Below are positions 1-64,000 of a stretch of DNA of 64,000 bases, one piece after another. The stretch lies in the NCBI GenBank assembly GCA_937868765.1, contig CALMNL010000003.1, positions 248,001-312,000 of the forward strand. Reading direction: 5' to 3'. The position numbers were made by a program, and so were the translations under genes. The notes beneath the pieces were generated by a model. It saw only the letters and a list, made by a program, of their open reading frames with translations, searched no databases and was not told the DNA's origin. Each line of letters opens with the position of its first letter. Within the stretch, counting starts at the first letter, position 1. Origin of the DNA: an uncultured Desulfatitalea sp. (lineage in GTDB: Bacteria; Desulfobacterota; Desulfobacteria; Desulfobacterales; Desulfosarcinaceae).

Positions 1-1
1 T

Positions 2-2128
2 GACGGCGACTCCCCGGCGGCCATGCGTTACACCGAGGTTCGCATGACCCGTCTGGCGCATGAATTGCTCGAAGACCTGGATAAAGAGACCGTTGATTTC
101 CAACCGAACTACGATGAGTCGCTTACCGAACCAGCCGTGCTTCCGGCAAAAGTGCCGGCCCTGATCATCAATGGCTCCGCAGGCATCGCCGTGGGGATGG
201 CCACCAACATCCCGCCCCATAATCTGTCCGAAGTGGTGGACGCCACCTGTGCCTTGATCGATCAACCCGAAATTTCCTGGCAGGCGCTGATGCAGTATCT
301 CCCCGGGCCGGACTTTCCCACCGGCGGGATCATCTACGGCACCCACGGCATCAAGGAGGCCTATGGCACCGGGCGAGGCATCATTCGGGTGCGGGCCCGC
401 GTCATGGTGGAAAAAGACCGCAACGAGCGCGAAACCATCGTCGTCACGGAGATCCCCTACCAGGTCAATAAGGCCAAACTGGTGGAGCGGATCGATGAAT
501 TGATGAAGGAAAAGCTGCTCGAAGGCATCAGTTACGTGCGTGACGAATCGGACCGCCAGGGCATGCGCATCGCCATGGGGGTAAAAAAGGGGAGTGTCGC
601 CGGTGTCATTATCAACCAGCTGTACAAACACACCCAGATGGAGAGCAGCTTCGGCATCATCTTCCTGGCGGTGGTGCGTCAACGACCGCAGGTGTTGACG
701 CTCAAGGAGATCCTGGTCAATTTCGTCGATCACCGCAAAGAGGTGATCATCCGGCGCACACGTTACGATTTGAAGAAGGCCGAGGAAAAAGCCCATATCC
801 TAGAGGGGCTCAAGATCGCCCTGGACAACCTGGATGCCGTAGTGCAGATGATTCGGGAATCCAAAACGCCATCCGAAGCCAAGGAGCGCTTGATCGCCGC
901 TTTCGGCTTATCGGCCATCCAGGCCCAGGCCATTCTCGATATGCGCCTGCAGCGCCTCACCGGCCTGGAGCGGGATAAGATCATCGAAGACTACCAAGCA
1001 GTACTCAAGGAGATCGAACGCTTCAAGGAGATCCTTGGCAGCGATCAGATTGTGCTGGGCTTGATCAAGGAGGAGTTGCAGACGCTCAAGGAGCAGTTCG
1101 GCGACCGACGGCGGACCGAAATTGCGGAAAGCGCCAGGGAGCTGACCATCGAGGATATGATCGCCGAAGAAGATATGGTCGTGACCATCTCCAACTCGGG
1201 GTATATCAAGCGCAATCCCATCACGCTGTACCAGTCCCAGCGGCGCGGCGGCAAAGGCAAAACCGCCATGGGGATGAAAGATGAGGATTTCGTCTCTCAC
1301 CTGTTCATCGCGTCGACCCACCATACCTTCCTTTTCTTCACCAACAAAGGCAAGGTGTACTGGTGCAAGGTTTATGATATTCCCCTGGCTGGACGCGCCA
1401 GCCGGGGAAAGGCCATTGTCAATCTGCTCAACTTCGAGGAGGGCGAGCACATGACCACGGTTCTGGCCGTGCCGTCCTTTGAGCCGGGGCATTATGTGCT
1501 CATGGCCACCAAGGCCGGCACGGTCAAGAAGACTGAACTGATGGCTTTCTCCCGACCGCGCAGCGGCGGCATCATTGCCTTGGGGCTGGTCGAGGGCGAT
1601 GAATTGATCGCCGTGCGCATTACCGACGGCACCCAGAACGTCTTCCTTGGATCAGCCATGGGCAAGTCGATCCGTTTCCATGAATCGGATATCCGGCCCA
1701 GCGGTCGTATCTCCCGAGGCGTACGCGGCATGAGTCTTTCAACCGGGGATCGTTTGGTGGGCATGGAGGCGGTGCGTTTCGGTCAAACCCTTTTCGCCGT
1801 CACCGAGAACGGTTACGGCAAACGCACCTCTATCGATGAATACCCGCTGCACGGACGCGGGGGCAAAGGGGTGATCACCATCAAGACCAGCGAGCGCAAT
1901 GGACAGGTGGTAGGCCTTCTGGAAGTACAAGAGGAGCACGACATAATGCTGGTCACCGACCGCGGCAAGATCATCCGTATGCCGGTGAGCAACATCTCGG
2001 TGATCAGCCGCAATACCCAGGGGGTGAAGCTCATCGGCATGGAGAGCGGGGAGCGGGTGGTCAGCGCAGCGACTTTGGCTGAAAAAGAGGAAGAAGAGGG
2101 AGATGAACTTCCCGCTGACGAAGAATAG
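2..2128 (+). CDS. gyrA: DNA gyrase subunit A (5'-truncated by window edge)
   Basis: ATP-dependent type II topoisomerase subunit that cuts and rejoins DNA. The gene begins before the window; the reading frame is open from base 2 with 708 residues visible. The catalytic tyrosine lies in the AAMRYTE motif (Tyr codon 29-31), followed by the conserved [14 protein letters not shown] segment. A QRRGGKGK sequence (about 1238-1261) is the GyrA-box of the C-terminal DNA-wrapping pinwheel, which separates GyrA from ParC. The C-terminal blades then run to a short Glu/Asp-rich tail before TAG. gpsA follows closely on the same strand. The identity is firm; only the N-terminal about 110 residues are missing because of the window cut. 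Confidence 0.97.
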
Positions 2129-2170
2129 CATTTGAGAGAGAGCGAGGACCCGGCCTTGGAAAAGGATCTA

Positions 2171-3184
2171 ATGAAAGAACGGATCGGGGTCGTCGGCGGC
2201 GGCAGCTGGGGCACAGCCTTGGCCAACCTGCTGGCAGGCAAAGGATATGTGGTCGATTGGTGGATCTTCGAATCGGATCTATGTCGGCAGATTCAGGAAC
2301 GCCGTGAAAACAACGTCTATCTGCCCGGTGTAACCCTCTCGGAGAATCTGCGCCCCACCAACGACTTGGCGATAGCCGTGCGGGAAAAAGGCTTGGTGCT
2401 TATAGTGGTGCCCTCCCACGTCATGCGACCGGTGAGCGCGCAGATGGCGGCGCATCTTTCGCCGGGCGCCCTGGTCGTATCAGCCAGCAAAGGCATCGAG
2501 AATGAAACCCAGTTGACCATGTCCGGCGTCATTCGCGAAACCCTTCCCGAGTTGCCTCCAGAGCACTTTGCAGTGCTTTCAGGCCCCAGTTTCGCGAGCG
2601 AAGTAGCACGTGGGGTCCCCACGGTCGTGACCGTGGCATCCCACGACCTGGTCTGTGCGCAGAAGGTGCAACAGGTTTTTGCGACGCCCTCTTTCCGCGT
2701 CTATACCAATGACGATGTCATCGGGGTAGAACTGGGCGGTGCCGTGAAGAATGTTGTTGCCATCGCTGCAGGAATCGTCGATGGCCTGGGGTTGGGATTG
2801 AACACCCGTGCAGCCCTGATTACCAGGGGGCTGACCGAGATCAGACGCTTGGGACGAGCCATGGGGGCCAATCCGCGCACTTTCACCGGATCCGCCGGTC
2901 TGGGCGATCTGGTGCTGACCTGCACCGGCGACTTGAGCCGAAATCATACGGTAGGCAAGAAGATCGGTCAGGGGATGCGATTGCCCGAGGCCATCGGTGA
3001 CATGAAAATGGTCGCCGAGGGGGTCAAAACGGCTCGATCGCTTTATAACCTTTCCCAACGTCTGCAAGTGGAGATGCCCATTTCCCATGCGGTGTACCAT
3101 ATTCTCTACAACGATCTCTCCCCTAAGGAGGCGCTTACCTTGCTGATGACGCGCGATCTGAAAAATGAATTAGATGAAGCATAA
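2171..3184 (+). CDS. gpsA: NAD(P)H-dependent glycerol-3-phosphate dehydrogenase
   Basis: Makes sn-glycerol 3-phosphate from dihydroxyacetone phosphate for phospholipid synthesis in the cytoplasm. The N-terminal Rossmann motif is GGGSWGTALA. GPSFA, the catalytic-lysine region KNVVAIAAG and NTRAALITRGLTE are all present. I chose the ATG at 2171 (337 residues) because the dinucleotide-binding strand starts immediately after it and AAGGAT lies upstream. An in-frame TTG at 2132 would add 13 non-conserved residues. It follows gyrA by about 40 bases and its last 11 bases overlap the next small gene, suggesting one transcript. Confidence 0.95.
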   Translation: MKERIGVVGGGSWGTALANLLAGKGYVVDWWIFESDLCRQIQERRENNVYLPGVTLSENLRPTNDLAIAVREKGLVLIVVPSHVMRPVSAQMAAHLSPGALVVSASKGIENETQLTMSGVIRETLPELPPEHFAVLSGPSFASEVARGVPTVVTVASHDLVCAQKVQQVFATPSFRVYTNDDVIGVELGGAVKNVVAIAAGIVDGLGLGLNTRAALITRGLTEIRRLGRAMGANPRTFTGSAGLGDLVLTCTGDLSRNHTVGKKIGQGMRLPEAIGDMKMVAEGVKTARSLYNLSQRLQVEMPISHAVYHILYNDLSPKEALTLLMTRDLKNELDEA

Positions 3185-3473
3185 CAACGATGGGCAACTG
3201 CGTGCAGCGATGAATACCAGACAATGCAAGCCGCCGTGTTTCGGCAATCTGGATACCGTATTTCCCCTGCAGGCCGATGGGCTGCGGGTGACCCCGGAGG
3301 CTTGCCTATGTTGTCCTCATAAAACCGAATGTCTGCGCGCCGCCATGGCGCACCACAACGGATTGCGGGTCAGGGAGGAGATGCTCGACCGGGCCTATCG
3401 CGGCGGCGCCATCGGGTTTTTCCAGCGCTGGTCACAAAAGAAGCGCATTCATCGTTTAATGAAAGAAAAATAA
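3174..3473 (+). CDS. small cysteine-rich protein of unknown function
   Basis: I do not recognise this 99-residue protein. It has six cysteines in two groups: C18 and C22 (CKPPC), then C44, C46, C47 and C53 (CLCCPHKTEC). That spacing suggests a zinc or Fe-S site. The C-terminal third is strongly basic (RWSQKKRIHRLMKEK). The ATG overlaps the last 11 bases of gpsA, and pgk begins 35 bases downstream, so it appears translationally coupled inside a gyrA-gpsA-pgk transcript. An ATG at 3210 is an alternative start. No signal peptide or membrane segment is visible. That it is a real gene is supported by the tight packing and lack of competing frames; any function is unknown. Confidence 0.7.
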   Translation: MKHNNDGQLRAAMNTRQCKPPCFGNLDTVFPLQADGLRVTPEACLCCPHKTECLRAAMAHHNGLRVREEMLDRAYRGGAIGFFQRWSQKKRIHRLMKEK

Positions 3474-3508
3474 CCCATTTCATAACCTTTCATGCCAGGA
3501 GGTGTTTT

Positions 3509-4705
3509 ATGCCGAAGATGACGGTTGAAGATCTCGCCTTGAAAAACAAACGGGTTCTGATGCGTGTCGATTTCAACGTACCCATCAAGGATGGGAAGGT
3601 CGGCAATGATAAGCGCATCCGCGAAGCGCTGCCCACCATTCGGCATATCATCAAAAACGGCGGTCGGCTGATCCTGATGTCCCATCTGGGCCGCCCTAAA
3701 GGGGAAAAGAAACCAGAATTTTCCTTACAGCCTTGCGCCCTGGCCCTGAGTCAATACCTGGGGCAACCGGTGGCCTTCGTGTCCGATTGCATCGGAGATG
3801 CAGTCCGGTCCGCGGTGGCGCAGCTGAAGTCCGGTCAGGTGCTCCTCCTGGAGAACCTTCGCTTCTACAAGGCGGAGGAGAAAAACGAAGCTTCCTTTGC
3901 CAAGCAATTGGCCGAATGGGGTGATGTCTACGTAAATGATGCCTTCGGTACCGCCCACCGGGCACACGCCTCCACCGAAGGGGTGACCCACTATCTCCAG
4001 CCCAGCGTGGCCGGCTTCCTCATGACCAAAGAACTCGATTATTTGGACAAGGTGATACAAGCGCCTCAACATCCTTTCGTGGCTATCCTGGGAGGCGCCA
4101 AAATTTCAGGCAAGATCGATGTGATACAGAATCTGCTGCCCAAGGTGGATCGCCTGATCATCGGTGGCGGGATGGTGTTCACCTTCCTGAAAGCAAAGGG
4201 TCTCGAGGTAGGCCGCAGCCTGGTTGAAGAAGATCGCATCGCCATGGCCAGAGAGTTGCTGGCCGCTGCCGGAAACAAGATTTTGCTGCCGCAGGATTGC
4301 ATGGTCAGCAGCGATTACGACATCGCGGCCGGACGCGTGGCCGATCTGCGGACGGTTCGAGTAGAGGATATGCCCGCTGATGGCGCCGGACTGGATATCG
4401 GCCCGGCCAGTCTGAAAGCTTTTCGGGGGGCGCTTAGCGGCGCACGCACCGTGGTCTGGAACGGGCCCATGGGCGTTTTTGAAATCCAGACAACGGCCCA
4501 AGGCACTTTTCTAATGGCTCAGGAACTGGCGCAATTGACCGCCCAAGGGGCCATCACGGTGATTGGCGGTGGCGACTCCGCTGCGGCAGCCGAAAAAGCC
4601 GGCGTTGCCGACCGCATCTCTCACATCTCCACCGGCGGCGGCGCTTCTCTGGAATACCTGGAAGGTAAAGTACTGCCTGGGGTTGCCGCCCTGACAGACA
4701 GATAA
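3509..4705 (+). CDS. pgk: phosphoglycerate kinase
   Basis: Interconverts 1,3-bisphosphoglycerate plus ADP with 3-phosphoglycerate plus ATP in glycolysis and gluconeogenesis. It has 398 residues, the usual bacterial length. Visible signatures are RVDFNVPIKDG near the N terminus, LILMSHLGRPKG, LLENLRFYKAEEKNE, the NDAFGTAHRAHAST substrate loop, LGGAKISGKI and the C-terminal nucleotide loop GGGDSAAAAEKAG with STGGGASLE. The ATG at 3509 is preceded by AGGAGGTG; the open frame extends upstream but that part is unrelated to the family. It is co-oriented with gpsA. Confidence 0.97.
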   Translation: MPKMTVEDLALKNKRVLMRVDFNVPIKDGKVGNDKRIREALPTIRHIIKNGGRLILMSHLGRPKGEKKPEFSLQPCALALSQYLGQPVAFVSDCIGDAVRSAVAQLKSGQVLLLENLRFYKAEEKNEASFAKQLAEWGDVYVNDAFGTAHRAHASTEGVTHYLQPSVAGFLMTKELDYLDKVIQAPQHPFVAILGGAKISGKIDVIQNLLPKVDRLIIGGGMVFTFLKAKGLEVGRSLVEEDRIAMARELLAAAGNKILLPQDCMVSSDYDIAAGRVADLRTVRVEDMPADGAGLDIGPASLKAFRGALSGARTVVWNGPMGVFEIQTTAQGTFLMAQELAQLTAQGAITVIGGGDSAAAAEKAGVADRISHISTGGGASLEYLEGKVLPGVAALTDR

Positions 4706-4773
4706 TTTCGACCTCAAGCAGTTGACGATCTTCTGGGGTTGGTGGTAAGGTTTATTAAAAGAGGAGAAAGCGA

Positions 4774-5835
4774 TTGGCCTTTTGGAGCGTACGTGAGGAG
4801 CTGAGCCGGGTTCAGCGGCTGCGCAGATCTTACTACGAGCTGCTGCGCGATGATTTAGATCAATACATGCTCGACCACGCCTTGATCGGTTCCTACACTC
4901 GTTTTCTAAACAGTGGCACTGCTTACCCATTTGTGGAGAAACGCGAGCTCAAACCCAGGGCGCGCATACCCGGCGTCGAGTACGAACAGCAAAACACTTT
5001 TTTAGTCCTTTTTGTAGAAGAAACCATCCCGGCACGTTATAAAAAATACGTTCGGTTCTTCGATCTCAATACCACCACCAAAAGTAATTTGCTCAAAGCC
5101 AAAGCACTGCCGCTACTCGACACCTTCGATCGTAATCAGAAGTATTTCGAGAACGTACAATTCTACAATTTCTTAAAGATATTGTTACCTGTCGACTATG
5201 CCCTGCTGATTCAACGCGACCCCGGCAGCCACCTGAAAAACCGCTACATGCTTTCACACTTTCATGTGCGTATCGATTGGCCTATCGCCGAAGCCGCCGA
5301 GGATATGGCCCAGAGCCTGCGATACATCTCCAAGGATCTGTATGAGAAGGGCGATGCGTACGCGGAAGGCCTGCAAAAAAAGTTCTTTGAATACTACGGA
5401 ATTCCAGTCATGGTGGGTGGACGGCGCACGGCCGCTATCGTGGCAGCCCAATACCTAAAACGGATGCAATGCATCTCCACAGTTTATGTCGGCAGCAGCG
5501 AATCGCGGGCCTTGATCCGCATCTCTGAGCGCGGCATTTCCAAGGCGATCCTGCTGCCCATGGCTGAAGCAGAAATGCAGCAGTTCGCCAACTCGCATAA
5601 TATGGCCATGCCAACCTTCGAAAAAAACTATCTTGTGGCAAAGGAAGGTCGGACCGGCATCTGCATTTTCCAGGTTTCCTACGCTTACACCAATCATGCC
5701 CGGCCACCGGATGATGGAAAGCTTCGCGAATTGAATCCGGACGTCAATTGGCTCACCGTGGGGCAAGAACACATTCTGCCCAAGCCAGGTGTAAATAAAT
5801 ACCCCCCTTTACCCATCTCGTTTATCTATTCGTGA
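4774..5835 (+). CDS. uncharacterised 353-residue protein
   Basis: I do not recognise this protein. The start is a TTG at 4774, placed just after GAGGAGAAAG, a good ribosome binding site. It is soluble-looking, with no signal peptide or membrane segment. The first half is rich in aromatic and charged residues (for example SYYELLRDDLDQYMLDH, a likely helix). A central alpha/beta-like stretch includes GIPVMVGGRRTAAIVAAQYL and STVYVGSSESRALIRISERG. No catalytic signature is obvious. It lies 68 bases after pgk on the same strand and is the last gene of the gyrA-pgk run. The coding frame and Shine-Dalgarno support a real gene; function is open. Confidence 0.75.
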   Translation: MAFWSVREELSRVQRLRRSYYELLRDDLDQYMLDHALIGSYTRFLNSGTAYPFVEKRELKPRARIPGVEYEQQNTFLVLFVEETIPARYKKYVRFFDLNTTTKSNLLKAKALPLLDTFDRNQKYFENVQFYNFLKILLPVDYALLIQRDPGSHLKNRYMLSHFHVRIDWPIAEAAEDMAQSLRYISKDLYEKGDAYAEGLQKKFFEYYGIPVMVGGRRTAAIVAAQYLKRMQCISTVYVGSSESRALIRISERGISKAILLPMAEAEMQQFANSHNMAMPTFEKNYLVAKEGRTGICIFQVSYAYTNHARPPDDGKLRELNPDVNWLTVGQEHILPKPGVNKYPPLPISFIYS

Positions 5836-5904
5836 TGGCGAGGATGTGCGTCCCAATACATTCCCGAGCGTCAATCAGGCGCGGCCGATTTTGCTCTTCT
5901 GGAA

Positions 5905-6243
5905 TCAGAGGAGGGAGAGGCCAACCAGATAGTGGCCCTTGAAACGGCCGTCTTCATTCTTGGTGATGTGTTTGATCTGGGTCTTCAGGGTTTCGGAGGC
6001 ACCGCCCGAATCGGCCAGGTAGTAGGTCATGTCGATGGTGTCGCCAACCTCGATATGATTGAGCACTTCCGATTCTTCCTTGACGAGGATGCACAACCCT
6101 TTGGGGGAGATATTCCAAAGTTTGAACTGATAGAATGAGTCCAATCCCTCGGTAGTGAATTGAACACTGTAATATCGAGAGTCCGTGCCACGCCTTTCCG
6201 ATCTTCTTTCAGACATGCTGTTGCCGGAAGCATTCGTATCCAT
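5905..6243 (-). CDS. PilZ-domain c-di-GMP-binding protein
   Basis: Probable cyclic-di-GMP effector. The 112-residue protein carries the two PilZ signatures: an arginine-rich segment (RRSERR, residues 13-18) ahead of the barrel and NISPKG (residues 44-49), matching the family D/NxSxxG motif. It consists of a single PilZ domain with no partner domain. I chose the ATG at 6243 because GGGGGA precedes it; a GTG at 6288 would add 15 residues with no good ribosome site. A TTGACA hexamer on this strand (6345-6350) could be part of its promoter. It stands alone between two plus-strand genes. With the riboswitch at 22011, it shows that this organism uses c-di-GMP. Confidence 0.85.
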   Translation of the reverse strand: MDTNASGNSMSERRSERRGTDSRYYSVQFTTEGLDSFYQFKLWNISPKGLCILVKEESEVLNHIEVGDTIDMTYYLADSGGASETLKTQIKHITKNEDGRFKGHYLVGLSLL

Positions 6244-6458
6244 GGTTGTCCCCCACTGGCCGACTTGGGATAGGGATCGATCGTCCACTAAGATGAACTA
6301 TCATATTATCAAATAGATATCAATGCACTGATGTAAAAAAGGCTTGTCAAGGTGCATGGAAACCGATAATCATGAACGTGGCGTCCGGAACAGTGTCTGA
6401 TACATCATGATGCGCGGCGGTGAATCGCAAACCTGACAATGCCGAATTGGAGCCAATA

Positions 6459-6710
6459 ATGCCGTTTTTAAAAAAGGAGTGGAGAACAATTCTGGTTGCC
6501 GTATGGCTTGTATTGATCACTATATTTTTGATCCGCGTCAGCAGCCAGTTGGGCCGATTGGAAACTATTAACACCAAAATGGCCTCCACTTTGGATTCGG
6601 TGGAAAGCGTCGTTATCAGCACCGACGCCGGGGTGGCCAAGATGGCCAAAAAGGTGGATGAGATGGAAGGCAATGTCAACTTTATCAGCGAAAAGCTCAG
6701 AAGACGATAG
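6459..6710 (+). CDS. small single-pass membrane protein
   Basis: Unrecognised 83-residue protein. Residues about 7-26 form one hydrophobic segment (TILVAVWLVLITIFLIRV), followed by a heptad-like, probably coiled-coil region to the C terminus that ends in LRRR. The likely topology is a short cytoplasmic N terminus, a membrane helix and a soluble helical tail. I chose the ATG at 6459, which has GGAG upstream; a GTG at 6420 is the alternative. Its 3' end overlaps the YhbY gene in another frame, suggesting coupled translation. Family membership is unknown. Confidence 0.55.
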   Translation: MPFLKKEWRTILVAVWLVLITIFLIRVSSQLGRLETINTKMASTLDSVESVVISTDAGVAKMAKKVDEMEGNVNFISEKLRRR

Positions 6711-7080
6711 CGTTTTTCCGCCGACTGCCGGCGAACTTGCGCTGCCAGGGTATCAACGCAAATATCTGCGCGCCATGGCCCATCCATTGAAGCCGGTGAT
6801 TCTCATCGGGCAGCGGGGCGTTACTGCCGCCGTCGCCCAGGAAATGGTGCAAGCCCTCGACAGACATGAACTTGTCAAGGTTAAATTCATCGAATGCAAG
6901 AACAAGATTGAAAAACAGCGTATGGCCGAAGAATTGAAAACGGCTGTTGGTGCATACCTCGTGGGTATGGTAGGCCACACGGCCATCTATTATCGGCCGA
7001 ATGTGGATCCTGAAAAAAGGAAAATATCCCTCCCGCAACGAGCTGACGGGTTTTCCCATGAAAACCCGGCGTCCATTTGA
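6673..7080 (+). CDS. yhbY: YhbY-family (CRM domain) RNA-binding protein
   Basis: Small CRM-domain protein of the kind associated with ribosome large-subunit assembly. The core shows the family pattern: YQRKYLRAMAHPLKPVILIG, then GVTAAVAQEMVQAL, and HELVKVKFIE. The conserved GQRG loop (IGQRGV) is present, and VGMVGHTAIYYRP corresponds to the last strand. About 25 extra residues follow the domain, with no family counterpart that I can see. The ATG at 6673 gives 135 residues; an in-frame ATG at 6658 is also possible. Both lie inside the preceding membrane-protein gene, which overlaps by about 38 bases. Confidence 0.88.
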   Translation: MSTLSAKSSEDDSVFPPTAGELALPGYQRKYLRAMAHPLKPVILIGQRGVTAAVAQEMVQALDRHELVKVKFIECKNKIEKQRMAEELKTAVGAYLVGMVGHTAIYYRPNVDPEKRKISLPQRADGFSHENPASI

Positions 7081-7097
7081 TAGGCAATTGAGGCATT

Positions 7098-9053
7098 TCA
7101 ACGAGCCAGCACTTTAACTGCGCCGGCGGCATCGGCAGGCAACAGCTTGCCCGATCGACTGTCGATGTATACGGTGCGCAGCTCATCGGGAATATCGAAA
7201 TAGGCCGGTGGTTGTTCTGCCAACGCAGACTGCATGAATGCAATCCAAATGGGCAGTGCGACGCGGGTGCCAGTTTCCTGGGAACCCAAAGTGGCTGCAT
7301 TATCATTGCCTGCCCATACGCCGGCGGCAATGGTGGGTGAATAGCCGATAAAGAGCGCATCCTTGAAGTCGGTGGTGGTTCCGGTTTTGCCAGCCACGCG
7401 GCCCGGCAACCGATTGGCCAATCGAGCGGTGCCTTCGGTGATTACCGCGCGGAGCATATCGGTGATGATCGCTGCGGATGCCCGCGTCATGGCCAGGTGT
7501 TGCTCCGGCTTGGCCCGCCAAAGCAGGTTGCCGTGATCATCCCGTATTTCAACGACTCCAAAAGGCTTGATGTATTTGCCATGGTCGGCGAAGACAGCAT
7601 AGGCGGCCGTCAATTCCAGCAGGGTGACTTCAGAGGTGCCCAGCGCCAGGGATAGATTGGGCTTTAGGGTTGTATGAATACCCAGTTGCTGGGCAAAGGC
7701 CACCACAGACGATGGACTCAATTGATCGATCAGCCTTACCGCCGGGATGTTCTTGGATTGGGCCAGCGCCCAACGCAGGCTGATCTCTCCGGCGTAGTTC
7801 TCCGAACCGTTTTCAGGGCGCCAATCGTCGCCAGCAGAGGTGTTGGGAAAGACGGCAGGTGCATCCAAAAGCGTATGATACTGCTCCAATCCCTTCTCGA
7901 TGGCCAGGGCATATACAATCGGTTTAAAAGCCGACCCGGGTTGCCGCAGCGCGGTGGCGGCACGATTGAAGCTGTTTCTGGATCCATCACGACCGCCCAC
8001 CATGGATAGAATGGCGCCGGTTTCCACGCTCAATGCCAAAAGGGCCGCTTCGGGCCTGGGACTGTCGACACCGCGTTGGCGCATACGATTTTCCAAAATT
8101 TCCATACCATCGCGGACCGAATTTTCGGCCAACGTCTGCAGCCGATCATCCAGGGTGGTGTAAACAGTCAACCCCCCTTTGTAGAGCAAATCGGCGCCTA
8201 CCGCTTCTTCCAGATCCTTCTTGATGAAGTCTAAAAAGTAGCGGGCTTTTCTATCGGATCCCGCTGCTACGCTTACTGAAACGGGTTCCTGCAGGGCCTG
8301 GTGGTAGGCACTGGTTTCAATGGCACCGATGGCGTGCATCTGTGCCAGAACCACATCCCTGCGGCGTTTGGCCAGTTGGGGGTCCACGAGGGGGGAGTAA
8401 CGTGAGGGCGCCCTTGGCAAACCGGCGATCATTGCGCACTGCGCGAGACTCAGTTCTTCGATTCTTTGGTTGTAGTAAATCCGTGCCGCGGCGGCCACCC
8501 CGTATGCGCCGCTGCCGAGATAGATCTGGTTCAGATAGAGGGTCAGCAGTTCATCTTTTGTGTAGCGCCGTTCCAATTGCATGGCCAGCAGCGCTTCGCG
8601 CAGCTTGCGGATGAAGCTCTTGCGTGGCGTCAAGAAAAGAGTTTTGGCCAGCTGTTGGGTCAGGGTGCTGGCGCCTTCGGAAAGACGTCCGGTGATCAAA
8701 TTCTTCAGTGTGGCTCTGGCGATACCACGCAGGGCAATGCCGCTGTGCTCGTAGAATGCACGATCCTCCGTAGTGAGCAGGGCGGAGACGAGGGCCGGGG
8801 GAACCTGTGCCAAGGGAACCGGGTCGCGTCTTTCCACAAACAATTCGGCCAATTGTTGACCGTCCGCAGAGTAGACGCGGGTGACGGCTGAAGGCTTGTA
8901 TGCTTCGAGTGCCTCGATCTGGGGCAGATCCTGGGTGAGCCCCAGAAAAGAGCCGACCGTGACACCGCACAACAGGCCCCCAAAAATGACGACCCAAGGC
9001 AAGCGTCGGCGTTCCTTGGGTTGATCAGGCGCGGATCGGAATGCTGATTTCAT
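7098..9053 (-). CDS. penicillin-binding protein 1A family (bifunctional glycosyltransferase/transpeptidase)
   Basis: Class A PBP that polymerises and cross-links peptidoglycan at the inner membrane. Order in the 651-residue product: short cytoplasmic N terminus, one membrane anchor (about 19-40), GT51 glycosyltransferase domain with catalytic Glu96 in TEDRAFYEHSG and the STLTQQLAKTLF motif near 130, then the transpeptidase domain. Its SxxK is S374-K377 (GSAFKP), SxN is S433-N435 (SKN) and KTG is at 556-558 (KTGTT), so both activities should be intact. The ATG at 9053 has AGG upstream; the open frame extends to 9191 but the added residues do not resemble the family. It is transcribed alone, with plus-strand genes on both sides. 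Confidence 0.93.
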   Translation of the reverse strand: MKSAFRSAPDQPKERRRLPWVVIFGGLLCGVTVGSFLGLTQDLPQIEALEAYKPSAVTRVYSADGQQLAELFVERRDPVPLAQVPPALVSALLTTEDRAFYEHSGIALRGIARATLKNLITGRLSEGASTLTQQLAKTLFLTPRKSFIRKLREALLAMQLERRYTKDELLTLYLNQIYLGSGAYGVAAAARIYYNQRIEELSLAQCAMIAGLPRAPSRYSPLVDPQLAKRRRDVVLAQMHAIGAIETSAYHQALQEPVSVSVAAGSDRKARYFLDFIKKDLEEAVGADLLYKGGLTVYTTLDDRLQTLAENSVRDGMEILENRMRQRGVDSPRPEAALLALSVETGAILSMVGGRDGSRNSFNRAATALRQPGSAFKPIVYALAIEKGLEQYHTLLDAPAVFPNTSAGDDWRPENGSENYAGEISLRWALAQSKNIPAVRLIDQLSPSSVVAFAQQLGIHTTLKPNLSLALGTSEVTLLELTAAYAVFADHGKYIKPFGVVEIRDDHGNLLWRAKPEQHLAMTRASAAIITDMLRAVITEGTARLANRLPGRVAGKTGTTTDFKDALFIGYSPTIAAGVWAGNDNAATLGSQETGTRVALPIWIAFMQSALAEQPPAYFDIPDELRTVYIDSRSGKLLPADAAGAVKVLAR

Positions 9054-9189
9054 TGACTTGCCTGCGACATTTCGGGAGCGGAGATCCAAGCTCGTGACAT
9101 ATTGACTAATAACATCCACGGCGGTAGATAGTAAACGATTTTGCCGCACCCGGACCGCGCCATTCTCGACGACCACAAAGGAGCATCTC

Positions 9190-9462
9190 ATGGGCCATCA
9201 TGATCATCGCCATTCGGAGCATGCCCATCACCACAGCCACCCCTTGAGCTTCTCGGAAAAAGGCAGCAAGCTGCTCAGTCACTGGATTCAGCATAACAAC
9301 GACCATGCCCACAACTATCGCCAATGGGCCGCCGAATTCAGGCTGAATCAGCTGCCGCAGGTGGCAGCCCTGCTCGAATCCGCCGCGGAAGCGACCCTGC
9401 GGATCAATCAGATTCTGGACGAAGCTGCCGACCATGTGGCCGCTGCCAAGGATGGACCTTGA
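9190..9462 (+). CDS. His-rich small protein, possible metal-binding
   Basis: Not assigned to a named family. This 90-residue protein starts with a histidine cluster (eight His in the first 17 residues). Then comes a helical region with a regular HW-HN-H-H-Y-WA pattern (HWIQHNNDHAHNYRQWA), ending in an Ala-rich helix. The His cluster suggests binding of Ni, Co, Zn or Cu. AAGGAG precedes the ATG. It is divergent from the PBP gene and converges on the U32 gene, six bases away. The cobamide genes downstream make cobalt a tempting ligand, but that is inference. Confidence 0.7.
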   Translation: MGHHDHRHSEHAHHHSHPLSFSEKGSKLLSHWIQHNNDHAHNYRQWAAEFRLNQLPQVAALLESAAEATLRINQILDEAADHVAAAKDGP

Positions 9463-9468
9463 CCACGG

Positions 9469-10701
9469 TCAGGCACAGGGACGGCGCCTCAATAGATCCA
9501 GGCGCTCGCAGTCGTTGCCCAGAAGGAGGGTTACCTGGCTTCCCGGCTGAGCCTTGGGAAGAGAAACCCCATCGCTATCGATGATCTCTTGAACCGTGTC
9601 CGGAATGGAAGGCCCCTTCCGGTGAACGATTTCAACGGCATCGCCCACGCGGAGTTGATTACGTACTTCCACGAGAGCCTTATTGGTCCCCGCGGCAGCT
9701 AGAACCTTGGCGGCCAGTGGATAGTCTCCCGCAAGAGGGGCGGCATAACTCGGCACCGTCTGATGGGGATCTCCCAAATAAAAACCCGTACAATACCCCC
9801 GACTGGTGATCTTATCCAGTTCAGCTTGCCAATATGCTGCCGGAGTGAATTGCTCCGGTGCCGCATAGTATCGGTCGATCGCCTCCCGATAGATTTTCAC
9901 GCTTGTCGCCGCGTAGTGGATGCTTTTCATGCGGCCTTCAATTTTCAGCGCCCGGATACCGCTCTGGATCATTTCCGGAAGATGCGCCAACATACATAGA
10001 TCCTTCGAGTTGAATAAATATGCCCCCGAGGTATCCTCTTCTATGGGGAAATATTGACCCGGCCGGGTCTCTTCCACCACCGCATAACGAAAACGGCATG
10101 GCTGGCAGCACATACCTTGGTTGCTCGGCCGCAGGGCCATGAAGTTACTCAGCAGGCATCGCCCTGAATAGGAGATACACATGGCGCCGTGGACAAATGC
10201 CTCGATTTCCACAGGGCAAGCGCCGGCGATTTCATCGATTTCGGCAAGACTCAATTCGCGGGCGGCATTGATTCGCTGCACTCCCTGCGCATGCCAGAAG
10301 CGGGCGGCCGCCGCATTGGTGGTGTTGGCCTGGGTGCTCAGGTGCAGGGGCATGCCCGGCGCTACTTTGCGGGCCAGTTGAACAACGGCAGGATCGGCGA
10401 CGATGAGGGCATCCGGCGCCAGCTGCGCCAGGCGCTGCAGGTAAGCTTCTATGGGCGCCAAGTCACGATTGCGGGCAAATATGTTAACGGCCGCATACGC
10501 TTTGGCCCCCGCTGCATGGGTCAACCGGATGGCGGTCCCCATCTCCTCTATGCTGAAGTTGCCGGCAAAGTTGCGCAGGCTGAACTCTTTGCCGGCCATA
10601 TAGATCGCATCGGCGCCATAATTCAGCACGGTTTCCAATTTTTCCATATTGCCGGCCGGCGCCAGCAGTTCGATGCGATGGGGCGGTGTCAGGTTGGTCA
10701 C
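9469..10701 (-). CDS. peptidase U32 family protein (TrhP/RlhA-type RNA hydroxylation family)
   Basis: The 410-residue product begins with the family signature IELLAPAGNMEKLETVLNYGADAIY. Centrally it has GRCLLSNF followed by a cysteine-rich NQGMCCQPCRFRY. U32 proteins were first described as collagenase-like peptidases. In E. coli, relatives YegQ (TrhP) and YdcP (RlhA) are needed for prephenate-dependent hydroxylation of tRNA or 23S rRNA. The length and Cys cluster fit that group, and I would favour RNA modification over proteolysis. Four bases separate its start from the end of the upstream cbiR-like gene on the same strand, so it is probably the last gene of the cobamide transcript, although no functional link is obvious. 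Confidence 0.85.
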   Translation of the reverse strand: MTNLTPPHRIELLAPAGNMEKLETVLNYGADAIYMAGKEFSLRNFAGNFSIEEMGTAIRLTHAAGAKAYAAVNIFARNRDLAPIEAYLQRLAQLAPDALIVADPAVVQLARKVAPGMPLHLSTQANTTNAAAARFWHAQGVQRINAARELSLAEIDEIAGACPVEIEAFVHGAMCISYSGRCLLSNFMALRPSNQGMCCQPCRFRYAVVEETRPGQYFPIEEDTSGAYLFNSKDLCMLAHLPEMIQSGIRALKIEGRMKSIHYAATSVKIYREAIDRYYAAPEQFTPAAYWQAELDKITSRGYCTGFYLGDPHQTVPSYAAPLAGDYPLAAKVLAAAGTNKALVEVRNQLRVGDAVEIVHRKGPSIPDTVQEIIDSDGVSLPKAQPGSQVTLLLGNDCERLDLLRRRPCA

Positions 10702-10704
10702 GGA

Positions 10705-11550
10705 TCAGCTCCTATCGTCGTCGCCTCTCCCTTCGGCGTCCATCATCTCTTTTATGCAGCCCAAAGAAGCTTGCAGGCGTTCAAATGAGAAAACCTCCAA
10801 AGATGCAGAGCCCTTAAATCCCCTGAGGAAGCGTGTCAGGGTTTCCCGAGGCTGGATTGCGAGCCGGTCCAGGCCGAGATGATCTCTGCCTTGATCCACG
10901 CCGTGCAGATGGCAGATGGTGATTTGCGGGCCGAAAAGCGCCAGGACAGAGGGCAGGTCGAACCCATAGCGCACGATGTGGCCTGCATCCAGGCAGACTG
11001 ATAGATCCAAACGGTTTACCATCGGTGCAAACCACTCCGGTGGATAATCGAGAGTTTCGACGGAAATGCGCTGGGCTGGAATGGCGGTTTGGTTTAACAG
11101 CGCCGCCAGCGCCTCGCAGGCACACTCCTGCCACTGGGCGATGGTAACAGGCCGCTGGTCTTCACGGCTATAGTCTAGATGCAGCGTGTGGGTGGTGGGG
11201 TTCAAGGGCCGCACCAATTCCAGGATCGTGGTCATTCGGTCGATGGCGCAGCGGCGTGCCTCCGGATGAATACCGCCCATATCCAGGTCGATGGGCAGGT
11301 GGACGTTGTAGGAAATGCTCATCTCCAGAGCCAGTGCAGCCAGGCTTTCAATCTCCTGCGCCGACGGCAGGCTTTCGAATTGGCTTTCGAGAAGCAGCAG
11401 CTCGATCTCGTCCACGAAAGGGCCGAGCCGCCGAACATTGGTCAAGTAGTCGGCCGGATAGATGAAAGAGGGGACGCTCAGGCGAAAGGGGAAACGGTGC
11501 TTGAAGGATAAGGGCAGGCAAGGATACTCGGTGCTCATGGGCGATCCCAT
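10705..11550 (-). CDS. cbiR: CbiR-like cobamide-remodelling phosphodiesterase (AP-endonuclease-fold TIM barrel)
   Basis: CbiR hydrolyses the phosphoester of adenosyl-cobamides to release cobinamide so that the lower ligand can be exchanged. This 281-residue protein looks like an AP endonuclease/xylose-isomerase-type barrel. Candidate metal ligands come in the expected order: NVHLP, HLDYSRED, SVETLD, CLDAGH, ICHLHGVDQGRDH and SLEVFS. The decisive clue is context: it overlaps cobS in a TGATG stop-start junction at 11548-11552, with cobU upstream, giving a compact cobU-cobS-cbiR unit able to salvage and rebuild a cobamide. ATG 11550 is used; ATG 11538 is an alternative. The barrel fold is well supported; the exact activity rests on neighbours. 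Confidence 0.72.
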   Translation of the reverse strand: MGSPMSTEYPCLPLSFKHRFPFRLSVPSFIYPADYLTNVRRLGPFVDEIELLLLESQFESLPSAQEIESLAALALEMSISYNVHLPIDLDMGGIHPEARRCAIDRMTTILELVRPLNPTTHTLHLDYSREDQRPVTIAQWQECACEALAALLNQTAIPAQRISVETLDYPPEWFAPMVNRLDLSVCLDAGHIVRYGFDLPSVLALFGPQITICHLHGVDQGRDHLGLDRLAIQPRETLTRFLRGFKGSASLEVFSFERLQASLGCIKEMMDAEGRGDDDRS

Positions 11551-12287
11551 CAGGCTGCTCCGCGCATGGCCGAAAGGATCAGGAAAAGCCCTGCTTCAGT
11601 GAGCTCGATCATCGCTCCCAGCATGTCCCCGGTAATACAATTGATTTTCAGGCGGTAGTATAGCAATACACCGGCCGTCAGGACCGAAAAGCCGGCAACC
11701 AGGAGTACTCCGGACCAACCCGTCAGCACCAGGCCTACCGGCACCAGGAGCGCAACCGCCCAATAATCCTGAAGGCGCGGGGTGCCCTGGAAAAAGGCTT
11801 GTCCTGTGCCACCCTCGGGTCGACCATAGGGTAGCCGGTGCACGGCAAAGAGCACACCGCTGCGCGCCGCTGCCGGAACCAGGAGCAGCAAGAGGGCGCG
11901 ATGGGTATCGAGTCCGGCCAAGCCGGCCCACTTTATAGCCAGGCAGCAGACGACCGTCACCATGCCCATGGCGCCGATACGGCTATCCTTCATAATGGCC
12001 AGCGCCTTTTCAGGGGGCCGTCGTCCATAGAGGCCATCGGCACTGTCTGCCAGGCCGTCCAGATGCAATGCACCGGTGACCGCAGCCAGGGCCACCACAT
12101 CGAGGATCGCCACCACGTTGCGCTGCCAAAAAAGAGCAGCGGTGTAATCCACCAGAAGCAATACGGCGCCTACCACCAGACCGCACAAGGGAAAGAGGGG
12201 CAGTGCCTGGCGGGCCGCCAAGGGTTGCGTCGGGCCGCACGGCAGGATGGTTAGAAACTGGATTCCAGATAAGAAGGGCCGCCACAT
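11550..12287 (-). CDS. cobS: adenosylcobinamide-GDP ribazoletransferase (cobalamin synthase)
   Basis: Integral membrane enzyme that joins adenosylcobinamide-GDP to alpha-ribazole (phosphate) in the last steps of cobalamin synthesis. The 245-residue, multi-helix sequence opens with PFLSGIQFLTILP, has the catalytic acidic motif GALHLDGLADSADGLYG, then KDSRIGAMG, all typical of CobS. Its stop codon overlaps the start of the cbiR-like gene and it begins 32 bases after cobU. Length and motifs are normal. Confidence 0.95.
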   Translation of the reverse strand: MWRPFLSGIQFLTILPCGPTQPLAARQALPLFPLCGLVVGAVLLLVDYTAALFWQRNVVAILDVVALAAVTGALHLDGLADSADGLYGRRPPEKALAIMKDSRIGAMGMVTVVCCLAIKWAGLAGLDTHRALLLLLVPAAARSGVLFAVHRLPYGRPEGGTGQAFFQGTPRLQDYWAVALLVPVGLVLTGWSGVLLVAGFSVLTAGVLLYYRLKINCITGDMLGAMIELTEAGLFLILSAMRGAA

Positions 12288-12319
12288 AATTTGTCAGTTC
12301 TTTCCCCGCCTCCTTGCCG

Positions 12320-12868
12320 TTAAAGGGAGCCGTTCAGGACGCTGCAGGGTTTAATGGGTACCGGCAGGCCTGCCACCATCCATATGACCTGCTCACATGC
12401 GGCTGCCACCTGTTGATTGGTCCAGCCCACGATATCCCTAAACCGCCGTGCCAATGCGTTCTCCGGAACGATGCCGGCACCCACTTCATTCGAGACGAGG
12501 ATGAGGTGGCAGGGGGGATGGTCCAAGACGGTGCAGAGACCCTGGATATGGTCATCAATGGGTTTGTGTTCCTGGTAGGCCAGCATCATGTTGCTGACCC
12601 ATAGGGTCAGGCAATCGATCAGCATGAGATCGGCTTTCGGACCATTCTGAAGGATGCAGTCCGCCAGTTCCAGGGGAACTTCCAAGGGGGTCCATCGAGG
12701 CCCACGGTCCAACTGGTGCCGGCGAACCCGCTGCCGCATTTCGTCATCCTCGGGCACACAGGTTGCTACAAAAAGCTTTCGTCGGCCGGGGAGTGATTCG
12801 CCGAGGCGCAAAGCCTGCCCGCTCTTGCCGCTGCGGCACCCGCCAACTACAAAGATGGTTTTATTCAT
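12320..12868 (-). CDS. cobU: bifunctional adenosylcobinamide kinase/adenosylcobinamide-phosphate guanylyltransferase
   Basis: Phosphorylates adenosylcobinamide and adds GMP to make AdoCbi-GDP, the substrate of CobS. The 182-residue protein has a P-loop at its N terminus (GGCRSGKS), then FVATCVPEDDEMRQRVRRHQ (guanylylation-histidine region), LIDCLTLWVSNM and SNEVGAGIVPENALARRFRD, all standard CobU elements. The ATG at 12868 was chosen because the P-loop strand starts right there; the longer frame to 12961 is not family-like. It is first in a cobU-cobS-cbiR run. I found no cobalamin riboswitch in the 108 bases between it and the tRNA terminator. Confidence 0.94.
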   Translation of the reverse strand: MNKTIFVVGGCRSGKSGQALRLGESLPGRRKLFVATCVPEDDEMRQRVRRHQLDRGPRWTPLEVPLELADCILQNGPKADLMLIDCLTLWVSNMMLAYQEHKPIDDHIQGLCTVLDHPPCHLILVSNEVGAGIVPENALARRFRDIVGWTNQQVAAACEQVIWMVAGLPVPIKPCSVLNGSL

Positions 12869-12975
12869 AACAACAAAAATTCCAATGGATATTTTTGATA
12901 ATGGTTTATATCGGATGCCAGTTGCAATGTAAATGAGGCTTGCCGACGCGTGGTTGTCCATCGATATTCGATAGC

Positions 12976-13014
12976 GGAAATAAAGAAGGGCTTACAAGAT
13001 AGATTGTAAGCCCT
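12976..13014 (-). terminator. intrinsic terminator of tRNA-Val
   Basis: An 11-base inverted repeat (12987-12997 with 13004-13014, core GGGCTTACAA/TTGTAAGCCC) with a six-base loop. On the minus strand it is followed by a T-rich stretch (complement of 12976-12986). It lies 10 bases downstream of the tRNA 3' end and fits a Rho-independent terminator for the tRNA transcript, insulating the cobU operon. Confidence 0.8.
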
Positions 13015-13024
13015 GCAGATTCGC

Positions 13025-13099
13025 TGGTAGGCGGTACTGGATTTGAACCAGTGGCTTCCACCGTGTGAAGGTGGCACTCTCCCGCTGAGTTAACCGCCC
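13025..13099 (-). tRNA. tRNA-Val (anticodon CAC)
   Basis: Reads as a complete 75-base cloverleaf on the minus strand. The acceptor GGGCGGT pairs with ACCGCCT (first pair G-U). The D arm contains AGCGGGA. The anticodon stem CCACC/GGTGG has loop TTCACAC, giving anticodon CAC (GUG codon, valine). The T arm is ACTGG/CCAGT with loop TTCAAAT. The 3' CCA is encoded in the genome. It sits between scpB and cobU with its own promoter and terminator. Confidence 0.95.
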
Positions 13100-13153
13100 G
13101 TTCTCTCTTTGCCGACCTCGAAATTGTTTGCCAGGTCGTCTCGATTCAGGCCG

Positions 13154-13183
13154 TATATAGTGGCTGGGACACCTTCAAGTCAA
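13154..13183 (-). promoter_or_regulatory. sigma-70-type promoter for tRNA-Val
   Basis: On the minus strand, TTGACT (13178-13183) and TATATA (13154-13159) are separated by 18 bases, about 55 bases before the tRNA 5' end. The -35 hexamer overlaps the stop codon of scpB, so the promoter is embedded at the end of the upstream operon. Confidence 0.6.
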
Positions 13184-14040
13184 GTATTTTTTGGATCTTC
13201 CTGCTGGTCCCGTTCTGATTGTTCGTCTCCTGGCGATGGAAGCGGCGAGGCTTGTTCCGGCGATTCAATTTCTTCCTTTATTGGATCGGCCATGGCTTCT
13301 TCGTCGAGGAGTGCGGAAGCATTGATGGGATCTTCCGGTTCCGACTGGTCTTCCACACGCTCTCCGATTGGGAAGAAGGCGGCTTTTGGATCAATGGCCG
13401 CATCGAGAGCATAATCCTCAGTAGAAAGCTCCACCATGCCTTCATTCTGCCGTTCCGCCGAGTCAGGCGCATATGGCGCTGGTTGAGCGCCGGCGTCGGA
13501 CTGGTCGCTGTCAACCATGGCGTTGCCCAACTCCGCGATCTCCTTCGGCGTGGGCAGATCATTCAGATCCTTCAGGTCGAACATTTCAAGGAAAAGCTTG
13601 GTGGTGGCGTATATCAGGGGACGACCGGCAATCTCCCGGCGGCCCAAAACGCGGATCAGCTTGCGTTCCATCAGTTGGCGCAAAACACCGCCACAATCCA
13701 CGCCCCGAATATGCTCGATGTCCACGCGTATAATCGGCTGTTTGTAGGCGATGACCGCCAGGGTTTCCAAAGCCGCCCTGCTGAGTCGTTGGGGCGAAGG
13801 CTGCAGCAGGCGCTTGATCCATTCGTGATATTCGGGCCGTGAACGTATTTGCCAACCGCCGGCGACCTCCTGGAGATAAAAGCCGCCACCACGGGCCGCA
13901 TATTCGTCGGAAAGCGTATGGAGTGCGGCACGGATTTCTTTTGTGTCGGCGGTTTCCAGGATGGCGCGCAGCTTGTCCAATGCCAGCGGCTCATCGGAAA
14001 CGAAAAGCAAACTTTCGATGATGTTTTTCAGGTCCAACAT
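13180..14040 (-). CDS. scpB: SMC-Scp complex subunit ScpB
   Basis: Winged-helix subunit (kite protein) of the SMC-ScpA-ScpB condensin that organises and segregates the chromosome. Residues about 1-185 carry the family core: LKNIIESLLFVSDEPL, then RLSRAALETLAVIAYKQPI, and the second winged helix with RGVDCGGVLRQLMERKLI and GRPLIYATTKLFLEMF. After that comes an unusual tail of about 100 residues, very rich in Asp, Glu, Pro and Ser with no family counterpart that I can see; it is probably disordered. Total length 286 is long for ScpB. It starts 8 bases after scpA ends. Confidence 0.93.
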   Translation of the reverse strand: MLDLKNIIESLLFVSDEPLALDKLRAILETADTKEIRAALHTLSDEYAARGGGFYLQEVAGGWQIRSRPEYHEWIKRLLQPSPQRLSRAALETLAVIAYKQPIIRVDIEHIRGVDCGGVLRQLMERKLIRVLGRREIAGRPLIYATTKLFLEMFDLKDLNDLPTPKEIAELGNAMVDSDQSDAGAQPAPYAPDSAERQNEGMVELSTEDYALDAAIDPKAAFFPIGERVEDQSEPEDPINASALLDEEAMADPIKEEIESPEQASPLPSPGDEQSERDQQEDPKNT

Positions 14041-14048
14041 ACACCAGA

Positions 14049-14780
14049 TTATTGATAGAAGAGACGGATGGTGCCGCTTTGGATGCTTTGCACCACTCTG
14101 ACCAGATTCATCTTCATCAGTTCCAGCAGCGCCAAAAAGCTGACGATGAGGTCACTGCGCGACGGCTCTTGGGGGAACATTTCCAGAAAGGCGATAGACC
14201 CTTTCTCTTCTAGAACCGCGATGATGGCATTCATGCGATCTTTTACCGAAACACGTTCCGCGGCTAAATCCACGGTGTGCTCCTTGGATACTTTCTGCAG
14301 AATGCGCTGAAAGGCATCGATGAGTTCGAAGAGGCCGACGGGCATCAATTCCTGGTCACCGTCAAGGTACTCCTTGGGGTTGGCTCTGCGGGTGAAGATC
14401 CTGTCGCCGAGCATATTCCGGTTGGCCAGTTCTTCGGCCGCCGACTTGATCTGCAGGTATTCGGCCAGCGGGCGAACAATTTCCAGCCGGGGATCTTCTT
14501 CCTCATCATCACCCGGGTGGGACGGCAGCAGCATGCGCGATTTGATTTGGGTCAATGTGGATGCCATGAGCAGAAAATCGCCTACGTTATCGATATTCAA
14601 CAACTGGATCCACTCCAGGTATGCCAAATACTGCTCGGTCACCAGGGCCACCGGAATATCATAGATGTCCACCTCGTTTTTTTTGATCAGGTGAACCAGC
14701 AGATCCATCGGCCCCTCGAAGATGTTTTCGAGGACCACTTTGTAGTCCGGACCACTTGTCCCGATGTCGACTGCGTCCAT
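14049..14780 (-). CDS. scpA: SMC-Scp complex subunit ScpA (kleisin)
   Basis: Kleisin that bridges the SMC heads and binds the ScpB dimer. The 243-residue sequence shows the family features in order: VVLENIFEGPMDLLVHLIKKN, DIPVALVTEQYLAYLE, then DFLLMASTLTQIKSRMLLP, an acidic linker (DDEEEDP), and a C-terminal winged helix ending FLALLELMKMNLVRVVQ. Gene order trpS-scpA-scpB on the minus strand suggests one transcript, with scpB 8 bases downstream. Confidence 0.95.
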   Translation of the reverse strand: MDAVDIGTSGPDYKVVLENIFEGPMDLLVHLIKKNEVDIYDIPVALVTEQYLAYLEWIQLLNIDNVGDFLLMASTLTQIKSRMLLPSHPGDDEEEDPRLEIVRPLAEYLQIKSAAEELANRNMLGDRIFTRRANPKEYLDGDQELMPVGLFELIDAFQRILQKVSKEHTVDLAAERVSVKDRMNAIIAVLEEKGSIAFLEMFPQEPSRSDLIVSFLALLELMKMNLVRVVQSIQSGTIRLFYQ

Positions 14781-14861
14781 CGATTCGTCACCTAAGAGAT
14801 ATGGCTCAACGTTTTGATTTCCCTACGCCAGGCGCGATTATGCCTCGATTACAATATCGGT

Positions 14862-15860
14862 CTAAAATCTATAGGTAATTTTGATGGCTGCCCGCACCTC
14901 TTGCATGGTCTGGCGGGCAACCTCGCGGGCGGCGCGATTGCCTTGGGCCATGATTTCGTCCACTATTTCAGGATGATCCTGAAAAAAGCGGCGCTTTTCA
15001 TAGATCGGCCCCAATCCCTGAATCAAATTGGCGGCCATTATCTTTTTGCACTCCACGCAGCCAATCTGAGCCGCCCGGCATTGGGTGTTGATCTGGGCGA
15101 CGGTGTCTTGTTCCGTATACAATTTATGAAACTCGAAAACGTTGCAGACATCCGGATCACCAGGATCGCTACGCCGGGCCCGCTGGGGATCTGTAATCAT
15201 CTGCATGACCTTGGCTTGAACCTGGTCCGGCGGATCGGACAAGTAAATGGCGTTTCCATAGCTCTTGCTCATTTTGCGACGATCAAGGCCCAAGATCTTG
15301 GGCGTCTGGGTCAGAATCGCCTCTGGCTCCGGGAAAACCGGCCCATAAAGAAAATTAAATCGCCTGGCGATCTCCCGAGTGATTTCCACGTGAGGTACCT
15401 GATCGACCCCCACCGGGACCCCCTGGGCCTTGTACATGATGATATCCGCAGCTTGTAGGACTGGATAGCCCAGAAAACCGAAGGTCGACAAATCCTTGTT
15501 TTGCATCTGGACGATCTGGTCTTTGTAAGTGGGGTTGCGTTCCAGCCAAGGCACCGGTGTGATCATGGACAGGATCAAAAAAAGTTCGGCATGTTCGGAA
15601 ATCTTGGATTGGACGAACAGTGTGCTTTTTTCAGGTGAGAGGCCTGCGCTCAACCAGTCGAGCAAAATCTCACGCACATAATTTTCCATGCCGCCAGGAT
15701 TTTCATAGTCGCTGGTCAGGGCGTGCCAATCGGCTACGAAGAAGAAGCAATCATATTCGTCCTGCATCTTGACCCAGTTGGCCAGGGCGCCCAGGTAGTT
15801 TCCCATGTGAAGTGCCCCTGTGGGCCGCATGCCGCTCAAGATTCGCTTTTTTACAGTCAT
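14862..15860 (-). CDS. trpS: tryptophanyl-tRNA synthetase
   Basis: Class I aminoacyl-tRNA synthetase charging tRNA-Trp. It has 332 residues. The HIGH-type signature is TGALHMGNYLGAL near the N terminus and the KMSKS loop is KMSKSYGNAIYLSD. Residues for Trp recognition lie in the usual VADWHALT and DIIMYKAQGVPVGVDQ segments. ATG 15860 was chosen because GGAG precedes it and the Rossmann fold begins there; the open frame to 15968 is upstream sequence. It lies about 120 bases after the A-adding enzyme and ahead of scpA, all on the minus strand. Confidence 0.96.
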   Translation of the reverse strand: MTVKKRILSGMRPTGALHMGNYLGALANWVKMQDEYDCFFFVADWHALTSDYENPGGMENYVREILLDWLSAGLSPEKSTLFVQSKISEHAELFLILSMITPVPWLERNPTYKDQIVQMQNKDLSTFGFLGYPVLQAADIIMYKAQGVPVGVDQVPHVEITREIARRFNFLYGPVFPEPEAILTQTPKILGLDRRKMSKSYGNAIYLSDPPDQVQAKVMQMITDPQRARRSDPGDPDVCNVFEFHKLYTEQDTVAQINTQCRAAQIGCVECKKIMAANLIQGLGPIYEKRRFFQDHPEIVDEIMAQGNRAAREVARQTMQEVRAAIKITYRF

Positions 15861-15983
15861 CTGGTGCTCCAGCAATTGATCATTCCGGCCTAATCCGGCC
15901 AGTGAAAGGCAGCCGTTCAGCCACGACGAAAATCGAACTAATCTACAGATTCGAGCCGTTGTAATCAAGAAAATTGTTGGCTT

Positions 15984-18671
15984 TCAATGGCTCGCCATCC
16001 AGTGGTGGACCCATTGAAATTCCTCATCGCGGCTTTCGACCTCACCGTTGAGTTTGGCATCGAGCAAGCCTTCCAAAATCCTGCTGAAAGCAGGGCCGGG
16101 TCGAAGGCCCAGGGCGATCAGATCCTGCCCCTTGACGATCGGTTGGGTCTTTCTCAGGACATTGTAATAGTGAGAAATTGATTTTTTGGCGGATTTCGAT
16201 CGGGTGGCAGCCAGCATGTAGAGGATCAGTTCAGTACGAAACTCATTCAGGCGGCGATACAGAGCGCTGTTGGTCTTGGGAGGACTTTGCTCCAGCTGAG
16301 TCAATCGGTCCTGGGCCGCCAGGCGCTGATCGCACAAGAGTTGTTCATGACGCGGTGCCAATTCCATGTTGCGGCAAATCTCACGGCAGGTGCGTAGATC
16401 ACAGCTGTGGATCAAGGCCATGAAATAGACCGCCCAGCGCAGGTAGGGCTCGCCCGTGAAGAGCAAATCGTGCCATGCGAGGACGCTTTTGACATCATTG
16501 AGCAGATCCACCAATCCTTTGCTGGAGACGATGCTCGGATGGATGACTTTAAGCAGGTCGAAATCCTGCATGCGCTCGACGGCCGGTGTGGGGTTTTCTT
16601 CTTCCAGAATCTGGCGGATTTCAGCGAAGACCCGCCGTCCGCTAAGACGTTTGAAAAAATCCATTTTGACGGCATTCTGGATGAGGTTGGCCGTCAATTT
16701 GCCGATGGTGAAATCAAAGCGCTGTTCGAAGCGCAGGGCACGGAAGACCCTTGTGGGATCTTCGACAAAACTCAGATTGTGCAATACCCGTATGGCTCTG
16801 TCTTTAATGTCTTTTTGGGCAGAAAAAAAGTCGATAAGCTGTCCGAATCGGCCGGAGTTGAGATGGATCGCCAGGGTATTGATCGTGAAATCCCGGCGGA
16901 AAAGATCCAATTTGATGGAACTCATCTCCACATCAGGCAGCGCAGCTGGAGAACGGTAATATTCCCGCCGGGCCGTGGCGATATCGATTTTGAAATCGTC
17001 GGGAAAAATCACGACGGCGGTTCCAAAGGCCTTGTGGGTGTGGATTCGGGCGTTACATTTTGAAGCATAGGCTTTGGCGAAGGCGATTCCGTCGCCTTCG
17101 ATCACGATGTCGATATCTTCATTGGTCCGATATAAAAACAGATCTCGGACAAAACCACCCACCACATAGGCGCCATATGCCAGTTCATCGGCCACTTTGC
17201 CCACTTTGCGCAGGGTGTCGAGCACGCGTTCCGACAAACGTTCTTGCATGAAATTGGAAATATTGCGCGTCCGTTTCTGGGAGGCCGATGTGAATAGGTC
17301 GGACGAAGGCGCGTTTGTGAGCTGCGATTGTTGCACGAGAATGGTGAGCAGGTCTGTGCGGGTGATTACGCCGATGATCTTGTCACTCTCTATGACCGGC
17401 AAGATGCGCTGTTTGTTGCCGATTATTTTATCTTGGACCTCCTGCAAAGCGGCTTCCGGTGGCACCGTCCCCCACTCGGTGCTCATATAGTCTTTGACGG
17501 GGACGTGGCCCAGGTCATGATAGATGGTCTTTTCTATTACCTGCCGGGTGATGTATCCCAGCAAGGCGTCTTTTTCACCCGTGACCAGCAGCGCGTTTAT
17601 ATTGTAGCGCGTCAGCAGTACATTGGCTTCGGCGCAGCTGATATCGGCATGAACCATTATGGGCGGTGAAGACATCAGATGTCGCGCCTGACGGATCCCC
17701 TTTACGCTGCGATGGATTTCCGCCAGCAGTGCCTGTTCTACCTGCGTCAGTGTTTGTCCCTTGATGGTGGCTGCGGCCGCCGAAGGATGGCCGCCCCCGC
17801 CCAAGGCGCCGACAATCTCTCCTACATCCACTTCTTCGGTTCTGCTGCGTGCGACCACGTATACCTTATTCTCCATCAGGGCCAGCGCAAAGATAGCACT
17901 GATATCTTCCATCTTGACCATCTTGTGGACCAGAAAGGCGAAGTCGGGGACGTATTGTTCAAAGCTGGCGGTGGTCACAACGATATCAATGCCATTGATG
18001 ACATAGCGTGTCGCGGCCTGGATCAGGTCATTGAGGCAACCGATCTGTTCCGGGCTGATTTCCCGGGAGATCAGGTTGGCGATGACATTGATATTGGCCC
18101 CTTTGGATACCAGAAAGGCGGCGGCTTCGAGATCTTCGGCCGTAGTGGAAGAAAAGGTGAACGAGCCGGTGTCCTCATAGATGCCGAGGCACATGATGGT
18201 GGCCTCTTCGGAGGTGAGACTCAATTTTCTGTCACGGATGATTTCTGTCAGGATGGTGACCGTCGCGCCGGTAGCGCGGTGGATGTCCTGCTTGCCGATA
18301 ACGTCTTCCTTTTTGACGGGGTGGTGATCGTAGATATGGATTTCTATGTCTGGATTTGTCAGCAGCTCGGATAATCTTCCGATGCGGTCGGCCTTGCGTG
18401 TATCGACCAGCACCAACCGCTTGACCTGTGCCAGGTTTATATCTTTGATTTCCGCTAAATTATACAAGTAGACCATCGATTGTATAAAAAAGTTGCGCAA
18501 GTTTCTTTCCTGGGAGCCGGGAAAGACCACCAGGGCCCCAGGGTACAGCTTCTGTGCCGCCAGCATGGAGGCCATGGCGTCGAAATCCGCATTGATGTGG
18601 GTCGTGATTACGGTCAATCCATTTTGGGGTGTAACATGGTGGCTCATCGGATCAGATGGGGGACGCGGCAT
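15984..18671 (-). CDS. A-adding tRNA nucleotidyltransferase (DHH-CBS-polyA polymerase fusion)
   Basis: 895-residue multidomain protein. Residues about 1-320: DHH/DHHA1 phosphoesterase (DFDAMASM, DTRKADRIG, DHHPVKKEDV, GGGGHPSAAAATIKG). About 330-450: a CBS-domain pair (MSSPPIMVH..., MSTEWGTVPP...). About 490-880: class II polyA-polymerase/CCA-enzyme head and RNA-binding domains, with the catalytic motif AYVVGGFVRDLFL and EDIDIVIEGDG. In Aquifex and cyanobacteria, proteins of this layout add only the terminal A to tRNA, with a separate CC-adding enzyme. The same split is inferred here. GAGGAA lies just before ATG 18671. It is first in the trpS-scpAB direction and divergent from pilC. Confidence 0.88.
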   Translation of the reverse strand: MPRPPSDPMSHHVTPQNGLTVITTHINADFDAMASMLAAQKLYPGALVVFPGSQERNLRNFFIQSMVYLYNLAEIKDINLAQVKRLVLVDTRKADRIGRLSELLTNPDIEIHIYDHHPVKKEDVIGKQDIHRATGATVTILTEIIRDRKLSLTSEEATIMCLGIYEDTGSFTFSSTTAEDLEAAAFLVSKGANINVIANLISREISPEQIGCLNDLIQAATRYVINGIDIVVTTASFEQYVPDFAFLVHKMVKMEDISAIFALALMENKVYVVARSRTEEVDVGEIVGALGGGGHPSAAAATIKGQTLTQVEQALLAEIHRSVKGIRQARHLMSSPPIMVHADISCAEANVLLTRYNINALLVTGEKDALLGYITRQVIEKTIYHDLGHVPVKDYMSTEWGTVPPEAALQEVQDKIIGNKQRILPVIESDKIIGVITRTDLLTILVQQSQLTNAPSSDLFTSASQKRTRNISNFMQERLSERVLDTLRKVGKVADELAYGAYVVGGFVRDLFLYRTNEDIDIVIEGDGIAFAKAYASKCNARIHTHKAFGTAVVIFPDDFKIDIATARREYYRSPAALPDVEMSSIKLDLFRRDFTINTLAIHLNSGRFGQLIDFFSAQKDIKDRAIRVLHNLSFVEDPTRVFRALRFEQRFDFTIGKLTANLIQNAVKMDFFKRLSGRRVFAEIRQILEEENPTPAVERMQDFDLLKVIHPSIVSSKGLVDLLNDVKSVLAWHDLLFTGEPYLRWAVYFMALIHSCDLRTCREICRNMELAPRHEQLLCDQRLAAQDRLTQLEQSPPKTNSALYRRLNEFRTELILYMLAATRSKSAKKSISHYYNVLRKTQPIVKGQDLIALGLRPGPAFSRILEGLLDAKLNGEVESRDEEFQWVHHWMASH

Positions 18672-19181
18672 GGATTCCTCATGTTTTTAAGCGGTTCGAT
18701 CGCGCTAACTTATGCACAGAAATATGTCTTTGGCAAGTCATAGAAACCGCTTAAGCTTGGCGCTCTTCTGCCGATAACCCAAGGAGAAGTGGCCATATTT
18801 TTGACGGGTCCGAAAGAGAGGCATGTTCATGTTTCGCCATATGGACGCATTGGGCCCGACCGAAGCTGTATGGGCAGGGGCAATGATTTTTGTGGCGTTC
18901 CGTGGCCTGTAAATTGCATCTGATACGATTCGGTCGAATCGAGGCTCGACGGCAATAAATGTAATAAAATAAATTTGTTGTCGATCGGGTTGGTTTATGG
19001 TACCAAAATCATGAACAAAATCGGTTCAGGCCGCATGCAGGGCCATCGTCAAGCCGATTCCGACAGACGCCTTGGCGATGGGGGGTGACTTTTAGCGGCC
19101 TCCGTGACATTCAATGGTGAATGGGCACGGGGCGCGATTCCCGCCCCATGCGGGAGTGCACATAAAGCCTGGGAGAATGTT
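18672..19181. other. 510-base divergent intergenic region upstream of pilC
   Basis: No convincing gene. Contents: a sigma-54-like element at 18903-18918; an AT-rich stretch at about 18955-18980; a small hairpin CATTCA/TGAATG (19108-19123); and a GC-rich hairpin GGGGCG/CGCCCC (19129-19134 with 19142-19147) ending 35 bases before the pilC start. The last hairpin has no T-run, so it is not an obvious terminator. If the sigma-54 site is used, pilC has a leader of about 250 bases whose role is unclear. Confidence 0.6.
18903..18918 (+). promoter_or_regulatory. putative sigma-54 (RpoN) promoter upstream of pilC
   Basis: TGGCCTGTAAATTGCA matches the -24/-12 consensus TGGCACG-N4-TTGC at 9 of 11 defined positions, with the invariant GG and GC exactly spaced. 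It points toward pilC, whose start codon is about 260 bases downstream. Confidence 0.5.
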
Positions 19182-20393
19182 ATGCCGGTTTATTTGTGGG
19201 AGGGGAAAAACAAGGCCAACCAGATCCAGAAAGGACAACTGGAAGCGGTCAGCGATGAGGCGGTGCGTGCCCATTTGAATCGTCTCCGCATTGTTCCCAC
19301 CAAAGTCAAACAGAAGCCCAAAGAGCTATTTGAGAATGTCGCCTTTTTACAGCCCAAGGTCAAAGAAAAAGACATCATCATTTTCGCGCGTCAATTTTCC
19401 ACCATGATTGATGCCGGCCTGCCGATCATCCAGTGCATGGATATTCTCCAATCCCAGCAGGAAAACCCCACTTTCAAAAAAATGCTCAAGGATATCAAAG
19501 ACCAGGTAGAGAGCGGATCCACCCTGGCAGATGCCCTCAAGCGTTATCCAAAACATTTCGACAACCTGTTTACAAACATGATCGCGGCTGGAGAAGCCGG
19601 TGGTATTCTGGATGTCATCCTTAAGCGCTTGGCTGCTTACATGGAAAAAGCGGCAAGATTAAAGCGGCGCGTCAAGGGCGCTATGGTTTACCCAGCGATT
19701 ACCATAACCGTAGCGGTCGTCGTAGTAGCAATCATCCTCATTTTTGTTATTCCTGTTTTTCAATCCATGTTCGCTGAGTTCGGGGCCGGTTTGCCGGGGC
19801 CTACGCTTCTCGTCATTGCTTTGAGTGAGTTCGTTAAGTCGAAAATTCATTTTATTATAATTGCTTTGGTACTATTATTCCTTGCCTTTAAGTACTATTA
19901 TCGGACCGATAAAGGCCGACTGACGATTGATGCCTTTGTTCTAAGGCTGCCAGTTTTTGGACTGCTGCTGCGAAAGGTGGCCGTGGCCAAGTTTACTCGC
20001 ACCATGGGCACCATGTTGGGTAGCGGTGTGGCTATCTTAGATGCGTTGGATATTGTTGCAAAAACTTCCGGAAATCGAATTGTCGAAAATGCAATTTACC
20101 AAGTGCGATCGGGTATTGCCGAAGGCCGTACCATGGCCGATCCACTGCAAGCCAGCGGCGTATTTCCAGCTATGGTGTGTCAGATGATTGCAGTGGGCGA
20201 ATCCACCGGAGCACTGGACGCTATGTTAGAGAAAATTGCTGATTTTTACGATGAAGAAGTGGATCAAGCTGTGGAAAACCTTACAGCTATGATTGAACCA
20301 ATGATGATTGTGTTTTTAGGTGTTGTTGTCGGTGGCCTAATCGTAGCGATGTACCTGCCAATCTTCAAGATGGCCGGTGCAATCGGAGGATAA
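19182..20393 (+). CDS. pilC: type IV pilus inner-membrane assembly protein PilC
   Basis: Polytopic platform protein of the type IV pilus (GspF/PilC family) that couples the cytoplasmic ATPases to pilin polymerisation. The 403-residue protein has two GspF domains (about 70-190 and 270-395). In the first are FARQFSTMIDAGLPIIQC and MIAAGEAGGILDVIL; in the second, FTRTMGTMLGSGVAILDAL and MIAVGESTGALDAML. Three membrane segments lie near 170-190, 220-240 and 370-395. ATG 19182 has GGGAGA upstream. pilB, pilT and pilin genes are not next to it; a terminator follows, then pilS. Confidence 0.95.
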   Translation: MPVYLWEGKNKANQIQKGQLEAVSDEAVRAHLNRLRIVPTKVKQKPKELFENVAFLQPKVKEKDIIIFARQFSTMIDAGLPIIQCMDILQSQQENPTFKKMLKDIKDQVESGSTLADALKRYPKHFDNLFTNMIAAGEAGGILDVILKRLAAYMEKAARLKRRVKGAMVYPAITITVAVVVVAIILIFVIPVFQSMFAEFGAGLPGPTLLVIALSEFVKSKIHFIIIALVLLFLAFKYYYRTDKGRLTIDAFVLRLPVFGLLLRKVAVAKFTRTMGTMLGSGVAILDALDIVAKTSGNRIVENAIYQVRSGIAEGRTMADPLQASGVFPAMVCQMIAVGESTGALDAMLEKIADFYDEEVDQAVENLTAMIEPMMIVFLGVVVGGLIVAMYLPIFKMAGAIGG

Positions 20394-20413
20394 TTAAGGA
20401 AGCATAACTTGTT

Positions 20414-20445
20414 AAGGGGCTGCTCAAACAGCCCCTTTATTATTT
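20414..20445 (+). terminator. intrinsic terminator after pilC
   Basis: Nine-base stem AAGGGGCTG (20414-20422) with CAGCCCCTT (20429-20437), loop CTCAAA, followed by TTATTATTT. It lies 20 bases after the pilC stop and before pilS, so the two genes are likely separate transcripts or connected only by read-through. Confidence 0.85.
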
Positions 20446-20481
20446 AGACATAACGCTCCCCTAATAATAGCGAATCAGTAT

Positions 20482-21792
20482 TTGCAAAAGCTTCAAACCG
20501 AAATTGATTTAGCCCGCGACATCCATCCAAAACTAAAATGGTTGATGTTCGCACGACTTATTTTTACAATATGCTTATTGGGTTCGACCCTATATCTGCA
20601 ATACCAACGCGTGGGGCCCTCTATATCTGGTTTTATTACGATCCTTTACCTTTTGATCGCGGTCATTTTTTTGCTTTCCTTGCTGTATGCCATGGTCTTC
20701 AAACGTATCAATCGCCATGCGCTCTTTGCAGCCATCCAGATCGGCATTGACTCTTTTATTGTTTCCATGATCGTGCTGATTACCGGGGGCTTTTTTAGTG
20801 TATTTTCTTTTTTATACTTGGTGATTGTTATTTATGCGAGCATGATCCTTTATCTGCCAGGCGGGGCAGCATTAGCTGTCTTGTGTGGGCTGCAATATTC
20901 CGGCATCGTCTTGCTTCAATACCTTAATGTCGCAGAACTTGCGGGCATCGATGTTAGCTCGGCCTTGCGGCAGGTGAATTCTCTTCAAATTCTCTTGAAG
21001 GTGGGAATTACCACAGTGGCTTGCTTCGCGGTGGCGCTTCTGACTGGCCTGCTGACGGAGCAAAATCGAAGGAGTCAGATCGACTTGCGTGCAATGGAAA
21101 TGCACCTCAAGCGAGTGGAGAAGATGGCCTACATGGGCGAGATGGCCGCAGGTCTGGCCCATGAAATAAAAAATCCGTTGGCGTCGCTGGCCGGGTGCAT
21201 CCAGCTGCTGAAAGAGGAGTTGCGATACGATCCGGACCACCAGCGATTGATGGAGATCGTCTTGCGCGAAACCGATCGACTGGGCCATCTGGTCAACGAA
21301 TTTTTGCTTTTCGCGCGTCCGCCGGCCGGCAAGCCAAAGATGTTGCGAATGAAGGAAGCTATTGAAGAAGTTGCCGGATTATTCGAGAAAGACACCAACC
21401 ACGCGCACCGCTTCACCCTCAAGAAGGAAATTGTTGCGGACGCCAGGCTGCTTATGGATCCTGCCCATTTGCGTCAAATCCTTTGGAATCTGCTCTTGAA
21501 TGCGGCCGAAGCTTTGCAGGGGGACGGAACTATCGAGATCCATGCGGTCCCCACTAAAAATAATGAAGTGAATATCCAGATTCGGGATAACGGCTGCGGC
21601 ATGACCCCCGAAACGATGCAGAAAATATTCGATCCCTTTTTTACCACCAAATCAGAGGGGACCGGCCTGGGGCTGTCCATCGTGCATCGCATTTTGGAAA
21701 CATATGACAGCCGACTGGACGTGCAAAGCCAACCCGGTGTCGGCACTACCTTCAGCTTTTTTCTCAAGCGGTCGGACAGGGCAAAGGCCTGA
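20482..21792 (+). CDS. pilS: PilS-type membrane sensor histidine kinase
   Basis: Histidine kinase of the PilS group. Residues about 20-190 form about six membrane helices (from KLKWLMFARLIFTICLLGSTL). A short linker follows, then HisKA with the phospho-acceptor in GLAHEIKNPLASLAGC and a HATPase domain with NLLLNAAEAL (N box), IRDNGCGMTP (G1) and TKSEGTGLGLSIV (G2). It has no PAS or receiver domain. The start is a TTG at 20482 with a weak ribosome site; the next Met is inside the first helix. The usual partner PilR (a sigma-54 activator) is not adjacent; instead a surface-protein gene with a sigma-54-like promoter follows. Confidence 0.85.
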   Translation: MQKLQTEIDLARDIHPKLKWLMFARLIFTICLLGSTLYLQYQRVGPSISGFITILYLLIAVIFLLSLLYAMVFKRINRHALFAAIQIGIDSFIVSMIVLITGGFFSVFSFLYLVIVIYASMILYLPGGAALAVLCGLQYSGIVLLQYLNVAELAGIDVSSALRQVNSLQILLKVGITTVACFAVALLTGLLTEQNRRSQIDLRAMEMHLKRVEKMAYMGEMAAGLAHEIKNPLASLAGCIQLLKEELRYDPDHQRLMEIVLRETDRLGHLVNEFLLFARPPAGKPKMLRMKEAIEEVAGLFEKDTNHAHRFTLKKEIVADARLLMDPAHLRQILWNLLLNAAEALQGDGTIEIHAVPTKNNEVNIQIRDNGCGMTPETMQKIFDPFFTTKSEGTGLGLSIVHRILETYDSRLDVQSQPGVGTTFSFFLKRSDRAKA

Positions 21793-21955
21793 CGCTCTCC
21801 GGTTTTTCAGCTTGTACACAATCTTTCGCCCAGTGATGCACGAAAAGATACGTTCGATTTTTCCGCTGAATGCCTCGGCTTCATGAAACCTTTTATAATT
21901 ATTTAATCTATTAAAAATTATATAAAAAATAAAATGATGCCCATCCATTTTTAAA

Positions 21956-21971
21956 TGGCATGAGCATTGCT
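21956..21971 (+). promoter_or_regulatory. putative sigma-54 (RpoN) promoter upstream of riboswitch
   Basis: TGGCATGAGCATTGCT matches TGGCACG-N4-TTGCW at all defined positions but one, with GG and GC at the correct -24/-12 spacing. Predicted transcription would begin near 21982, about 30 bases before the c-di-GMP aptamer. An AT-rich tract (21880-21940) lies upstream, suitable for bending or activator contact. Confidence 0.65.
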
Positions 21972-22010
21972 TTCTATGCAACCAGCAAGGTACTTTTGAC
22001 GCTCTTTTAA

Positions 22011-22111
22011 CTTCGACTCGAAAAAGGCAAATCATCCGAAAGGATGAGACGCAAAGCCACTGGCCTAAGTCCTGAGAAACCGGGATATGGCAGCAGGGTT
22101 GCCGGGTGAAG
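22011..22111 (+). ncRNA. cyclic-di-GMP class I (GEMM-I) riboswitch aptamer
   Basis: All GEMM-I hallmarks are visible. P1 forms from CTTC-ACTC (22011-22019, one bulge) with GGGTGAAG (22104-22111). GGCAAA precedes hairpin P2, CATCC-GAAA-GGATG (22033-22046). The conserved GACGCAAAGCC follows (22048-22058). P3 carries the 11-base tetraloop receptor CCTAAG (22064-22069) and TATGG (22086-22090). The 3' element GGGTTGCC is at 22096-22103. The base before CAAA is G, which by my alignment to the V. cholerae Vc2 RNA corresponds to G20 and favours c-di-GMP over cGAMP; that ligand call is tentative. It lies 55 bases ahead of the surface-protein start codon. Confidence 0.93.
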
Positions 22112-22114
22112 GCG

Positions 22115-22165
22115 ACGTCTCCCAATAGCCGCCATTCGCACGGTGACGGAATGATCGGGGGACGT
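22115..22165 (+). promoter_or_regulatory. riboswitch expression platform sequestering the ribosome binding site
   Basis: ACGTCTCCC (22115-22123) can pair with GGGGGACGT (22157-22165) over nine bases with one G-U. The second strand is the Shine-Dalgarno sequence directly before ATG 22167. There is no T-run after the stem, so control of translation rather than termination is indicated. Whether ligand turns the gene on or off cannot be read from the sequence. Confidence 0.6.
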
Positions 22166-22166
22166 A

Positions 22167-23783
22167 ATGCATAACAAACAGTTCACCACCATCGCCACCA
22201 TCCTTATTTTAGCTGGCTGTATTCTTTTCTTCACGGTATCATCGGGAATAGCCGCGCAAGTTAGCCTGCAGTGGGATGCCAATGACCCGGCGCCCGATGG
22301 ATACCGGCTATACCAGCGTGTCTCCGGCCAGGATTACAATTACGCCTCGCCGGTATGGAACGGTACCGAAACCAGTTGCACCCTCAACAACCTGGCCGAT
22401 GGGACCACTTATTATTTCGTGGTACGCGCTTTTCAGGGAAGCGATCAAAGCGGTGATTCCAATGAAGTACAATATGTGGTTGCAGGGGCTACCCCTGCGC
22501 CAACCCCCACGCCTTCGCCGGTTGCGGATAGTGATGGCGATGGGTGGAACGATATCATCGATGCCTTCCCCAATGATGCCACCGAATGGCTCGACACCGA
22601 TGAAGATGGCATTGGCAACAACGATGATTTGGATGACGATGGCGACGGCATGTCCGACACATGGGAGACACAATATGGCTTGAACCCTTTGGTAGACGAT
22701 TCCCTTGAGGATCTGGACGGTGATGGCATTACCAATGGTGAAGAATTTGCCCTCAATAGCGATCCTTCCCAGGTACCCGGAAATACCGCTCCGGATCGCC
22801 CCCTGCTGGATCAGCCTGGTGAAGGGGCCACAGGAATCTCGTTGATGCCAACCTTGAGCACCGAAGCCTTTTTAGATGCTGACGGCGACCACCATGCCCG
22901 CACCTGCTATCAAATCAGCACGAACGCCGATTTCGCAGATACCGATGCCTATGTATTCGAAAAAACATATACTCAGCATTTGACCAGCTTGCAGGTTCCC
23001 GAACTGATCCTGGATCCGGAAACAGTCTACTACTGGCGGGTTAGGTTTATCGATGAGCACAACGGTGCCTCGGAGTGGTCGGAAGTGTTCTCTTTCGAGA
23101 CCATTACCTATGCCGAAGCCGGGGATGAAAACCGCAATGGCATTCTGGACACCCAGGAACTCGATGAGAACAGCGATCTGGATGGTGATGGCACCGCGGA
23201 CACGGTTCAGGCTGGCTTGCAGGGGGTTATCACAGGTGATGCCTTCAATCCCCGCATGGCTGTAAAACGTGTCAGCAGCAATATTCAGGTGGGCAGCGTT
23301 CAACCCATGGATGCAACCCTTCTTACCCAGGCGCCCAACTGCCCCCCGCACCTGACCGGCGTGATCGGGTTCAAGCTCTATCTCCTTGAGGATCCTGCCA
23401 TTGCTACCGTTATGGTCTATTTCTCTCAACCGGCGCCTGCCAATGCCTTGTGGTATAAATACGATCCAGATGAAGGTTGGAGCGTTTATCCCCAGGCGGT
23501 GTTCAGTGCCGATCGTCGGTCGGTGACCTTGATTCTTGAAGACGGCGGTACTGGCGATCAGGATGGCGTCCGCAATGGGATCATCGTCGATCCAGCGGGG
23601 TTAGGATACAGCACCCAGGCATCCGAAACCGCCGATGTTGGCGGAACTGCTTCGGACGCGGCCGGTGGGTCGGGCTGCTTCGTTGAAAGCTCCCGCATGA
23701 CCTCGGTAAGCGGTGCTGTCTATGCTTTGTTGGCCAGCTTCATTCTGGCTGCCTGTATGTTTTTCGGGCGCAGACGGGATTGA
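22167..23783 (+). CDS. secreted Ca-repeat surface protein with C-terminal anchor signal, c-di-GMP riboswitch controlled
   Basis: 538 residues. Order: signal peptide (about 1-30, cleavage near GIAAQ); a fibronectin III-like domain (about 32-105); a PAPTPTPSP linker; Asp-rich thrombospondin-3-type calcium repeats (about 118-200; DSDGDGW, DTDEDGIGN, DDDGDGMSD, DLDGDGITN); a second FnIII-like domain (about 205-310); another Asp-rich stretch (DENRNGILD, DLDGDGTAD); then a region resembling the choice-of-anchor U domain (about 355-490). It ends with GGSGC (500-504), a hydrophobic segment and GRRRD, the layout of a CTERM protein-sorting tail. The role is probably adhesion or matrix display, by inference. 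Expression is set by the riboswitch and sigma-54-like promoter upstream. Confidence 0.82.
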   Translation: MHNKQFTTIATILILAGCILFFTVSSGIAAQVSLQWDANDPAPDGYRLYQRVSGQDYNYASPVWNGTETSCTLNNLADGTTYYFVVRAFQGSDQSGDSNEVQYVVAGATPAPTPTPSPVADSDGDGWNDIIDAFPNDATEWLDTDEDGIGNNDDLDDDGDGMSDTWETQYGLNPLVDDSLEDLDGDGITNGEEFALNSDPSQVPGNTAPDRPLLDQPGEGATGISLMPTLSTEAFLDADGDHHARTCYQISTNADFADTDAYVFEKTYTQHLTSLQVPELILDPETVYYWRVRFIDEHNGASEWSEVFSFETITYAEAGDENRNGILDTQELDENSDLDGDGTADTVQAGLQGVITGDAFNPRMAVKRVSSNIQVGSVQPMDATLLTQAPNCPPHLTGVIGFKLYLLEDPAIATVMVYFSQPAPANALWYKYDPDEGWSVYPQAVFSADRRSVTLILEDGGTGDQDGVRNGIIVDPAGLGYSTQASETADVGGTASDAAGGSGCFVESSRMTSVSGAVYALLASFILAACMFFGRRRD

Positions 23784-23812
23784 TTCAGATGGAGTAAGAA
23801 GAAATTAAAGAG

Positions 23813-23851
23813 AAGCCCAAGCCATTTCACCGCGGCTTGGGCTTTTCGTTT
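23813..23851. terminator. bidirectional intrinsic terminator between convergent genes
   Basis: Perfect 11-base inverted repeat AAGCCCAAGCC (23813-23823) and GGCTTGGGCTT (23834-23844) with a 10-base loop. It has a T-rich tail on the plus strand (23843-23851) and an A-rich flank at 23801-23810 that serves the minus strand. It separates the surface-protein gene from the end of the lpx operon. Confidence 0.88.
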
Positions 23852-23852
23852 G

Positions 23853-24539
23853 CTACTCAAAGCGGTGACCAAAATGGGCATCTGCTTGTCTGGTGATGCG
23901 CATCAACTCTTCTTCCAACTCCCAAGCGTAGCGCTGGACCAAGTCTGAGTCAATGGCGGTCGGTACGGTGATTGGATGGCCGTAAATCAGCATGCAGTCG
24001 GTGGCGGGGTGGGGCAGTAAAAAGCGATCCCAACTATTGAAACGCTTGATCCTTTTGGCGCTATAGGAGATAGGGATAATAGGGTAGCCGGTCTTCTGGG
24101 CCAACAAAATCACGCCCTGCTGCACTTTATGGCGTGGGCCCTGGGGGCCATCGGGAACGATGGCAAGCATACGCCGGTGCTGGCGTGCTTCTTGAAGCAG
24201 CTGTTTCAAAGCGCGAACCCCGCCTTTGCCCGTAGACCCGCGTACCATGAAATATCCCTGGCGCTGTAAAATCTGTGCGATGATCTCGCCGTCCGCTGAA
24301 TCGCTCGCCAAAATAGCGGCATGCCATCCTTTGTGCACATAACTGATCAGCAGGATACGGTCATGCCAGAAGGCAAAAATGCACCGGCGAGAAGCGATCG
24401 GACCTGCGACGCGAGCGCGACCCTTAATTTCAACTCTGGAGAAGGCGAAAAGCAGATCGATGAATAGCTTCCCCAGGATTCCGATCAGCCGCCATTTTAA
24501 CTCGAGTCGGGAAGTGTTATCTTTTTTTTTAAACAGCAT
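23853..24539 (-). CDS. DUF374 lysophospholipid acyltransferase-like protein
   Basis: 228-residue member of the LPLAT-like DUF374 family. A hydrophobic N-terminal helix (about 15-33) is followed by CIFAFWHDRILL, whose HD stands in for the HxxxxD acyltransferase motif. Then come SDSADGEIIAQILQRQGY, RGSTGKGGVRAL and the family hallmark IVPDGPQGPRHKVQQGV. By family analogy it transfers an acyl chain or modifies lipid A/Kdo at the inner membrane, but the substrate is not established. The ATG overlaps the end of lpxB by 11 bases, and it is the last gene of the lysS-lpx run, ending at the shared terminator. Confidence 0.85.
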   Translation of the reverse strand: MLFKKKDNTSRLELKWRLIGILGKLFIDLLFAFSRVEIKGRARVAGPIASRRCIFAFWHDRILLISYVHKGWHAAILASDSADGEIIAQILQRQGYFMVRGSTGKGGVRALKQLLQEARQHRRMLAIVPDGPQGPRHKVQQGVILLAQKTGYPIIPISYSAKRIKRFNSWDRFLLPHPATDCMLIYGHPITVPTAIDSDLVQRYAWELEEELMRITRQADAHFGHRFE

Positions 24540-25674
24540 GACCTTTTTCCGTGAGGGACAGTGCGATCTCCGCCACTTTCTCCGAAGCGCCGGCGGCCCC
24601 CAAACGTTCTCTCACCAGACGCAGATTCCCACGAACCGTATTATATGATTTGACATCGGCCAGTATCGCCTGGGCTGCCTGGCAGATGGCTTCCGGTGTG
24701 ACCTCATTTTGAACGAGTTCGGGGACGATGCGTTCTTGGGCGATCAAGTTGACCAGGCCGATGTGGTCCACCCGGATCAGTGCCCGGCCCAGCCAGTAGC
24801 TCATCGGAGAGACCATATAGGTGATGATCATTGGGGTGCCGCAGATGGCGGCTTCCAACGTAACTGTACCGGAAGCGACTACTGCCAGATGGCACTTGGG
24901 GAAAATTTGGCTCACCGGTTCATGGGATATTTCCAATGGGGCGGCCTCCGCGTTTTGCGCAACCGCCTGAATTGATGCCGGATCGATGGAGGCGGCGCAC
25001 GAGACGATGAAACGGACGGATTCCAAATTCTGGCGCAGCTGTCCCGCGGCCTGGAGCATGACCGGCAACAGGCTGGCCACCTCCCTGTCCCGGGAGCCTG
25101 GGAATAATCCTACCACCGGAGCGGAGGGCAACTCCATGGGATCCTCGCGAAATTGGACCCGTCCCGTGGCCGAGTCCATCAGCGGATGACCGACAAACGT
25201 CACCGGCACCTGATGTGCCTCATAAAACTGCTTTTCAAAAGGCAGAATCACGGCCATGTGATCAACCCGCTTTTTGATTTTTTTCACGCGACCGGCGCGC
25301 CAGGCCCAAAGTTGTGGACTGATATAATACAGAACCGGAATCCCCATTTTTTTGGCGATGGCCGCCAGATGAAGGTTGAAGTCGGGGAAATCGATCAGAA
25401 TCAGCAGGTCTGGCTTCAGACCGGCCAGCAATCGCTTGAGCTGGCCCATGGCTTTGAGCACCTGGGCTGCTTTGGCCAGAACTTCGGTGATCCCCACCAC
25501 CGCCACCTGATCAGCGTCAATGAGCACTTTGGCGCCTGCTGCGCGCATGGCCCGACCGCCCATTCCGCAAACGAAGATCGGGCCATATCTGGCCTTAATC
25601 GCATGGATCAGATGGGCGGCATGCAGGTCACCCGACGGTTCACCGGCCACCATGACGATGGATTTGGGTTCCAT
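24529..25674 (-). CDS. lpxB: lipid-A-disaccharide synthase
   Basis: GT19 enzyme that condenses UDP-diacyl-GlcN with lipid X to make the lipid A disaccharide on the inner face of the membrane. The 381-residue protein begins IVMVAGEPSGDLHAAHLI. It contains GMGGRAMRAAG, LIDFPDFNLHLA, YISPQLWAWR, the nucleotide-binding LFPGSRDREV, and AVVASGTVTLEAAICGTPM near the end, all diagnostic. It lies 14 bases after the Gfo/Idh/MocA gene and overlaps the DUF374 gene. Confidence 0.97.
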   Translation of the reverse strand: MEPKSIVMVAGEPSGDLHAAHLIHAIKARYGPIFVCGMGGRAMRAAGAKVLIDADQVAVVGITEVLAKAAQVLKAMGQLKRLLAGLKPDLLILIDFPDFNLHLAAIAKKMGIPVLYYISPQLWAWRAGRVKKIKKRVDHMAVILPFEKQFYEAHQVPVTFVGHPLMDSATGRVQFREDPMELPSAPVVGLFPGSRDREVASLLPVMLQAAGQLRQNLESVRFIVSCAASIDPASIQAVAQNAEAAPLEISHEPVSQIFPKCHLAVVASGTVTLEAAICGTPMIITYMVSPMSYWLGRALIRVDHIGLVNLIAQERIVPELVQNEVTPEAICQAAQAILADVKSYNTVRGNLRLVRERLGAAGASEKVAEIALSLTEKGHAV

Positions 25675-25688
25675 GACCCGTACCCCTG

Positions 25689-26678
25689 CTAACGTACCAG
25701 ACGCTGGCTGGTCTGTTTGATTTGGTCCATGATGCTCAAGGCGATCTTCAGGGCATCCCGTCCCATCTGGCCGGTTACTTCCGGCATCTGGCGATGAATG
25801 ACGGCTTTGACAAAAGATTTCAATTCGTCATCCAGGGCATCGGCTTGATCGAAGCAGCGTTGATCCAGGGCGGTGCCGGGAATGATCCCCTGGCTTAAAT
25901 CACCGGTCTGGCGCACGATGGTAATTTCGCGGTTGGCGAAATTGACTGATATGTAAGCCTCTTTCTGGAAAAGCCGGATCTTGCGTTCGTTTTTCATGGA
26001 GATCCGGCTGGCGGTCACATTGGCGATGCATCCGTTTTCGAATTCGAGACGGGCATTGGCGATATCCGCATTGGAAGTGATGACGGGAATCCCGGCTGCA
26101 TGGATGGTGGTCACTTTGGATTTGACGAAGTTGAGGATGATATCGATGTCGTGGATCATCAAGTCGAGTACCACGCTGACATCCAAGCCGCGCTCCTTGA
26201 AAAGGCTGAGGCGGTGGGACTCGATGAAGCGCGGCTGATGGACCACCCCTTCCAGGGCCACCACCGCCGGGTTGAAGCGCTCCAGATGCCCCACCTGAAC
26301 GATGCAACCATGGCTTTCAGCCATTTGCAGAAGTTCGTCGGCTTGATCCAAACGAGAGGTGATCGGCTTCTCGATGAGCAGGTCCACATCGTTGTCCAGA
26401 AAATCGCGACTGATGGCGAAGTGGCTTTCAGTGGGCACCGCGATGCTCACTGCATCCACTTTCCCCATCAGATCTCTGTGATTGTAATAAGCGTGGGTCG
26501 CATGCTGCCGGGCAACGGCATCCGCCTGAACACGATTGGCATCCACCACCCCGACCAGTTCCACATCCGGCATGCGGGCGTATTTTTCGGCGTGGAACTT
26601 TCCCAAATACCCCACGCCCACGACTGCCACCCGCAGTTTGCGATGCGCAGCAGATTTTTGTCGAATTGCAGGGCTCAT
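25689..26678 (-). CDS. Gfo/Idh/MocA-family oxidoreductase in the lpx operon
   Basis: 329 residues. The N-terminal Rossmann domain has VAVVGVGYLGKFHAEKYAR and the family EKPI lysine motif (DLLIEKPITSRLDQA). The C-terminal alpha/beta domain contains VLDLMIHDIDIIL, whose histidine is the usual catalytic region. It sits between lpxI and lpxB. In Acidithiobacillus ferrooxidans, GnnA (same family) lies by lpxA and oxidises UDP-GlcNAc C3 for 3-amino lipid A, working with the aminotransferase GnnB. No GnnB-like gene is present here, so the substrate is unknown; a UDP-sugar is the best guess. ATG 26678 has AAGGG upstream, and its ribosome site overlaps the end of lpxI. Confidence 0.9.
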   Translation of the reverse strand: MSPAIRQKSAAHRKLRVAVVGVGYLGKFHAEKYARMPDVELVGVVDANRVQADAVARQHATHAYYNHRDLMGKVDAVSIAVPTESHFAISRDFLDNDVDLLIEKPITSRLDQADELLQMAESHGCIVQVGHLERFNPAVVALEGVVHQPRFIESHRLSLFKERGLDVSVVLDLMIHDIDIILNFVKSKVTTIHAAGIPVITSNADIANARLEFENGCIANVTASRISMKNERKIRLFQKEAYISVNFANREITIVRQTGDLSQGIIPGTALDQRCFDQADALDDELKSFVKAVIHRQMPEVTGQMGRDALKIALSIMDQIKQTSQRLVR

Positions 26679-26682
26679 GGCA

Positions 26683-27564
26683 TTACCCTTCCGAACGTTC
26701 CTGCATCGTACGCTCATCATAGGCCACGATGCTCATTTTATATTGATTGGCTTTCTGGATCATGAGGTCGCGGTCGAAGACCACCGCTTTGCCGGCTTCG
26801 ATGGCCAGGGCTTTGATATTGGCCTTTTGCATGGTTTCGATGGTCCCCATGCCCACCGCAGGAATATCGAAACGGGTATCTTGGTTGGGTTTGCAGACCT
26901 TGACGACCACCGCCTGTCCTTTGCACAGGGTTCCCGCCCGGGTGATGGCCGCGTCCGTGCCCTCGATCGCCTCCACGGCCAGGACGCTGCCGCCGGCAAC
27001 CACCACACACTGACCGATGTCGAGGTGCCCGATCTGCTTGGCGATGCGCCACCCCAGTCGCATGTCTTCCCGTTCGCTGCGAGAGGGTTTGCGTGCGGTC
27101 CATATCCCCTCGGGAGCTAAAATTTCAGGCAGCAAAAAGGTGGAGGCATGGATGCGGATGCCTTCGCTTTCCAGCAGATCGGCAAAGGCGCGCAGGATGG
27201 CGTCGTCATGGGTATGGCGCATCCCGGCCAACAACGCGATAGCCTTGATATCCGGCCGGACATTGGTGAACATGCGGGTTTTGGTGATACCGCCGATCAT
27301 GACGGCGTCCGTAATTTCGTGCCGCCGGAAGAATTTGAGCATGCGCCTGATCTGACCCAGATAGAGCCATTCCATGGTTTCAACATGCTGGGTCAGAATT
27401 GGATTGGTTTCGCCCTCGTACCCTATGGCAAAAACCTGCCATCCTTTGCGGCGGGCCGCTTGGGCGAACAAGAGGGGAAATTGACCGTTGCCGGCGATCA
27501 GGCCAATTTTATGCCGGGTGGCCGTCGGATCTTTCGCTGGGCCGTTTTCTTCAGGCATCTGCAT
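26683..27564 (-). CDS. lpxI: UDP-2,3-diacylglucosamine diphosphatase LpxI
   Basis: Cleaves UDP-2,3-diacylglucosamine to lipid X and UMP, replacing LpxH in many alpha- and deltaproteobacteria. The 293-residue protein has the LpxI pattern: IGLIAGNGQFPLLFAQAARR, then DAVMIGGITKTRMF, ALLAGMRHTHDDAILRAF and the C-terminal domain with VVVKVCKPNQDTRFDIPAVGMGTIE. The order lpxA-lpxI-oxidoreductase-lpxB is tight (16 bases after lpxA). ATG 27564 or 27558 may be the start. Confidence 0.95.
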   Translation of the reverse strand: MQMPEENGPAKDPTATRHKIGLIAGNGQFPLLFAQAARRKGWQVFAIGYEGETNPILTQHVETMEWLYLGQIRRMLKFFRRHEITDAVMIGGITKTRMFTNVRPDIKAIALLAGMRHTHDDAILRAFADLLESEGIRIHASTFLLPEILAPEGIWTARKPSRSEREDMRLGWRIAKQIGHLDIGQCVVVAGGSVLAVEAIEGTDAAITRAGTLCKGQAVVVKVCKPNQDTRFDIPAVGMGTIETMQKANIKALAIEAGKAVVFDRDLMIQKANQYKMSIVAYDERTMQERSEG

Positions 27565-27579
27565 CTTGTCGGCATGATA

Positions 27580-28350
27580 TCAACGGGTGACCCCCCGTTC
27601 GGAAGATTTGATAAATTCGATGAAATTATTTACTTCTGGAATGGGCTCCACTTCTGCGGCTACGCGCTGAAACGCTTCGTTCAGGGTCAACCCGATGCGG
27701 AAAATCAAGCGATAGGCTTTCTTGAGTTGTGAAACGGTGGCATCCGAGAAGCCATGACGTTTGAGCCCCACCTGGTTCAAACCATGGAGGGTGGCCCGGT
27801 CGCCCGCCGCCAGCACGTAGGGTGGAATGTCCTTGACCACTGCCGACTTGCCACCCACGAATGCATAGTCCCCCACGCGAACGAATTGATGGATGGCCAC
27901 CAGGCCGCCTATGCTGGCATGATTGCCGATATGGATGTGGCCGGCCAGAGTCGCGTTGTTGGACATTACCACGTTATTGCCGACCTTGCAGTCATGGGCC
28001 ACATGGGTATAGGCCATAAGCAGGCAACCGTCGCCTATTTGTGTCAGCCCGACACCTTCAGCCGTGCCGCGGTGAATGGTCACGAATTCACGGATGATGC
28101 ACCCGCTGCCGATTTTGACCCAGGTCTCTTCGTTTTTAAATTTGAGCGCCTGGGGTGCGGCCCCAATGGCAGCGTATTGAAAAATTCTGCAATTTTCGCC
28201 GATTTCCACATAGGGATCAATGACCACATGCGGCATGACCTGGGTTCCGGAACCGATGGTTACATAATCGCCTATAACCGAATAGGGACCGATGGTGACG
28301 TTTTCGGCGATTTTTGCTTTTTCACTGATGATGGCCGTTGGGTGAATCAT
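27580..28350 (-). CDS. lpxA: acyl-ACP--UDP-N-acetylglucosamine O-acyltransferase
   Basis: First step of lipid A synthesis: acylation of UDP-GlcNAc at the 3-hydroxyl. The 256-residue protein is a left-handed beta helix built from hexapeptide repeats (IHPTAIISEKAKIAENVTIG...). His119 in AYTHVAHDCKVGN corresponds to the E. coli catalytic His125. The C-terminal helical domain begins GLNQVGLKRHGFSD. ATG 28350 follows AAGGAT and lies 5 bases after fabZ ends. The upstream oxidoreductase-type neighbour raises the question of whether the true acceptor is a 3-amino sugar. Confidence 0.96.
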   Translation of the reverse strand: MIHPTAIISEKAKIAENVTIGPYSVIGDYVTIGSGTQVMPHVVIDPYVEIGENCRIFQYAAIGAAPQALKFKNEETWVKIGSGCIIREFVTIHRGTAEGVGLTQIGDGCLLMAYTHVAHDCKVGNNVVMSNNATLAGHIHIGNHASIGGLVAIHQFVRVGDYAFVGGKSAVVKDIPPYVLAAGDRATLHGLNQVGLKRHGFSDATVSQLKKAYRLIFRIGLTLNEAFQRVAAEVEPIPEVNNFIEFIKSSERGVTR

Positions 28351-28354
28351 CTGT

Positions 28355-28795
28355 TTATCCTTCAAAAGTTGCCATGAGTTGGGCTTCGGCGACAACCTGA
28401 TTTTCGACCTTGGCGGTTCCACTCAATTTGATCACCTTGCCGCGCTTTTTTACGATTTGCACTTCCAAGATCAATTGATCGCCAGGGAACACCGGTTTCC
28501 TGAACTTCACCTGGTCCAGTCCCATGAAATACATCAGTGTGCCCTCATTGCACTCTTGGAGCGTCTGTACGGCCAAAACCCCTCCAGCCTGGGCGAGGGC
28601 CTCTACGATAAGGACACCCGGCATGATCGGCGTGCCGGGAAAATGCCCTTGAAAAAACGGTTCGTTGATCGTTACGTTCTTCAAGGCAGTCACCTTCTGA
28701 TCAGGAACCAATTCCAGAATCCTGTCCACGAGAAGGAAAGGATATCGATGGGGCAGATGTTTCATGATCACACGAATGTCCAAGGGTTTATCCAT
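28355..28795 (-). CDS. fabZ: 3-hydroxyacyl-ACP dehydratase
   Basis: Dehydrates 3-hydroxyacyl-ACP in type II fatty acid synthesis, competing with LpxA and LpxD for the same substrate pool. The 146-residue hot-dog protein has [12 protein letters not shown], catalytic His51 in [12 protein letters not shown] and Glu65 in VEALAQAGG. Its placement between lpxD and lpxA is the common arrangement in Gram-negatives. Confidence 0.97.
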
Positions 28796-28862
28796 TTTTA
28801 ATTTCCCTTCAAGTATTGGTGACCGGAAGGATGACCCAATCGATTTATTCCATTGATTTATT

Positions 28863-29900
28863 TTACTTAACGGGCCGCTCCAGTTCGGAGACCCTCTTCT
28901 CCAAATGACGCACTTGTTTCACCAGTTCGGGCAGGTTGGGTACCACATGCTGAACTCTGAGCCAGGTACGGTGTGGCATGGGCGCCAACCCTCCGGAAAC
29001 AATCTCCTTGGCAGGCACCGAATGCGCTACACCAGTTTTGGGGCCCACGACAGCGCCGTCGCCTATGTGAATGTGTCCGGCAATACCCGCCTGGCCTGCA
29101 AGGATAGCTCGTTGGCCGATGGTTGTGCTGCCGGCGATGCCCACCTGGGCCACCAGCAGGGTATGGGCGCCGACCACCACGTTATGTCCTACGTGCACCT
29201 GATTATCGGTTTTTACGCCGGTTTGAATCCAGGTCTCGCCGAATGTGGCGCGGTCGATGGTGTTGCCTGCGCCGAGTTCCACATCATCGTCGATGCGCAC
29301 AATACCCGTTTGAGGGATTTTATGGTGCCGGCCGCCCTCCTGAACAAATCCATACCCGTCGCTGCCGATGGTCGTACCGGCATGAATAATGACCCTTTGC
29401 CCGATGCGGCAACGTTCTAGAATCGCCACGTGAGGGTAAATGATGGTCTCATTGCCGATGGCCACATCGTCCCCAATGGCCACCAGAGGATGAAGCCATA
29501 CGCCATCGCCGATGGTGACTCGCTCACCTATCACGCATCCCGCCCCGATGCAGATCTCTCTGCCCAGGCGGCAACCCTCCCCGATTACCGCCGACGGATG
29601 GATTCCAGGGGCAGGGCGTTTCAGGGGGTGAAACCAGGATAGAATGGCAGCAAAAGCCAGGCGAGGGTTTTTTACCCGCACCAGATTCTTGGATGGACAA
29701 GAAAAATCCGATGGCACCAAAAAGCCGGTGGCATGGCTATCCGAGATCTTCTGAAGGCTGGGCCCCTTCTCTGCGAAGGTGATGTCCCCTTCGCGGGCGC
29801 TCTCCAAAGGGCCGACCCCTGTAATGATCGTGTCAGGGTCACCAAGGACATGGCCACCTACCTGGTCCGCGATTGCCTTCAAGGTTATGGAGGTCGGCAT
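28863..29900 (-). CDS. lpxD: UDP-3-O-(3-hydroxyacyl)glucosamine N-acyltransferase
   Basis: Adds the N-linked hydroxyacyl chain in lipid A synthesis. 345 residues: an N-terminal uridine-binding domain (about 1-100), then a long hexapeptide beta-helix from [11 protein letters not shown], including [13 protein letters not shown] and the conserved histidine segment [13 protein letters not shown]. It ends in a C-terminal coiled helix ([23 protein letters not shown]). ATG 29900 with AGGAG at about 10 bases was chosen. It lies 13 bases after skp. Confidence 0.95.
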
Positions 29901-29913
29901 TGGGGCGGCGCTC

Positions 29914-30438
29914 CTATTTCTTGGCATTGTAACGTTTGATGATTTCGTCAGTGAGATCAAGGGATTTGGGAGCATAAACCACATTGATATCCTCGACGAT
30001 CAGCAGATAGCCCTCTTTCTTTCCATACTCCTGTATCAGTTGCAATACCTCCTGGCGCACGCTGTTGACTTTCTGCATCTGCAATTCCTGAATCTGACGA
30101 TCGTATTTCTTTTTGAGCGCCTTGACCTCGTCGATTTTGCGTTCGTATTCCCAACGCTGCTCCTCCCGGGCCTCTTTGCTCATGACCCCGGCATCATCGC
30201 TTAAGCGTTTCTCCAGCGCCTTGATCTCCTCCCCTTTGGCTTTGAGATCCTGCTCCATGCGCTGGCCCTGGGCATTAATTTCGGCTTTGACGGCTTTGCC
30301 AGCCGCTGAGTTTTCAAATATTCTCTGAAAATTGACAGTCCCTATTTTGGCAACGTCCGCGCAAAAGCCGGAAGGAACGCCAACGGCCAACAAGCAGAAA
30401 GCCAAACTGGACATAAAAATTACTTTAATCAATCGCAT
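29914..30438 (-). CDS. skp: periplasmic chaperone Skp/OmpH
   Basis: Trimeric holdase that keeps unfolded outer-membrane proteins soluble on the way to BamA. The 174-residue precursor has a signal peptide (about 1-27, cleavage after GFCA). The mature part starts with the beta-strand body (IGTVNFQRIFENSAAGK), continues into long charged coiled-coil arms (about 50-130) and returns to LLIVEDINVVYAPKSLDLT. ATG 30438 follows GGGAGGCGGC. Its order between bamA and lpxD is conserved widely. Confidence 0.93.
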   Translation of the reverse strand: MRLIKVIFMSSLAFCLLAVGVPSGFCADVAKIGTVNFQRIFENSAAGKAVKAEINAQGQRMEQDLKAKGEEIKALEKRLSDDAGVMSKEAREEQRWEYERKIDEVKALKKKYDRQIQELQMQKVNSVRQEVLQLIQEYGKKEGYLLIVEDINVVYAPKSLDLTDEIIKRYNAKK

Positions 30439-30554
30439 GCCGCCTCCCTTGATAATGGTTGCATTCAAATGATGCGGTTTTATCAGAATCGAATCACATT
30501 GCAAGGGGGTAGTGAATTATCCCCCTGTTTTAGCAAGCGTCTTGAACAGCCCTA

Positions 30555-33257
30555 TCAGAAGGAACCGCCCAAGGTAAATTCCCAATCGCCGCTCTGCTCA
30601 CCTTCCCGTCGGTCCAGAATCCAGCCATACTCGAGACGTATGGGCGCAATGGGCGAAAGCCAGCGGATGCCCGCGCCGGCGCTTTGGCGTAAGTCCGAAA
30701 TATCGTAGTTGTCCTTGTAGACATTACCGGTGTCGTAAAAAACCACTCCATTGACGCCTGCACTGGGCACAATGGGGAAAATGAGTTCGGCGTTGAATTG
30801 GAGCATTTTTTCTCCACCGGTTTTATACTCTACACCGTATTCGTTGAATTCCGGGATATACACGCCGTGGTATCCAAAACCGCGCAGGCTGTTGATGCCG
30901 CCCAGGTAGAATTTCTCATAATCCGGAAGGATCTTGGTATCGGAGTTTTCATTGACCAGGCCGATTTTGGCATTGGCGCACCCGATGAGATATTTCTTGA
31001 AGACGGGAATGTACCACATGGTTTGGGCGATCGCCTTGTTAAAGCCGATATCGCCGCCCAAGCCGGCATATTCAAAGCTGAGTGAATGTCTGGAACCTTC
31101 GGTAGCATTGAAAGTCCGGTCGCGAGAATCATAGGTCAGGCTGATTTCGCTGCTGCTGGTCCAGTTGACCCCCTCCAATTCCACAATGCTCTGGGGTACC
31201 AGAGATTCATATCCACGATAGAGATAGACGTCGCTGCGGTCCAAGCGATATGACAGGCGGAGTGTGGTGTAATCTAACACCGGATAGCCTACGGAAAGCC
31301 CGCCGCCCTGACTGTTGCGGTCGTAGTAGTTGTCATCGTACTCTTTTTCCTGGTTATAGAGGTTGGCCGAGCCGCTGAAACGTGTGTCCAGGAGGTAAGG
31401 CTCTAAAAAACTCAAAATGAAAGAGGTCGTTTTCGCACCGATGGTACCCGTGAAATTAAGGGTCTGGCCGCGGCCAAACAAGTTGCGCTGGGCGATGGAT
31501 CCGGTAAAAAATACCTTCTCTTCCGAACTGTAGCCGGCGCCGAAGGTAAATTGGCCGGTGGGCTTTTCGGTCACATCCAGTTTGAGGATCATCTTATCAT
31601 CGGCAGACCCCTTGAGCGTATCCACCTTGATGTCTTCAAAGTAGTCTAGCCGGTAGAGGTTGCGGACACTGCGCTTGAGATCTTTGCCGCTGAACAGGCC
31701 CTGTTCATAAACGTAAAGTTCGCGGCGGATCACTTTGTCGCGGGTGTTGGTATTGCCGCTTATGATGATCTTTTCGAAATAAACCTGGGCGCGCTTCTGA
31801 ATGGCGAAGGTGATATCCACTACCTGTTTTTCGGGATTTTGGTCAATTCGTGGTGATATGTCGGCATACGCATATCCATCGTCCGAATACAAGTCGGTAA
31901 GGGTCAGGACGTCGTTGCGAATCTTCTCGCGGTTGTAATACGTTTCTTTTGCAATACTCAAAGATTTCAGAAGTATCTCTTTTGGCTTAATCAGATCGCC
32001 GGTGATATCGACCTTGCCGACCTCGAAACGCTGGCCCTCGTCAATTTTTATCGTGATTTCGATACCTTCATCTTTGATATCGATTTGCGGCTCGCCCACG
32101 CGGGCATTGATGTACCCCTGGTTGCTGTAGAAAGCGTTCAGAGCAGCCACATCCTGATCCAGCGCGGCCCGGTCCAGGTCTCCTGAAGAGGTAAGCCAGT
32201 AGAAAAAGCCCTTTTCCGATACTTTCAGTTTCTTTTTCAGCTCTTTATCCGAGAAGGCCTTGTTGCCTTCGAAATGGATGGCCGTCACGTAGATCTTGGG
32301 GCCTTCTTCGATGATGAAATCCAGGTCGGCCTGATTGTTGTCCAGCGGTTTGATTTTGTAGTCGACGCGGGCTTTGTGATAGTTTTTCTCCTTGTAGAGC
32401 GCTTCGATCTGGTCGATGTTACTGCGGATTTTGAAGATATTCAGGATGGAGCCGGTGGCAATGGTCAAGTTCTCGCGGATTTTATCTTCTTCGATATAGG
32501 AGTTGCCCTTGATGTTGATGTAGCGGATGGTGGGTTTCTCCTTAACATGGAAGATGATACGCTTGCCCTCTGCATTGGACTGGACTTCGACGCGCACATC
32601 ATCGAAATAGCCCATGGCATAGACGGCCCGCAGGTCGCTCGACAGGGCTTCCGGTCTGTATACGCTGCCCTTTTGGGTTTTGATCACCCGTAATATTGCG
32701 TCCGATTCGATCCGTTGATTGCCTTGTACGCGGACATCGGTGACCAGTTGGCGGCCAAATAATTTGAACCCGATCTGATCGCTCAAATCATTGACGACCG
32801 GAACCAGGTTTTCCAGGTTCTCCCCCTGGGAGAAGAAGCGTTCCGGACCGGCTCCGGCCTCGGCGGACATCAGACGCACATCCAGGCTGAAGGTGGTTCC
32901 GATGAGGGTAAAACTGCCCCAGATTACCTGATCAGCCCCTTCGGCTCGGGCTTTTGCGCGAATATCGTCCAGGCTGCCGGAAGTTATTTTCAGTGCTTCC
33001 TCGACGTCGGTCTCGCCGATCGTGATCGGATTCGCTCCGTCTTTTTGAAGACGTTGGGCTAAAACCCCCGATATTTGCGTACGCAAATTGGACAGATCGT
33101 CCCGGGCGTTGATCTGGAACGGCATGACCAGCACTTTGACGGCAGCTTGGTTGGAAATGTTGTCGGCTGCGACAGCGGCCGATCCGATTACACCCATTAA
33201 CAGCAATGCCAGCCAGACAAATCGGGCATAAGGTCGCATCGAATCTAAATTGCGCAT
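30555..33257 (-). CDS. bamA: outer membrane protein assembly factor BamA with an extra N-terminal domain
   Basis: Essential beta-barrel insertase. 900 residues: signal peptide (about 1-31), then an additional domain of about 130 residues (about 40-165) with VKVLVMPFQINARDD and LAQRLQKDGANPI, resembling the TolB N-terminal alpha/beta fold. About five POTRA domains follow, from VTDVRVQGNQRIESDAILRV, and then the 16-strand barrel (about 560-900). The lid-loop LRGF motif is in GINSLRGFGYHG. The final strand ends in Phe (TLGGSF), the normal C-terminal signal. The extra domain is the unusual part. ATG 33257 with AAAGG upstream; the next gene is skp. Confidence 0.95.
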   Translation of the reverse strand: MRNLDSMRPYARFVWLALLLMGVIGSAAVAADNISNQAAVKVLVMPFQINARDDLSNLRTQISGVLAQRLQKDGANPITIGETDVEEALKITSGSLDDIRAKARAEGADQVIWGSFTLIGTTFSLDVRLMSAEAGAGPERFFSQGENLENLVPVVNDLSDQIGFKLFGRQLVTDVRVQGNQRIESDAILRVIKTQKGSVYRPEALSSDLRAVYAMGYFDDVRVEVQSNAEGKRIIFHVKEKPTIRYINIKGNSYIEEDKIRENLTIATGSILNIFKIRSNIDQIEALYKEKNYHKARVDYKIKPLDNNQADLDFIIEEGPKIYVTAIHFEGNKAFSDKELKKKLKVSEKGFFYWLTSSGDLDRAALDQDVAALNAFYSNQGYINARVGEPQIDIKDEGIEITIKIDEGQRFEVGKVDITGDLIKPKEILLKSLSIAKETYYNREKIRNDVLTLTDLYSDDGYAYADISPRIDQNPEKQVVDITFAIQKRAQVYFEKIIISGNTNTRDKVIRRELYVYEQGLFSGKDLKRSVRNLYRLDYFEDIKVDTLKGSADDKMILKLDVTEKPTGQFTFGAGYSSEEKVFFTGSIAQRNLFGRGQTLNFTGTIGAKTTSFILSFLEPYLLDTRFSGSANLYNQEKEYDDNYYDRNSQGGGLSVGYPVLDYTTLRLSYRLDRSDVYLYRGYESLVPQSIVELEGVNWTSSSEISLTYDSRDRTFNATEGSRHSLSFEYAGLGGDIGFNKAIAQTMWYIPVFKKYLIGCANAKIGLVNENSDTKILPDYEKFYLGGINSLRGFGYHGVYIPEFNEYGVEYKTGGEKMLQFNAELIFPIVPSAGVNGVVFYDTGNVYKDNYDISDLRQSAGAGIRWLSPIAPIRLEYGWILDRREGEQSGDWEFTLGGSF

Positions 33258-33355
33258 CACTTTGCCTTTATTCCAGTGTACGTAGCATATGCGTTCTTCT
33301 TGATCATATTCCGGATTTCGAACCATGTTCGACGTTTCGACTATGGCTTTGATGC

Positions 33356-34090
33356 TTAGCTGTGATATTCGAGCCGACCTTCCACGATGGTGGCCTGGCG
33401 TTGCATCATGGCGGCCAGTTCCATATTGTGGGTTACCACCACCATGGCCATTCCCAATTCCTGGTTCAATTCCAGCAGGAGTTGATGGATCTGGTTGCTG
33501 TTCTGCTTGTCCAGGTTTCCGGTGGGTTCGTCGGCGAACAACAAGGGTGGTTTGAGTGCCAGGGCGCGAGCCAGTGCCACGCGCTGTTGTTCGCCGCCTG
33601 AAAGATCGGTAGCCTTATGGTGAAGCCGATCGGAAAGCCCCACTCGGGTCAGAATTCGCTCCGCCAGATCGGCGGCATCGGTTTTATCCATCCCCTGAAT
33701 CAAGGCCGGCATCATAGCGTTCTCCAAAGCTGAGAACTCCGGCAGCAGATGATGGAACTGAAACACAAACCCCATGGTCTGATTGCGAAACTGGGCCAGG
33801 CGCTGTTCTCCATATAGAAGCACATCTTCCCCCTCGAATAGAAGGCGGCCGCTATCAGGGCGATCAAGGGTTCCGAGGATATGCAGCAATGTGGATTTGC
33901 CGATGCCTGAAGCACCTACCACGGCCAGCGTCTCTCTGGGCTGAAGAGCCAGGTTCAATTCCTTGAGCACCCAGATTCTGGCCTTGCTGCTCTGAAAGCT
34001 CTTGCACAGCCCCTGGGCCTGCAAAAGCCCGTCTCGCGTCGATGACATGCCAGCAGCTGAAGCCGCTGCTGGTCTCGATGGTTCAACCAT
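33356..34090 (-). CDS. lolD: lipoprotein-releasing ABC transporter ATP-binding protein
   Basis: ATPase powering release of lipoproteins from the inner membrane to LolA. The 244-residue protein has Walker [11 protein letters not shown]-loop [16 protein letters not shown], signature [15 protein letters not shown], Walker [13 protein letters not shown] and H-loop VVTHN. The first about 20 residues are low-complexity; an ATG at 34048 is an alternative start. It overlaps the end of the lolC/E gene by 8 bases. Confidence 0.93.
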
Positions 34091-35321
34091 AACGGATCGC
34101 CTCCACAGGATTGAATCGGGACGCCTGTACGGCCGGATAGAGCGTGGCGATGAAGGAGATGCACATGGCGGACAATCCCACTGCTACAACATCCAGGAGT
34201 TGCAAATCCACAGGCAAAGCGGTGATGTAATAGACATCGCCGGGCAGACGGATCAATTGATAGGTGTCCTGCAGGTAGCACAATAGAGTCCCGAAAAAAA
34301 CCCCTGTCACCGTTCCGATCGTGCCGATGATCATGCCTTGCATGACGAAGATTCGTTTGATGCTGCGGGCCGTGGCGCCCAAGGTTCTGAGGATGGCGAT
34401 ATCCTTGACCTTCTCCATGACCATCATGACCAGTGAACTGGTGATGCTGAAGGTGGCCACCAGCGTGATCAGGGTGAGGGTGATAAACATGGCCGCTTTT
34501 TCCAACTTAAGGGCCGAGAAGAGATTTCGGTTCAATTGCATCCAGTCCTGCTGTCGGAAGCCTTTGCCCAAGCGTGCTAATATCCGTTTCCCGATATCCG
34601 AGGCTTGAAAAACCTGCTTCGTCCGCACTTCCACGGCGCTGACCGCCCCCTGGGATCGAGCCAGCGCCTGGGCATCCTCCAGTCGCATGAAGACCAGGCT
34701 GCCATCATATTCGTACATCCCGGTCTGGAAAAAATCGACTACTTCAAACCGTTTCATGTACGGAACAACGCCCACCGGCGCCAGGGTCCCTTTGGGAGAG
34801 ACGACAAAAAGCGTATCACCCTGAACAACACCCAGCGCACGCGCCAGGTCCCTGCCCATGACGAGCGGTGGCGGCACGGGCACCGTGGCGCGGCGGCTGT
34901 TTAAGGTTTGGGTAGAGGGAAGCAGTGTCTCCAGGCTCGGTATGTTCAAGCCTTTGCTTGCAGCCAGAGGGTCGATCCCTTTGATGACAGCTCCTGAAAT
35001 TCGAGTATCGGCTTTGAGCATGACCTGTAATTCCTCCACAGGCCAGGCGGCCAACACCCCAGGCGTCTTCTCAGCCTCGGCCACTACCTGTTTATAGTCC
35101 TTGAATGGTTGGTCCCCGCGATCGATGACCAAATGGGGTTCTATTCCCAGAATGCGGTTCTTAAGGTCGGCTTCAAAGCCTGACATCACAGCGATAACCA
35201 CGATCAAAGCCGTCACGCCGATGGTAACGCCGGCAATCGACAACAAGGTGATCAAGGAGAGAATGGTTCTTCTGGGCTTGGATTTGAAGTAGCGACGGCT
35301 TATGAAAAATTCGAATCGCAT
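34083..35321 (-). CDS. lipoprotein-releasing ABC transporter permease (LolC/LolE family)
   Basis: Membrane subunit of the Lol system. The 412-residue protein opens FFISRRYFKSKPRRTILSLI, has its first membrane helix at about 20-45 (IAGVTIGVTALIVVIAVMSGFE) and a large periplasmic domain (about 45-270). It ends in an FtsX-type set of three helices (about 275-400), with KDIAILRTLGATARSIKRIF as the coupling region. Only one permease gene is present, so the transporter may be a homodimer or use a second permease elsewhere. GAGAGG precedes ATG 35321. It lies between lysS and lolD, as in many proteobacteria. Confidence 0.93.
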   Translation of the reverse strand: MRFEFFISRRYFKSKPRRTILSLITLLSIAGVTIGVTALIVVIAVMSGFEADLKNRILGIEPHLVIDRGDQPFKDYKQVVAEAEKTPGVLAAWPVEELQVMLKADTRISGAVIKGIDPLAASKGLNIPSLETLLPSTQTLNSRRATVPVPPPLVMGRDLARALGVVQGDTLFVVSPKGTLAPVGVVPYMKRFEVVDFFQTGMYEYDGSLVFMRLEDAQALARSQGAVSAVEVRTKQVFQASDIGKRILARLGKGFRQQDWMQLNRNLFSALKLEKAAMFITLTLITLVATFSITSSLVMMVMEKVKDIAILRTLGATARSIKRIFVMQGMIIGTIGTVTGVFFGTLLCYLQDTYQLIRLPGDVYYITALPVDLQLLDVVAVGLSAMCISFIATLYPAVQASRFNPVEAIRYG

Positions 35322-35385
35322 CAGCCTCTCGGTCGCCGGCCCAGTGCCGCCGGTCCCACGGTAGAACCACTGTCATAAGCAACGA

Positions 35386-36870
35386 CTACTGGCTCTTTAG
35401 TTTCATATGGGGGAAGAGGATTACTTCCCGAATTGATGGTGCATCCGTCAGCAGCATGGTAAGTCGATCGATGCCGATGCCTTCACCGGCCGTGGGGGGC
35501 ATGCCATACGCCAATGCTTCGATATAATCCTCGTCCATGAGATGGGCCTCTTCATTGCCTTCGATGCGGTCCTGGACCTGCTGCATAAAGCGGTCATGTT
35601 GATCTTCGGGGTCGTTGAGCTCCGAAAACCCATTGGCTATCTCGAAACCCGCAATGAAAAGCTCGAATCGTTCGGTCAGCGCTGGATTGGATTCGCTCCG
35701 GCGCGACAGAGGCGAAACCTCCACAGGATAGCCCGTGATAAAAGTGGGTTGAATCAACTGCGGTTCCACCAAGGCGTCGAACAATTTGGTGATGATTTTG
35801 CCGATGGAACGGGTTTTGGTCAAGGGCACGCCCTTTTCTGCGGCGAAGTTGATCAACGCCTGGTGGTCGTTCAGCATTGCCGGCGGCAGACCACCCATCT
35901 GCTCCAGGGCATCGGTGAGACTGATGCGTCGCCAGGGGGCCTTCAGCTCAATGGATTGCCCCTGGTAGGTGATGGTCGTGTCCCCCGATATCTGCTCTGC
36001 CACTGAGGAAAATAGGGTTTCGGTCATCTCCATGAGATCCAGATAGGTGGCATACGCCTGGTAAAACTCCAGCATGGTGAATTCCGGGTTGTGCTGGGTG
36101 GAAACCCCTTCGTTGCGGAAGTTTCGGTTGATTTCGAAAACCCGCTCGAAGCCGCCCACCACGAGGCGCTTCAAATATAGCTCCGGTGCGATGCGCAGGT
36201 AAAGGTCCATGTCGAGCGCGTTGTGGTGGGTCACAAAGGGGGTCGCTTCAGCCCCGCCGGCAATCGGCTGCATCATGGGTGTTTCTACTTCCAAGAAATC
36301 CCGCTGCAGGAAGAATTGACGAATGGCCTGAATGGTGCGGCTGCGCGTGGTGAAGGTCCGACGCACATCGCTGTTCATGATCAAGTCGACATACCGTTGG
36401 CGATATCTTTTTTCAGGATCTTTAAGGCCATGGAATTTTTCAGGCAAGGGTCGCATGGCTTTACACAGAAGTTTTACAGAATCGGCCAGCAAGGTCCACT
36501 CGCCGGTTTTGGTCTGAAAGACGCTGCCGCTGAGCCCGATGAAGTCCCCAATATCGAGTCGTTTGAAAAGTGCGTAGGCGGCATCCCCGACTTTGTCCTT
36601 GCGGATATACGCCTGCATCTGACCACTGCGGTCCCTGAAGCGTACGAAGGCCGATTTGCCGAAACTGTTAATGGCCATCATGCGGCCGGCCACCGTGACT
36701 GTCAGGGATTGCAATGCTTCGGGGGCGTTGGCCTCGATGGCCTCGCGGACATCCGCCAACGTGTGCGGGACTTTGAACCCGCTGGGAAAGGGGTTGATGC
36801 CCTCAGCACGCATCGCTTCGATCTTTTCTTTACGCTGGGCCAGTAGATCAGCTGGTTTTTCATTTTCCAT
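35386..36870 (-). CDS. lysS: lysyl-tRNA synthetase (class II)
   Basis: Charges tRNA-Lys. 494 residues: an N-terminal OB-fold anticodon-binding domain (about 55-150; VTVAGRMMAINSFGKSAFV) and a class II catalytic core. Motif 1 spans RFFLQRDFLEVETPMM, motif 2 FRNEGVSTQHNPEFTMLE, and motif 3 GIGIDRLTMLLTD near the C terminus. ATG 36870 has AGAGG upstream. It is the first gene of the long minus-strand envelope operon. Confidence 0.97.
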   Translation of the reverse strand: MENEKPADLLAQRKEKIEAMRAEGINPFPSGFKVPHTLADVREAIEANAPEALQSLTVTVAGRMMAINSFGKSAFVRFRDRSGQMQAYIRKDKVGDAAYALFKRLDIGDFIGLSGSVFQTKTGEWTLLADSVKLLCKAMRPLPEKFHGLKDPEKRYRQRYVDLIMNSDVRRTFTTRSRTIQAIRQFFLQRDFLEVETPMMQPIAGGAEATPFVTHHNALDMDLYLRIAPELYLKRLVVGGFERVFEINRNFRNEGVSTQHNPEFTMLEFYQAYATYLDLMEMTETLFSSVAEQISGDTTITYQGQSIELKAPWRRISLTDALEQMGGLPPAMLNDHQALINFAAEKGVPLTKTRSIGKIITKLFDALVEPQLIQPTFITGYPVEVSPLSRRSESNPALTERFELFIAGFEIANGFSELNDPEDQHDRFMQQVQDRIEGNEEAHLMDEDYIEALAYGMPPTAGEGIGIDRLTMLLTDAPSIREVILFPHMKLKSQ

Positions 36871-36984
36871 ATCGGCCTCTATATGCACAAAACGGGTTTT
36901 CCGACGCGCCTTAAAGCCCGTCGCACCCGTTATCCTGAAAATTCAAACACTTCATGCATTTTTCGCATGCCTGACAAACGAAAT

Positions 36985-37014
36985 TTGCTAACCTATTTCA
37001 TGCCTATATGTCAA
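36985..37014 (-). promoter_or_regulatory. candidate sigma-70 promoter for the lysS-lol-bam-lpx run
   Basis: On the minus strand a perfect -35 TTGACA (37009-37014) is followed 18 bases later by TAGCAA (36985-36990), a modest -10. It is about 115 bases ahead of lysS in the divergent gap with lptF. The -10 is weak, so confidence is limited. Confidence 0.4.
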
Positions 37015-37036
37015 GGCCAACTTTTAACGCCACCAG

Positions 37037-37065
37037 TTGACTTTTCATTGTCGGGCCAATAGGGT
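37037..37065 (+). promoter_or_regulatory. candidate sigma-70 promoter for lptF-lptG-waaA-lpxK
   Basis: TTGACT (37037-37042) and TAGGGT (37060-37065) are spaced 17 bases apart, about 90 bases before lptF. The -10 matches the consensus at only three positions, so this is tentative. Confidence 0.35.
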
Positions 37066-37154
37066 AGATTACTTTCTGCGAATCATGCGAAACTCCGGGC
37101 GCTATGGTCATGGCGGTCGCTGTTTCGCGAGCACGGGACAGATGCAGATTTCCA

Positions 37155-38318
37155 ATGAACACAATCATTCAAAGATACATATTCAAAGAGCTGCAACCGC
37201 CCTTTATTATCAGCCTGGCTTTTTTTTCCTTCATTTTCATCATAACTCAGATGAATGTGATTACCGGATATCTTGTCAGCTACCAGATCGGTATCGGAAC
37301 CGTGGCGCTTCTGCTGGCTTATGCCATGCCTTATTTCCTTCAGTTCGTCATCCCCATGTCCGTCATGCTTTCGGCCCTTTTGACATTCCTGCGCATGTCC
37401 GGAGATCTTGAAATCGTGGCCCTCAAGGCAAGCGGAGTCAGTGTCGGCCGTCTTTTGCCCCCAGTACTTCTATTCGGCCTGGGCGGGGCTATTTTGACTG
37501 CAGGCATTACGATTTATGCGTCGCCGATGTGCTTCAAAGCCACCAAAAAATTGCTGTATGAAATGGCCAAGGCCAACATCGATGCGGGGTTGAAACCACG
37601 GCAGTTTATCGACACCTTCAAGGATGTGGTGCTGTACATCAATGATATCGATCGTGAGACGAGAACGCTCAGCAATATCCTAATCGAGGACAATCGATCG
37701 GCCAGGGTCAGCAGCACTGTAGTGGCGCCACGGGGCCGGTTGTTCTTCGATCCCGAACTATTGGCGGTTCGGCTCCAGCTGCTCGATGGCGCCATCTATC
37801 AGGTCAGCCTCGATGATCGCCGGGTCAACCGAGTCGAATTTAAGAGTTATGATATCCGGCTGGATGTGAAGCGCAATATGGTGGGGCTTGGACAAAAAAG
37901 TACAAATGTTAAAGAGATGGGGCTGAACCAACTCTACCGATACATATACAAGCAAAAAAGAGCTAAACCAAATTACAATGCCCTGAAGGAGTGGCACAAG
38001 AAGTTTTCACTGCCGGCCGCCAGCTTGGTTATGGCGCTGTTGGGAATGCCCCTGGGAATCACCGCGCGATCGGCAAAACGGGCTTATGGCATTGGCTTGG
38101 GGCTTGGGTTTTTTTTGCTGTATTATATCATGCTCTCCGTTGGTTGGATGTTGGCGGAATCAGGCTTGTATCCTCCTGTGGTGGGCATGTGGGCTCCTAA
38201 CTTCGTTTGCGGTACAATCGGCGTGGTCCTTCTGGCCCGGGCGGTCAGCGAAAAGCCGGTCATGCTGCCATCCATGCCTAAATGGCTTCGAAACCGCCGC
38301 TGGTTGCGTTCGCGATGA
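37155..38318 (+). CDS. lptF: LPS export ABC transporter permease LptF
   Basis: Inner-membrane half of the LptB2FG machine that extracts LPS from the membrane. 387 residues: three N-terminal helices (from IIQRYIFKELQPPFIISLAF), a periplasmic beta-jellyroll (about 130-270) and three C-terminal helices (from FSLPAASLVMALLGMPLG). The conserved MPLGITARSAKRAYGIGLG loop is typical. ATG 37155 begins at the first family residue; the longer frame upstream is not conserved. lptG follows after 16 bases. Confidence 0.93.
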   Translation: MNTIIQRYIFKELQPPFIISLAFFSFIFIITQMNVITGYLVSYQIGIGTVALLLAYAMPYFLQFVIPMSVMLSALLTFLRMSGDLEIVALKASGVSVGRLLPPVLLFGLGGAILTAGITIYASPMCFKATKKLLYEMAKANIDAGLKPRQFIDTFKDVVLYINDIDRETRTLSNILIEDNRSARVSSTVVAPRGRLFFDPELLAVRLQLLDGAIYQVSLDDRRVNRVEFKSYDIRLDVKRNMVGLGQKSTNVKEMGLNQLYRYIYKQKRAKPNYNALKEWHKKFSLPAASLVMALLGMPLGITARSAKRAYGIGLGLGFFLLYYIMLSVGWMLAESGLYPPVVGMWAPNFVCGTIGVVLLARAVSEKPVMLPSMPKWLRNRRWLRSR

Positions 38319-38334
38319 GTGCAAAGGAGCACTT

Positions 38335-39414
38335 ATGACCATTCTGGCGCGCTATATCAGCCGAGAAATCGCTAAAAATTTCGGCATCCTTCTCGTCGTG
38401 GTGATGGGAATCTATCTCACCGTGGATTTCATCGAAAAGATCGATAATTTTATGGAGGCCAACGTCCCTCTTGGCAGGGCTTTGCTCTACTTCGGGTTGA
38501 AACTGCCGCTGATTTTGGTCCAAGTCACCCCTGTGGGCGTGTTGTTGTCGGTCTTGATTACTTTCGGGCTGATGAGCAAGAACAACGAACTCGTGGCGCT
38601 GCGAAGCAGTGGCATCAGCCTGTTTTCGATGATGGGGCCAATTATTCTTTGTGGGGTGACGGCAACCCTGTTCGTAGGGCTATCGGCCGAAGGTATCGTT
38701 CCATTGACCATGGTGCGCGCCAACAAGATCTGGCTTGAAGAGGTAAAACAGCACCAGATGACCACCACCCAGCAGAAGGACATTTGGCTCAGAGGGGAGC
38801 AATCGATTATTCATTTGAAATTTTACCAGCCCGACAATATGAGCGCCATGGGGATCACAGTGAACCGCTTTGACCGGAACTTCAACCTCGTGCAGCGGAT
38901 AGATGCTCATAAAGGTGTCTATGAAAAGGGGCGGTGGTTGCTTGAGAAAGGAATTGACCAAAGGGTAGATAGTCTAACGAAGGGATGGGATGTATCTTAT
39001 TTCGATGACCGGCAAGTCGATTTGCCATTTGCTCCCGATGATCTGGCCAGGGCGGCGCCTCAAGCCGACGAAATGAGTTTTTTGCAGCTAAAACAATATG
39101 TCGAAAGGGTGCGAGCCGAAGGCTATGATGCCACGCCGTACGAGGTGGATCTGCATGCAAAGATTTCGTTCCCCTTTATTTGCGTTATCATGACCATGAT
39201 CGGTGCAGGCTTGGCTGCCCGCGGCAGGATCCGGGACGGCCTGGCGATCAGCATTGTATACGGTTTAGGCATCGCATTTTGTTACGCCATTTCTTTTTTC
39301 CTGGTTTTTATGCGACTTGGCTATGCGGGAATTTTGCCGCCCGTCATGGCCGCCTGGGGTGTAAATGTGCTCTTCTTATGTATTGGTGGATATTTGCTGA
39401 TCAATGCAGACTAG
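38335..39414 (+). CDS. lptG: LPS export ABC transporter permease LptG
   Basis: Partner of LptF. The 359-residue protein has the same layout: helices near 1-110 (LARYISREIAKNFGILLVVV; LPLILVQVTPVGVLLSVLITFG), a periplasmic jellyroll (about 125-265) and three C-terminal helices (from KISFPFICVIMTMIGAGLAAR). The NNELVALRSSGIS coupling helix is present. AAAGGAGC lies before ATG 38335. The ATPase LptB is not encoded in the window. Confidence 0.93.
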   Translation: MTILARYISREIAKNFGILLVVVMGIYLTVDFIEKIDNFMEANVPLGRALLYFGLKLPLILVQVTPVGVLLSVLITFGLMSKNNELVALRSSGISLFSMMGPIILCGVTATLFVGLSAEGIVPLTMVRANKIWLEEVKQHQMTTTQQKDIWLRGEQSIIHLKFYQPDNMSAMGITVNRFDRNFNLVQRIDAHKGVYEKGRWLLEKGIDQRVDSLTKGWDVSYFDDRQVDLPFAPDDLARAAPQADEMSFLQLKQYVERVRAEGYDATPYEVDLHAKISFPFICVIMTMIGAGLAARGRIRDGLAISIVYGLGIAFCYAISFFLVFMRLGYAGILPPVMAAWGVNVLFLCIGGYLLINAD

Positions 39415-39496
39415 CAGGCTTTACCGATCGCTTTGCTTAATCGAATGCATCAGGCGATGGAAAAGCATGCTTTCAGTCGTGCCACAGGAAATCCCG

Positions 39497-40828
39497 ATGC
39501 TATTGCTTTACAATATTGCTATGATGTTCACGGCCTTGATGGCGTTGCCCTACCTCATGATGACCTTGGTGCAGCCCAAACGCAGAGCCACTTTCATTCA
39601 TCGCCTGGGATGGAGGATTGGCCAGAAGTATTCTCCGGACACGTTCATGCACAGAAAACAACCGATCTGGGTTCATGCTTTGTCAGTAGGAGAGGTGCTG
39701 TCGGCCGAACCTATTATAGATCGGTTGCGTGAGAAATTCCCGAACCAGCCGGTGGTCTTTTCCGCCTCTACTCACTCCGGGATGAATACTGCTCAAAGAA
39801 TATTTGCGGACAGAGTCGATGGCCTGTTATACTACCCATACGATCTGTTGTTTTCCGTAAAACAAGTGGTGAACCAGGTCCAACCGAAGTTGGTGGTTAT
39901 CGTCGAAACCGATGTCTGGCCCAACTTCCAGATGTATCTTCGGCGCCGGGGGATCCCTGTGTTGTTGGTTAATGCCAGATTGTCCGCTGGTTCCTTCAAG
40001 GGGTATCGCCTGCTTGGCCGTTTCTATCGCCGAGTGATGGCCAGCTTCCACAGTATCGGGGTTCAAAGTGAACCTGATGCAGCGCGTTTCCTTTGTCTCG
40101 GTGTGCCGGAGCATAAAATCTTCGTGACCGGCAATATCAAATTCGATCAAAAAGGCAGCGATCTGACTACGACCGAACTGGAGCGAATTCGTTCCGATAT
40201 AGGGATTGCGGCACCGCGACCGGTCATTGTGTTGGGAAGTACGCATCGAGGGGAAGAGACGATCGGTGTCGAGGTCTTCCAGAAACTTAAGCAGCGTTTT
40301 GAGAATTTATTGCTGATTGTCGCACCACGGGACCCGGGACGGGCCGGCGGTATCGCCCAGCAGCTTCGTGAAAGTGCGCTGGCGGTCGGATTCCTCTCGG
40401 CCTTGAAACTCGACGAAACAGAAGTCAGGTATGATGTATTGGTGGTCAATACCATCGGCATCCTGCGAAAACTATATGCCCTGGCCGATGTGGCTTTCAT
40501 CGGGGGGAGTCTGGTGCCAGAAGGAGGACACAATCCTTTGGAAGCGGCTGCGTTCGGCAAGGCTGTTGTATTCGGACCGGATATGAGCGATTTTGCCGAT
40601 GTGGCCCGGAAGCTCACCCTTTCGGGTGGAGCCCTCTGCGTCCATGACAGCCGAGAACTTTATCAGGCTTTTTATGAACTGTTAGCGGACAAGCAGCATC
40701 GCAGGCAGGTGGGCAAACACGCATTCTTGGTTTTCAGGGAGAACCAGGGCGCTGTGGACAAAACCATGGACCTGATAAGACAAGCCTTCGAAAAGGAGTC
40801 ACCCGACGGTGCCCGGTCATTTCGTTAG
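39497..40828 (+). CDS. waaA: 3-deoxy-D-manno-octulosonic acid (Kdo) transferase
   Basis: GT30 enzyme that adds Kdo to lipid IVA. 443 residues with an N-terminal membrane anchor (about 1-25). Catalytic Glu66 is in HALSVGEVLSA. WaaA signatures include FSASTHSGMNTAQ, VVIVETDVWPNFQMYLRRRG, VTGNIKFDQ, LGSTHRGEE and FIGGSLVPEGGHNPLEAAAFGK. I chose ATG 39497 (AGGAA upstream); ATG 39467 and an earlier frame overlapping lptG are alternatives. Its end overlaps the lpxK start by 20 bases. Confidence 0.95.
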   Translation: MLLLYNIAMMFTALMALPYLMMTLVQPKRRATFIHRLGWRIGQKYSPDTFMHRKQPIWVHALSVGEVLSAEPIIDRLREKFPNQPVVFSASTHSGMNTAQRIFADRVDGLLYYPYDLLFSVKQVVNQVQPKLVVIVETDVWPNFQMYLRRRGIPVLLVNARLSAGSFKGYRLLGRFYRRVMASFHSIGVQSEPDAARFLCLGVPEHKIFVTGNIKFDQKGSDLTTTELERIRSDIGIAAPRPVIVLGSTHRGEETIGVEVFQKLKQRFENLLLIVAPRDPGRAGGIAQQLRESALAVGFLSALKLDETEVRYDVLVVNTIGILRKLYALADVAFIGGSLVPEGGHNPLEAAAFGKAVVFGPDMSDFADVARKLTLSGGALCVHDSRELYQAFYELLADKQHRRQVGKHAFLVFRENQGAVDKTMDLIRQAFEKESPDGARSFR

Positions 40829-41963
40829 GTTAAAAGATCGAATCCGAACCATCATCGAGGGGCACGACGCGGGGCAGTGGCCGCATACCTGCAACGTGCT
40901 GTCAGGCGCCAGCAGGCTGTACGGCCTTTTGACCCATGTGCGCCATAAATTTTACGACCGCGGTTTGCTGAAAAGCCATCGCTTGCCGTGTCGTGTGATT
41001 TCTGTGGGCAATTTGACGGTCGGGGGGACCGGCAAAACCCCAATGGCCATATATATTGCCCGCCACCTTCGAGGCTTAGGCTATAAGGTGGCTATCCTCA
41101 GCCGCGGGTACGGCGGCAGGGCTGAAAAGAAAGGCGGGATAGTTTCCGACGGTCTGCAGATGATGATGGATCCAGATAATGCCGGCGATGAGGCCTTCAT
41201 GATGGCAGACAAACTGGAAGGCATTCCAGTTCTGGTCGGGCAAAACAGATATCGGTCGGGGATAACGGCTAACAAGCTATTTAATTGTGAAATCATAATC
41301 TTGGATGATGGTTACCAGCACCGGAGGTTGCAGCGCGATTTGAACTTGTTGCTTCTCGATGCCAAAAGCCCGTTTGGTAATGGGCATCTATTGCCCAGGG
41401 GGCCTTTGCGATCCCCCAAATCGAGCAGCCAGAGAGCGGATGCCTTCGTTTTTACGCGCTGTACGCCCGAAATCGGCTTGCCCGAATTGCCCGCACAGAC
41501 ATCGAAGCCATCAATGGTGTTTCACACAAGGCATCGGCCCGTGCTTTTCAAGGCTGCCGTTCCTCCGAATGCAGGCAGAAATAGAAACTTCAGGGCGAGG
41601 CTCGAACCCATTGCGATAGAATCCATTGTCGGCACAAAAGTAGTGGGATTCTCAGGTATTGCCAACAATCTCGATTTTAAACGCAGCCTGCTCTCCTTTG
41701 GGGTGCTGCTGCAGAGCTTTCTGAGCTTTGGGGATCATCATCGCTATTCCGATGAAGATTTACACGTCATTCAGAGCAGGTGCAGCGATGCAGACGCCGA
41801 ATGGCTGGCGACCACCGAAAAGGATTTTTATCGCCTGTGTCATCGGTTTCATCCGAAGGTTCAAATGCTGGTGGTGGGCATAGAAATCGAGTTCCTCCCG
41901 AATCCAGACGGTTTCCATGCATTCATGGATAGCGCTTGCCAAGGATTGGATGCGAGGGTATAG
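40809..41963 (+). CDS. lpxK: tetraacyldisaccharide 4'-kinase
   Basis: Membrane-associated P-loop kinase that phosphorylates the lipid A disaccharide at the 4' position. The 384-residue protein has ISVGNLTVGGTGKTP (P-loop, residues 66-78), AILSRGYGGR, DEAFMMA and the Walker B-like region EIIILDDGYQHRRLQRDLN. It then has LLPRGPLRSP and a C-terminal lid domain with SFGDHHRYSDEDL and TTEKDFYRL. The start is GTG 40809 after AAAGGAG, overlapping waaA. It is the last gene of the lptF-lptG-waaA-lpxK run. Confidence 0.95.
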   Translation: MPGHFVRLKDRIRTIIEGHDAGQWPHTCNVLSGASRLYGLLTHVRHKFYDRGLLKSHRLPCRVISVGNLTVGGTGKTPMAIYIARHLRGLGYKVAILSRGYGGRAEKKGGIVSDGLQMMMDPDNAGDEAFMMADKLEGIPVLVGQNRYRSGITANKLFNCEIIILDDGYQHRRLQRDLNLLLLDAKSPFGNGHLLPRGPLRSPKSSSQRADAFVFTRCTPEIGLPELPAQTSKPSMVFHTRHRPVLFKAAVPPNAGRNRNFRARLEPIAIESIVGTKVVGFSGIANNLDFKRSLLSFGVLLQSFLSFGDHHRYSDEDLHVIQSRCSDADAEWLATTEKDFYRLCHRFHPKVQMLVVGIEIEFLPNPDGFHAFMDSACQGLDARV

Positions 41964-42117
41964 TCGCGCCTCATTTTGGGGTTGCTGATCATGAAGTATT
42001 CGGGATGACTGACGGCTTCTTAGAAGATTGTGTTTTCGGATGGTTGAGGATTGCTATAAGTGATTAGGGGGCGTCAATCGTGAATGGATCTACCCATGAG
42101 ATAAGGAGGCTGCATTA

Positions 42118-42729
42118 GTGGCGGCGAAGAATGTGTTCGAAAAATATCGTGTGGGCTTTTCCAAGCTTATCCTCATTGTGTTAGGGATAGGTCTTCTGTT
42201 CGTCGGGAGCAAATGGGAAGAGACGCCCCTCATCGGTTCGGTTCTTTTCTTAGGGGCCTGCATCCTTGTCGGTGTCGCTTCCTTGGGACGTCTCTGGTGC
42301 ACCTTGTATATTTCCGGCTATAAAGACAACACACTGGTAATGGTGGGGCCTTATTCCCTGTGTCGTAACCCTCTATATTTTTTCAGCTTGCTGGGAGCGG
42401 TCGGCGTTGCGCTGGCTACCCGAACCATAACCGTGCCTTTGCTTGCGCTGGTGTTATTCTCAATCTACTACCCTTTGGTAATCAAAGGTGAAGAACTTCG
42501 CTTGTCAGATATCCATAAGGAGAGATTCGCTGAATATCGCCGAACGATTCCCGCATTTTTGCCAAGCCTTGCAAAATTTGAAGAGCCTGCGGAGTATAAC
42601 GTAAGGCCTATGATCTTCAGAAAGAATTTGATGGATGCCGTCTGGTTTATTTGGCTGGTCGGCATCTTGCAGGTTATTTCGGTGTTGCATCAAGCGAATA
42701 TGGTTCCGGTGTTCTTTTCCATCTATTGA
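42118..42729 (+). CDS. isoprenylcysteine carboxyl methyltransferase-like membrane protein
   Basis: 203-residue polytopic protein of the ICMT/PEMT-like methyltransferase fold. About five membrane helices are visible. The SAM-binding signature is MVGPYSLCRNPLYFFSLLG (about 78-96), then KGEELRLSDIHKERFAEYRRTIP, the usual E-E and Y-R pattern of this superfamily. The substrate cannot be told; the neighbours suggest a lipid or LPS-linked target. The GTG start at 42118 has AAGGAGG upstream. An alternative is a general protein or lipid methyltransferase unrelated to LPS. Confidence 0.82.
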   Translation: MAAKNVFEKYRVGFSKLILIVLGIGLLFVGSKWEETPLIGSVLFLGACILVGVASLGRLWCTLYISGYKDNTLVMVGPYSLCRNPLYFFSLLGAVGVALATRTITVPLLALVLFSIYYPLVIKGEELRLSDIHKERFAEYRRTIPAFLPSLAKFEEPAEYNVRPMIFRKNLMDAVWFIWLVGILQVISVLHQANMVPVFFSIY

Positions 42730-43008
42730 GATCGCCTGCCGGCAAGATTTTTTGCTAATTCGATTACTATCCATCCCCAAAAAGGGATTCTGGTTCAAGA
42801 TCGCGGCATAAGCCTATTTTGAGATGGGGGCATACTCAAGCATTTCGAAGGATTATAATTTGCCTCCAACAAAGATATTGGGCCATAAGGCTTTTTTGAG
42901 AGGGTTTGCAGAAACTTTCAATTTTATAAACAAAATTACACAGGCGCGAATCGCCACAAAAGCTACCGCGAAGGTTTGGGGTGAGGCCTTTTCCCCAGGA
43001 GTGCTGAT
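42730..43008. other. AT-richer gap before the WaaG-like gene
   Basis: 279 bases with no convincing gene. It looks lower in GC than the flanks. An 81-codon open frame (42824-43069) has no recognisable protein features and runs into the glycosyltransferase in another frame. The segment ends with AGGAGTG (42997-43003), the apparent ribosome binding site of the next gene. Confidence 0.5.
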
Positions 43009-44145
43009 ATTAATAAAATCATTATCATACGGAGTACTTATTCAGCCTTTGGTGGCGTTGAACGCGTAGCGCTCAGCCTGACCAAGGGGCTTTTACAAAA
43101 AGGACTGGAGGTCACCCTTTTGACCTTACCGGGCCAGCACTGGCCATTGGACCATAAAAATCTCAAGGTTGTCCATGTGGGAATCGGATACGGCAACCGA
43201 CTGCTCCAGGCTTGGTCATTCAATCGGGGTGTGGGCAAATATCTGCGAAACGGCAGAGAGGTTACCATCCTATCGCTCGACAAGGTCACCGATTTCACCC
43301 ATCTGCATGCCGGTGGCGGTACACATAAAACCTTTTTAAGACTTAGACGCAGGTATTCCAACCCGATCGCCAATTTTTTCCGGCAGATCAGCCCATTCCA
43401 CCAATATTTGCTCTATGTGGAAAAAGCGGGTTTCGAAAGCCCTAACCTCGTGAAGGTGCGATGCAACTCACAGATGGTACGAAGGGACGTGCAGCAGGAA
43501 TACGGTGTTCCTGAGGAAAAATTAATCGTCATCCATAGCGGAATTCGCTGGAAGGCAATGGAGGCCGCGTTCGCCAATAGACGGCATTTGGGCACTGAGT
43601 TGTGCCAAAAACATAACCTGGATCCATCGTGGCCTTGCTTATTGTTCCTGGGCAGCGGGTTTGATCGCAAAGGCCTTGATATCGCCATCGAGGGCCTTTC
43701 GGTCTTACCGTCCATCTATCATCTGGTGGTCGTGGGCAAGGGCGCAACGAATGCCTACGCGAGGTTGGCGGACAATTTGGGCGTCGGCAAACGCGTTCAT
43801 TTTCTGGGGCCTCAACCGGACGGATGGCGCTATGCGGCATTTTGCAAGGCGATGGTGCTCCCTTCTCAGTATGACCCCTTTGGTGGCGCTTCCGCTGAAG
43901 GTCACGCCATGGGCATTCCCGTATTGGTGAGCGACAAGACAGGATATGCGGATTGGGTCACAGACGGTTTCAACGGCGTGATCATTCCTACGCCGATGGG
44001 ACGACCCCAGATCGAATCGGCCTTCGCAGGTTTGCATGAACTGATCGAACGGCCCAAATGGCCCCCCGAAAAATTCCGCGAACACGCCCGCCACGTGGAT
44101 GATGATGTGATCCTGGACAAATTGCTTCGGGAATTTATCTGCTAA
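43009..44145 (+). CDS. WaaG-like GT4 glycosyltransferase, apparent ATT start
   Basis: Retaining glycosyltransferase probably adding a hexose to the LPS inner core. The N-terminal GT-B domain contains IIIIRSTYSAFGGVERVALS, matching WaaG-type GGxxR starts. The C-terminal domain has LGSGFDRKGLDIAIEGL, VVGKGATNAYARLA and the nucleotide-sugar motif DPFGGASAEGHAMGIPVL. No ATG, GTG or TTG in this frame precedes the essential N-terminal strand; the first Met-capable codon (TTG 43120) would remove it. ATT at 43009 lies 7 bases after AGGAG and gives 378 residues. A one-base error in the following A-run (43015-43018) could instead restore GTG 43001. It overlaps the convergent GT39 gene by 4 bases. Confidence 0.85.
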   Translation: MNKIIIIRSTYSAFGGVERVALSLTKGLLQKGLEVTLLTLPGQHWPLDHKNLKVVHVGIGYGNRLLQAWSFNRGVGKYLRNGREVTILSLDKVTDFTHLHAGGGTHKTFLRLRRRYSNPIANFFRQISPFHQYLLYVEKAGFESPNLVKVRCNSQMVRRDVQQEYGVPEEKLIVIHSGIRWKAMEAAFANRRHLGTELCQKHNLDPSWPCLLFLGSGFDRKGLDIAIEGLSVLPSIYHLVVVGKGATNAYARLADNLGVGKRVHFLGPQPDGWRYAAFCKAMVLPSQYDPFGGASAEGHAMGIPVLVSDKTGYADWVTDGFNGVIIPTPMGRPQIESAFAGLHELIERPKWPPEKFREHARHVDDDVILDKLLREFIC

Positions 44146-45728
44146 TTGTTTTTCAATTCCAGGAGCATCAGCAGCCCGGTATCTTTGTGCCGCCATTGGC
44201 CAAGAATTTTGAAATCCTGTTCAAACGGCGCGGCCATGAAATCAACGCCCTTTTTAGGCCATTGATTCTCTTCGTAGAGCAGGTAGCGGATACCCTCCGC
44301 ACGCATTTTCAGTACCAGATTCTCATAGCTTCTCGGGATGTTATTGACCTGAGCCTTTGCACAGAGCGCACCTGGGTAGTCACGATGGGCATAAAAGAAA
44401 ACCCATTCGTAAACGGTTGAAGATACCCCCAAAATTCGAGCCGTCGCTTCTGGCGCTTTTTGGCTTGCTATGATTTCACCGGCTTGACGAAAAGGGAGCT
44501 TGTCTTCATGAATGGGCCGCACGCTCTTTCCGAGACCGAAGGCGAGGATGAATACCGCCATCGATATCGCAGCGGTCAATGGCTTTAATTTTAATCTGGA
44601 CTTAATTAAGTTAAGGACTTTCTCGATACCATATCCCATGGGGATGAAGCTTGAAAAAATGAGAATCGACAAGAACCGGCTATATATGAGCCACGTTTGC
44701 AGCAAATGAACATAAAGAATGACGAGGCTCAAAGCAAAGAGGGTTACAAAATAAAGTATGTGCGAATTAGAGACCCACTTGTCGCGAAGGCCGATAAGGC
44801 CCAGGAAAAAAAACAACGCATATGGATAGAAGAAAGCTTCGATAAACGTGTTGAAAATCAAGGCAAACGGCACCATCCAGACGATGGTGCGAATGTCCTT
44901 CAGGAATTCCCCGATAAAGTCCGGATGAAGCTTGGAGAGCGCTTTCAGTTGATCGCGCAGTACGTCATAGTGGCCGCCGAATTGTGTCAACTCGGCCTGG
45001 ATCTTGTCGATGCGCAGCAATGTGCCAAGGGGTCTGTCTATGAAGAGCGCGCCGATTACCAAAACAAGGAAAGCCAAAAGACCAGGCAAAGAAAAGAAAA
45101 CGGCTCTTTTCAGGCGGTCATCGCTCTTGTGGATCAATAAATAAATCCCCGAGCCCAGAAGAAATGCCACTCCTTCCATTCGGGTCCAAGTTGCCAGCAT
45201 AAACAGGCAGCAACTCACCAATAGGTCCAGTTGCGCGCGTTTCCCCGCATTTTCATCCAAGTGACGGATGAAGACCAGCATGCCGCAGCAGATAAGAAAC
45301 CAGAAAAGAGGATCACGTACGACATCCGCACTGCGACTTATAAAGAACGGTATCAGGGCGTAGACCAGCAAGGTCATGGCGGTGATGGCCTTATCGAAAA
45401 AACGCCTCAAAAGAAAATAGAACGGAATCAATGTAGCGAAACTGAAAAACAGGGAGACGAATCGGCCTGCCGCGACCCAATCCCTGAAAATGAAAAACGA
45501 CCCTGCGATCAGCAGGGGCAGCGGTGATATGAATTTCACATGGCATGTGGCCAACAGGTTCCACTGATGATAAAATATCGACCGTGCCTGGTGGATATAG
45601 TGAACGCCATCGGGGTTGACGATAAAGGTGTTTAAACAGGCATAAAGTCTTATGCCCAACGCGAGTGAGAGTACCCAGAAAACGGGCTGTTTCACCAGGC
45701 TGCGCATGCTTTCGATTCGATTCATCAT
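44142..45728 (-). CDS. GT39/ArnT-like membrane glycosyltransferase
   Basis: 528-residue polytopic protein (about 10-12 membrane helices) with a soluble C-terminal domain (about 420-528). The first periplasmic loop has NPDGVHYIHQARS, the acidic residue position used by polyprenyl-phosphate-sugar transferases of the PMT/ArnT type. SRSADVVRDPLFWF and TWTRMEGVAFL are also typical. Likely role: transfer of a sugar from undecaprenyl phosphate to LPS at the periplasmic face. Its start forms ATGATGA with the stop of the kinase-methyltransferase gene, implying coupled translation. The region looks visibly AT-richer than flanking LPS genes (one sampled 60-base line near 44701 is 35% GC). Confidence 0.82.
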   Translation of the reverse strand: MMNRIESMRSLVKQPVFWVLSLALGIRLYACLNTFIVNPDGVHYIHQARSIFYHQWNLLATCHVKFISPLPLLIAGSFFIFRDWVAAGRFVSLFFSFATLIPFYFLLRRFFDKAITAMTLLVYALIPFFISRSADVVRDPLFWFLICCGMLVFIRHLDENAGKRAQLDLLVSCCLFMLATWTRMEGVAFLLGSGIYLLIHKSDDRLKRAVFFSLPGLLAFLVLVIGALFIDRPLGTLLRIDKIQAELTQFGGHYDVLRDQLKALSKLHPDFIGEFLKDIRTIVWMVPFALIFNTFIEAFFYPYALFFFLGLIGLRDKWVSNSHILYFVTLFALSLVILYVHLLQTWLIYSRFLSILIFSSFIPMGYGIEKVLNLIKSRLKLKPLTAAISMAVFILAFGLGKSVRPIHEDKLPFRQAGEIIASQKAPEATARILGVSSTVYEWVFFYAHRDYPGALCAKAQVNNIPRSYENLVLKMRAEGIRYLLYEENQWPKKGVDFMAAPFEQDFKILGQWRHKDTGLLMLLELKNN

Positions 45729-47143
45729 TTTTCCAATCTGAATATCGCGCGGACACCGCGATCCGTAGTAAAACCCATGAAATCGATTTTAGAAAATTTC
45801 AGGTTTTGCTTTAGGATGTCTTTCAACTTGTCGAGCGACTTCACACGGCTTGGGGAATTGTCTTCGAAGTAGCAGACTTTGCTGCAAAATGCATTGATGA
45901 TATCCCATAGTGCCTGCTTATCGACGTGGGACCAAATGGAAAGCACAAAGACATAGTCAAAGGGAGCCGGTCCGATTAGTCTTTTTAACGCTTCTACGCC
46001 CTCATTTATGTCGAAGGTGTATAAGGATACGCCGATGTCGTTTTCCTGGAAGTGCTTGTTCATGGCATCGACCACATCACGGCGATGATCAATCCCGATG
46101 GCCCGCGAAGCCCCCCTCTTTACTGCGTCCACACAAATACGGCCGATGTTGCATCCTATATCCAGGACGGAATTTTTTTCCAGGTGTGCCGGTACATTCA
46201 TTACCGCGTAACGGTGATTCATGTCTCTGCCACGAGGATTCGAATCATCCAATGACTGATAAAATTTTCCATCCCAGCTTGTTTCGATAGCTCTTGCAAG
46301 ATCAATGTGTTGTTCATTGACGGATAAAGGCACATCCTTCAGGCCCAACTTATGCTCGAGTCGAAAAGCAATGTCCAGTTTGGTAACCAGACCTGGCTGT
46401 TTTTGCTTGCGTTTCAAATCTCTTTTCATATGAAGCGTCATAAACGGCCGGTGAAGTTCTTCATCTATCAACTTAAGAACAATATGGCGTATCTTATAGC
46501 GGCTCAGCAGCAGGTCCAATACTTGGTCCGCCATTTTGGAATCGGCGCTGTTGAGCACCTGGAGCGAGAATTTTTTGACTTCGCGTGCAGCCGATTTATC
46601 GATATCTTCATTTAAATGGCCCATTTCAAAATCGATATGAACCACTTTTCCGGGGGAAACAATCAAGTTTCGCAGATTGGCATCGTAGTGGATCAATAGA
46701 TGGTTCTGCTCGAAAATGGCAATGCAATGGCGGTGATACATCTCACTGTATATATCAGATATAACGTCCAGCTTTTCCGTGGCCCCGTGTTTGGGATCGG
46801 CCAAGAATCGATCAAGGCGTTCCCCTTGGACGGAAGAAAGGCCCAGCATGGGGTGCCGCCCCTGATAGGTGTCTTGGATTTCAGAAATTTCCGGGACGCT
46901 GAATCCTTTATCGCGCCAGAGCGCGAGGCAGTTGTATTCAAAATCCCGTCTCAGGGCAGGGGGCAGATATTCGACCGGCACTTCCCGGCCGAGGGCGCGC
47001 AACAATCTATATTTAGCCATCTTGAAATTGAAAGGTTTGCGGCGGTAGGATTTTATGAGGATGCCACAGCTTGGATCGTTGTCCAGATATTTGATGACAT
47101 TGCTGTCATGGATAGTATCCCGGCCTGAATTGGATTGCTTCAT
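45725..47143 (-). CDS. kinase-like/SAM-methyltransferase fusion protein
   Basis: 472 residues with two domains. N-terminal, about 20-240: protein-kinase-like or aminoglycoside/Kdo-kinase-like fold with H152-x-D154-x4-N159 (IHYDANLRN) and a DFE metal motif at 171-173 (VVHIDFEMG). The upstream lysine and Gly loop are less clear. C-terminal, about 310-472: class I methyltransferase with motif I VLDIGCNIGR (326-335), acidic motif II AIGIDHR, and FDYVFVLSIWSHV. It probably phosphorylates and methylates an LPS core or O-chain sugar, by inference. GAGGAGGG precedes ATG 47143. It is coupled to the GT39 gene by ATGATGA. Confidence 0.8.
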   Translation of the reverse strand: MKQSNSGRDTIHDSNVIKYLDNDPSCGILIKSYRRKPFNFKMAKYRLLRALGREVPVEYLPPALRRDFEYNCLALWRDKGFSVPEISEIQDTYQGRHPMLGLSSVQGERLDRFLADPKHGATEKLDVISDIYSEMYHRHCIAIFEQNHLLIHYDANLRNLIVSPGKVVHIDFEMGHLNEDIDKSAAREVKKFSLQVLNSADSKMADQVLDLLLSRYKIRHIVLKLIDEELHRPFMTLHMKRDLKRKQKQPGLVTKLDIAFRLEHKLGLKDVPLSVNEQHIDLARAIETSWDGKFYQSLDDSNPRGRDMNHRYAVMNVPAHLEKNSVLDIGCNIGRICVDAVKRGASRAIGIDHRRDVVDAMNKHFQENDIGVSLYTFDINEGVEALKRLIGPAPFDYVFVLSIWSHVDKQALWDIINAFCSKVCYFEDNSPSRVKSLDKLKDILKQNLKFSKIDFMGFTTDRGVRAIFRLEK

Positions 47144-47226
47144 ATCCCTCCTCGGGGAAGGCGCCCATGTAAAGGTTCGCCTCAACTGGCATATATAAAA
47201 AACTAATGCGTAGATCAGAGCTGTGA

Positions 47227-47775
47227 TTATTGCAACTGGGCAGTCAATTCATAGTCTACTTCGATCCTCACCGTGTCATGGTAGGATTGTGTTTGACGAA
47301 ATACCTGGTCTCCTTTTTGCGCGCCATAGCGCTGGATCAGCCGCCCTCTGCGAGTTTCGTCCGGCTGATGTACTTTCAAGAGAACATCGGCCCGGCTGAT
47401 ACGTGATTCCGGATTGGATTTTACATAGAATCGAACCTTCTTCTTTTTACAAAATCGCAAAAAAGGCTGCAACTCATCGACCCCTTTGCAGGGATGCACA
47501 TACTTTCTGCGGAAAAAAAAGAGCGTGTCCACGCTCATACAGTCATCGTCAATGACGGCAATGTCTTTTGGTCGGTAAGGGCCGAATCCCTTTTTACGAA
47601 TCAATTTACCCAGAGTGGTTTTACCGACCCCTTTGTTTCCCGTTATGCATACAAGGGCATGCTCTTTATGAAGCAATACTTTCTGGATGGTATCCGCCAG
47701 CAGATTGAAATCGTCGGAGCTTAATCCAAAATAAGGAATCGATCGTCCATCTTTATCCCGTATCCTGATCATCAT
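47227..47775 (-). CDS. small P-loop NTPase/kinase of unknown role
   Basis: 182 residues. The Walker A is GNKGVGKT (46-53), followed by VIDDDC (75-80) as a likely Walker B. A basic loop KKKKVRFYVKSNPESR follows, and the C terminus is charged. The size and DDD motif suggest a small-molecule or sugar kinase rather than a GTPase (no NKxD is seen). It lies between a heptosyltransferase gene and the kinase-methyltransferase gene on the same strand, so a role in LPS core modification is plausible but unproven. Confidence 0.65.
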   Translation of the reverse strand: MMIRIRDKDGRSIPYFGLSSDDFNLLADTIQKVLLHKEHALVCITGNKGVGKTTLGKLIRKKGFGPYRPKDIAVIDDDCMSVDTLFFFRRKYVHPCKGVDELQPFLRFCKKKKVRFYVKSNPESRISRADVLLKVHQPDETRRGRLIQRYGAQKGDQVFRQTQSYHDTVRIEVDYELTAQLQ

Positions 47776-47823
47776 GTTGTGCCCTGTCCCGTTTTGCCCG
47801 ATCCATTTGGATGGCTGCGCACG

Positions 47824-48954
47824 CTATCTGCCTGCGCCTGGTGCCCGTCTTCGATCCACGCGTATTGTTGCCATCGACCCGTCAGTGTGTTCGGCGATGG
47901 CCGACAGTACCTGCTCAACGCTCAGTTCTTCCAGACATCGAGACCGGCCTGTCCCGTCACATCCCTTCTGACCGCAATAAATACAAGGTAAATCTCGGTG
48001 GACAATTCGACTGCGTTCACCCAATGGTGCCCAGACCCCCGGTTTGCCCGGTCCGAAAATGGTGACCGCCGGCGTTCCCACGGCCGCACTGATATGGCCC
48101 AAGGCGCTGTCCATGCCGATCAGCAATGCGCACTTCTGGACGACAGCCGCCAGTATGCCCAAGCCCGTTTGGCCGGCTAGGTTGACGACCTTCCGGTTAC
48201 AACGGTCAGTGATGGATTGGGCGCGCGTCCTTTCGGAAGACGCCCCTAAGATGAGGACGGTACGGTCTCTCTCCTGAGACAAAAATTGAACCAATTGGGT
48301 GGTTCTCTCTATGGGCCACTCCTTATATCGCCATAAGGCAAAAGGGTGGACGGCGACGATCGGCTTGTCCAGATCCACCTTGTGCCGGATTAAAAATTGG
48401 ATAGCCTCTTGGGATAGTTTTTCCGAGACGACAATCTCAGGAAAAGGATGAAGAATATTGATGCCGCACTCGGTCAGCAGGCTTTGGTAGTATACGGATT
48501 GGTGACGATTCGGATCGGGCATAAACGGCTTGAGATGGGTGAAGGCCCAGTCCCGCCATAAAGGTTCTTTGGTTGAGTAGAAGCCTACACGGATGGCGGC
48601 ACCTGACAGATACGCCAAGACCGCACCGCGCGTGCCCGCCCTCAGGTCCAGAACCAGATCAAACCGAAATGCGCGCAGCCGCCTGAAAAAAGCGATTTGG
48701 TATCGGATGGCATCCGTCATGCGCAAGCGGTGCTGATCAATGGAAATGACTTCATCCGCCCAGGGGCAGATATCGATGAGTTCCCTGGCTTTGGCACGAA
48801 CGGCGACCACCACTTGGGCATCAGGGAAATTGTCTTTGAGCGCACGAACGCACGGCAAACTCACAACGACATCGCCGATGTCTCCCAACTGGATGAGCAG
48901 GATTCGCTTTATGCGCTCCGTGCTCAGTCTCAGCGGCGAACCTTTAAGCCACAC
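47824..48954 (-). CDS. GT9 heptosyltransferase-family protein
   Basis: 376-residue ADP-heptose:LPS transferase-type protein. It starts RILLIQLGDIGDVVVSLPCVRALK, contains IVAVHPFALWRYKEWP (donor-binding region) and LLIGMDSALGHISAAVGTPAVTIFGP, and has a Cys cluster near the C terminus (CIYCGQKGC). It is the third GT9 in the cluster, alongside WaaC- and WaaF-like proteins, so it may add heptose III or another sugar. The GTG start at 48954 follows GAGGGG, which overlaps the end of the GT2 gene upstream. Confidence 0.88.
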   Translation of the reverse strand: MWLKGSPLRLSTERIKRILLIQLGDIGDVVVSLPCVRALKDNFPDAQVVVAVRAKARELIDICPWADEVISIDQHRLRMTDAIRYQIAFFRRLRAFRFDLVLDLRAGTRGAVLAYLSGAAIRVGFYSTKEPLWRDWAFTHLKPFMPDPNRHQSVYYQSLLTECGINILHPFPEIVVSEKLSQEAIQFLIRHKVDLDKPIVAVHPFALWRYKEWPIERTTQLVQFLSQERDRTVLILGASSERTRAQSITDRCNRKVVNLAGQTGLGILAAVVQKCALLIGMDSALGHISAAVGTPAVTIFGPGKPGVWAPLGERSRIVHRDLPCIYCGQKGCDGTGRSRCLEELSVEQVLSAIAEHTDGSMATIRVDRRRAPGAGR

Positions 48955-48966
48955 GATGTGTCCCCT

Positions 48967-49755
48967 CTATCCCCGACGTTCTTCGCTCGCAGGAGTGCGA
49001 TGATGGACCAATTCCCAGTATTTGGCGTATTTCATAAAAGAACCACCGGCATTTAACAAGGATATTATCAGGCCATCGAATCCGCACAAAAACCCCAATT
49101 TTAAGATATAGATAGAAAAAAACATCCACCCGCCATGCAGCAGCGGAGACCAGCAGCCGACCTTCTTCTTCCGGGAGGCCATCTCTTGTGCGGCGAGTGT
49201 GGAATAATGCTGGAGCTTTTCGATCATCTCCGCATAGTCGCGAAAGCTGTAATGATCGATATGAAGGGATAGTTGTGCCACATGCCCCTGCGCCATCCAG
49301 CGCTCGTGAACGGTATTCGGGCTGAAGGCCCCCCTGTGACGCCTTACCAGGCGGACCACCTTGTCCGGCCACCAACCGCAGTGGCGAATCCAGCGGCCGT
49401 GGAGATGGTTCCGGCGCAGGAACCCGAAAGCGGCGATCTCGTCGCTGGTTTCGGACAGGTGGTGCTTGATACCGTTTGCCGTGGATTCCGGCACCCGTTC
49501 GTCTGCATCCACAAGGAGCACCCACTCATGGCTGCAACGATCCACGGCATATTGCTTCTGCCTGGAGAAACTCTCAAATGGGTGCTCATGGACCGTGCAA
49601 CCCAATTGTCGGGCAATGGCAACCGTTCCATCGCGGCTGCCGGAATCGATGACAATGATTTCATCGGCGAAGCGAACGCTTTCCACGCATTCAGCCAGTC
49701 GATCCGCCTCGTTAAGAGTGATGATGGCTACTGAAACAGGAGGCGCTTCAGGCAT
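48967..49755 (-). CDS. GT2 glycosyltransferase, WaaE/KdtX-like
   Basis: 262-residue inverting glycosyltransferase. SVAIITLNEADRLAECVESV starts the GT-A fold; EIIVIDSGSRDGT and WVLLVDADERV (DxD-type metal site) follow. NHLHGRWIRHCGWWPD and HVAQLSLHIDHYSFRDYAEMIEKL are typical of the WaaE/KdtX group, which adds a glucose to heptose I of the inner core. The last third is hydrophobic (HGGWMFFSIYILKLGFL). It overlaps the preceding GT2 gene by 8 bases. Confidence 0.88.
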   Translation of the reverse strand: MPEAPPVSVAIITLNEADRLAECVESVRFADEIIVIDSGSRDGTVAIARQLGCTVHEHPFESFSRQKQYAVDRCSHEWVLLVDADERVPESTANGIKHHLSETSDEIAAFGFLRRNHLHGRWIRHCGWWPDKVVRLVRRHRGAFSPNTVHERWMAQGHVAQLSLHIDHYSFRDYAEMIEKLQHYSTLAAQEMASRKKKVGCWSPLLHGGWMFFSIYILKLGFLCGFDGLIISLLNAGGSFMKYAKYWELVHHRTPASEERRG

Positions 49756-50614
49756 GTCGGGAATCCTGTGTCGAGGTTGATTTTCCTTCTGTCCGGGTGC
49801 CGGATGGCATCGGCAGTTGAAGGGTCTGCAGACCTTGGGCGCACAGGCAGGTATCCGCTGCCTGCGCCTGTGCCAGCAATTGGTCGTTTACCGAAAGATG
49901 CGCGCGGTCGTTCTCCGGGTGCCACAGATGAAAACAGATGGCGGCAAAAGGGTGCTCTTTGCGCTTCAAGCCATATTTGTAAAGGCGAACGACCATTTCA
50001 GAATCTTCCCGCCCCCAGCCTTTAAATGCTTCATTGAAACCATTTACTGCATACAGGTCGCTTCTGAAGATCGCAACATTGCAGAAACGAGTGCCGCCGA
50101 GCCTGGTGTTGATCAGGGGGGGCAGCCACCTCAATCGCAGCAGATGGTGACGGTTGCCCAAATGTCGCGAGAAGAACAGCCCGAGACGCTTCCCGGCAAT
50201 ATCTCGATGGGTGAAAGTATCCGACAGTGCCCGATCCACCAGGATGCGTTTGCCCTGTCCGAAATAGCCCCGGTCCGACAAGTGCTCGTGGTCCTCTACG
50301 AAATGCGGGTCGGGGATACAATCGCCATCCAGAAAAATGACATAGTCGCCCGAGCATGCCCGCAAGGCCTTGTTGCGTATCTGGGCCAAACGGAAGCCCT
50401 CGTCGGGTTGCCAAACATGGATCGTTTTCGCAGTGGAATGGGGTTCCAACTCTTCGACGCAGCGTCGGGTTTCTTCCGTGGACCCGTCATCGGCCACCAG
50501 GATTTCATCGGGCAGCCGAGTTTGCTCATACAACCCGGCCAATACCCGGGTAAGCGCGTCGGGGCGATTGTAAGTGGAAACGATGACGCTGATCTTCATT
50601 TTCGTTGGGACCAC
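49748..50614 (-). CDS. GT2 family glycosyltransferase
   Basis: 288 residues. GT-A start ISVIVSTYNRPDALTRVLAGL, then EILVADDGSTEETR and YVIFLDGDCIPD (metal-binding DGD). A C-terminal galactosyltransferase-like part has LGGTRFCNVAIFRSDLYAVNGFNEAFKGWGREDSEMVVRL, where the ED is the likely catalytic base. The acceptor is probably an LPS core sugar. I used the GTG at 50614 because GGAG precedes it; ATG 50599 is the alternative. It is packed between the WaaC- and WaaE-like genes. Confidence 0.87.
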   Translation of the reverse strand: MVPTKMKISVIVSTYNRPDALTRVLAGLYEQTRLPDEILVADDGSTEETRRCVEELEPHSTAKTIHVWQPDEGFRLAQIRNKALRACSGDYVIFLDGDCIPDPHFVEDHEHLSDRGYFGQGKRILVDRALSDTFTHRDIAGKRLGLFFSRHLGNRHHLLRLRWLPPLINTRLGGTRFCNVAIFRSDLYAVNGFNEAFKGWGREDSEMVVRLYKYGLKRKEHPFAAICFHLWHPENDRAHLSVNDQLLAQAQAADTCLCAQGLQTLQLPMPSGTRTEGKSTSTQDSRHA

Positions 50615-50618
50615 GCTT

Positions 50619-51707
50619 CTACTCCATGGGCACCCATACGGTGTCTGTGCGCCTCGGTACCATTGCTTCGACGGCGGTCATCACCGTTTCGACCTTGATG
50701 GTTGCCATGCATTTGTACGAATAGGGGCATCGCCGCTTGAAGCAGGGTTGGCATGGCCGTTCGGCCTGGATTACCTTGTGCACCAGGCCATAGGGGCCTG
50801 TCCGCCAGGGCGCCGTGGGACCGAAGAGGGCCACGGTGGGCGTTCCCACGGCTGCGGCGATGTGCATGGGGCCGGTATCGGTGGTGATCATCAGGGTTGC
50901 GCGTTGCAGCAAGGCTGCCAAGGTTAACAAATCGGTCCGGCCGCAAAAATTGACACTTCTGGTGGTCATGTGATCTTGGATGGCGCTGATATAAGGGCGA
51001 TCTTCGGGCCCGCCCGTGAACACCACGGGATAACCCAATTCCGACCTTACCCTGTCCGCCACTCGGCCGAATCTGTCCTGGCACCAGAGTTTGCTTTCCC
51101 ATTTGGCCATAGGGTTGATGGCGACAAATGCTTGGTCCGATCCGATCCCATTTTCAGAAAGAGCACGACTTGCCTGGATACGGTGATCGGCTGTAATCGG
51201 CAGCCGGTACTCGATGGCTGGGCAGGAAATGCCCACAGCCTTCAACATCATCAGCCCCCGTTCCAAGGCATGAATCTCCATGCTTACAGCGGGGATCCGC
51301 TCGTTCAGGAAAAAATAACTCCCTTCCTGGTGTTGAAGCCCACGTCCGAAGCCGATCTTGCGCCGGCCGCGCACCAGCGCGATCAGTGCCGCGCCTTTGA
51401 GCGCGGCCTGAAAATCGAACACCATTTCATACTCACGGTCTCGCAGGTTGCACAAGAATGTTTTGATTTCATGGGCATGCTGTTGCCGATAGGCACTGCC
51501 AAGGCCCTTCAGCCAGGCCTTGCGGCGCGAGACCAACACGCGGTCCAGAGCTGGGTGGCCCGCAAGCAGACCGGAGGCTGCCTCTTCGACCAGCCAGGTA
51601 ATGTGGGCGCCAGGAAAATGCCGCCGCAGGGCATTCAGCGCCGGCAGCGTATGGACGACATCTCCGATGGCGCTGAGTTTGACGATGAGAATTGCCGGTC
51701 GGCCCAT
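50619..51707 (-). CDS. waaC: lipopolysaccharide heptosyltransferase I
   Basis: Adds the first L-glycero-D-manno-heptose to Kdo. 362 residues: ILIVKLSAIGDVVHTLPALNALRR opens the acceptor domain and ITWLVEEAASGLLAGHPALDRV follows, as in WaaC. The donor domain has AINPMAKWESKLW, VFTGGPEDRPY and MITTDTGPMHIAAAVGTPTVALFGPT. A C-terminal Cys segment (CQPCFKRRCPYSYKC) is common in deltaproteobacterial homologues. ATG 51707 is used; the longer open frame upstream lies inside waaF. It directly follows waaF on the minus strand. Confidence 0.9.
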   Translation of the reverse strand: MGRPAILIVKLSAIGDVVHTLPALNALRRHFPGAHITWLVEEAASGLLAGHPALDRVLVSRRKAWLKGLGSAYRQQHAHEIKTFLCNLRDREYEMVFDFQAALKGAALIALVRGRRKIGFGRGLQHQEGSYFFLNERIPAVSMEIHALERGLMMLKAVGISCPAIEYRLPITADHRIQASRALSENGIGSDQAFVAINPMAKWESKLWCQDRFGRVADRVRSELGYPVVFTGGPEDRPYISAIQDHMTTRSVNFCGRTDLLTLAALLQRATLMITTDTGPMHIAAAVGTPTVALFGPTAPWRTGPYGLVHKVIQAERPCQPCFKRRCPYSYKCMATIKVETVMTAVEAMVPRRTDTVWVPME

Positions 51708-51712
51708 GCGGC

Positions 51713-52774
51713 TTATTTCCCTTCCTGCCGACCGAGCAGCGCCAGAACGGTCCGCATGACCCGTTCCACGCTGATGGCGGTCATGCAACGATGGTCGACA
51801 ATGGGACAGTGGGGTTTCAAGCAGGGGCTGAACTCGCAAGTCTCCGGGAGATGCACCAATCGGGCGGCTGCATTGATCGGCCCCGTGGCCACTGGGTCGG
51901 TGGGGCCGATGATGGCGACCTGGGGGATATCCAGCGCCGCGGCCACATGCATGAGCCCTGAATCGTTGGTAACAAAAAGGTTGCATATCTCGATAAGGGC
52001 CATGGCCTGGCGCAATGTGGTTTTCCCGGATATGTTGATGGCGCGATCGCCGATTTCGGCGGCCAGCCACTGCCCCAGCTCGGCTTCATCTGGACCGCCG
52101 AAGATCAGCAGGAATGCCCCCTGCTCGTCGACCAGACGGCGCCCCAACTCGGCAAAGCGATCCGGCAACCATCGCTTGGCAGAACCGAAAGTGGCCCCTG
52201 GATTGAAACCGATGCACAGCCCATGGCGCAGCCCCATGCCGGCCAGAAACTGTTTGGCATCGCGCCGTTCTTCGGGGGTTATCACCAGGGTCAAATCTCT
52301 GCCATGCAGCGACATGCCTGCGCCGCTGATCAAACCGAGGTAGTAATCGACCAGGTGGCCCTTTTTTAGCGGTCGCCAGGTGCGGATGCGCTCGGTGAGC
52401 AGCGCCGTACGTCCGTCGGTGGTGAATCCCATTCGCCGTGGAATGCCGGCCAAAAAAGCGAGCAGCGCGGCTTCGAAGGCGTTCTGAAACAGAATCGCCA
52501 TATCGAATTGCTGTTCGCGTAAATCCCCGGCCAGCCGCAGCAACCCATCCCATCCACCGTGGCGGCCATTGGCCTGGTAAATCATGATCTCGTTGATATC
52601 CGGATTGTTCCCGAAGACCGGCGCTACCCACGGTTTGGCGAGCAAAGTGATATGAGCCGACGGGAAATTGCGGCGGATGGCCCTCAGGGCGGGCGTGGTC
52701 ATGATGGCGTCGCCCACCCAGTTGGCCGCGCGGATCATGATCCGATCGTTGGGATGCGTTTCCTTCCGGGGCAT
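51713..52774 (-). CDS. waaF: lipopolysaccharide heptosyltransferase II
   Basis: Adds the second heptose to the inner core. The 353-residue GT9 has RIMIRAANWVGDAIMTTPALRAIRRNFP, GFNPGATFGSAKRWLPDRF and FVTNDSGLMHVAAALDIPQVAIIGPTD, which are WaaF hallmarks. A C-terminal Cys motif (CLKPHCPIVDHRC) parallels that in waaC. Its ATG lies one base after the stop of the LpxL-like gene. GmhA and HldE, which make the donor precursor, are encoded at 56897-58971. Confidence 0.94.
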   Translation of the reverse strand: MPRKETHPNDRIMIRAANWVGDAIMTTPALRAIRRNFPSAHITLLAKPWVAPVFGNNPDINEIMIYQANGRHGGWDGLLRLAGDLREQQFDMAILFQNAFEAALLAFLAGIPRRMGFTTDGRTALLTERIRTWRPLKKGHLVDYYLGLISGAGMSLHGRDLTLVITPEERRDAKQFLAGMGLRHGLCIGFNPGATFGSAKRWLPDRFAELGRRLVDEQGAFLLIFGGPDEAELGQWLAAEIGDRAINISGKTTLRQAMALIEICNLFVTNDSGLMHVAAALDIPQVAIIGPTDPVATGPINAAARLVHLPETCEFSPCLKPHCPIVDHRCMTAISVERVMRTVLALLGRQEGK

Positions 52775-52775
52775 T

Positions 52776-53738
52776 TTATTTCCGTTTTATTTTTCGTTTT
52801 TGCCGGGGCCATGGTTGATATGGGCGGGTTTTCCAACGCTGGTGCACCCAGAACCACTGGGCCGGGAATCGACGGGCGTACAATTCGATCACCCGGTTGT
52901 ATTGGGCGGTGTTCAGCTCCACGTCCTTGGTCGGATCTCCTGTTCGAATCAGTGGCAACTCAGGGCCCAAAGCAGTATGGAACCCCTCGGGGGTGCGGAC
53001 TATAAAAGCCGGAACCACCGGGGCACCACTCTTGAGTGCCAACCAGGCCATGCCGGTGTTGGTGCAGGCCCGGTGGGAAAAGAAATCAACAAATACGCCT
53101 TCATACCAGTCTACATTCTGGTCCATCAGCATGGCCACCGAATTGCCGCGTTTGAGTTCCTTGTAGATCTGGCGCATGGCGCCGCGGCGTGTGGGGATTG
53201 TATGGCCGCCATACCGTGAGCGGCTCTCTTTGAAAAAGCGGTCCAAGAACGGGGTGTCCAAGGGACGATAAACAATGCCCACCGGTATCCGGCACAGATA
53301 CCCAATGAACGGCAGCAGTTCCCAATTGCCGAAATGGGCCACCAGGAAAAGTACGCCCTTTTTTTTGTCAATGGCCCGTTGGTACTCTTCAAGCCCCGAT
53401 ACGGTGAAATGTCCGGCGAGCTGGCTGGGGTTTTGGCGCTGAGCCCATCCAATCTCGAAAATAATGTGTCCAAGATTTTCAAAGACACGCCGGGCAATGG
53501 CGAAGCATTCTCTTCGAGATTTCTCAGCACCGAAGGCCATTTGGAGATTTCCCAGCGCGATGCGGCGATGCTTGCGGTCCACGGCAAACAGGAGGCGGCC
53601 GAAAAAGGTCGCCAGAAACCAGCGCACCCCTCGCGGCAAACCACCCAGGAAGCGCAAGAGCATCCCAACCATATGGTAAAGAACGCTATCCAGCGTCACC
53701 ATGCGATGCAATATGCTTCTTTTCCTGTATTTTTTCAT
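52776..53738 (-). CDS. LpxL/HtrB-like lipid A acyltransferase
   Basis: Late (secondary) acyltransferase of lipid A at the inner membrane. 320 residues with an N-terminal membrane segment (about 18-55). The HxxxxE catalytic motif is His135-Glu140 in VAHFGNWEL. GIVYRPLDTPFLDRFF, IPTRRGAMRQIYKEL, MLMDQNVDWYEGVFVDFFSH (MDQ motif) and FWVHQRWKTRP near the C terminus are all conserved in LpxL/LpxM. The tail is Lys/Arg-rich. LpxL and LpxM cannot be told apart by eye. It lies between msbA and waaF on the same strand. Confidence 0.92.
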   Translation of the reverse strand: MKKYRKRSILHRMVTLDSVLYHMVGMLLRFLGGLPRGVRWFLATFFGRLLFAVDRKHRRIALGNLQMAFGAEKSRRECFAIARRVFENLGHIIFEIGWAQRQNPSQLAGHFTVSGLEEYQRAIDKKKGVLFLVAHFGNWELLPFIGYLCRIPVGIVYRPLDTPFLDRFFKESRSRYGGHTIPTRRGAMRQIYKELKRGNSVAMLMDQNVDWYEGVFVDFFSHRACTNTGMAWLALKSGAPVVPAFIVRTPEGFHTALGPELPLIRTGDPTKDVELNTAQYNRVIELYARRFPAQWFWVHQRWKTRPYQPWPRQKRKIKRK

Positions 53739-53846
53739 GCGCAGGCGCTTCTCGGCGGGGAAGGGGGGTGGAAGTGATATGCCCCGCGAGTGGCAAATTC
53801 ATTGCTGTTAACGTTCATCAAGTTCGGATTGGTTTCTGCTTTCAAT

Positions 53847-55628
53847 TCAGTTCAAGACGCCGGCTGACGATGCACCGCCATTGCTGGCGGTGAACTGCAT
53901 CTCATGCAGTTTGGCGTATTCCCCTTTAAGGGAGAGCAGGGAATCGTGAGTGCCTTGTTCCACGATGCACCCGTCTACCACCACCACGATCTGGTCGGCC
54001 TTGGCCACGGTCGAAAGCCGGTGGGCGATGACGAAGGTGGTTCTGCCCCGCATCAGGTTCTCCAAGGCTTTCTGCACCAAGACTTCGGCTTCGGTATCCA
54101 AGGCGGATGTGGCTTCATCCAGAATCAAGATCGGTGCGTTCTTGAGCAAGGCCCTAGCGATACACAGGCGCTGCTTCTCGCCGCCGGACAGTCGGCCGCC
54201 CAGTTCGCCGATGACCGTATCGTACCCTTTGGGAAAGCGTTGAATAAAATCATGTGCGTAGGCCGCCTGGGCCGCGGCGATAATATCCGCTTCACTGGCC
54301 TCGAGGTTGCCATAGGCGATATTGTCACGCACCGTTTCGTTGAAAAGGATCGGGTCCTGGGTGACGATGGCGATTTCGCGGCGCAAATCCGCCACCGAGT
54401 AGGCGCGGATGTCGATCTCGTCAATGAGGATTCTTCCATCGGTGACATCGAAAAAACGGGGGATGAGATTGACCATGGTCGTTTTGCCGCCGCCGCTCAT
54501 GCCCACCAGGGCCAGTACCTGGCCATGGGTCACAGTCAGATCGATGCCCTTGAGCACAGGCTTTTCGCCATAACTGAAATGGACCTTATCAAACCGTACG
54601 GTATGAGGACCGGATCTCATGGGGTGGGGTTGAGGTGGGTCGAAGATGTCCGACTGGGTCTCGATCACATCATAGACGCGATCGGCGGCGGCGAGCCCCT
54701 GCTGGATCGAATTATTCAGTTGGCTCAGCTTTCGAATTGGGTCGTAGAGCAAAAGAACACAGCCCAGGAAACTGACGAAAGAACCCGGTGTGGTTTTGCC
54801 TTTAATGACTTCCCAGCCGCCATACCAGATCACGAAGGCGATACCCAGGCCGGCGAAAAATTCCATGATGGGATTGGATAAGGCACGAACAATCACCCCT
54901 TTGATTTCCAGCTTGAACAGTTTCAGGGTCTGGCTGTAGAAGCGGTTTTTTTCATGCTGCTCCATACCGAAGGCTTTAACGATCTTATTTCCGGCAAACG
55001 TCTCATGCAAAAAGGCGTTGAGCTCCGCCATGGTCTGCTGACACCCGGTGCTGACCCTGCGTACGCGGCGCCCCAATTCGATCACCGGTAAAAAGGCCAG
55101 CGGGAAGACGATGAAGGCAAGAATGGCCATGCGCCAATTCTGATATAGGACGACCACGGCCAATCCGATGACCGAGGAGCCGTCCCGCAGTACCCCGGTG
55201 ACAGAGGTGGAAACCATGGACTTGAGAATGTTCACGTCGTTGGTGATGCGCGACATGAGCACGCCGGTGCGCTCTTTCTGGAAAAATGACAGGGGCAGGT
55301 CCTGAATGCGGTCATACAATCGGTCGCGAAGTCGTCGGATGATATTCTGGCCCACAAAATTCATGAAATATTCCTGGCCGTACGTACCCAATCCTTTCAC
55401 CAGGAAAGCGGCAATAATCAAGAGCGGCAAAACCGTCAGCCCCTGGGCGTCTTTATTTACGAAAATTTTGTCGATGACCGGTTTGAGCAGGTAACCCATA
55501 GCCGTCGTGGCCGCTGAAATCATTAGACTGCAGATCCCGGCCAATATGAGCTTGTTGGTGTTCTCTTTGATCAGCCCGAGGATATGGCGATAGCGATCTT
55601 TGAAGTTAATTTTAGGAAACAATTTCAA
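53847..55628 (-). CDS. msbA: lipid A export ATP-binding/permease protein MsbA
   Basis: ABC flippase moving core-lipid A across the inner membrane. 593 residues from a TTG start: six membrane helices (about 20-310) and a nucleotide-binding domain. The latter has Walker A GMSGGGKTT, Q-loop VTQDPILFNETVRDNIAYG, signature LSGGEKQRLCIARALL, Walker B ILILDEATSALD and H-loop VIAHRLST. I chose TTG 55628 since AAGGA sits 8 bases upstream and the family N terminus (KLFPKINFKDRYRHILG) starts there. The open frame continues to 55793 but that part is not protein-like. Confidence 0.94.
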   Translation of the reverse strand: MKLFPKINFKDRYRHILGLIKENTNKLILAGICSLMISAATTAMGYLLKPVIDKIFVNKDAQGLTVLPLLIIAAFLVKGLGTYGQEYFMNFVGQNIIRRLRDRLYDRIQDLPLSFFQKERTGVLMSRITNDVNILKSMVSTSVTGVLRDGSSVIGLAVVVLYQNWRMAILAFIVFPLAFLPVIELGRRVRRVSTGCQQTMAELNAFLHETFAGNKIVKAFGMEQHEKNRFYSQTLKLFKLEIKGVIVRALSNPIMEFFAGLGIAFVIWYGGWEVIKGKTTPGSFVSFLGCVLLLYDPIRKLSQLNNSIQQGLAAADRVYDVIETQSDIFDPPQPHPMRSGPHTVRFDKVHFSYGEKPVLKGIDLTVTHGQVLALVGMSGGGKTTMVNLIPRFFDVTDGRILIDEIDIRAYSVADLRREIAIVTQDPILFNETVRDNIAYGNLEASEADIIAAAQAAYAHDFIQRFPKGYDTVIGELGGRLSGGEKQRLCIARALLKNAPILILDEATSALDTEAEVLVQKALENLMRGRTTFVIAHRLSTVAKADQIVVVVDGCIVEQGTHDSLLSLKGEYAKLHEMQFTASNGGASSAGVLN

Positions 55629-55922
55629 TCCAAGGTTCCTTCCGTGCAATACCGAGCACTCTCGGTGCCGGTTGCTTAACGCGCCTGTATTTAACCCATG
55701 GTCTCCTGTTTGTAAATGCTGACCGTGAAAACCCTCCCGCTGCCCGTTAGATGGCAGCAGGGGGTAATTGTCGCCGTTGTGCCGGTTATCCATTGCCTAT
55801 TAATACAAGCCATTATATAAAAGTCGGCAACCACATGGTGAAAGCCATCACCTTCCAATGCGCGTACCGAGCGCTTAGCGGGGATGCGCGCAGGGGATCT
55901 TTATAAAGGATGATCAGCTACA
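55629..55922. other. divergent regulatory gap between msbA and the gmhA operon
   Basis: 294 bases. An AT-rich patch (about 55799-55822) could hold promoters for either direction, but no hexamer pair is convincing. A GC-rich segment with repeated GCGC (about 55860-55895) may form local hairpins. No gene, riboswitch or repeat was recognised. Confidence 0.4.
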
Positions 55923-56873
55923 ATGCCTTTTCCGGAAATTGATCTATCTAAAGTGAAAACTTACAGGGCAATGGCCAGGCCTTCAAAGGTCAGCACCACC
56001 CTTGAGGGTAAACCCCCTAAATATGGCATGCACATGGGCGATTTTCTCAGAAGCCTGCCTGCGGTGCTGAAAGCCGAAGAGTTCAAGTCCGTGGCACGGG
56101 CGGTGGTATCCGCTCGCCGGCACGATAAGCCCGTGATCGCCATGTTGGGCGGGCATGTGATCAAAACAGGATGCAGCCCGATTCTGGCCGATCTGGCCGC
56201 CCAGGGATTTATCACCCACTTTGCCTCCAACGGCAGCGCTGCCGTGCACGATACCGAACTGGCATGTTGCGGCCATACCTCCGAAGATGTGGCTGAGCAT
56301 CTGGCAGACGGTTCCTTTGGCATGGCCGCCGATACAGCTGAATTGATCAACACTGCGGCCCGCCGCGCAGTGGCTTCGGGCGAGGGTTTCGGTGAAGCGG
56401 TGGGGGGCTTGCTGGTCGATCGTAAAGCGCCCCATTTAAACAGGGCCCTGTTGGCGCGTTCGTACCAGCTGGGCTTGCCCTACACGTTGCATGTGGCCTT
56501 GGGCACCGATATCGTCCACCAGCATCCCACAGCCAGTGGTGCCGCCATCGGAGAGGCGTCATTGCGCGATTTCAGAATTTTAGCAGCCTCCGTGGCCGGC
56601 CTCGGCCAAGGCGGCGTGCTGCTCAACCTGGGCAGCGCCGTGGTCATGCCCGAAGTGTTTCTCAAGGCCCTTGCCGTGGCGCGCAATCTCGGCCACGATG
56701 TGGCCGATTTCATCACGGCCAATTTCGACATGATTCAGCACTACCGGCCGACGGTCAATGTGGTCAACCGGCCGGTGCTCAAGGGCGGCCGTGGGTACGC
56801 CATCACGGGGCATCATGAAATCATGATCCCCCTCCTGGCCGCGGCCATTTTAGAATATGCCCAGGAATCATAA
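55923..56873 (+). CDS. deoxyhypusine synthase-like protein of unknown function
   Basis: 316 residues, soluble. Features include [20 protein letters not shown] (Rossmann-like), [46 protein letters not shown] and [21 protein letters not shown]. The order (nucleotide-binding strand, NGS-AxHD segment, then a second GxxxxNxG segment) resembles deoxyhypusine-synthase-like proteins, but the catalytic lysine region of true DHS is not evident to me. Three conserved-looking His/Cys clusters might bind a metal. It starts the gmhA-hldE run (24 bases before gmhA), hinting at a role near sugar-phosphate or LPS metabolism. The fold assignment is tentative. Confidence 0.7.
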
Positions 56874-56896
56874 CCAGTCACAACGAAGGAGAAAAG

Positions 56897-57460
56897 ATGT
56901 TCAAGGATGTTTGGCAGCGTCACGTGGATTGCTTTCAGCAATTGCCGGACATGGCCGAAACGATCGATGAAACCGGGGCCCGCTTGGCCCGGGTGATTGC
57001 CGCCGGCGGAAAAATTTTGATTTGCGGCAATGGCGGATCGGCCGCCGACGCCCAGCATTTCGCCGCCGAATTGATCGGCCGCTTCGAAAAGGAACGTGCT
57101 TCCTGGCCGGCCATCGCCTTGACCACCGACACTTCGATCCTCACGGCCATCGGTAACGACTACGGATTTGCCGAGATCTTCGCCCGGCAGGTTCAGGGGT
57201 TGGGGCGCAAGGGGGATGCACTGATCGGCATTTCCACCTCCGGTCACTCGGAGAACGTCCTGCGTGCCGTGGCCATGGCCAAATCCCAGGGCCTCTTCAC
57301 GGTGGGCTTGCTGGGCAAGGATGGCGGTTTGCTTAAGGCCCGAGTGGACTGCCCCGTGGTCATCGCGAATCCCAACACTGCCCGAATCCAGGAGGCCCAT
57401 ATTTTCATCCTCCATTTCTGGGCCCTGTGTATCGAACAAACCCTGGTTGCCGGGGCTTGA
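56897..57460 (+). CDS. gmhA: D-sedoheptulose-7-phosphate isomerase
   Basis: First step of ADP-heptose synthesis, converting sedoheptulose 7-phosphate to D-glycero-D-manno-heptose 7-phosphate. The 187-residue SIS-domain protein contains [24 protein letters not shown] (substrate loop plus His/Glu), [35 protein letters not shown] and the C-terminal [18 protein letters not shown] with the metal or active-site His. AAGGAG is upstream. hldE follows after 17 bases, so the two pathway steps are co-expressed. Confidence 0.96.
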
Positions 57461-57477
57461 TTCATAGGAACGATTGC

Positions 57478-58971
57478 ATGCATGCCAAAGTTTCCGCTTT
57501 TTCCAAGAGTCGCGTCCTGGTGGTCGGCGATGTGATGCTGGACCGCTACTTATGGGGTCGTGTGGGCCGCATCTCACCCGAGGCCCCGGTACCTGTGGTA
57601 CATTTGCAGCGTACCACCGAAACCCTGGGCGGCGCCGGCAATGTGGCCCTGAATCTTGTTTCTTTGGGGTGTCGCGTCTGTGTAGCAGGCTTGTGCGGCC
57701 ACGATGCGACCGGCCAGGCCCTGCGCGCCTTGATGTCTCAAAAAGGCATCGAGGAGGCGCTGGTGGCGGATGCCGACCGTCCGACCATCACCAAGACCCG
57801 GGTGATGGCCCAAAAACAGCAGATGATGCGCCTGGACGAAGAGCATACCCGGGCTATCGGACCGGCTGTGGCCCAGAAGATTCGAACGGCGGTGATGGAC
57901 TCCTTGCATGATTGCCATGCGATGGTGCTGTCGGATTATGGCAAGGGCGTGCTGGCCGAAGCGAGTTTCGTGCAGGAATTGATCCGTGCGGGGCGTCAGC
58001 ATGGGATTCCGATTCTGGTGGATCCCAAAGGCACTGATTGGCAGCGGTATTACGGCGCCACAGGCATCACCCCCAACACCGCCGAACTGGAAGCGGTGGC
58101 CGGTAAGGGGTTGGAAGAAGATGAGGAGCGGCTCGTCGCCGCTGCCCGTCAGGTGCGCGAGCAGTTCGGTTTGGATTGGCTGCTGGTCACCCGCGGGGCC
58201 AAGGGGATGTGCCTGATCGATTCGAGTGAACAACCCGTCTTGATCCCGGCCCAGGCCCGGGAGGTGTTCGATGTTTCCGGGGCCGGCGATACGGTGATCG
58301 CCACAGTGGCCGCCGCCCTGGCCGCAGGGATGCCCCTGGTGGAGGCTGCGCGCACTGCCAACCTGGCTGCAGGTATCGTGGTGGGCAAGCTGGGGACCCA
58401 ACCGATTCTGGCCTCGGAACTCTCTACGGCGATCACTTTCAGTGCCCAGCAACAGTACTATCCCTATTCAGCCGCCAAGATGGCGGCTCTGGACGCCGCC
58501 CTGGCCAAGGTGCGCGAATGGCGAGCCGCAGGCAGCAGAGTGGTGTTTACCAACGGATGCTTCGACCTGCTGCACCCCGGTCATATCAGCTTGCTATATC
58601 AAGCGCGCGCCCTGGGAGATCGGTTGGTGGTGGGTTTGAACACCGATGCCTCCATTAAACGTTTGAAAGGCAGCGGTCGTCCCATCCTCTCCGAGCAGGA
58701 CCGGGCCGCCATGCTCAGCGCCCTGGAGTGTGTCGACCTGGTGGTGCATTTCGATGAAGATACGCCTTTGAAGCTCATCGCGGCCATTCGGCCCGACATC
58801 CTGGTGAAGGGATCGGATTACACGCCCGATCAGGTGGTGGGCAAAGAGGTGGTGGAAGCTTACGGTGGCTGTGTAAAGCTCGTCGACCTGATTCAGGGAT
58901 ACAGCACCACCGGGCTGACCCGGAAGGTCATCGCCGAGTTCCAAAAAACAACAAATAACCAAGAAGAATAA
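57478..58971 (+). CDS. hldE: bifunctional heptose 7-phosphate kinase/heptose 1-phosphate adenylyltransferase
   Basis: Two-domain enzyme making ADP-D-glycero-D-manno-heptose. 497 residues. The ribokinase-type domain (about 1-335) has VLVVGDVMLDRYLWGRVGRISPE, LGGAGNVALNL, ITPNTAELE and the anion hole FDVSGAGDTVIA. The nucleotidyltransferase domain (about 350-495) has VFTNGCFDLLHPGHISLL and LVVGLNTDASIKRLKGSGRP, ending GYSTTGLTRKV. ATG 57478 has AGGAA upstream. The phosphatase GmhB and epimerase HldD are not in the window. Confidence 0.96.
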   Translation: MHAKVSAFSKSRVLVVGDVMLDRYLWGRVGRISPEAPVPVVHLQRTTETLGGAGNVALNLVSLGCRVCVAGLCGHDATGQALRALMSQKGIEEALVADADRPTITKTRVMAQKQQMMRLDEEHTRAIGPAVAQKIRTAVMDSLHDCHAMVLSDYGKGVLAEASFVQELIRAGRQHGIPILVDPKGTDWQRYYGATGITPNTAELEAVAGKGLEEDEERLVAAARQVREQFGLDWLLVTRGAKGMCLIDSSEQPVLIPAQAREVFDVSGAGDTVIATVAAALAAGMPLVEAARTANLAAGIVVGKLGTQPILASELSTAITFSAQQQYYPYSAAKMAALDAALAKVREWRAAGSRVVFTNGCFDLLHPGHISLLYQARALGDRLVVGLNTDASIKRLKGSGRPILSEQDRAAMLSALECVDLVVHFDEDTPLKLIAAIRPDILVKGSDYTPDQVVGKEVVEAYGGCVKLVDLIQGYSTTGLTRKVIAEFQKTTNNQEE

Positions 58972-59067
58972 ACATTCCTCCCTGTTTCACGTTGCCCTAA
59001 TCTTGGACTCGATTTAGGCCGATAATATCATCTACGGGCGTGTTGGTACGCCTGACCGGTCCAGTAT

Positions 59068-61392
59068 GTGACCGGTGATCCTAAATTTGAGGCGGATGAC
59101 GGCATGATGGTCAGTGGGGGAAGCAGCGGTGGCCTATTTCAACGGCTGAGGCTTTATTGCCTTCACCGCATGGCGCCGTCGAAGCTGCTGGCCGAAGACT
59201 CTCTCGCCTATTGGCGGGCCAACATCCTGGCCACAATTCTGATGACAGCCGCAGGGCTATGTGTGCTGGCCCTGGCGGCCGCACTGTTCGTGGCCATCCG
59301 CTTGGATCGGTGGCACCTGCTTTTCTTCGACCTTTGCGCCTACGCCATGAGCATCGTATTACTGCTGGTGCGCGGTCCGAGCTACGAGTTCCGCGCCGGG
59401 CTTGCCGCCTTGACCATCTATCTCATCGGCCTGGCCGTCATCGTTTTCATGGGCCCTCTGAGCGGCGGCCCGATCTGGCTCTTCGCTTCGGCCATCTTCG
59501 CCGGCGTGTTTTTAGGGGCAACGGCGGGCCTGGCGGCTGCGCTATGGAATACCATCACCCTGACGACCCTTTGCTGGCTCTTTTGGACCGGTCAGATGGG
59601 TCGCGGAATGCCTTTCTTCCTGACGTTTGAGGCCATGGCGGCCGCGGTGATCAGCTTTACGGTATTGAATCTTCTGGCCGCGGTTTCCATTTCCGTCCTG
59701 GTTAAGGGCTTGAGCATCGGCCACCAGAAAGAAAAAGCCTTGAGCAGCAGTCTGGCCAGGGAACGCCAGCAACTGGTGGCGGCCAAACAGCAGCTTGAGG
59801 AGGAAATCGAGGAACGCAAGGCAGCCGAGGCCGCTGTGCGCCAAAGCGAGCGCCAATATCGGCTTCTGGCTGACAATGTCAGCGACATTATCTGGATGAT
59901 GGATCTTGAGACGCTCAGGATGACCTATGTGAGTCCTTCGGTCGAGAAAATCAGGGGATATACCCCGGAGGAGGCCATGGCCCAACCCCTGTCGCAGAAT
60001 CTGACGCCGGATTCCTACAAGAGGATCAGGAAAAAGTTCGGCGAGATGCTGCGCCGCAAAGAGGAGATCAACCGCCAGCATACCTTTACCGTGGAGGTCG
60101 AGCAGTTCAGAAAAGGGGGCGGGACCATCCATTCGGAAGTGACGTTTTCGTTTATCTGCAACGATGAACAGCGACCTGTATCGGTAATGGGAGTGACACG
60201 CGACATCACCGAGCGCAAGCGTGCGGAAGATGAGCGGGGCAAACTCGAAAGCCAGCTGCGCCAAGCCAAGAAGATGGAGGCCATTGGGACGCTGGCAGGC
60301 GGCATCGCCCATGATTTCAACAATATCCTCTCCTCCATCATCGGGTTTACCGAGCTTTGCCTGGACGATGCGCCGGAGGGAACGATCCTGAGGGATAACC
60401 TGAATGAGATCTTCACTGGCGGCAAGCGGGCCAAAGAGCTGGTGAAGCAGATATTGACGTTCGCCCGTCAGGCCGATGACCAGGTCAGTCCTATCCAGAT
60501 TGGCCCCATTGTGAAGGAGACGCTTAAATTTCTCCGCTCATCGATCCCCTCCACGATTCAAATCCAATCCGATGTCCAGAGCGATGGGCTGATCATGGGC
60601 AATGCCACCCAATTGCACCAGGTGGTGATGAACCTGTGTGCCAATGCGGCCGACGCCATGGAGGAGGGGGGCCTCCTCAACGTGAGCCTTTGCGATGTCT
60701 ATTTTGAGGATCTCCTGCAACTGCCGGCCCGGAATATGGTCCCGGGCCACTATCTGAAACTCAGTGTGCGAGACACCGGTGCCGGGATCGCGCCGCATAT
60801 CCTGCCTTCGATCTTCGACCCCTACTTCACCACCAAGGCCGTGGGCAAAGGGACGGGCATGGGCCTCGCGGTGGTGCACGGCATCGTGGAAAGCTATGGG
60901 GGCAAGATCGTCGTGGAGAGTGCACCGGAGAAAGGGACGACCTTCACCCTGTTTCTGCCCGCCACTGCCCGCCAGGGAGCTTCCCCACAGAAGGATATGG
61001 GCAAGTTGCCCGACGGCCGGGAACGGATTTTGTTCGTAGACGACGAGGCGTCGATCACAGTCATGGGGCGTCAGCTTCTGGAAAGGCTGGGATATGCCGT
61101 CGAGACGCGAACCAACAGCCTGGAGGCCTTGGCGCTTTTCCGGCAGAGACCGCTAGATTTCGATCTGGTGATTACCGATATGACCATGCCCCATTTGCCC
61201 GGGGACAAGCTGGTTCGCGAATTGTTATCTCTACGACCGCATCTGCCCATCATTCTCTGCACGGGGTATAGCAACAAGGTATCGGAAGAGATGGCGTCCA
61301 CCCTGGGCGTAAAGGGCTTTGCCTACAAGCCCATCGTGCGGGCCGATTTTGCCAGGTTGGTGCGCAAGGTGCTTGATGAGGCCAGGAATTAG
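59068..61392 (+). CDS. hybrid sensor histidine kinase (membrane sensor-PAS-HisKA-HATPase-REC)
   Basis: 774 residues. Order: about six membrane helices (about 50-220), a short coiled coil (ARERQQLVAAKQQLEEEIEERK), a PAS domain (about 265-390; YRLLADNVSDIIWMMD), and HisKA with the phospho-His in GGIAHDFNNILSSIIG. Next is HATPase (NLCANAADAM, VRDTGAGIAP, GKGTGMGLAVV) and a C-terminal receiver with phospho-acceptor in FDLVITDMTMP and K in FAYKPI. No output domain is present, so it probably signals through a phosphorelay. The sensor resembles MASE-type membrane domains, ligand unknown. Start GTG 59068 or ATG 59104 (not resolved). It follows hldE but with a 96-base gap. Confidence 0.9.
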   Translation: MTGDPKFEADDGMMVSGGSSGGLFQRLRLYCLHRMAPSKLLAEDSLAYWRANILATILMTAAGLCVLALAAALFVAIRLDRWHLLFFDLCAYAMSIVLLLVRGPSYEFRAGLAALTIYLIGLAVIVFMGPLSGGPIWLFASAIFAGVFLGATAGLAAALWNTITLTTLCWLFWTGQMGRGMPFFLTFEAMAAAVISFTVLNLLAAVSISVLVKGLSIGHQKEKALSSSLARERQQLVAAKQQLEEEIEERKAAEAAVRQSERQYRLLADNVSDIIWMMDLETLRMTYVSPSVEKIRGYTPEEAMAQPLSQNLTPDSYKRIRKKFGEMLRRKEEINRQHTFTVEVEQFRKGGGTIHSEVTFSFICNDEQRPVSVMGVTRDITERKRAEDERGKLESQLRQAKKMEAIGTLAGGIAHDFNNILSSIIGFTELCLDDAPEGTILRDNLNEIFTGGKRAKELVKQILTFARQADDQVSPIQIGPIVKETLKFLRSSIPSTIQIQSDVQSDGLIMGNATQLHQVVMNLCANAADAMEEGGLLNVSLCDVYFEDLLQLPARNMVPGHYLKLSVRDTGAGIAPHILPSIFDPYFTTKAVGKGTGMGLAVVHGIVESYGGKIVVESAPEKGTTFTLFLPATARQGASPQKDMGKLPDGRERILFVDDEASITVMGRQLLERLGYAVETRTNSLEALALFRQRPLDFDLVITDMTMPHLPGDKLVRELLSLRPHLPIILCTGYSNKVSEEMASTLGVKGFAYKPIVRADFARLVRKVLDEARN

Positions 61393-61469
61393 CCGAAGAT
61401 GCCTTGCCGATCTCAGTCCGCCTTTTTTAATGCGCGCGTAACCTTATGTTGCCCCCGCATCCGCAACGC

Positions 61470-62423
61470 TTACCTTAGCTCTTTCAGCAACTGATCGAAA
61501 TAAGCGATGGTCTTCTTCAGCCCGTCTTCCAGATGGATGGTGGGGTGCCACTGGAGCGTCTTTTCGGCCAGGGATATATCAGGCTTGCGCTGCCGGGGGT
61601 CGTCCTGGGGCAGTTCCTTGTGAAGGATCCTGGAGGTGGAGCCGACCAGATCGATCACTTTTTGAGCCAGTTCGAGGATGGTGAACTCACCCGGGTTGCC
61701 CAAATTGATGGGGCCGGTAACATCGTCCGGAGAGTTCATCAGGCGGACAAGGCCTTCCACCAGATCGTCCACATAGCAGAACGAACGGGTCTGGCTGCCT
61801 TCCCCGTAAATAGTGATGGATTCGCCCTTGAGGGCCTGGACGATGAAATTGGAGACCACACGGCCGTCATTGGGATGCATGCGCGGACCATAGGTGTTGA
61901 AAATGCGGGCCACCTTGATCTTGAGGCGGTGCTGGCGATGATAATCGAAGAAGAGTGTTTCGGCGCAGCGCTTGCCTTCATCGTAGCAAGAGCGCAGGCC
62001 GATGGGATTGACCCGGCCCCAGTAAGATTCCGGTTGGGGATGGATCTCGGGGTCACCGTAAACTTCGCTGGTGGAGGCTTGCAGGATTTTGGCTTTAACG
62101 CGCTTGGCCAGGCCCAGCATGTTGATGGCGCCATGCACGCTGGTCTTGGTGGTTTGCACCGGATCGAACTGGTAGTGGATGGGCGAGGCTGGACACGCCA
62201 TGTTGTAAATCTCGTTGACTTCCAGGTAGAGCGGGAAGGTGACATCGTGGCGGATGTACTCGAAGTTGGGCTCGTCCTTGAGTTGCGCGATATTGCGTTT
62301 AGTGCCCGTAAAGCAATTGTCTACGCACAGGACATCGTGGCCCTCCGCCACCAGTCGGTCGCACAGGTGCGAGCCCAGAAAACCGCAACCGCCGGTAACC
62401 AAAATGCGCTTGCTCAAATGCAT
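61470..62423 (-). CDS. UDP-glucuronate decarboxylase (UDP-xylose synthase)
   Basis: Extended-SDR enzyme converting UDP-glucuronate to UDP-xylose (via the 4-keto sugar). 317 residues: NAD motif [37 protein letters not shown], catalytic STSEVYG and [11 protein letters not shown] (YxxxK), then [21 protein letters not shown] and [11 protein letters not shown]. The CPASP and RMHPNDGR segments mark the UXS group rather than general epimerases. ATG 62423 was preferred since GAGGGGGG lies just before it; ATG 62438 starts upstream of that site. UDP-xylose would feed LPS or exopolysaccharide. It faces the histidine-kinase gene convergently. Confidence 0.9.
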
Positions 62424-62563
62424 CCGTTCCCCCCTCATGTGGCTGTTAATAACTTTATGTTTTTTTAACCGATCTTGATTTCAAAGTCTACCTTAACGTC
62501 GCGGTTGCACTTTTTACCGAATTATGGAAAGTTAGCGCCCATTCCAGACCTCAAGGAGGGGTT

Positions 62564-62746
62564 ATGACCATCGATCAGCAACTGTTGGATCTTTTGGTTT
62601 GCCCGAAGTGCAAAGGCGATATTCGTTTGACGGCCCATAAAGATGGGCTGATCTGTGACGCTTGCCGGTTGGTCTATGAGATCCGGGACGATATCCCCAT
62701 CATGCTCATCGAAGAGGCCAAACCGCTGGCAAGCACCACTGCTTGA
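62564..62746 (+). CDS. Trm112-family zinc-ribbon-like protein
   Basis: 60-residue protein of the Trm112/YcaR (UPF0434) family. It has LLDLLVCPKCKGDI with CxxC, then CDACRLVYEIRDDIPIMLIEEA with a second CxxC, the normal short bacterial form. In eukaryotes and archaea Trm112 activates methyltransferases; the bacterial role is less defined. It is first in a Trm112-DUF4416-yicC run on the plus strand. Confidence 0.93.
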   Translation: MTIDQQLLDLLVCPKCKGDIRLTAHKDGLICDACRLVYEIRDDIPIMLIEEAKPLASTTA

Positions 62747-62775
62747 AGCATCGCCAAGCAACGGAATGAAATCAC

Positions 62776-63315
62776 ATGAGCCACCCTTCGCCGCCACCGC
62801 CGGCCAAACTCGTGATCGGTGTTTTCTTGAAAGAAAAGGAGATGCTGCCGGTGGTGGTGACAGAGTTGTGCCGGCAGTTCGGCGCATTGGACATGGTCAG
62901 TCCCTGGTTCCGCTTCGATTATACCGATTACTACAAGGCTGAGATGGGAGGCCCGCTTTCAAGGCGCCTGCTGGTGTTCCGCCACTTGATCGACCAGGAG
63001 CGTTTGGTCGCCATCAAGCACAGCACCAATAAGCTTGAAACCCGTTACGCAGCGCAAGGGCGGCGCTGCATCAATATCGATCCAGGGTATTTGCTCCTGG
63101 AACGGTTTGTCCTGGCCACCGGGAAGAATTACACCCATCGCATACACATAGGACAGGGCATTTATGCCGACCTGACCTTGATGTACCAAAAGGGTGAATA
63201 TCAGCCGCTGCCTTGGACCTATCCCGATTATGCCGCCGATGAGATGCGCGCCTTTCTGGCAATTGCGAGGCGCAAATACGGGGCCGATATCGGATCCGTC
63301 TTGAATCTTGACTAA
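62776..63315 (+). CDS. DUF4416 family protein
   Basis: 179 residues matching the DUF4416 pattern: KLVIGVFLKEKEML, then DYTDYYKAEMGGPLSRR, AIKHSTNKLE, the hallmark INIDPGYLLLERFVLATGKNYTHRI and IYADLTLMYQKG, ending WTYPDYAADEMRAFL. No function is established for the family, which is common in Desulfobacterota. It lies 14 bases before yicC and 29 after the Trm112-like gene. Confidence 0.9.
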   Translation: MSHPSPPPPAKLVIGVFLKEKEMLPVVVTELCRQFGALDMVSPWFRFDYTDYYKAEMGGPLSRRLLVFRHLIDQERLVAIKHSTNKLETRYAAQGRRCINIDPGYLLLERFVLATGKNYTHRIHIGQGIYADLTLMYQKGEYQPLPWTYPDYAADEMRAFLAIARRKYGADIGSVLNLD

Positions 63316-63329
63316 AAAGGAGTCGTTGC

Positions 63330-64000
63330 ATGCTGAAAAGCATGACCGCCTATGCTTGTATGGAAAAGAGTGACCAGGCGCTGACCGTGGGCGTGGAAGC
63401 ACGCGCTTACAACAGCCGGCATCTGGATATCGCCCTGCGTCTTTCGTCGGGTTATGCCTCCCTGGAAGAGAGGATCAAGGCCCAGATTGCAGCCAAGGTG
63501 GTGCGCGGCCGAATCGAGATCCGCATCTGGGTCAAGGATGCCTCCGAAAAAGCCTCGGCCTTCGAGGTCGATGCGGCCAAAGCGCGGGCCTTTTGTCAGG
63601 CGGCTTGTGCGCTGAAAACCGAGCTGAAGCTGTCGGGGGATCTATCCCTGGAACATCTGCTGGCACTGCCCGGTGTGATCCAGGCTGCGGAGAACTCGCA
63701 GGCCGCCGACATGCACTGGCCGCTCATGGCCGACTGCCTGGACCGCGTATTGGACAATCTCGACAGCATGCGGCGGCGGGAGGGAGATCACCTGAGGTGC
63801 GACTTCATCCAGCGGCTCGATTGGATTGAATCCCAGTTGAAGGTGATCGAGGCCAGCTCCGAAGGACTGCTGACCCAATACCGCGACCGGTTGCAGGCGC
63901 GCATCGAAGTACTTACCCAGGGGGTGATTACCCTGGACCCCATGCGCATTGCCCAGGAGGCGGCGCTGATGGCGGATCGCAGCGATATCTCGGAAGAAAT
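63330..64000 (+). CDS. yicC: YicC family endoribonuclease (3' end beyond window)
   Basis: Member of the YicC/YloC endoribonuclease family. The visible 223 residues start LKSMTAYACMEKS with the conserved SMT segment, followed by VGVEARAYNSRHLDIALRLSSGYASLEERIK and RGRIEIRIWV. Then come EHLLALPGVI, MRRREGDHLRCDF and the C-terminal domain start MRIAQEAALMADRSDISEE, before the window ends. AAAAGGAG precedes ATG 63330. The frame is open through base 64000. In many genomes yicC precedes gmk, which may lie just outside. Confidence 0.9.
   Translation, partial: MLKSMTAYACMEKSDQALTVGVEARAYNSRHLDIALRLSSGYASLEERIKAQIAAKVVRGRIEIRIWVKDASEKASAFEVDAAKARAFCQAACALKTELKLSGDLSLEHLLALPGVIQAAENSQAADMHWPLMADCLDRVLDNLDSMRRREGDHLRCDFIQRLDWIESQLKVIEASSEGLLTQYRDRLQARIEVLTQGVITLDPMRIAQEAALMADRSDISEE

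Follow-up and report, generated by a model that had tools for sequence, protein, structure and literature searches.

On sequence evidence, a sigma-54 promoter stacked on a c-di-GMP-I (GEMM-I) riboswitch is a conserved and reused arrangement that marks a regulon, not a one-gene switch. We analysed it in a 64 kb stretch of Desulfatitalea DNA (hereafter the window), where it precedes a gene for a predicted 538-aa secreted surface protein (22167–23783); this and all other window features described below lie on the + strand. We think it probable that the leader of this gene combines a licence with a veto: sigma-54 transcription would depend on an activator, and c-di-GMP would then block translation (an OFF switch).

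The aptamer and its probable ligand

The Rfam covariance search proposed in the initial annotation gave a full-length match to RF01051 at 22016–22106 (cmscan, 87.5 bits against a gathering score of 35, E 5.9e-16). That annotation had drawn the aptamer from 22011 to 22111. The extra ends are the P1 arms, which do pair: the minimum-energy fold joins the 5' strand (22011–22020) to 22103–22111.

We mapped the aptamer onto the numbering of Vc2 by reasoning from the P2 pairs. The ligand-pocket equivalents of Vc2 G20, A47 and C92 are invariant or nearly so (alignment A1). The first of these, G22026, is the selectivity position, and it is a G here and in all 33 aligned relatives. A G at this position is what we take to be the c-di-GMP-type selectivity residue, and c-di-GMP is the probable ligand. 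The aptamer could instead sense 3',3'-cGAMP (GEMM-Ib), as happens in Geobacter, a relative of this deltaproteobacterial group, and the selectivity of GEMM-I is graded (PMC9262584). Given the residue found in 33 of 33 relatives, we judge cGAMP specificity to be extremely unlikely.

The promoter and its conservation

The initial annotation had also claimed a sigma-54 (-24/-12) site at 21956–21971. This sequence, TGGCATGAGCATTGCT, is the sole exact match to TGGCAYNNNNNTTGCW (TGGCAY-N5-TTGCW) in the window, where 0.21 would be expected by chance. The looser pattern TGGC-N7-TTGCW has five matches against 2.3 expected. With such expectations the motif on its own is only suggestive, and what makes the site convincing is its position ahead of the aptamer together with its conservation. 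The +1 of the leader is predicted near 21982. The genome has a single rpoN and 63 matches to Sigma54_activat (PF00158), about 58 of them strong.

Conservation is visible first within the genome itself. It contains five RF01051 matches, and the four that exceed the cut-off all have a sigma-54 site, with the -12 element 21–45 nt upstream of the aptamer. Three of these stacked leaders precede FN3 surface proteins and one precedes a diguanylate cyclase. Hence, the earlier description of a switch on a single adhesin-like protein holds in that one surface-protein gene follows the leader in the window, but the switch is not limited to that protein.

We then took 163 non-tandem aptamers and scored the 110 nt ahead of each (threshold at least 12.9 of 15.9). 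A sigma-54 site precedes 31 of the 36 elements in the genus and 25/70 of those elsewhere in the family. At the level of order and phylum the counts are 3/29 and 11/28; here the samples consist mostly of the best-scoring aptamer per genome and do not give population rates. As controls, the same windows read on the opposite strand contained no site (0/163), and windows placed about 220 nt farther upstream had one in 5/161. The spacing from the -12 element to the aptamer falls in a narrow range (median 33 nt). We reject a chance origin of the site on this conservation, with its strand and distance controls, and the promoter claimed earlier is an exact consensus, unique in the window and conserved ahead of GEMM-I aptamers. 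We infer that it is active.

One may still suppose that the motif is fortuitous and that a housekeeping promoter, or read-through from the upstream pilS, transcribes the gene, with c-di-GMP as the sole regulator. About 0.2 such sites are expected by chance per 64 kb, and no terminator was detected on the + strand between pilS and the aptamer. We regard this as very unlikely, because the site recurs ahead of 31/36 elements in the genus and in none of the strand controls, because a further conserved motif lies upstream of it (see below), and because the + strand between 21700 and 22300 showed no sigma-70-like site.

The arrangement extends beyond these clades. When 84,980 species genomes were scanned by pattern, 97 stretches had a sigma-54 site followed by a GEMM-I core, many from Desulfobacterota and others from Rokubacteria, Acidobacteria, Planctomycetes and elsewhere; because such a scan picks stretches for having the motif, it speaks to reach rather than to frequency. 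Separately, related genomes of the same order contain about four to six GEMM-I aptamers arranged in tandem (G155:C109:690-1206, G163:C75:11273-11672, G163:C79:7082-7405, G166:C1:232183-232510 and G183:C102:7438-7794).

The proteins encoded behind the leaders

FN3-type proteins follow 50 of the 163 aptamers and share an N-terminus (AQVxLxWDxNxPxPxGYRxYQR), while their central domains differ (TSP3, PKD or InlB-type repeats). Their start codons lie 49–73 nt past the aptamer. The sigma-54 site is found in 42/50 FN3-type leaders against 28/113 of the others (Fisher p 1.7e-12, shared ancestry uncorrected, a value that overstates the significance because the sequences are related).

The protein of the window has a signal peptide-like N-terminus, an FN3 domain, TSP3 repeats, a second Ig/FN3-like domain, a choice-of-anchor U domain (NCBIfam, 73.6 bits, cut-off 32) and a C-terminal anchor made of GSGCFV, a transmembrane stretch and an RRR tail. 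The label 'adhesin-like' given to it by the initial annotation describes this make-up (FN3, TSP3 and choice-of-anchor U) only. NCBIfam found choice_anch_U and no PEP-CTERM model on this protein, and membership of the PEP-CTERM regulon was ruled out for lack of that signal. Several FN3 proteins of the group (window 23640–23783; L025, L018, L072, L050 and L067) share an ending in which a G-x-CF(I/V)-like motif is followed by a transmembrane stretch and then by a basic tail. This ending resembles a sorting signal.

The fourth aptamer of the genome precedes the gene of a GAF-PAS-GGDEF protein whose GGEEF motif is intact (L003:1465-1720 and L294:209-2200, contig C8, 63.4 kb). A strong terminator separates this aptamer from the gene, and its stem repeats the 3' end of the aptamer, CCGGGTTGCC, as it does with small changes at 10 sister loci. 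Since the sequence is present twice, the 3' arm of the terminator could pair with either copy. The stack on a diguanylate cyclase suggests product feedback on c-di-GMP synthesis. L119, the one sister locus tested, has a PocR sensory domain.

Predicted masking of the ribosome binding site

A stem hiding the ribosome binding site of the gene at 22167 had been proposed, and we recovered it. The anti-SD strand ACGTCTCCC (22115–22123) and the Shine-Dalgarno (SD) region GGGGGACGT (22157–22165) form a helix of 9 bp, with one G-U, within the minimum-energy fold (-63.8 kcal/mol). This helix covaries in relatives. Across 37 type-A leaders (alignment A2), 83.6% of its pairs are standard, and both partners have changed in 12 of 12 aligned pairs. 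Its covariation score is 0.403; shuffles give 0.236, and slid versions of the helix reach no more than 0.164.

A second predicted fold competes with P1. The anti-P1 hairpin (22098–22147) has 16 pairs in the window (22098–22104/22141–22147, 22106–22110/22135–22139 and 22111–22114/22130–22133), captures the 3' P1 strand and has the anti-SD in its loop. In the competing helices, aptamer UGCCG pairs with CGGYR, and GGCG/CAGC with CGCC/GCTG; standard pairs make up 80.5%, against at most 56% when the helices are slid, and covariation is weaker than in the SD mask. The topology is found in 57 leaders of two sequence families: the 37 of type A and 20 of type B, the latter with unrelated sequence (GGCAAACGG/CCGGTTGTC around TCCTCC). 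Shuffle z-scores of the hairpin are modest (mean -1.9 for type A and -0.9 for type B), and in many relatives the predicted fold pairs part of the anti-SD inside it. Prediction and covariation together give a P1 and an alternative helix that are mutually exclusive and coupled to SD masking. We also considered whether the anti-SD pairs directly with the aptamer bases GAGACG, which fits the window by eye but not leader L103, and dropped the idea. In type-B leaders (e.g. those of L002 and L112), the expected transcription start is followed at once by a small GTTC...GAAC hairpin, 20–30 nt before the aptamer.

The energies of the two folds constrain how the switch could work. P1 with a masked SD is predicted at -63.8 kcal/mol and the anti-P1 fold at -58.7 kcal/mol. 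As the masked fold is better by about 5 kcal/mol even without ligand, a free SD would depend on kinetic trapping, and the anti-P1 hairpin would have to be a co-transcriptional trap. The hairpin is transcribed ahead of the SD.

Direction of the switch

The initial annotation gave no direction for the switch. The competing helices point to an OFF switch: with the anti-P1 hairpin as a trap, c-di-GMP is predicted to lower translation, as in Vc2 (PMC9262584). Repression of a surface protein by c-di-GMP is the reverse of the common expectation for adhesins, and this counts against OFF. The same stack could work as an ON switch, bound c-di-GMP freeing the SD and raising translation, which would fit the usual link between c-di-GMP and adhesins, the product here being a surface protein. 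GEMM-I ON switches are known, e.g. that of pilM in Geobacter metallireducens, which acts by antitermination (PMC9262584). We nevertheless find an ON switch rather unlikely. P1 (22011–22020/22103–22111) does not overlap the anti-SD, so that the ligand-bound RNA would be free to mask the SD, and the one conserved alternative we found in which the anti-SD is taken away draws on the 3' P1 strand and on the C that contacts the ligand.

Under the preferred OFF reading, an enhancer-binding protein, probably two-component and of the NtrC/PilR kind, would bind about 100 nt upstream and fire the sigma-54 promoter, so that leader RNA from about position 21982 would be made only under the signal of the activator. 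The nascent RNA would then pick one of two folds. When c-di-GMP is scarce, the anti-P1 hairpin (22098–22147) would take the 3' P1 strand, keeping the anti-SD looped and the SD free, and protein would be made. When c-di-GMP is bound, P1 would be locked, the anti-SD (22115–22123) would pair with the SD (22157–22165) and translation would stop. This layout is common to the three FN3 surface proteins of the genome. At the diguanylate cyclase, a terminator stands where the SD mask would be, and the stack would produce negative feedback on c-di-GMP.

The candidate activator

The initial annotation had proposed that a two-component signal gates transcription. The neighbourhood of the leader makes this plausible, because a gene for a PilS-like membrane histidine kinase (20482–21792; Pfam HisKA, HATPase_c and 6TM_PilS) lies directly upstream and is syntenic in relatives. 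It is preceded by a pilC-like gene for a type IV pilus/T2SS platform protein (19104–20393; Pfam T2SSF), whose top NCBIfam match is PilC, under PilC's own cut-off. The latter gene starts a conserved synteny block: its homologue occupies the same place in sister species (about 82–92% identical), where the order pilC-pilS is kept. In Desulfatitalea and at several Desulfosarcina loci, the leader module likewise has a PilS homologue upstream.

A motif search in 22 related promoters supplied the conserved upstream motif. The GTGCA-N7-ATAC-like motif (LL 112.8 against 62–72 in shuffles) lies mostly 90–145 nt upstream of the sigma-54 site. Its copy in the window, TGATGCACGAAAAGATACGT (21834–21853), stands 101 nt before that site and is UAS-like, a candidate activator site. 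A second group of promoters has a related site, TTTTTTGCAC, at about 109 nt. This motif, too, makes two-component gating plausible. PilR may be the activator, since pilS is directly upstream. A pilR-like response regulator gene directly precedes the strongest pilin gene (pilA) on another contig of the same genome, and the pilA promoter has a sigma-54 site of its own, ATGGCATAGCGATTGCT. A simple search before this pilA gene turned up no clear UAS copy, so that PilR stays a candidate for the role. The pilR-like gene and the top pilin are at L275:1075-2466 and L299 (contig C15, 28.9–30.6 kb); this contig carries none of the listed PilS-homologous kinases, and the PilS-like kinase sits in the window.

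Implications of the stack

A sigma-54 promoter stays silent until it is activated, and a riboswitch acts once initiation has taken place. Stacking the two would therefore give an AND-type gate with very low leak. We give even chances to a wider reading, a conserved regulon spanning Desulfobacterota and some other phyla that systematically joins sigma-54 promoters to c-di-GMP riboswitches, activator-licensed transcription and a c-di-GMP veto being applied to FN3 surface proteins and, in Desulfatitalea, to a diguanylate cyclase that would shut itself off. Recurrence of the pairing marks out a c-di-GMP regulon, as yet unstudied, in sulfate reducers of environmental importance, and the leader alone predicts surface proteins. 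With two independent sequence families of one platform, the logic of the switch is testable in both.

Comparison with known systems

We found no prior report of a sigma-54 promoter stacked on a c-di-GMP riboswitch in the open-access literature, a scope in which a report in a subscription journal could be missed. The available portions of two surveys of sigma-54 regulons (PMC12316311 and PMC4641369) mention no such case.

Among known riboswitches, Vc2 of Vibrio cholerae is described in the available text of PMC9262584 as a translational OFF GEMM-I. The leader studied here resembles it in its aptamer, in the masking of a distant ribosome binding site and in the predicted translational OFF logic through competition for P1. 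It differs in sequence and platform, in being launched by a sigma-54 promoter and in recurring before FN3 proteins. GEMM aptamers also precede FN3 surface-protein genes in Geobacter (Gbem_1796, 1798 and 1799; KN400_1971), as they do here, whereas the available parts of those reports describe neither a sigma-54 promoter nor an SD-masking/anti-P1 platform (PMC2996986 and PMC13194489).

Other systems share the transcriptional layer. The PEP-CTERM/PrsK-PrsR regulon (Haft 2006, PMC1569441) places a sigma-54 site and an upstream activator motif ahead of genes for surface-anchored proteins, under an NtrC-like two-component regulator. The likeness lies in the site, the motif and the kind of target, but no riboswitch was described there, and the C-terminal anchor differs, the protein in the window having a choice-of-anchor U domain and a GSGCF-transmembrane-basic tail. 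The pilA gene of Geobacter is under PilS/PilR-RpoN control (PMC2725144). Here, too, PilS stands beside the module, the promoter is of the sigma-54 type and a pilR-pilA pair occurs elsewhere in the genome; in contrast, the gene concerned encodes an FN3 protein and carries a riboswitch, and PilR is only a candidate for the role. The parts are thus known singly, and what is new, relative to the open-access literature, is the recurrent sigma-54/GEMM-I pairing, its reach and the regulon.
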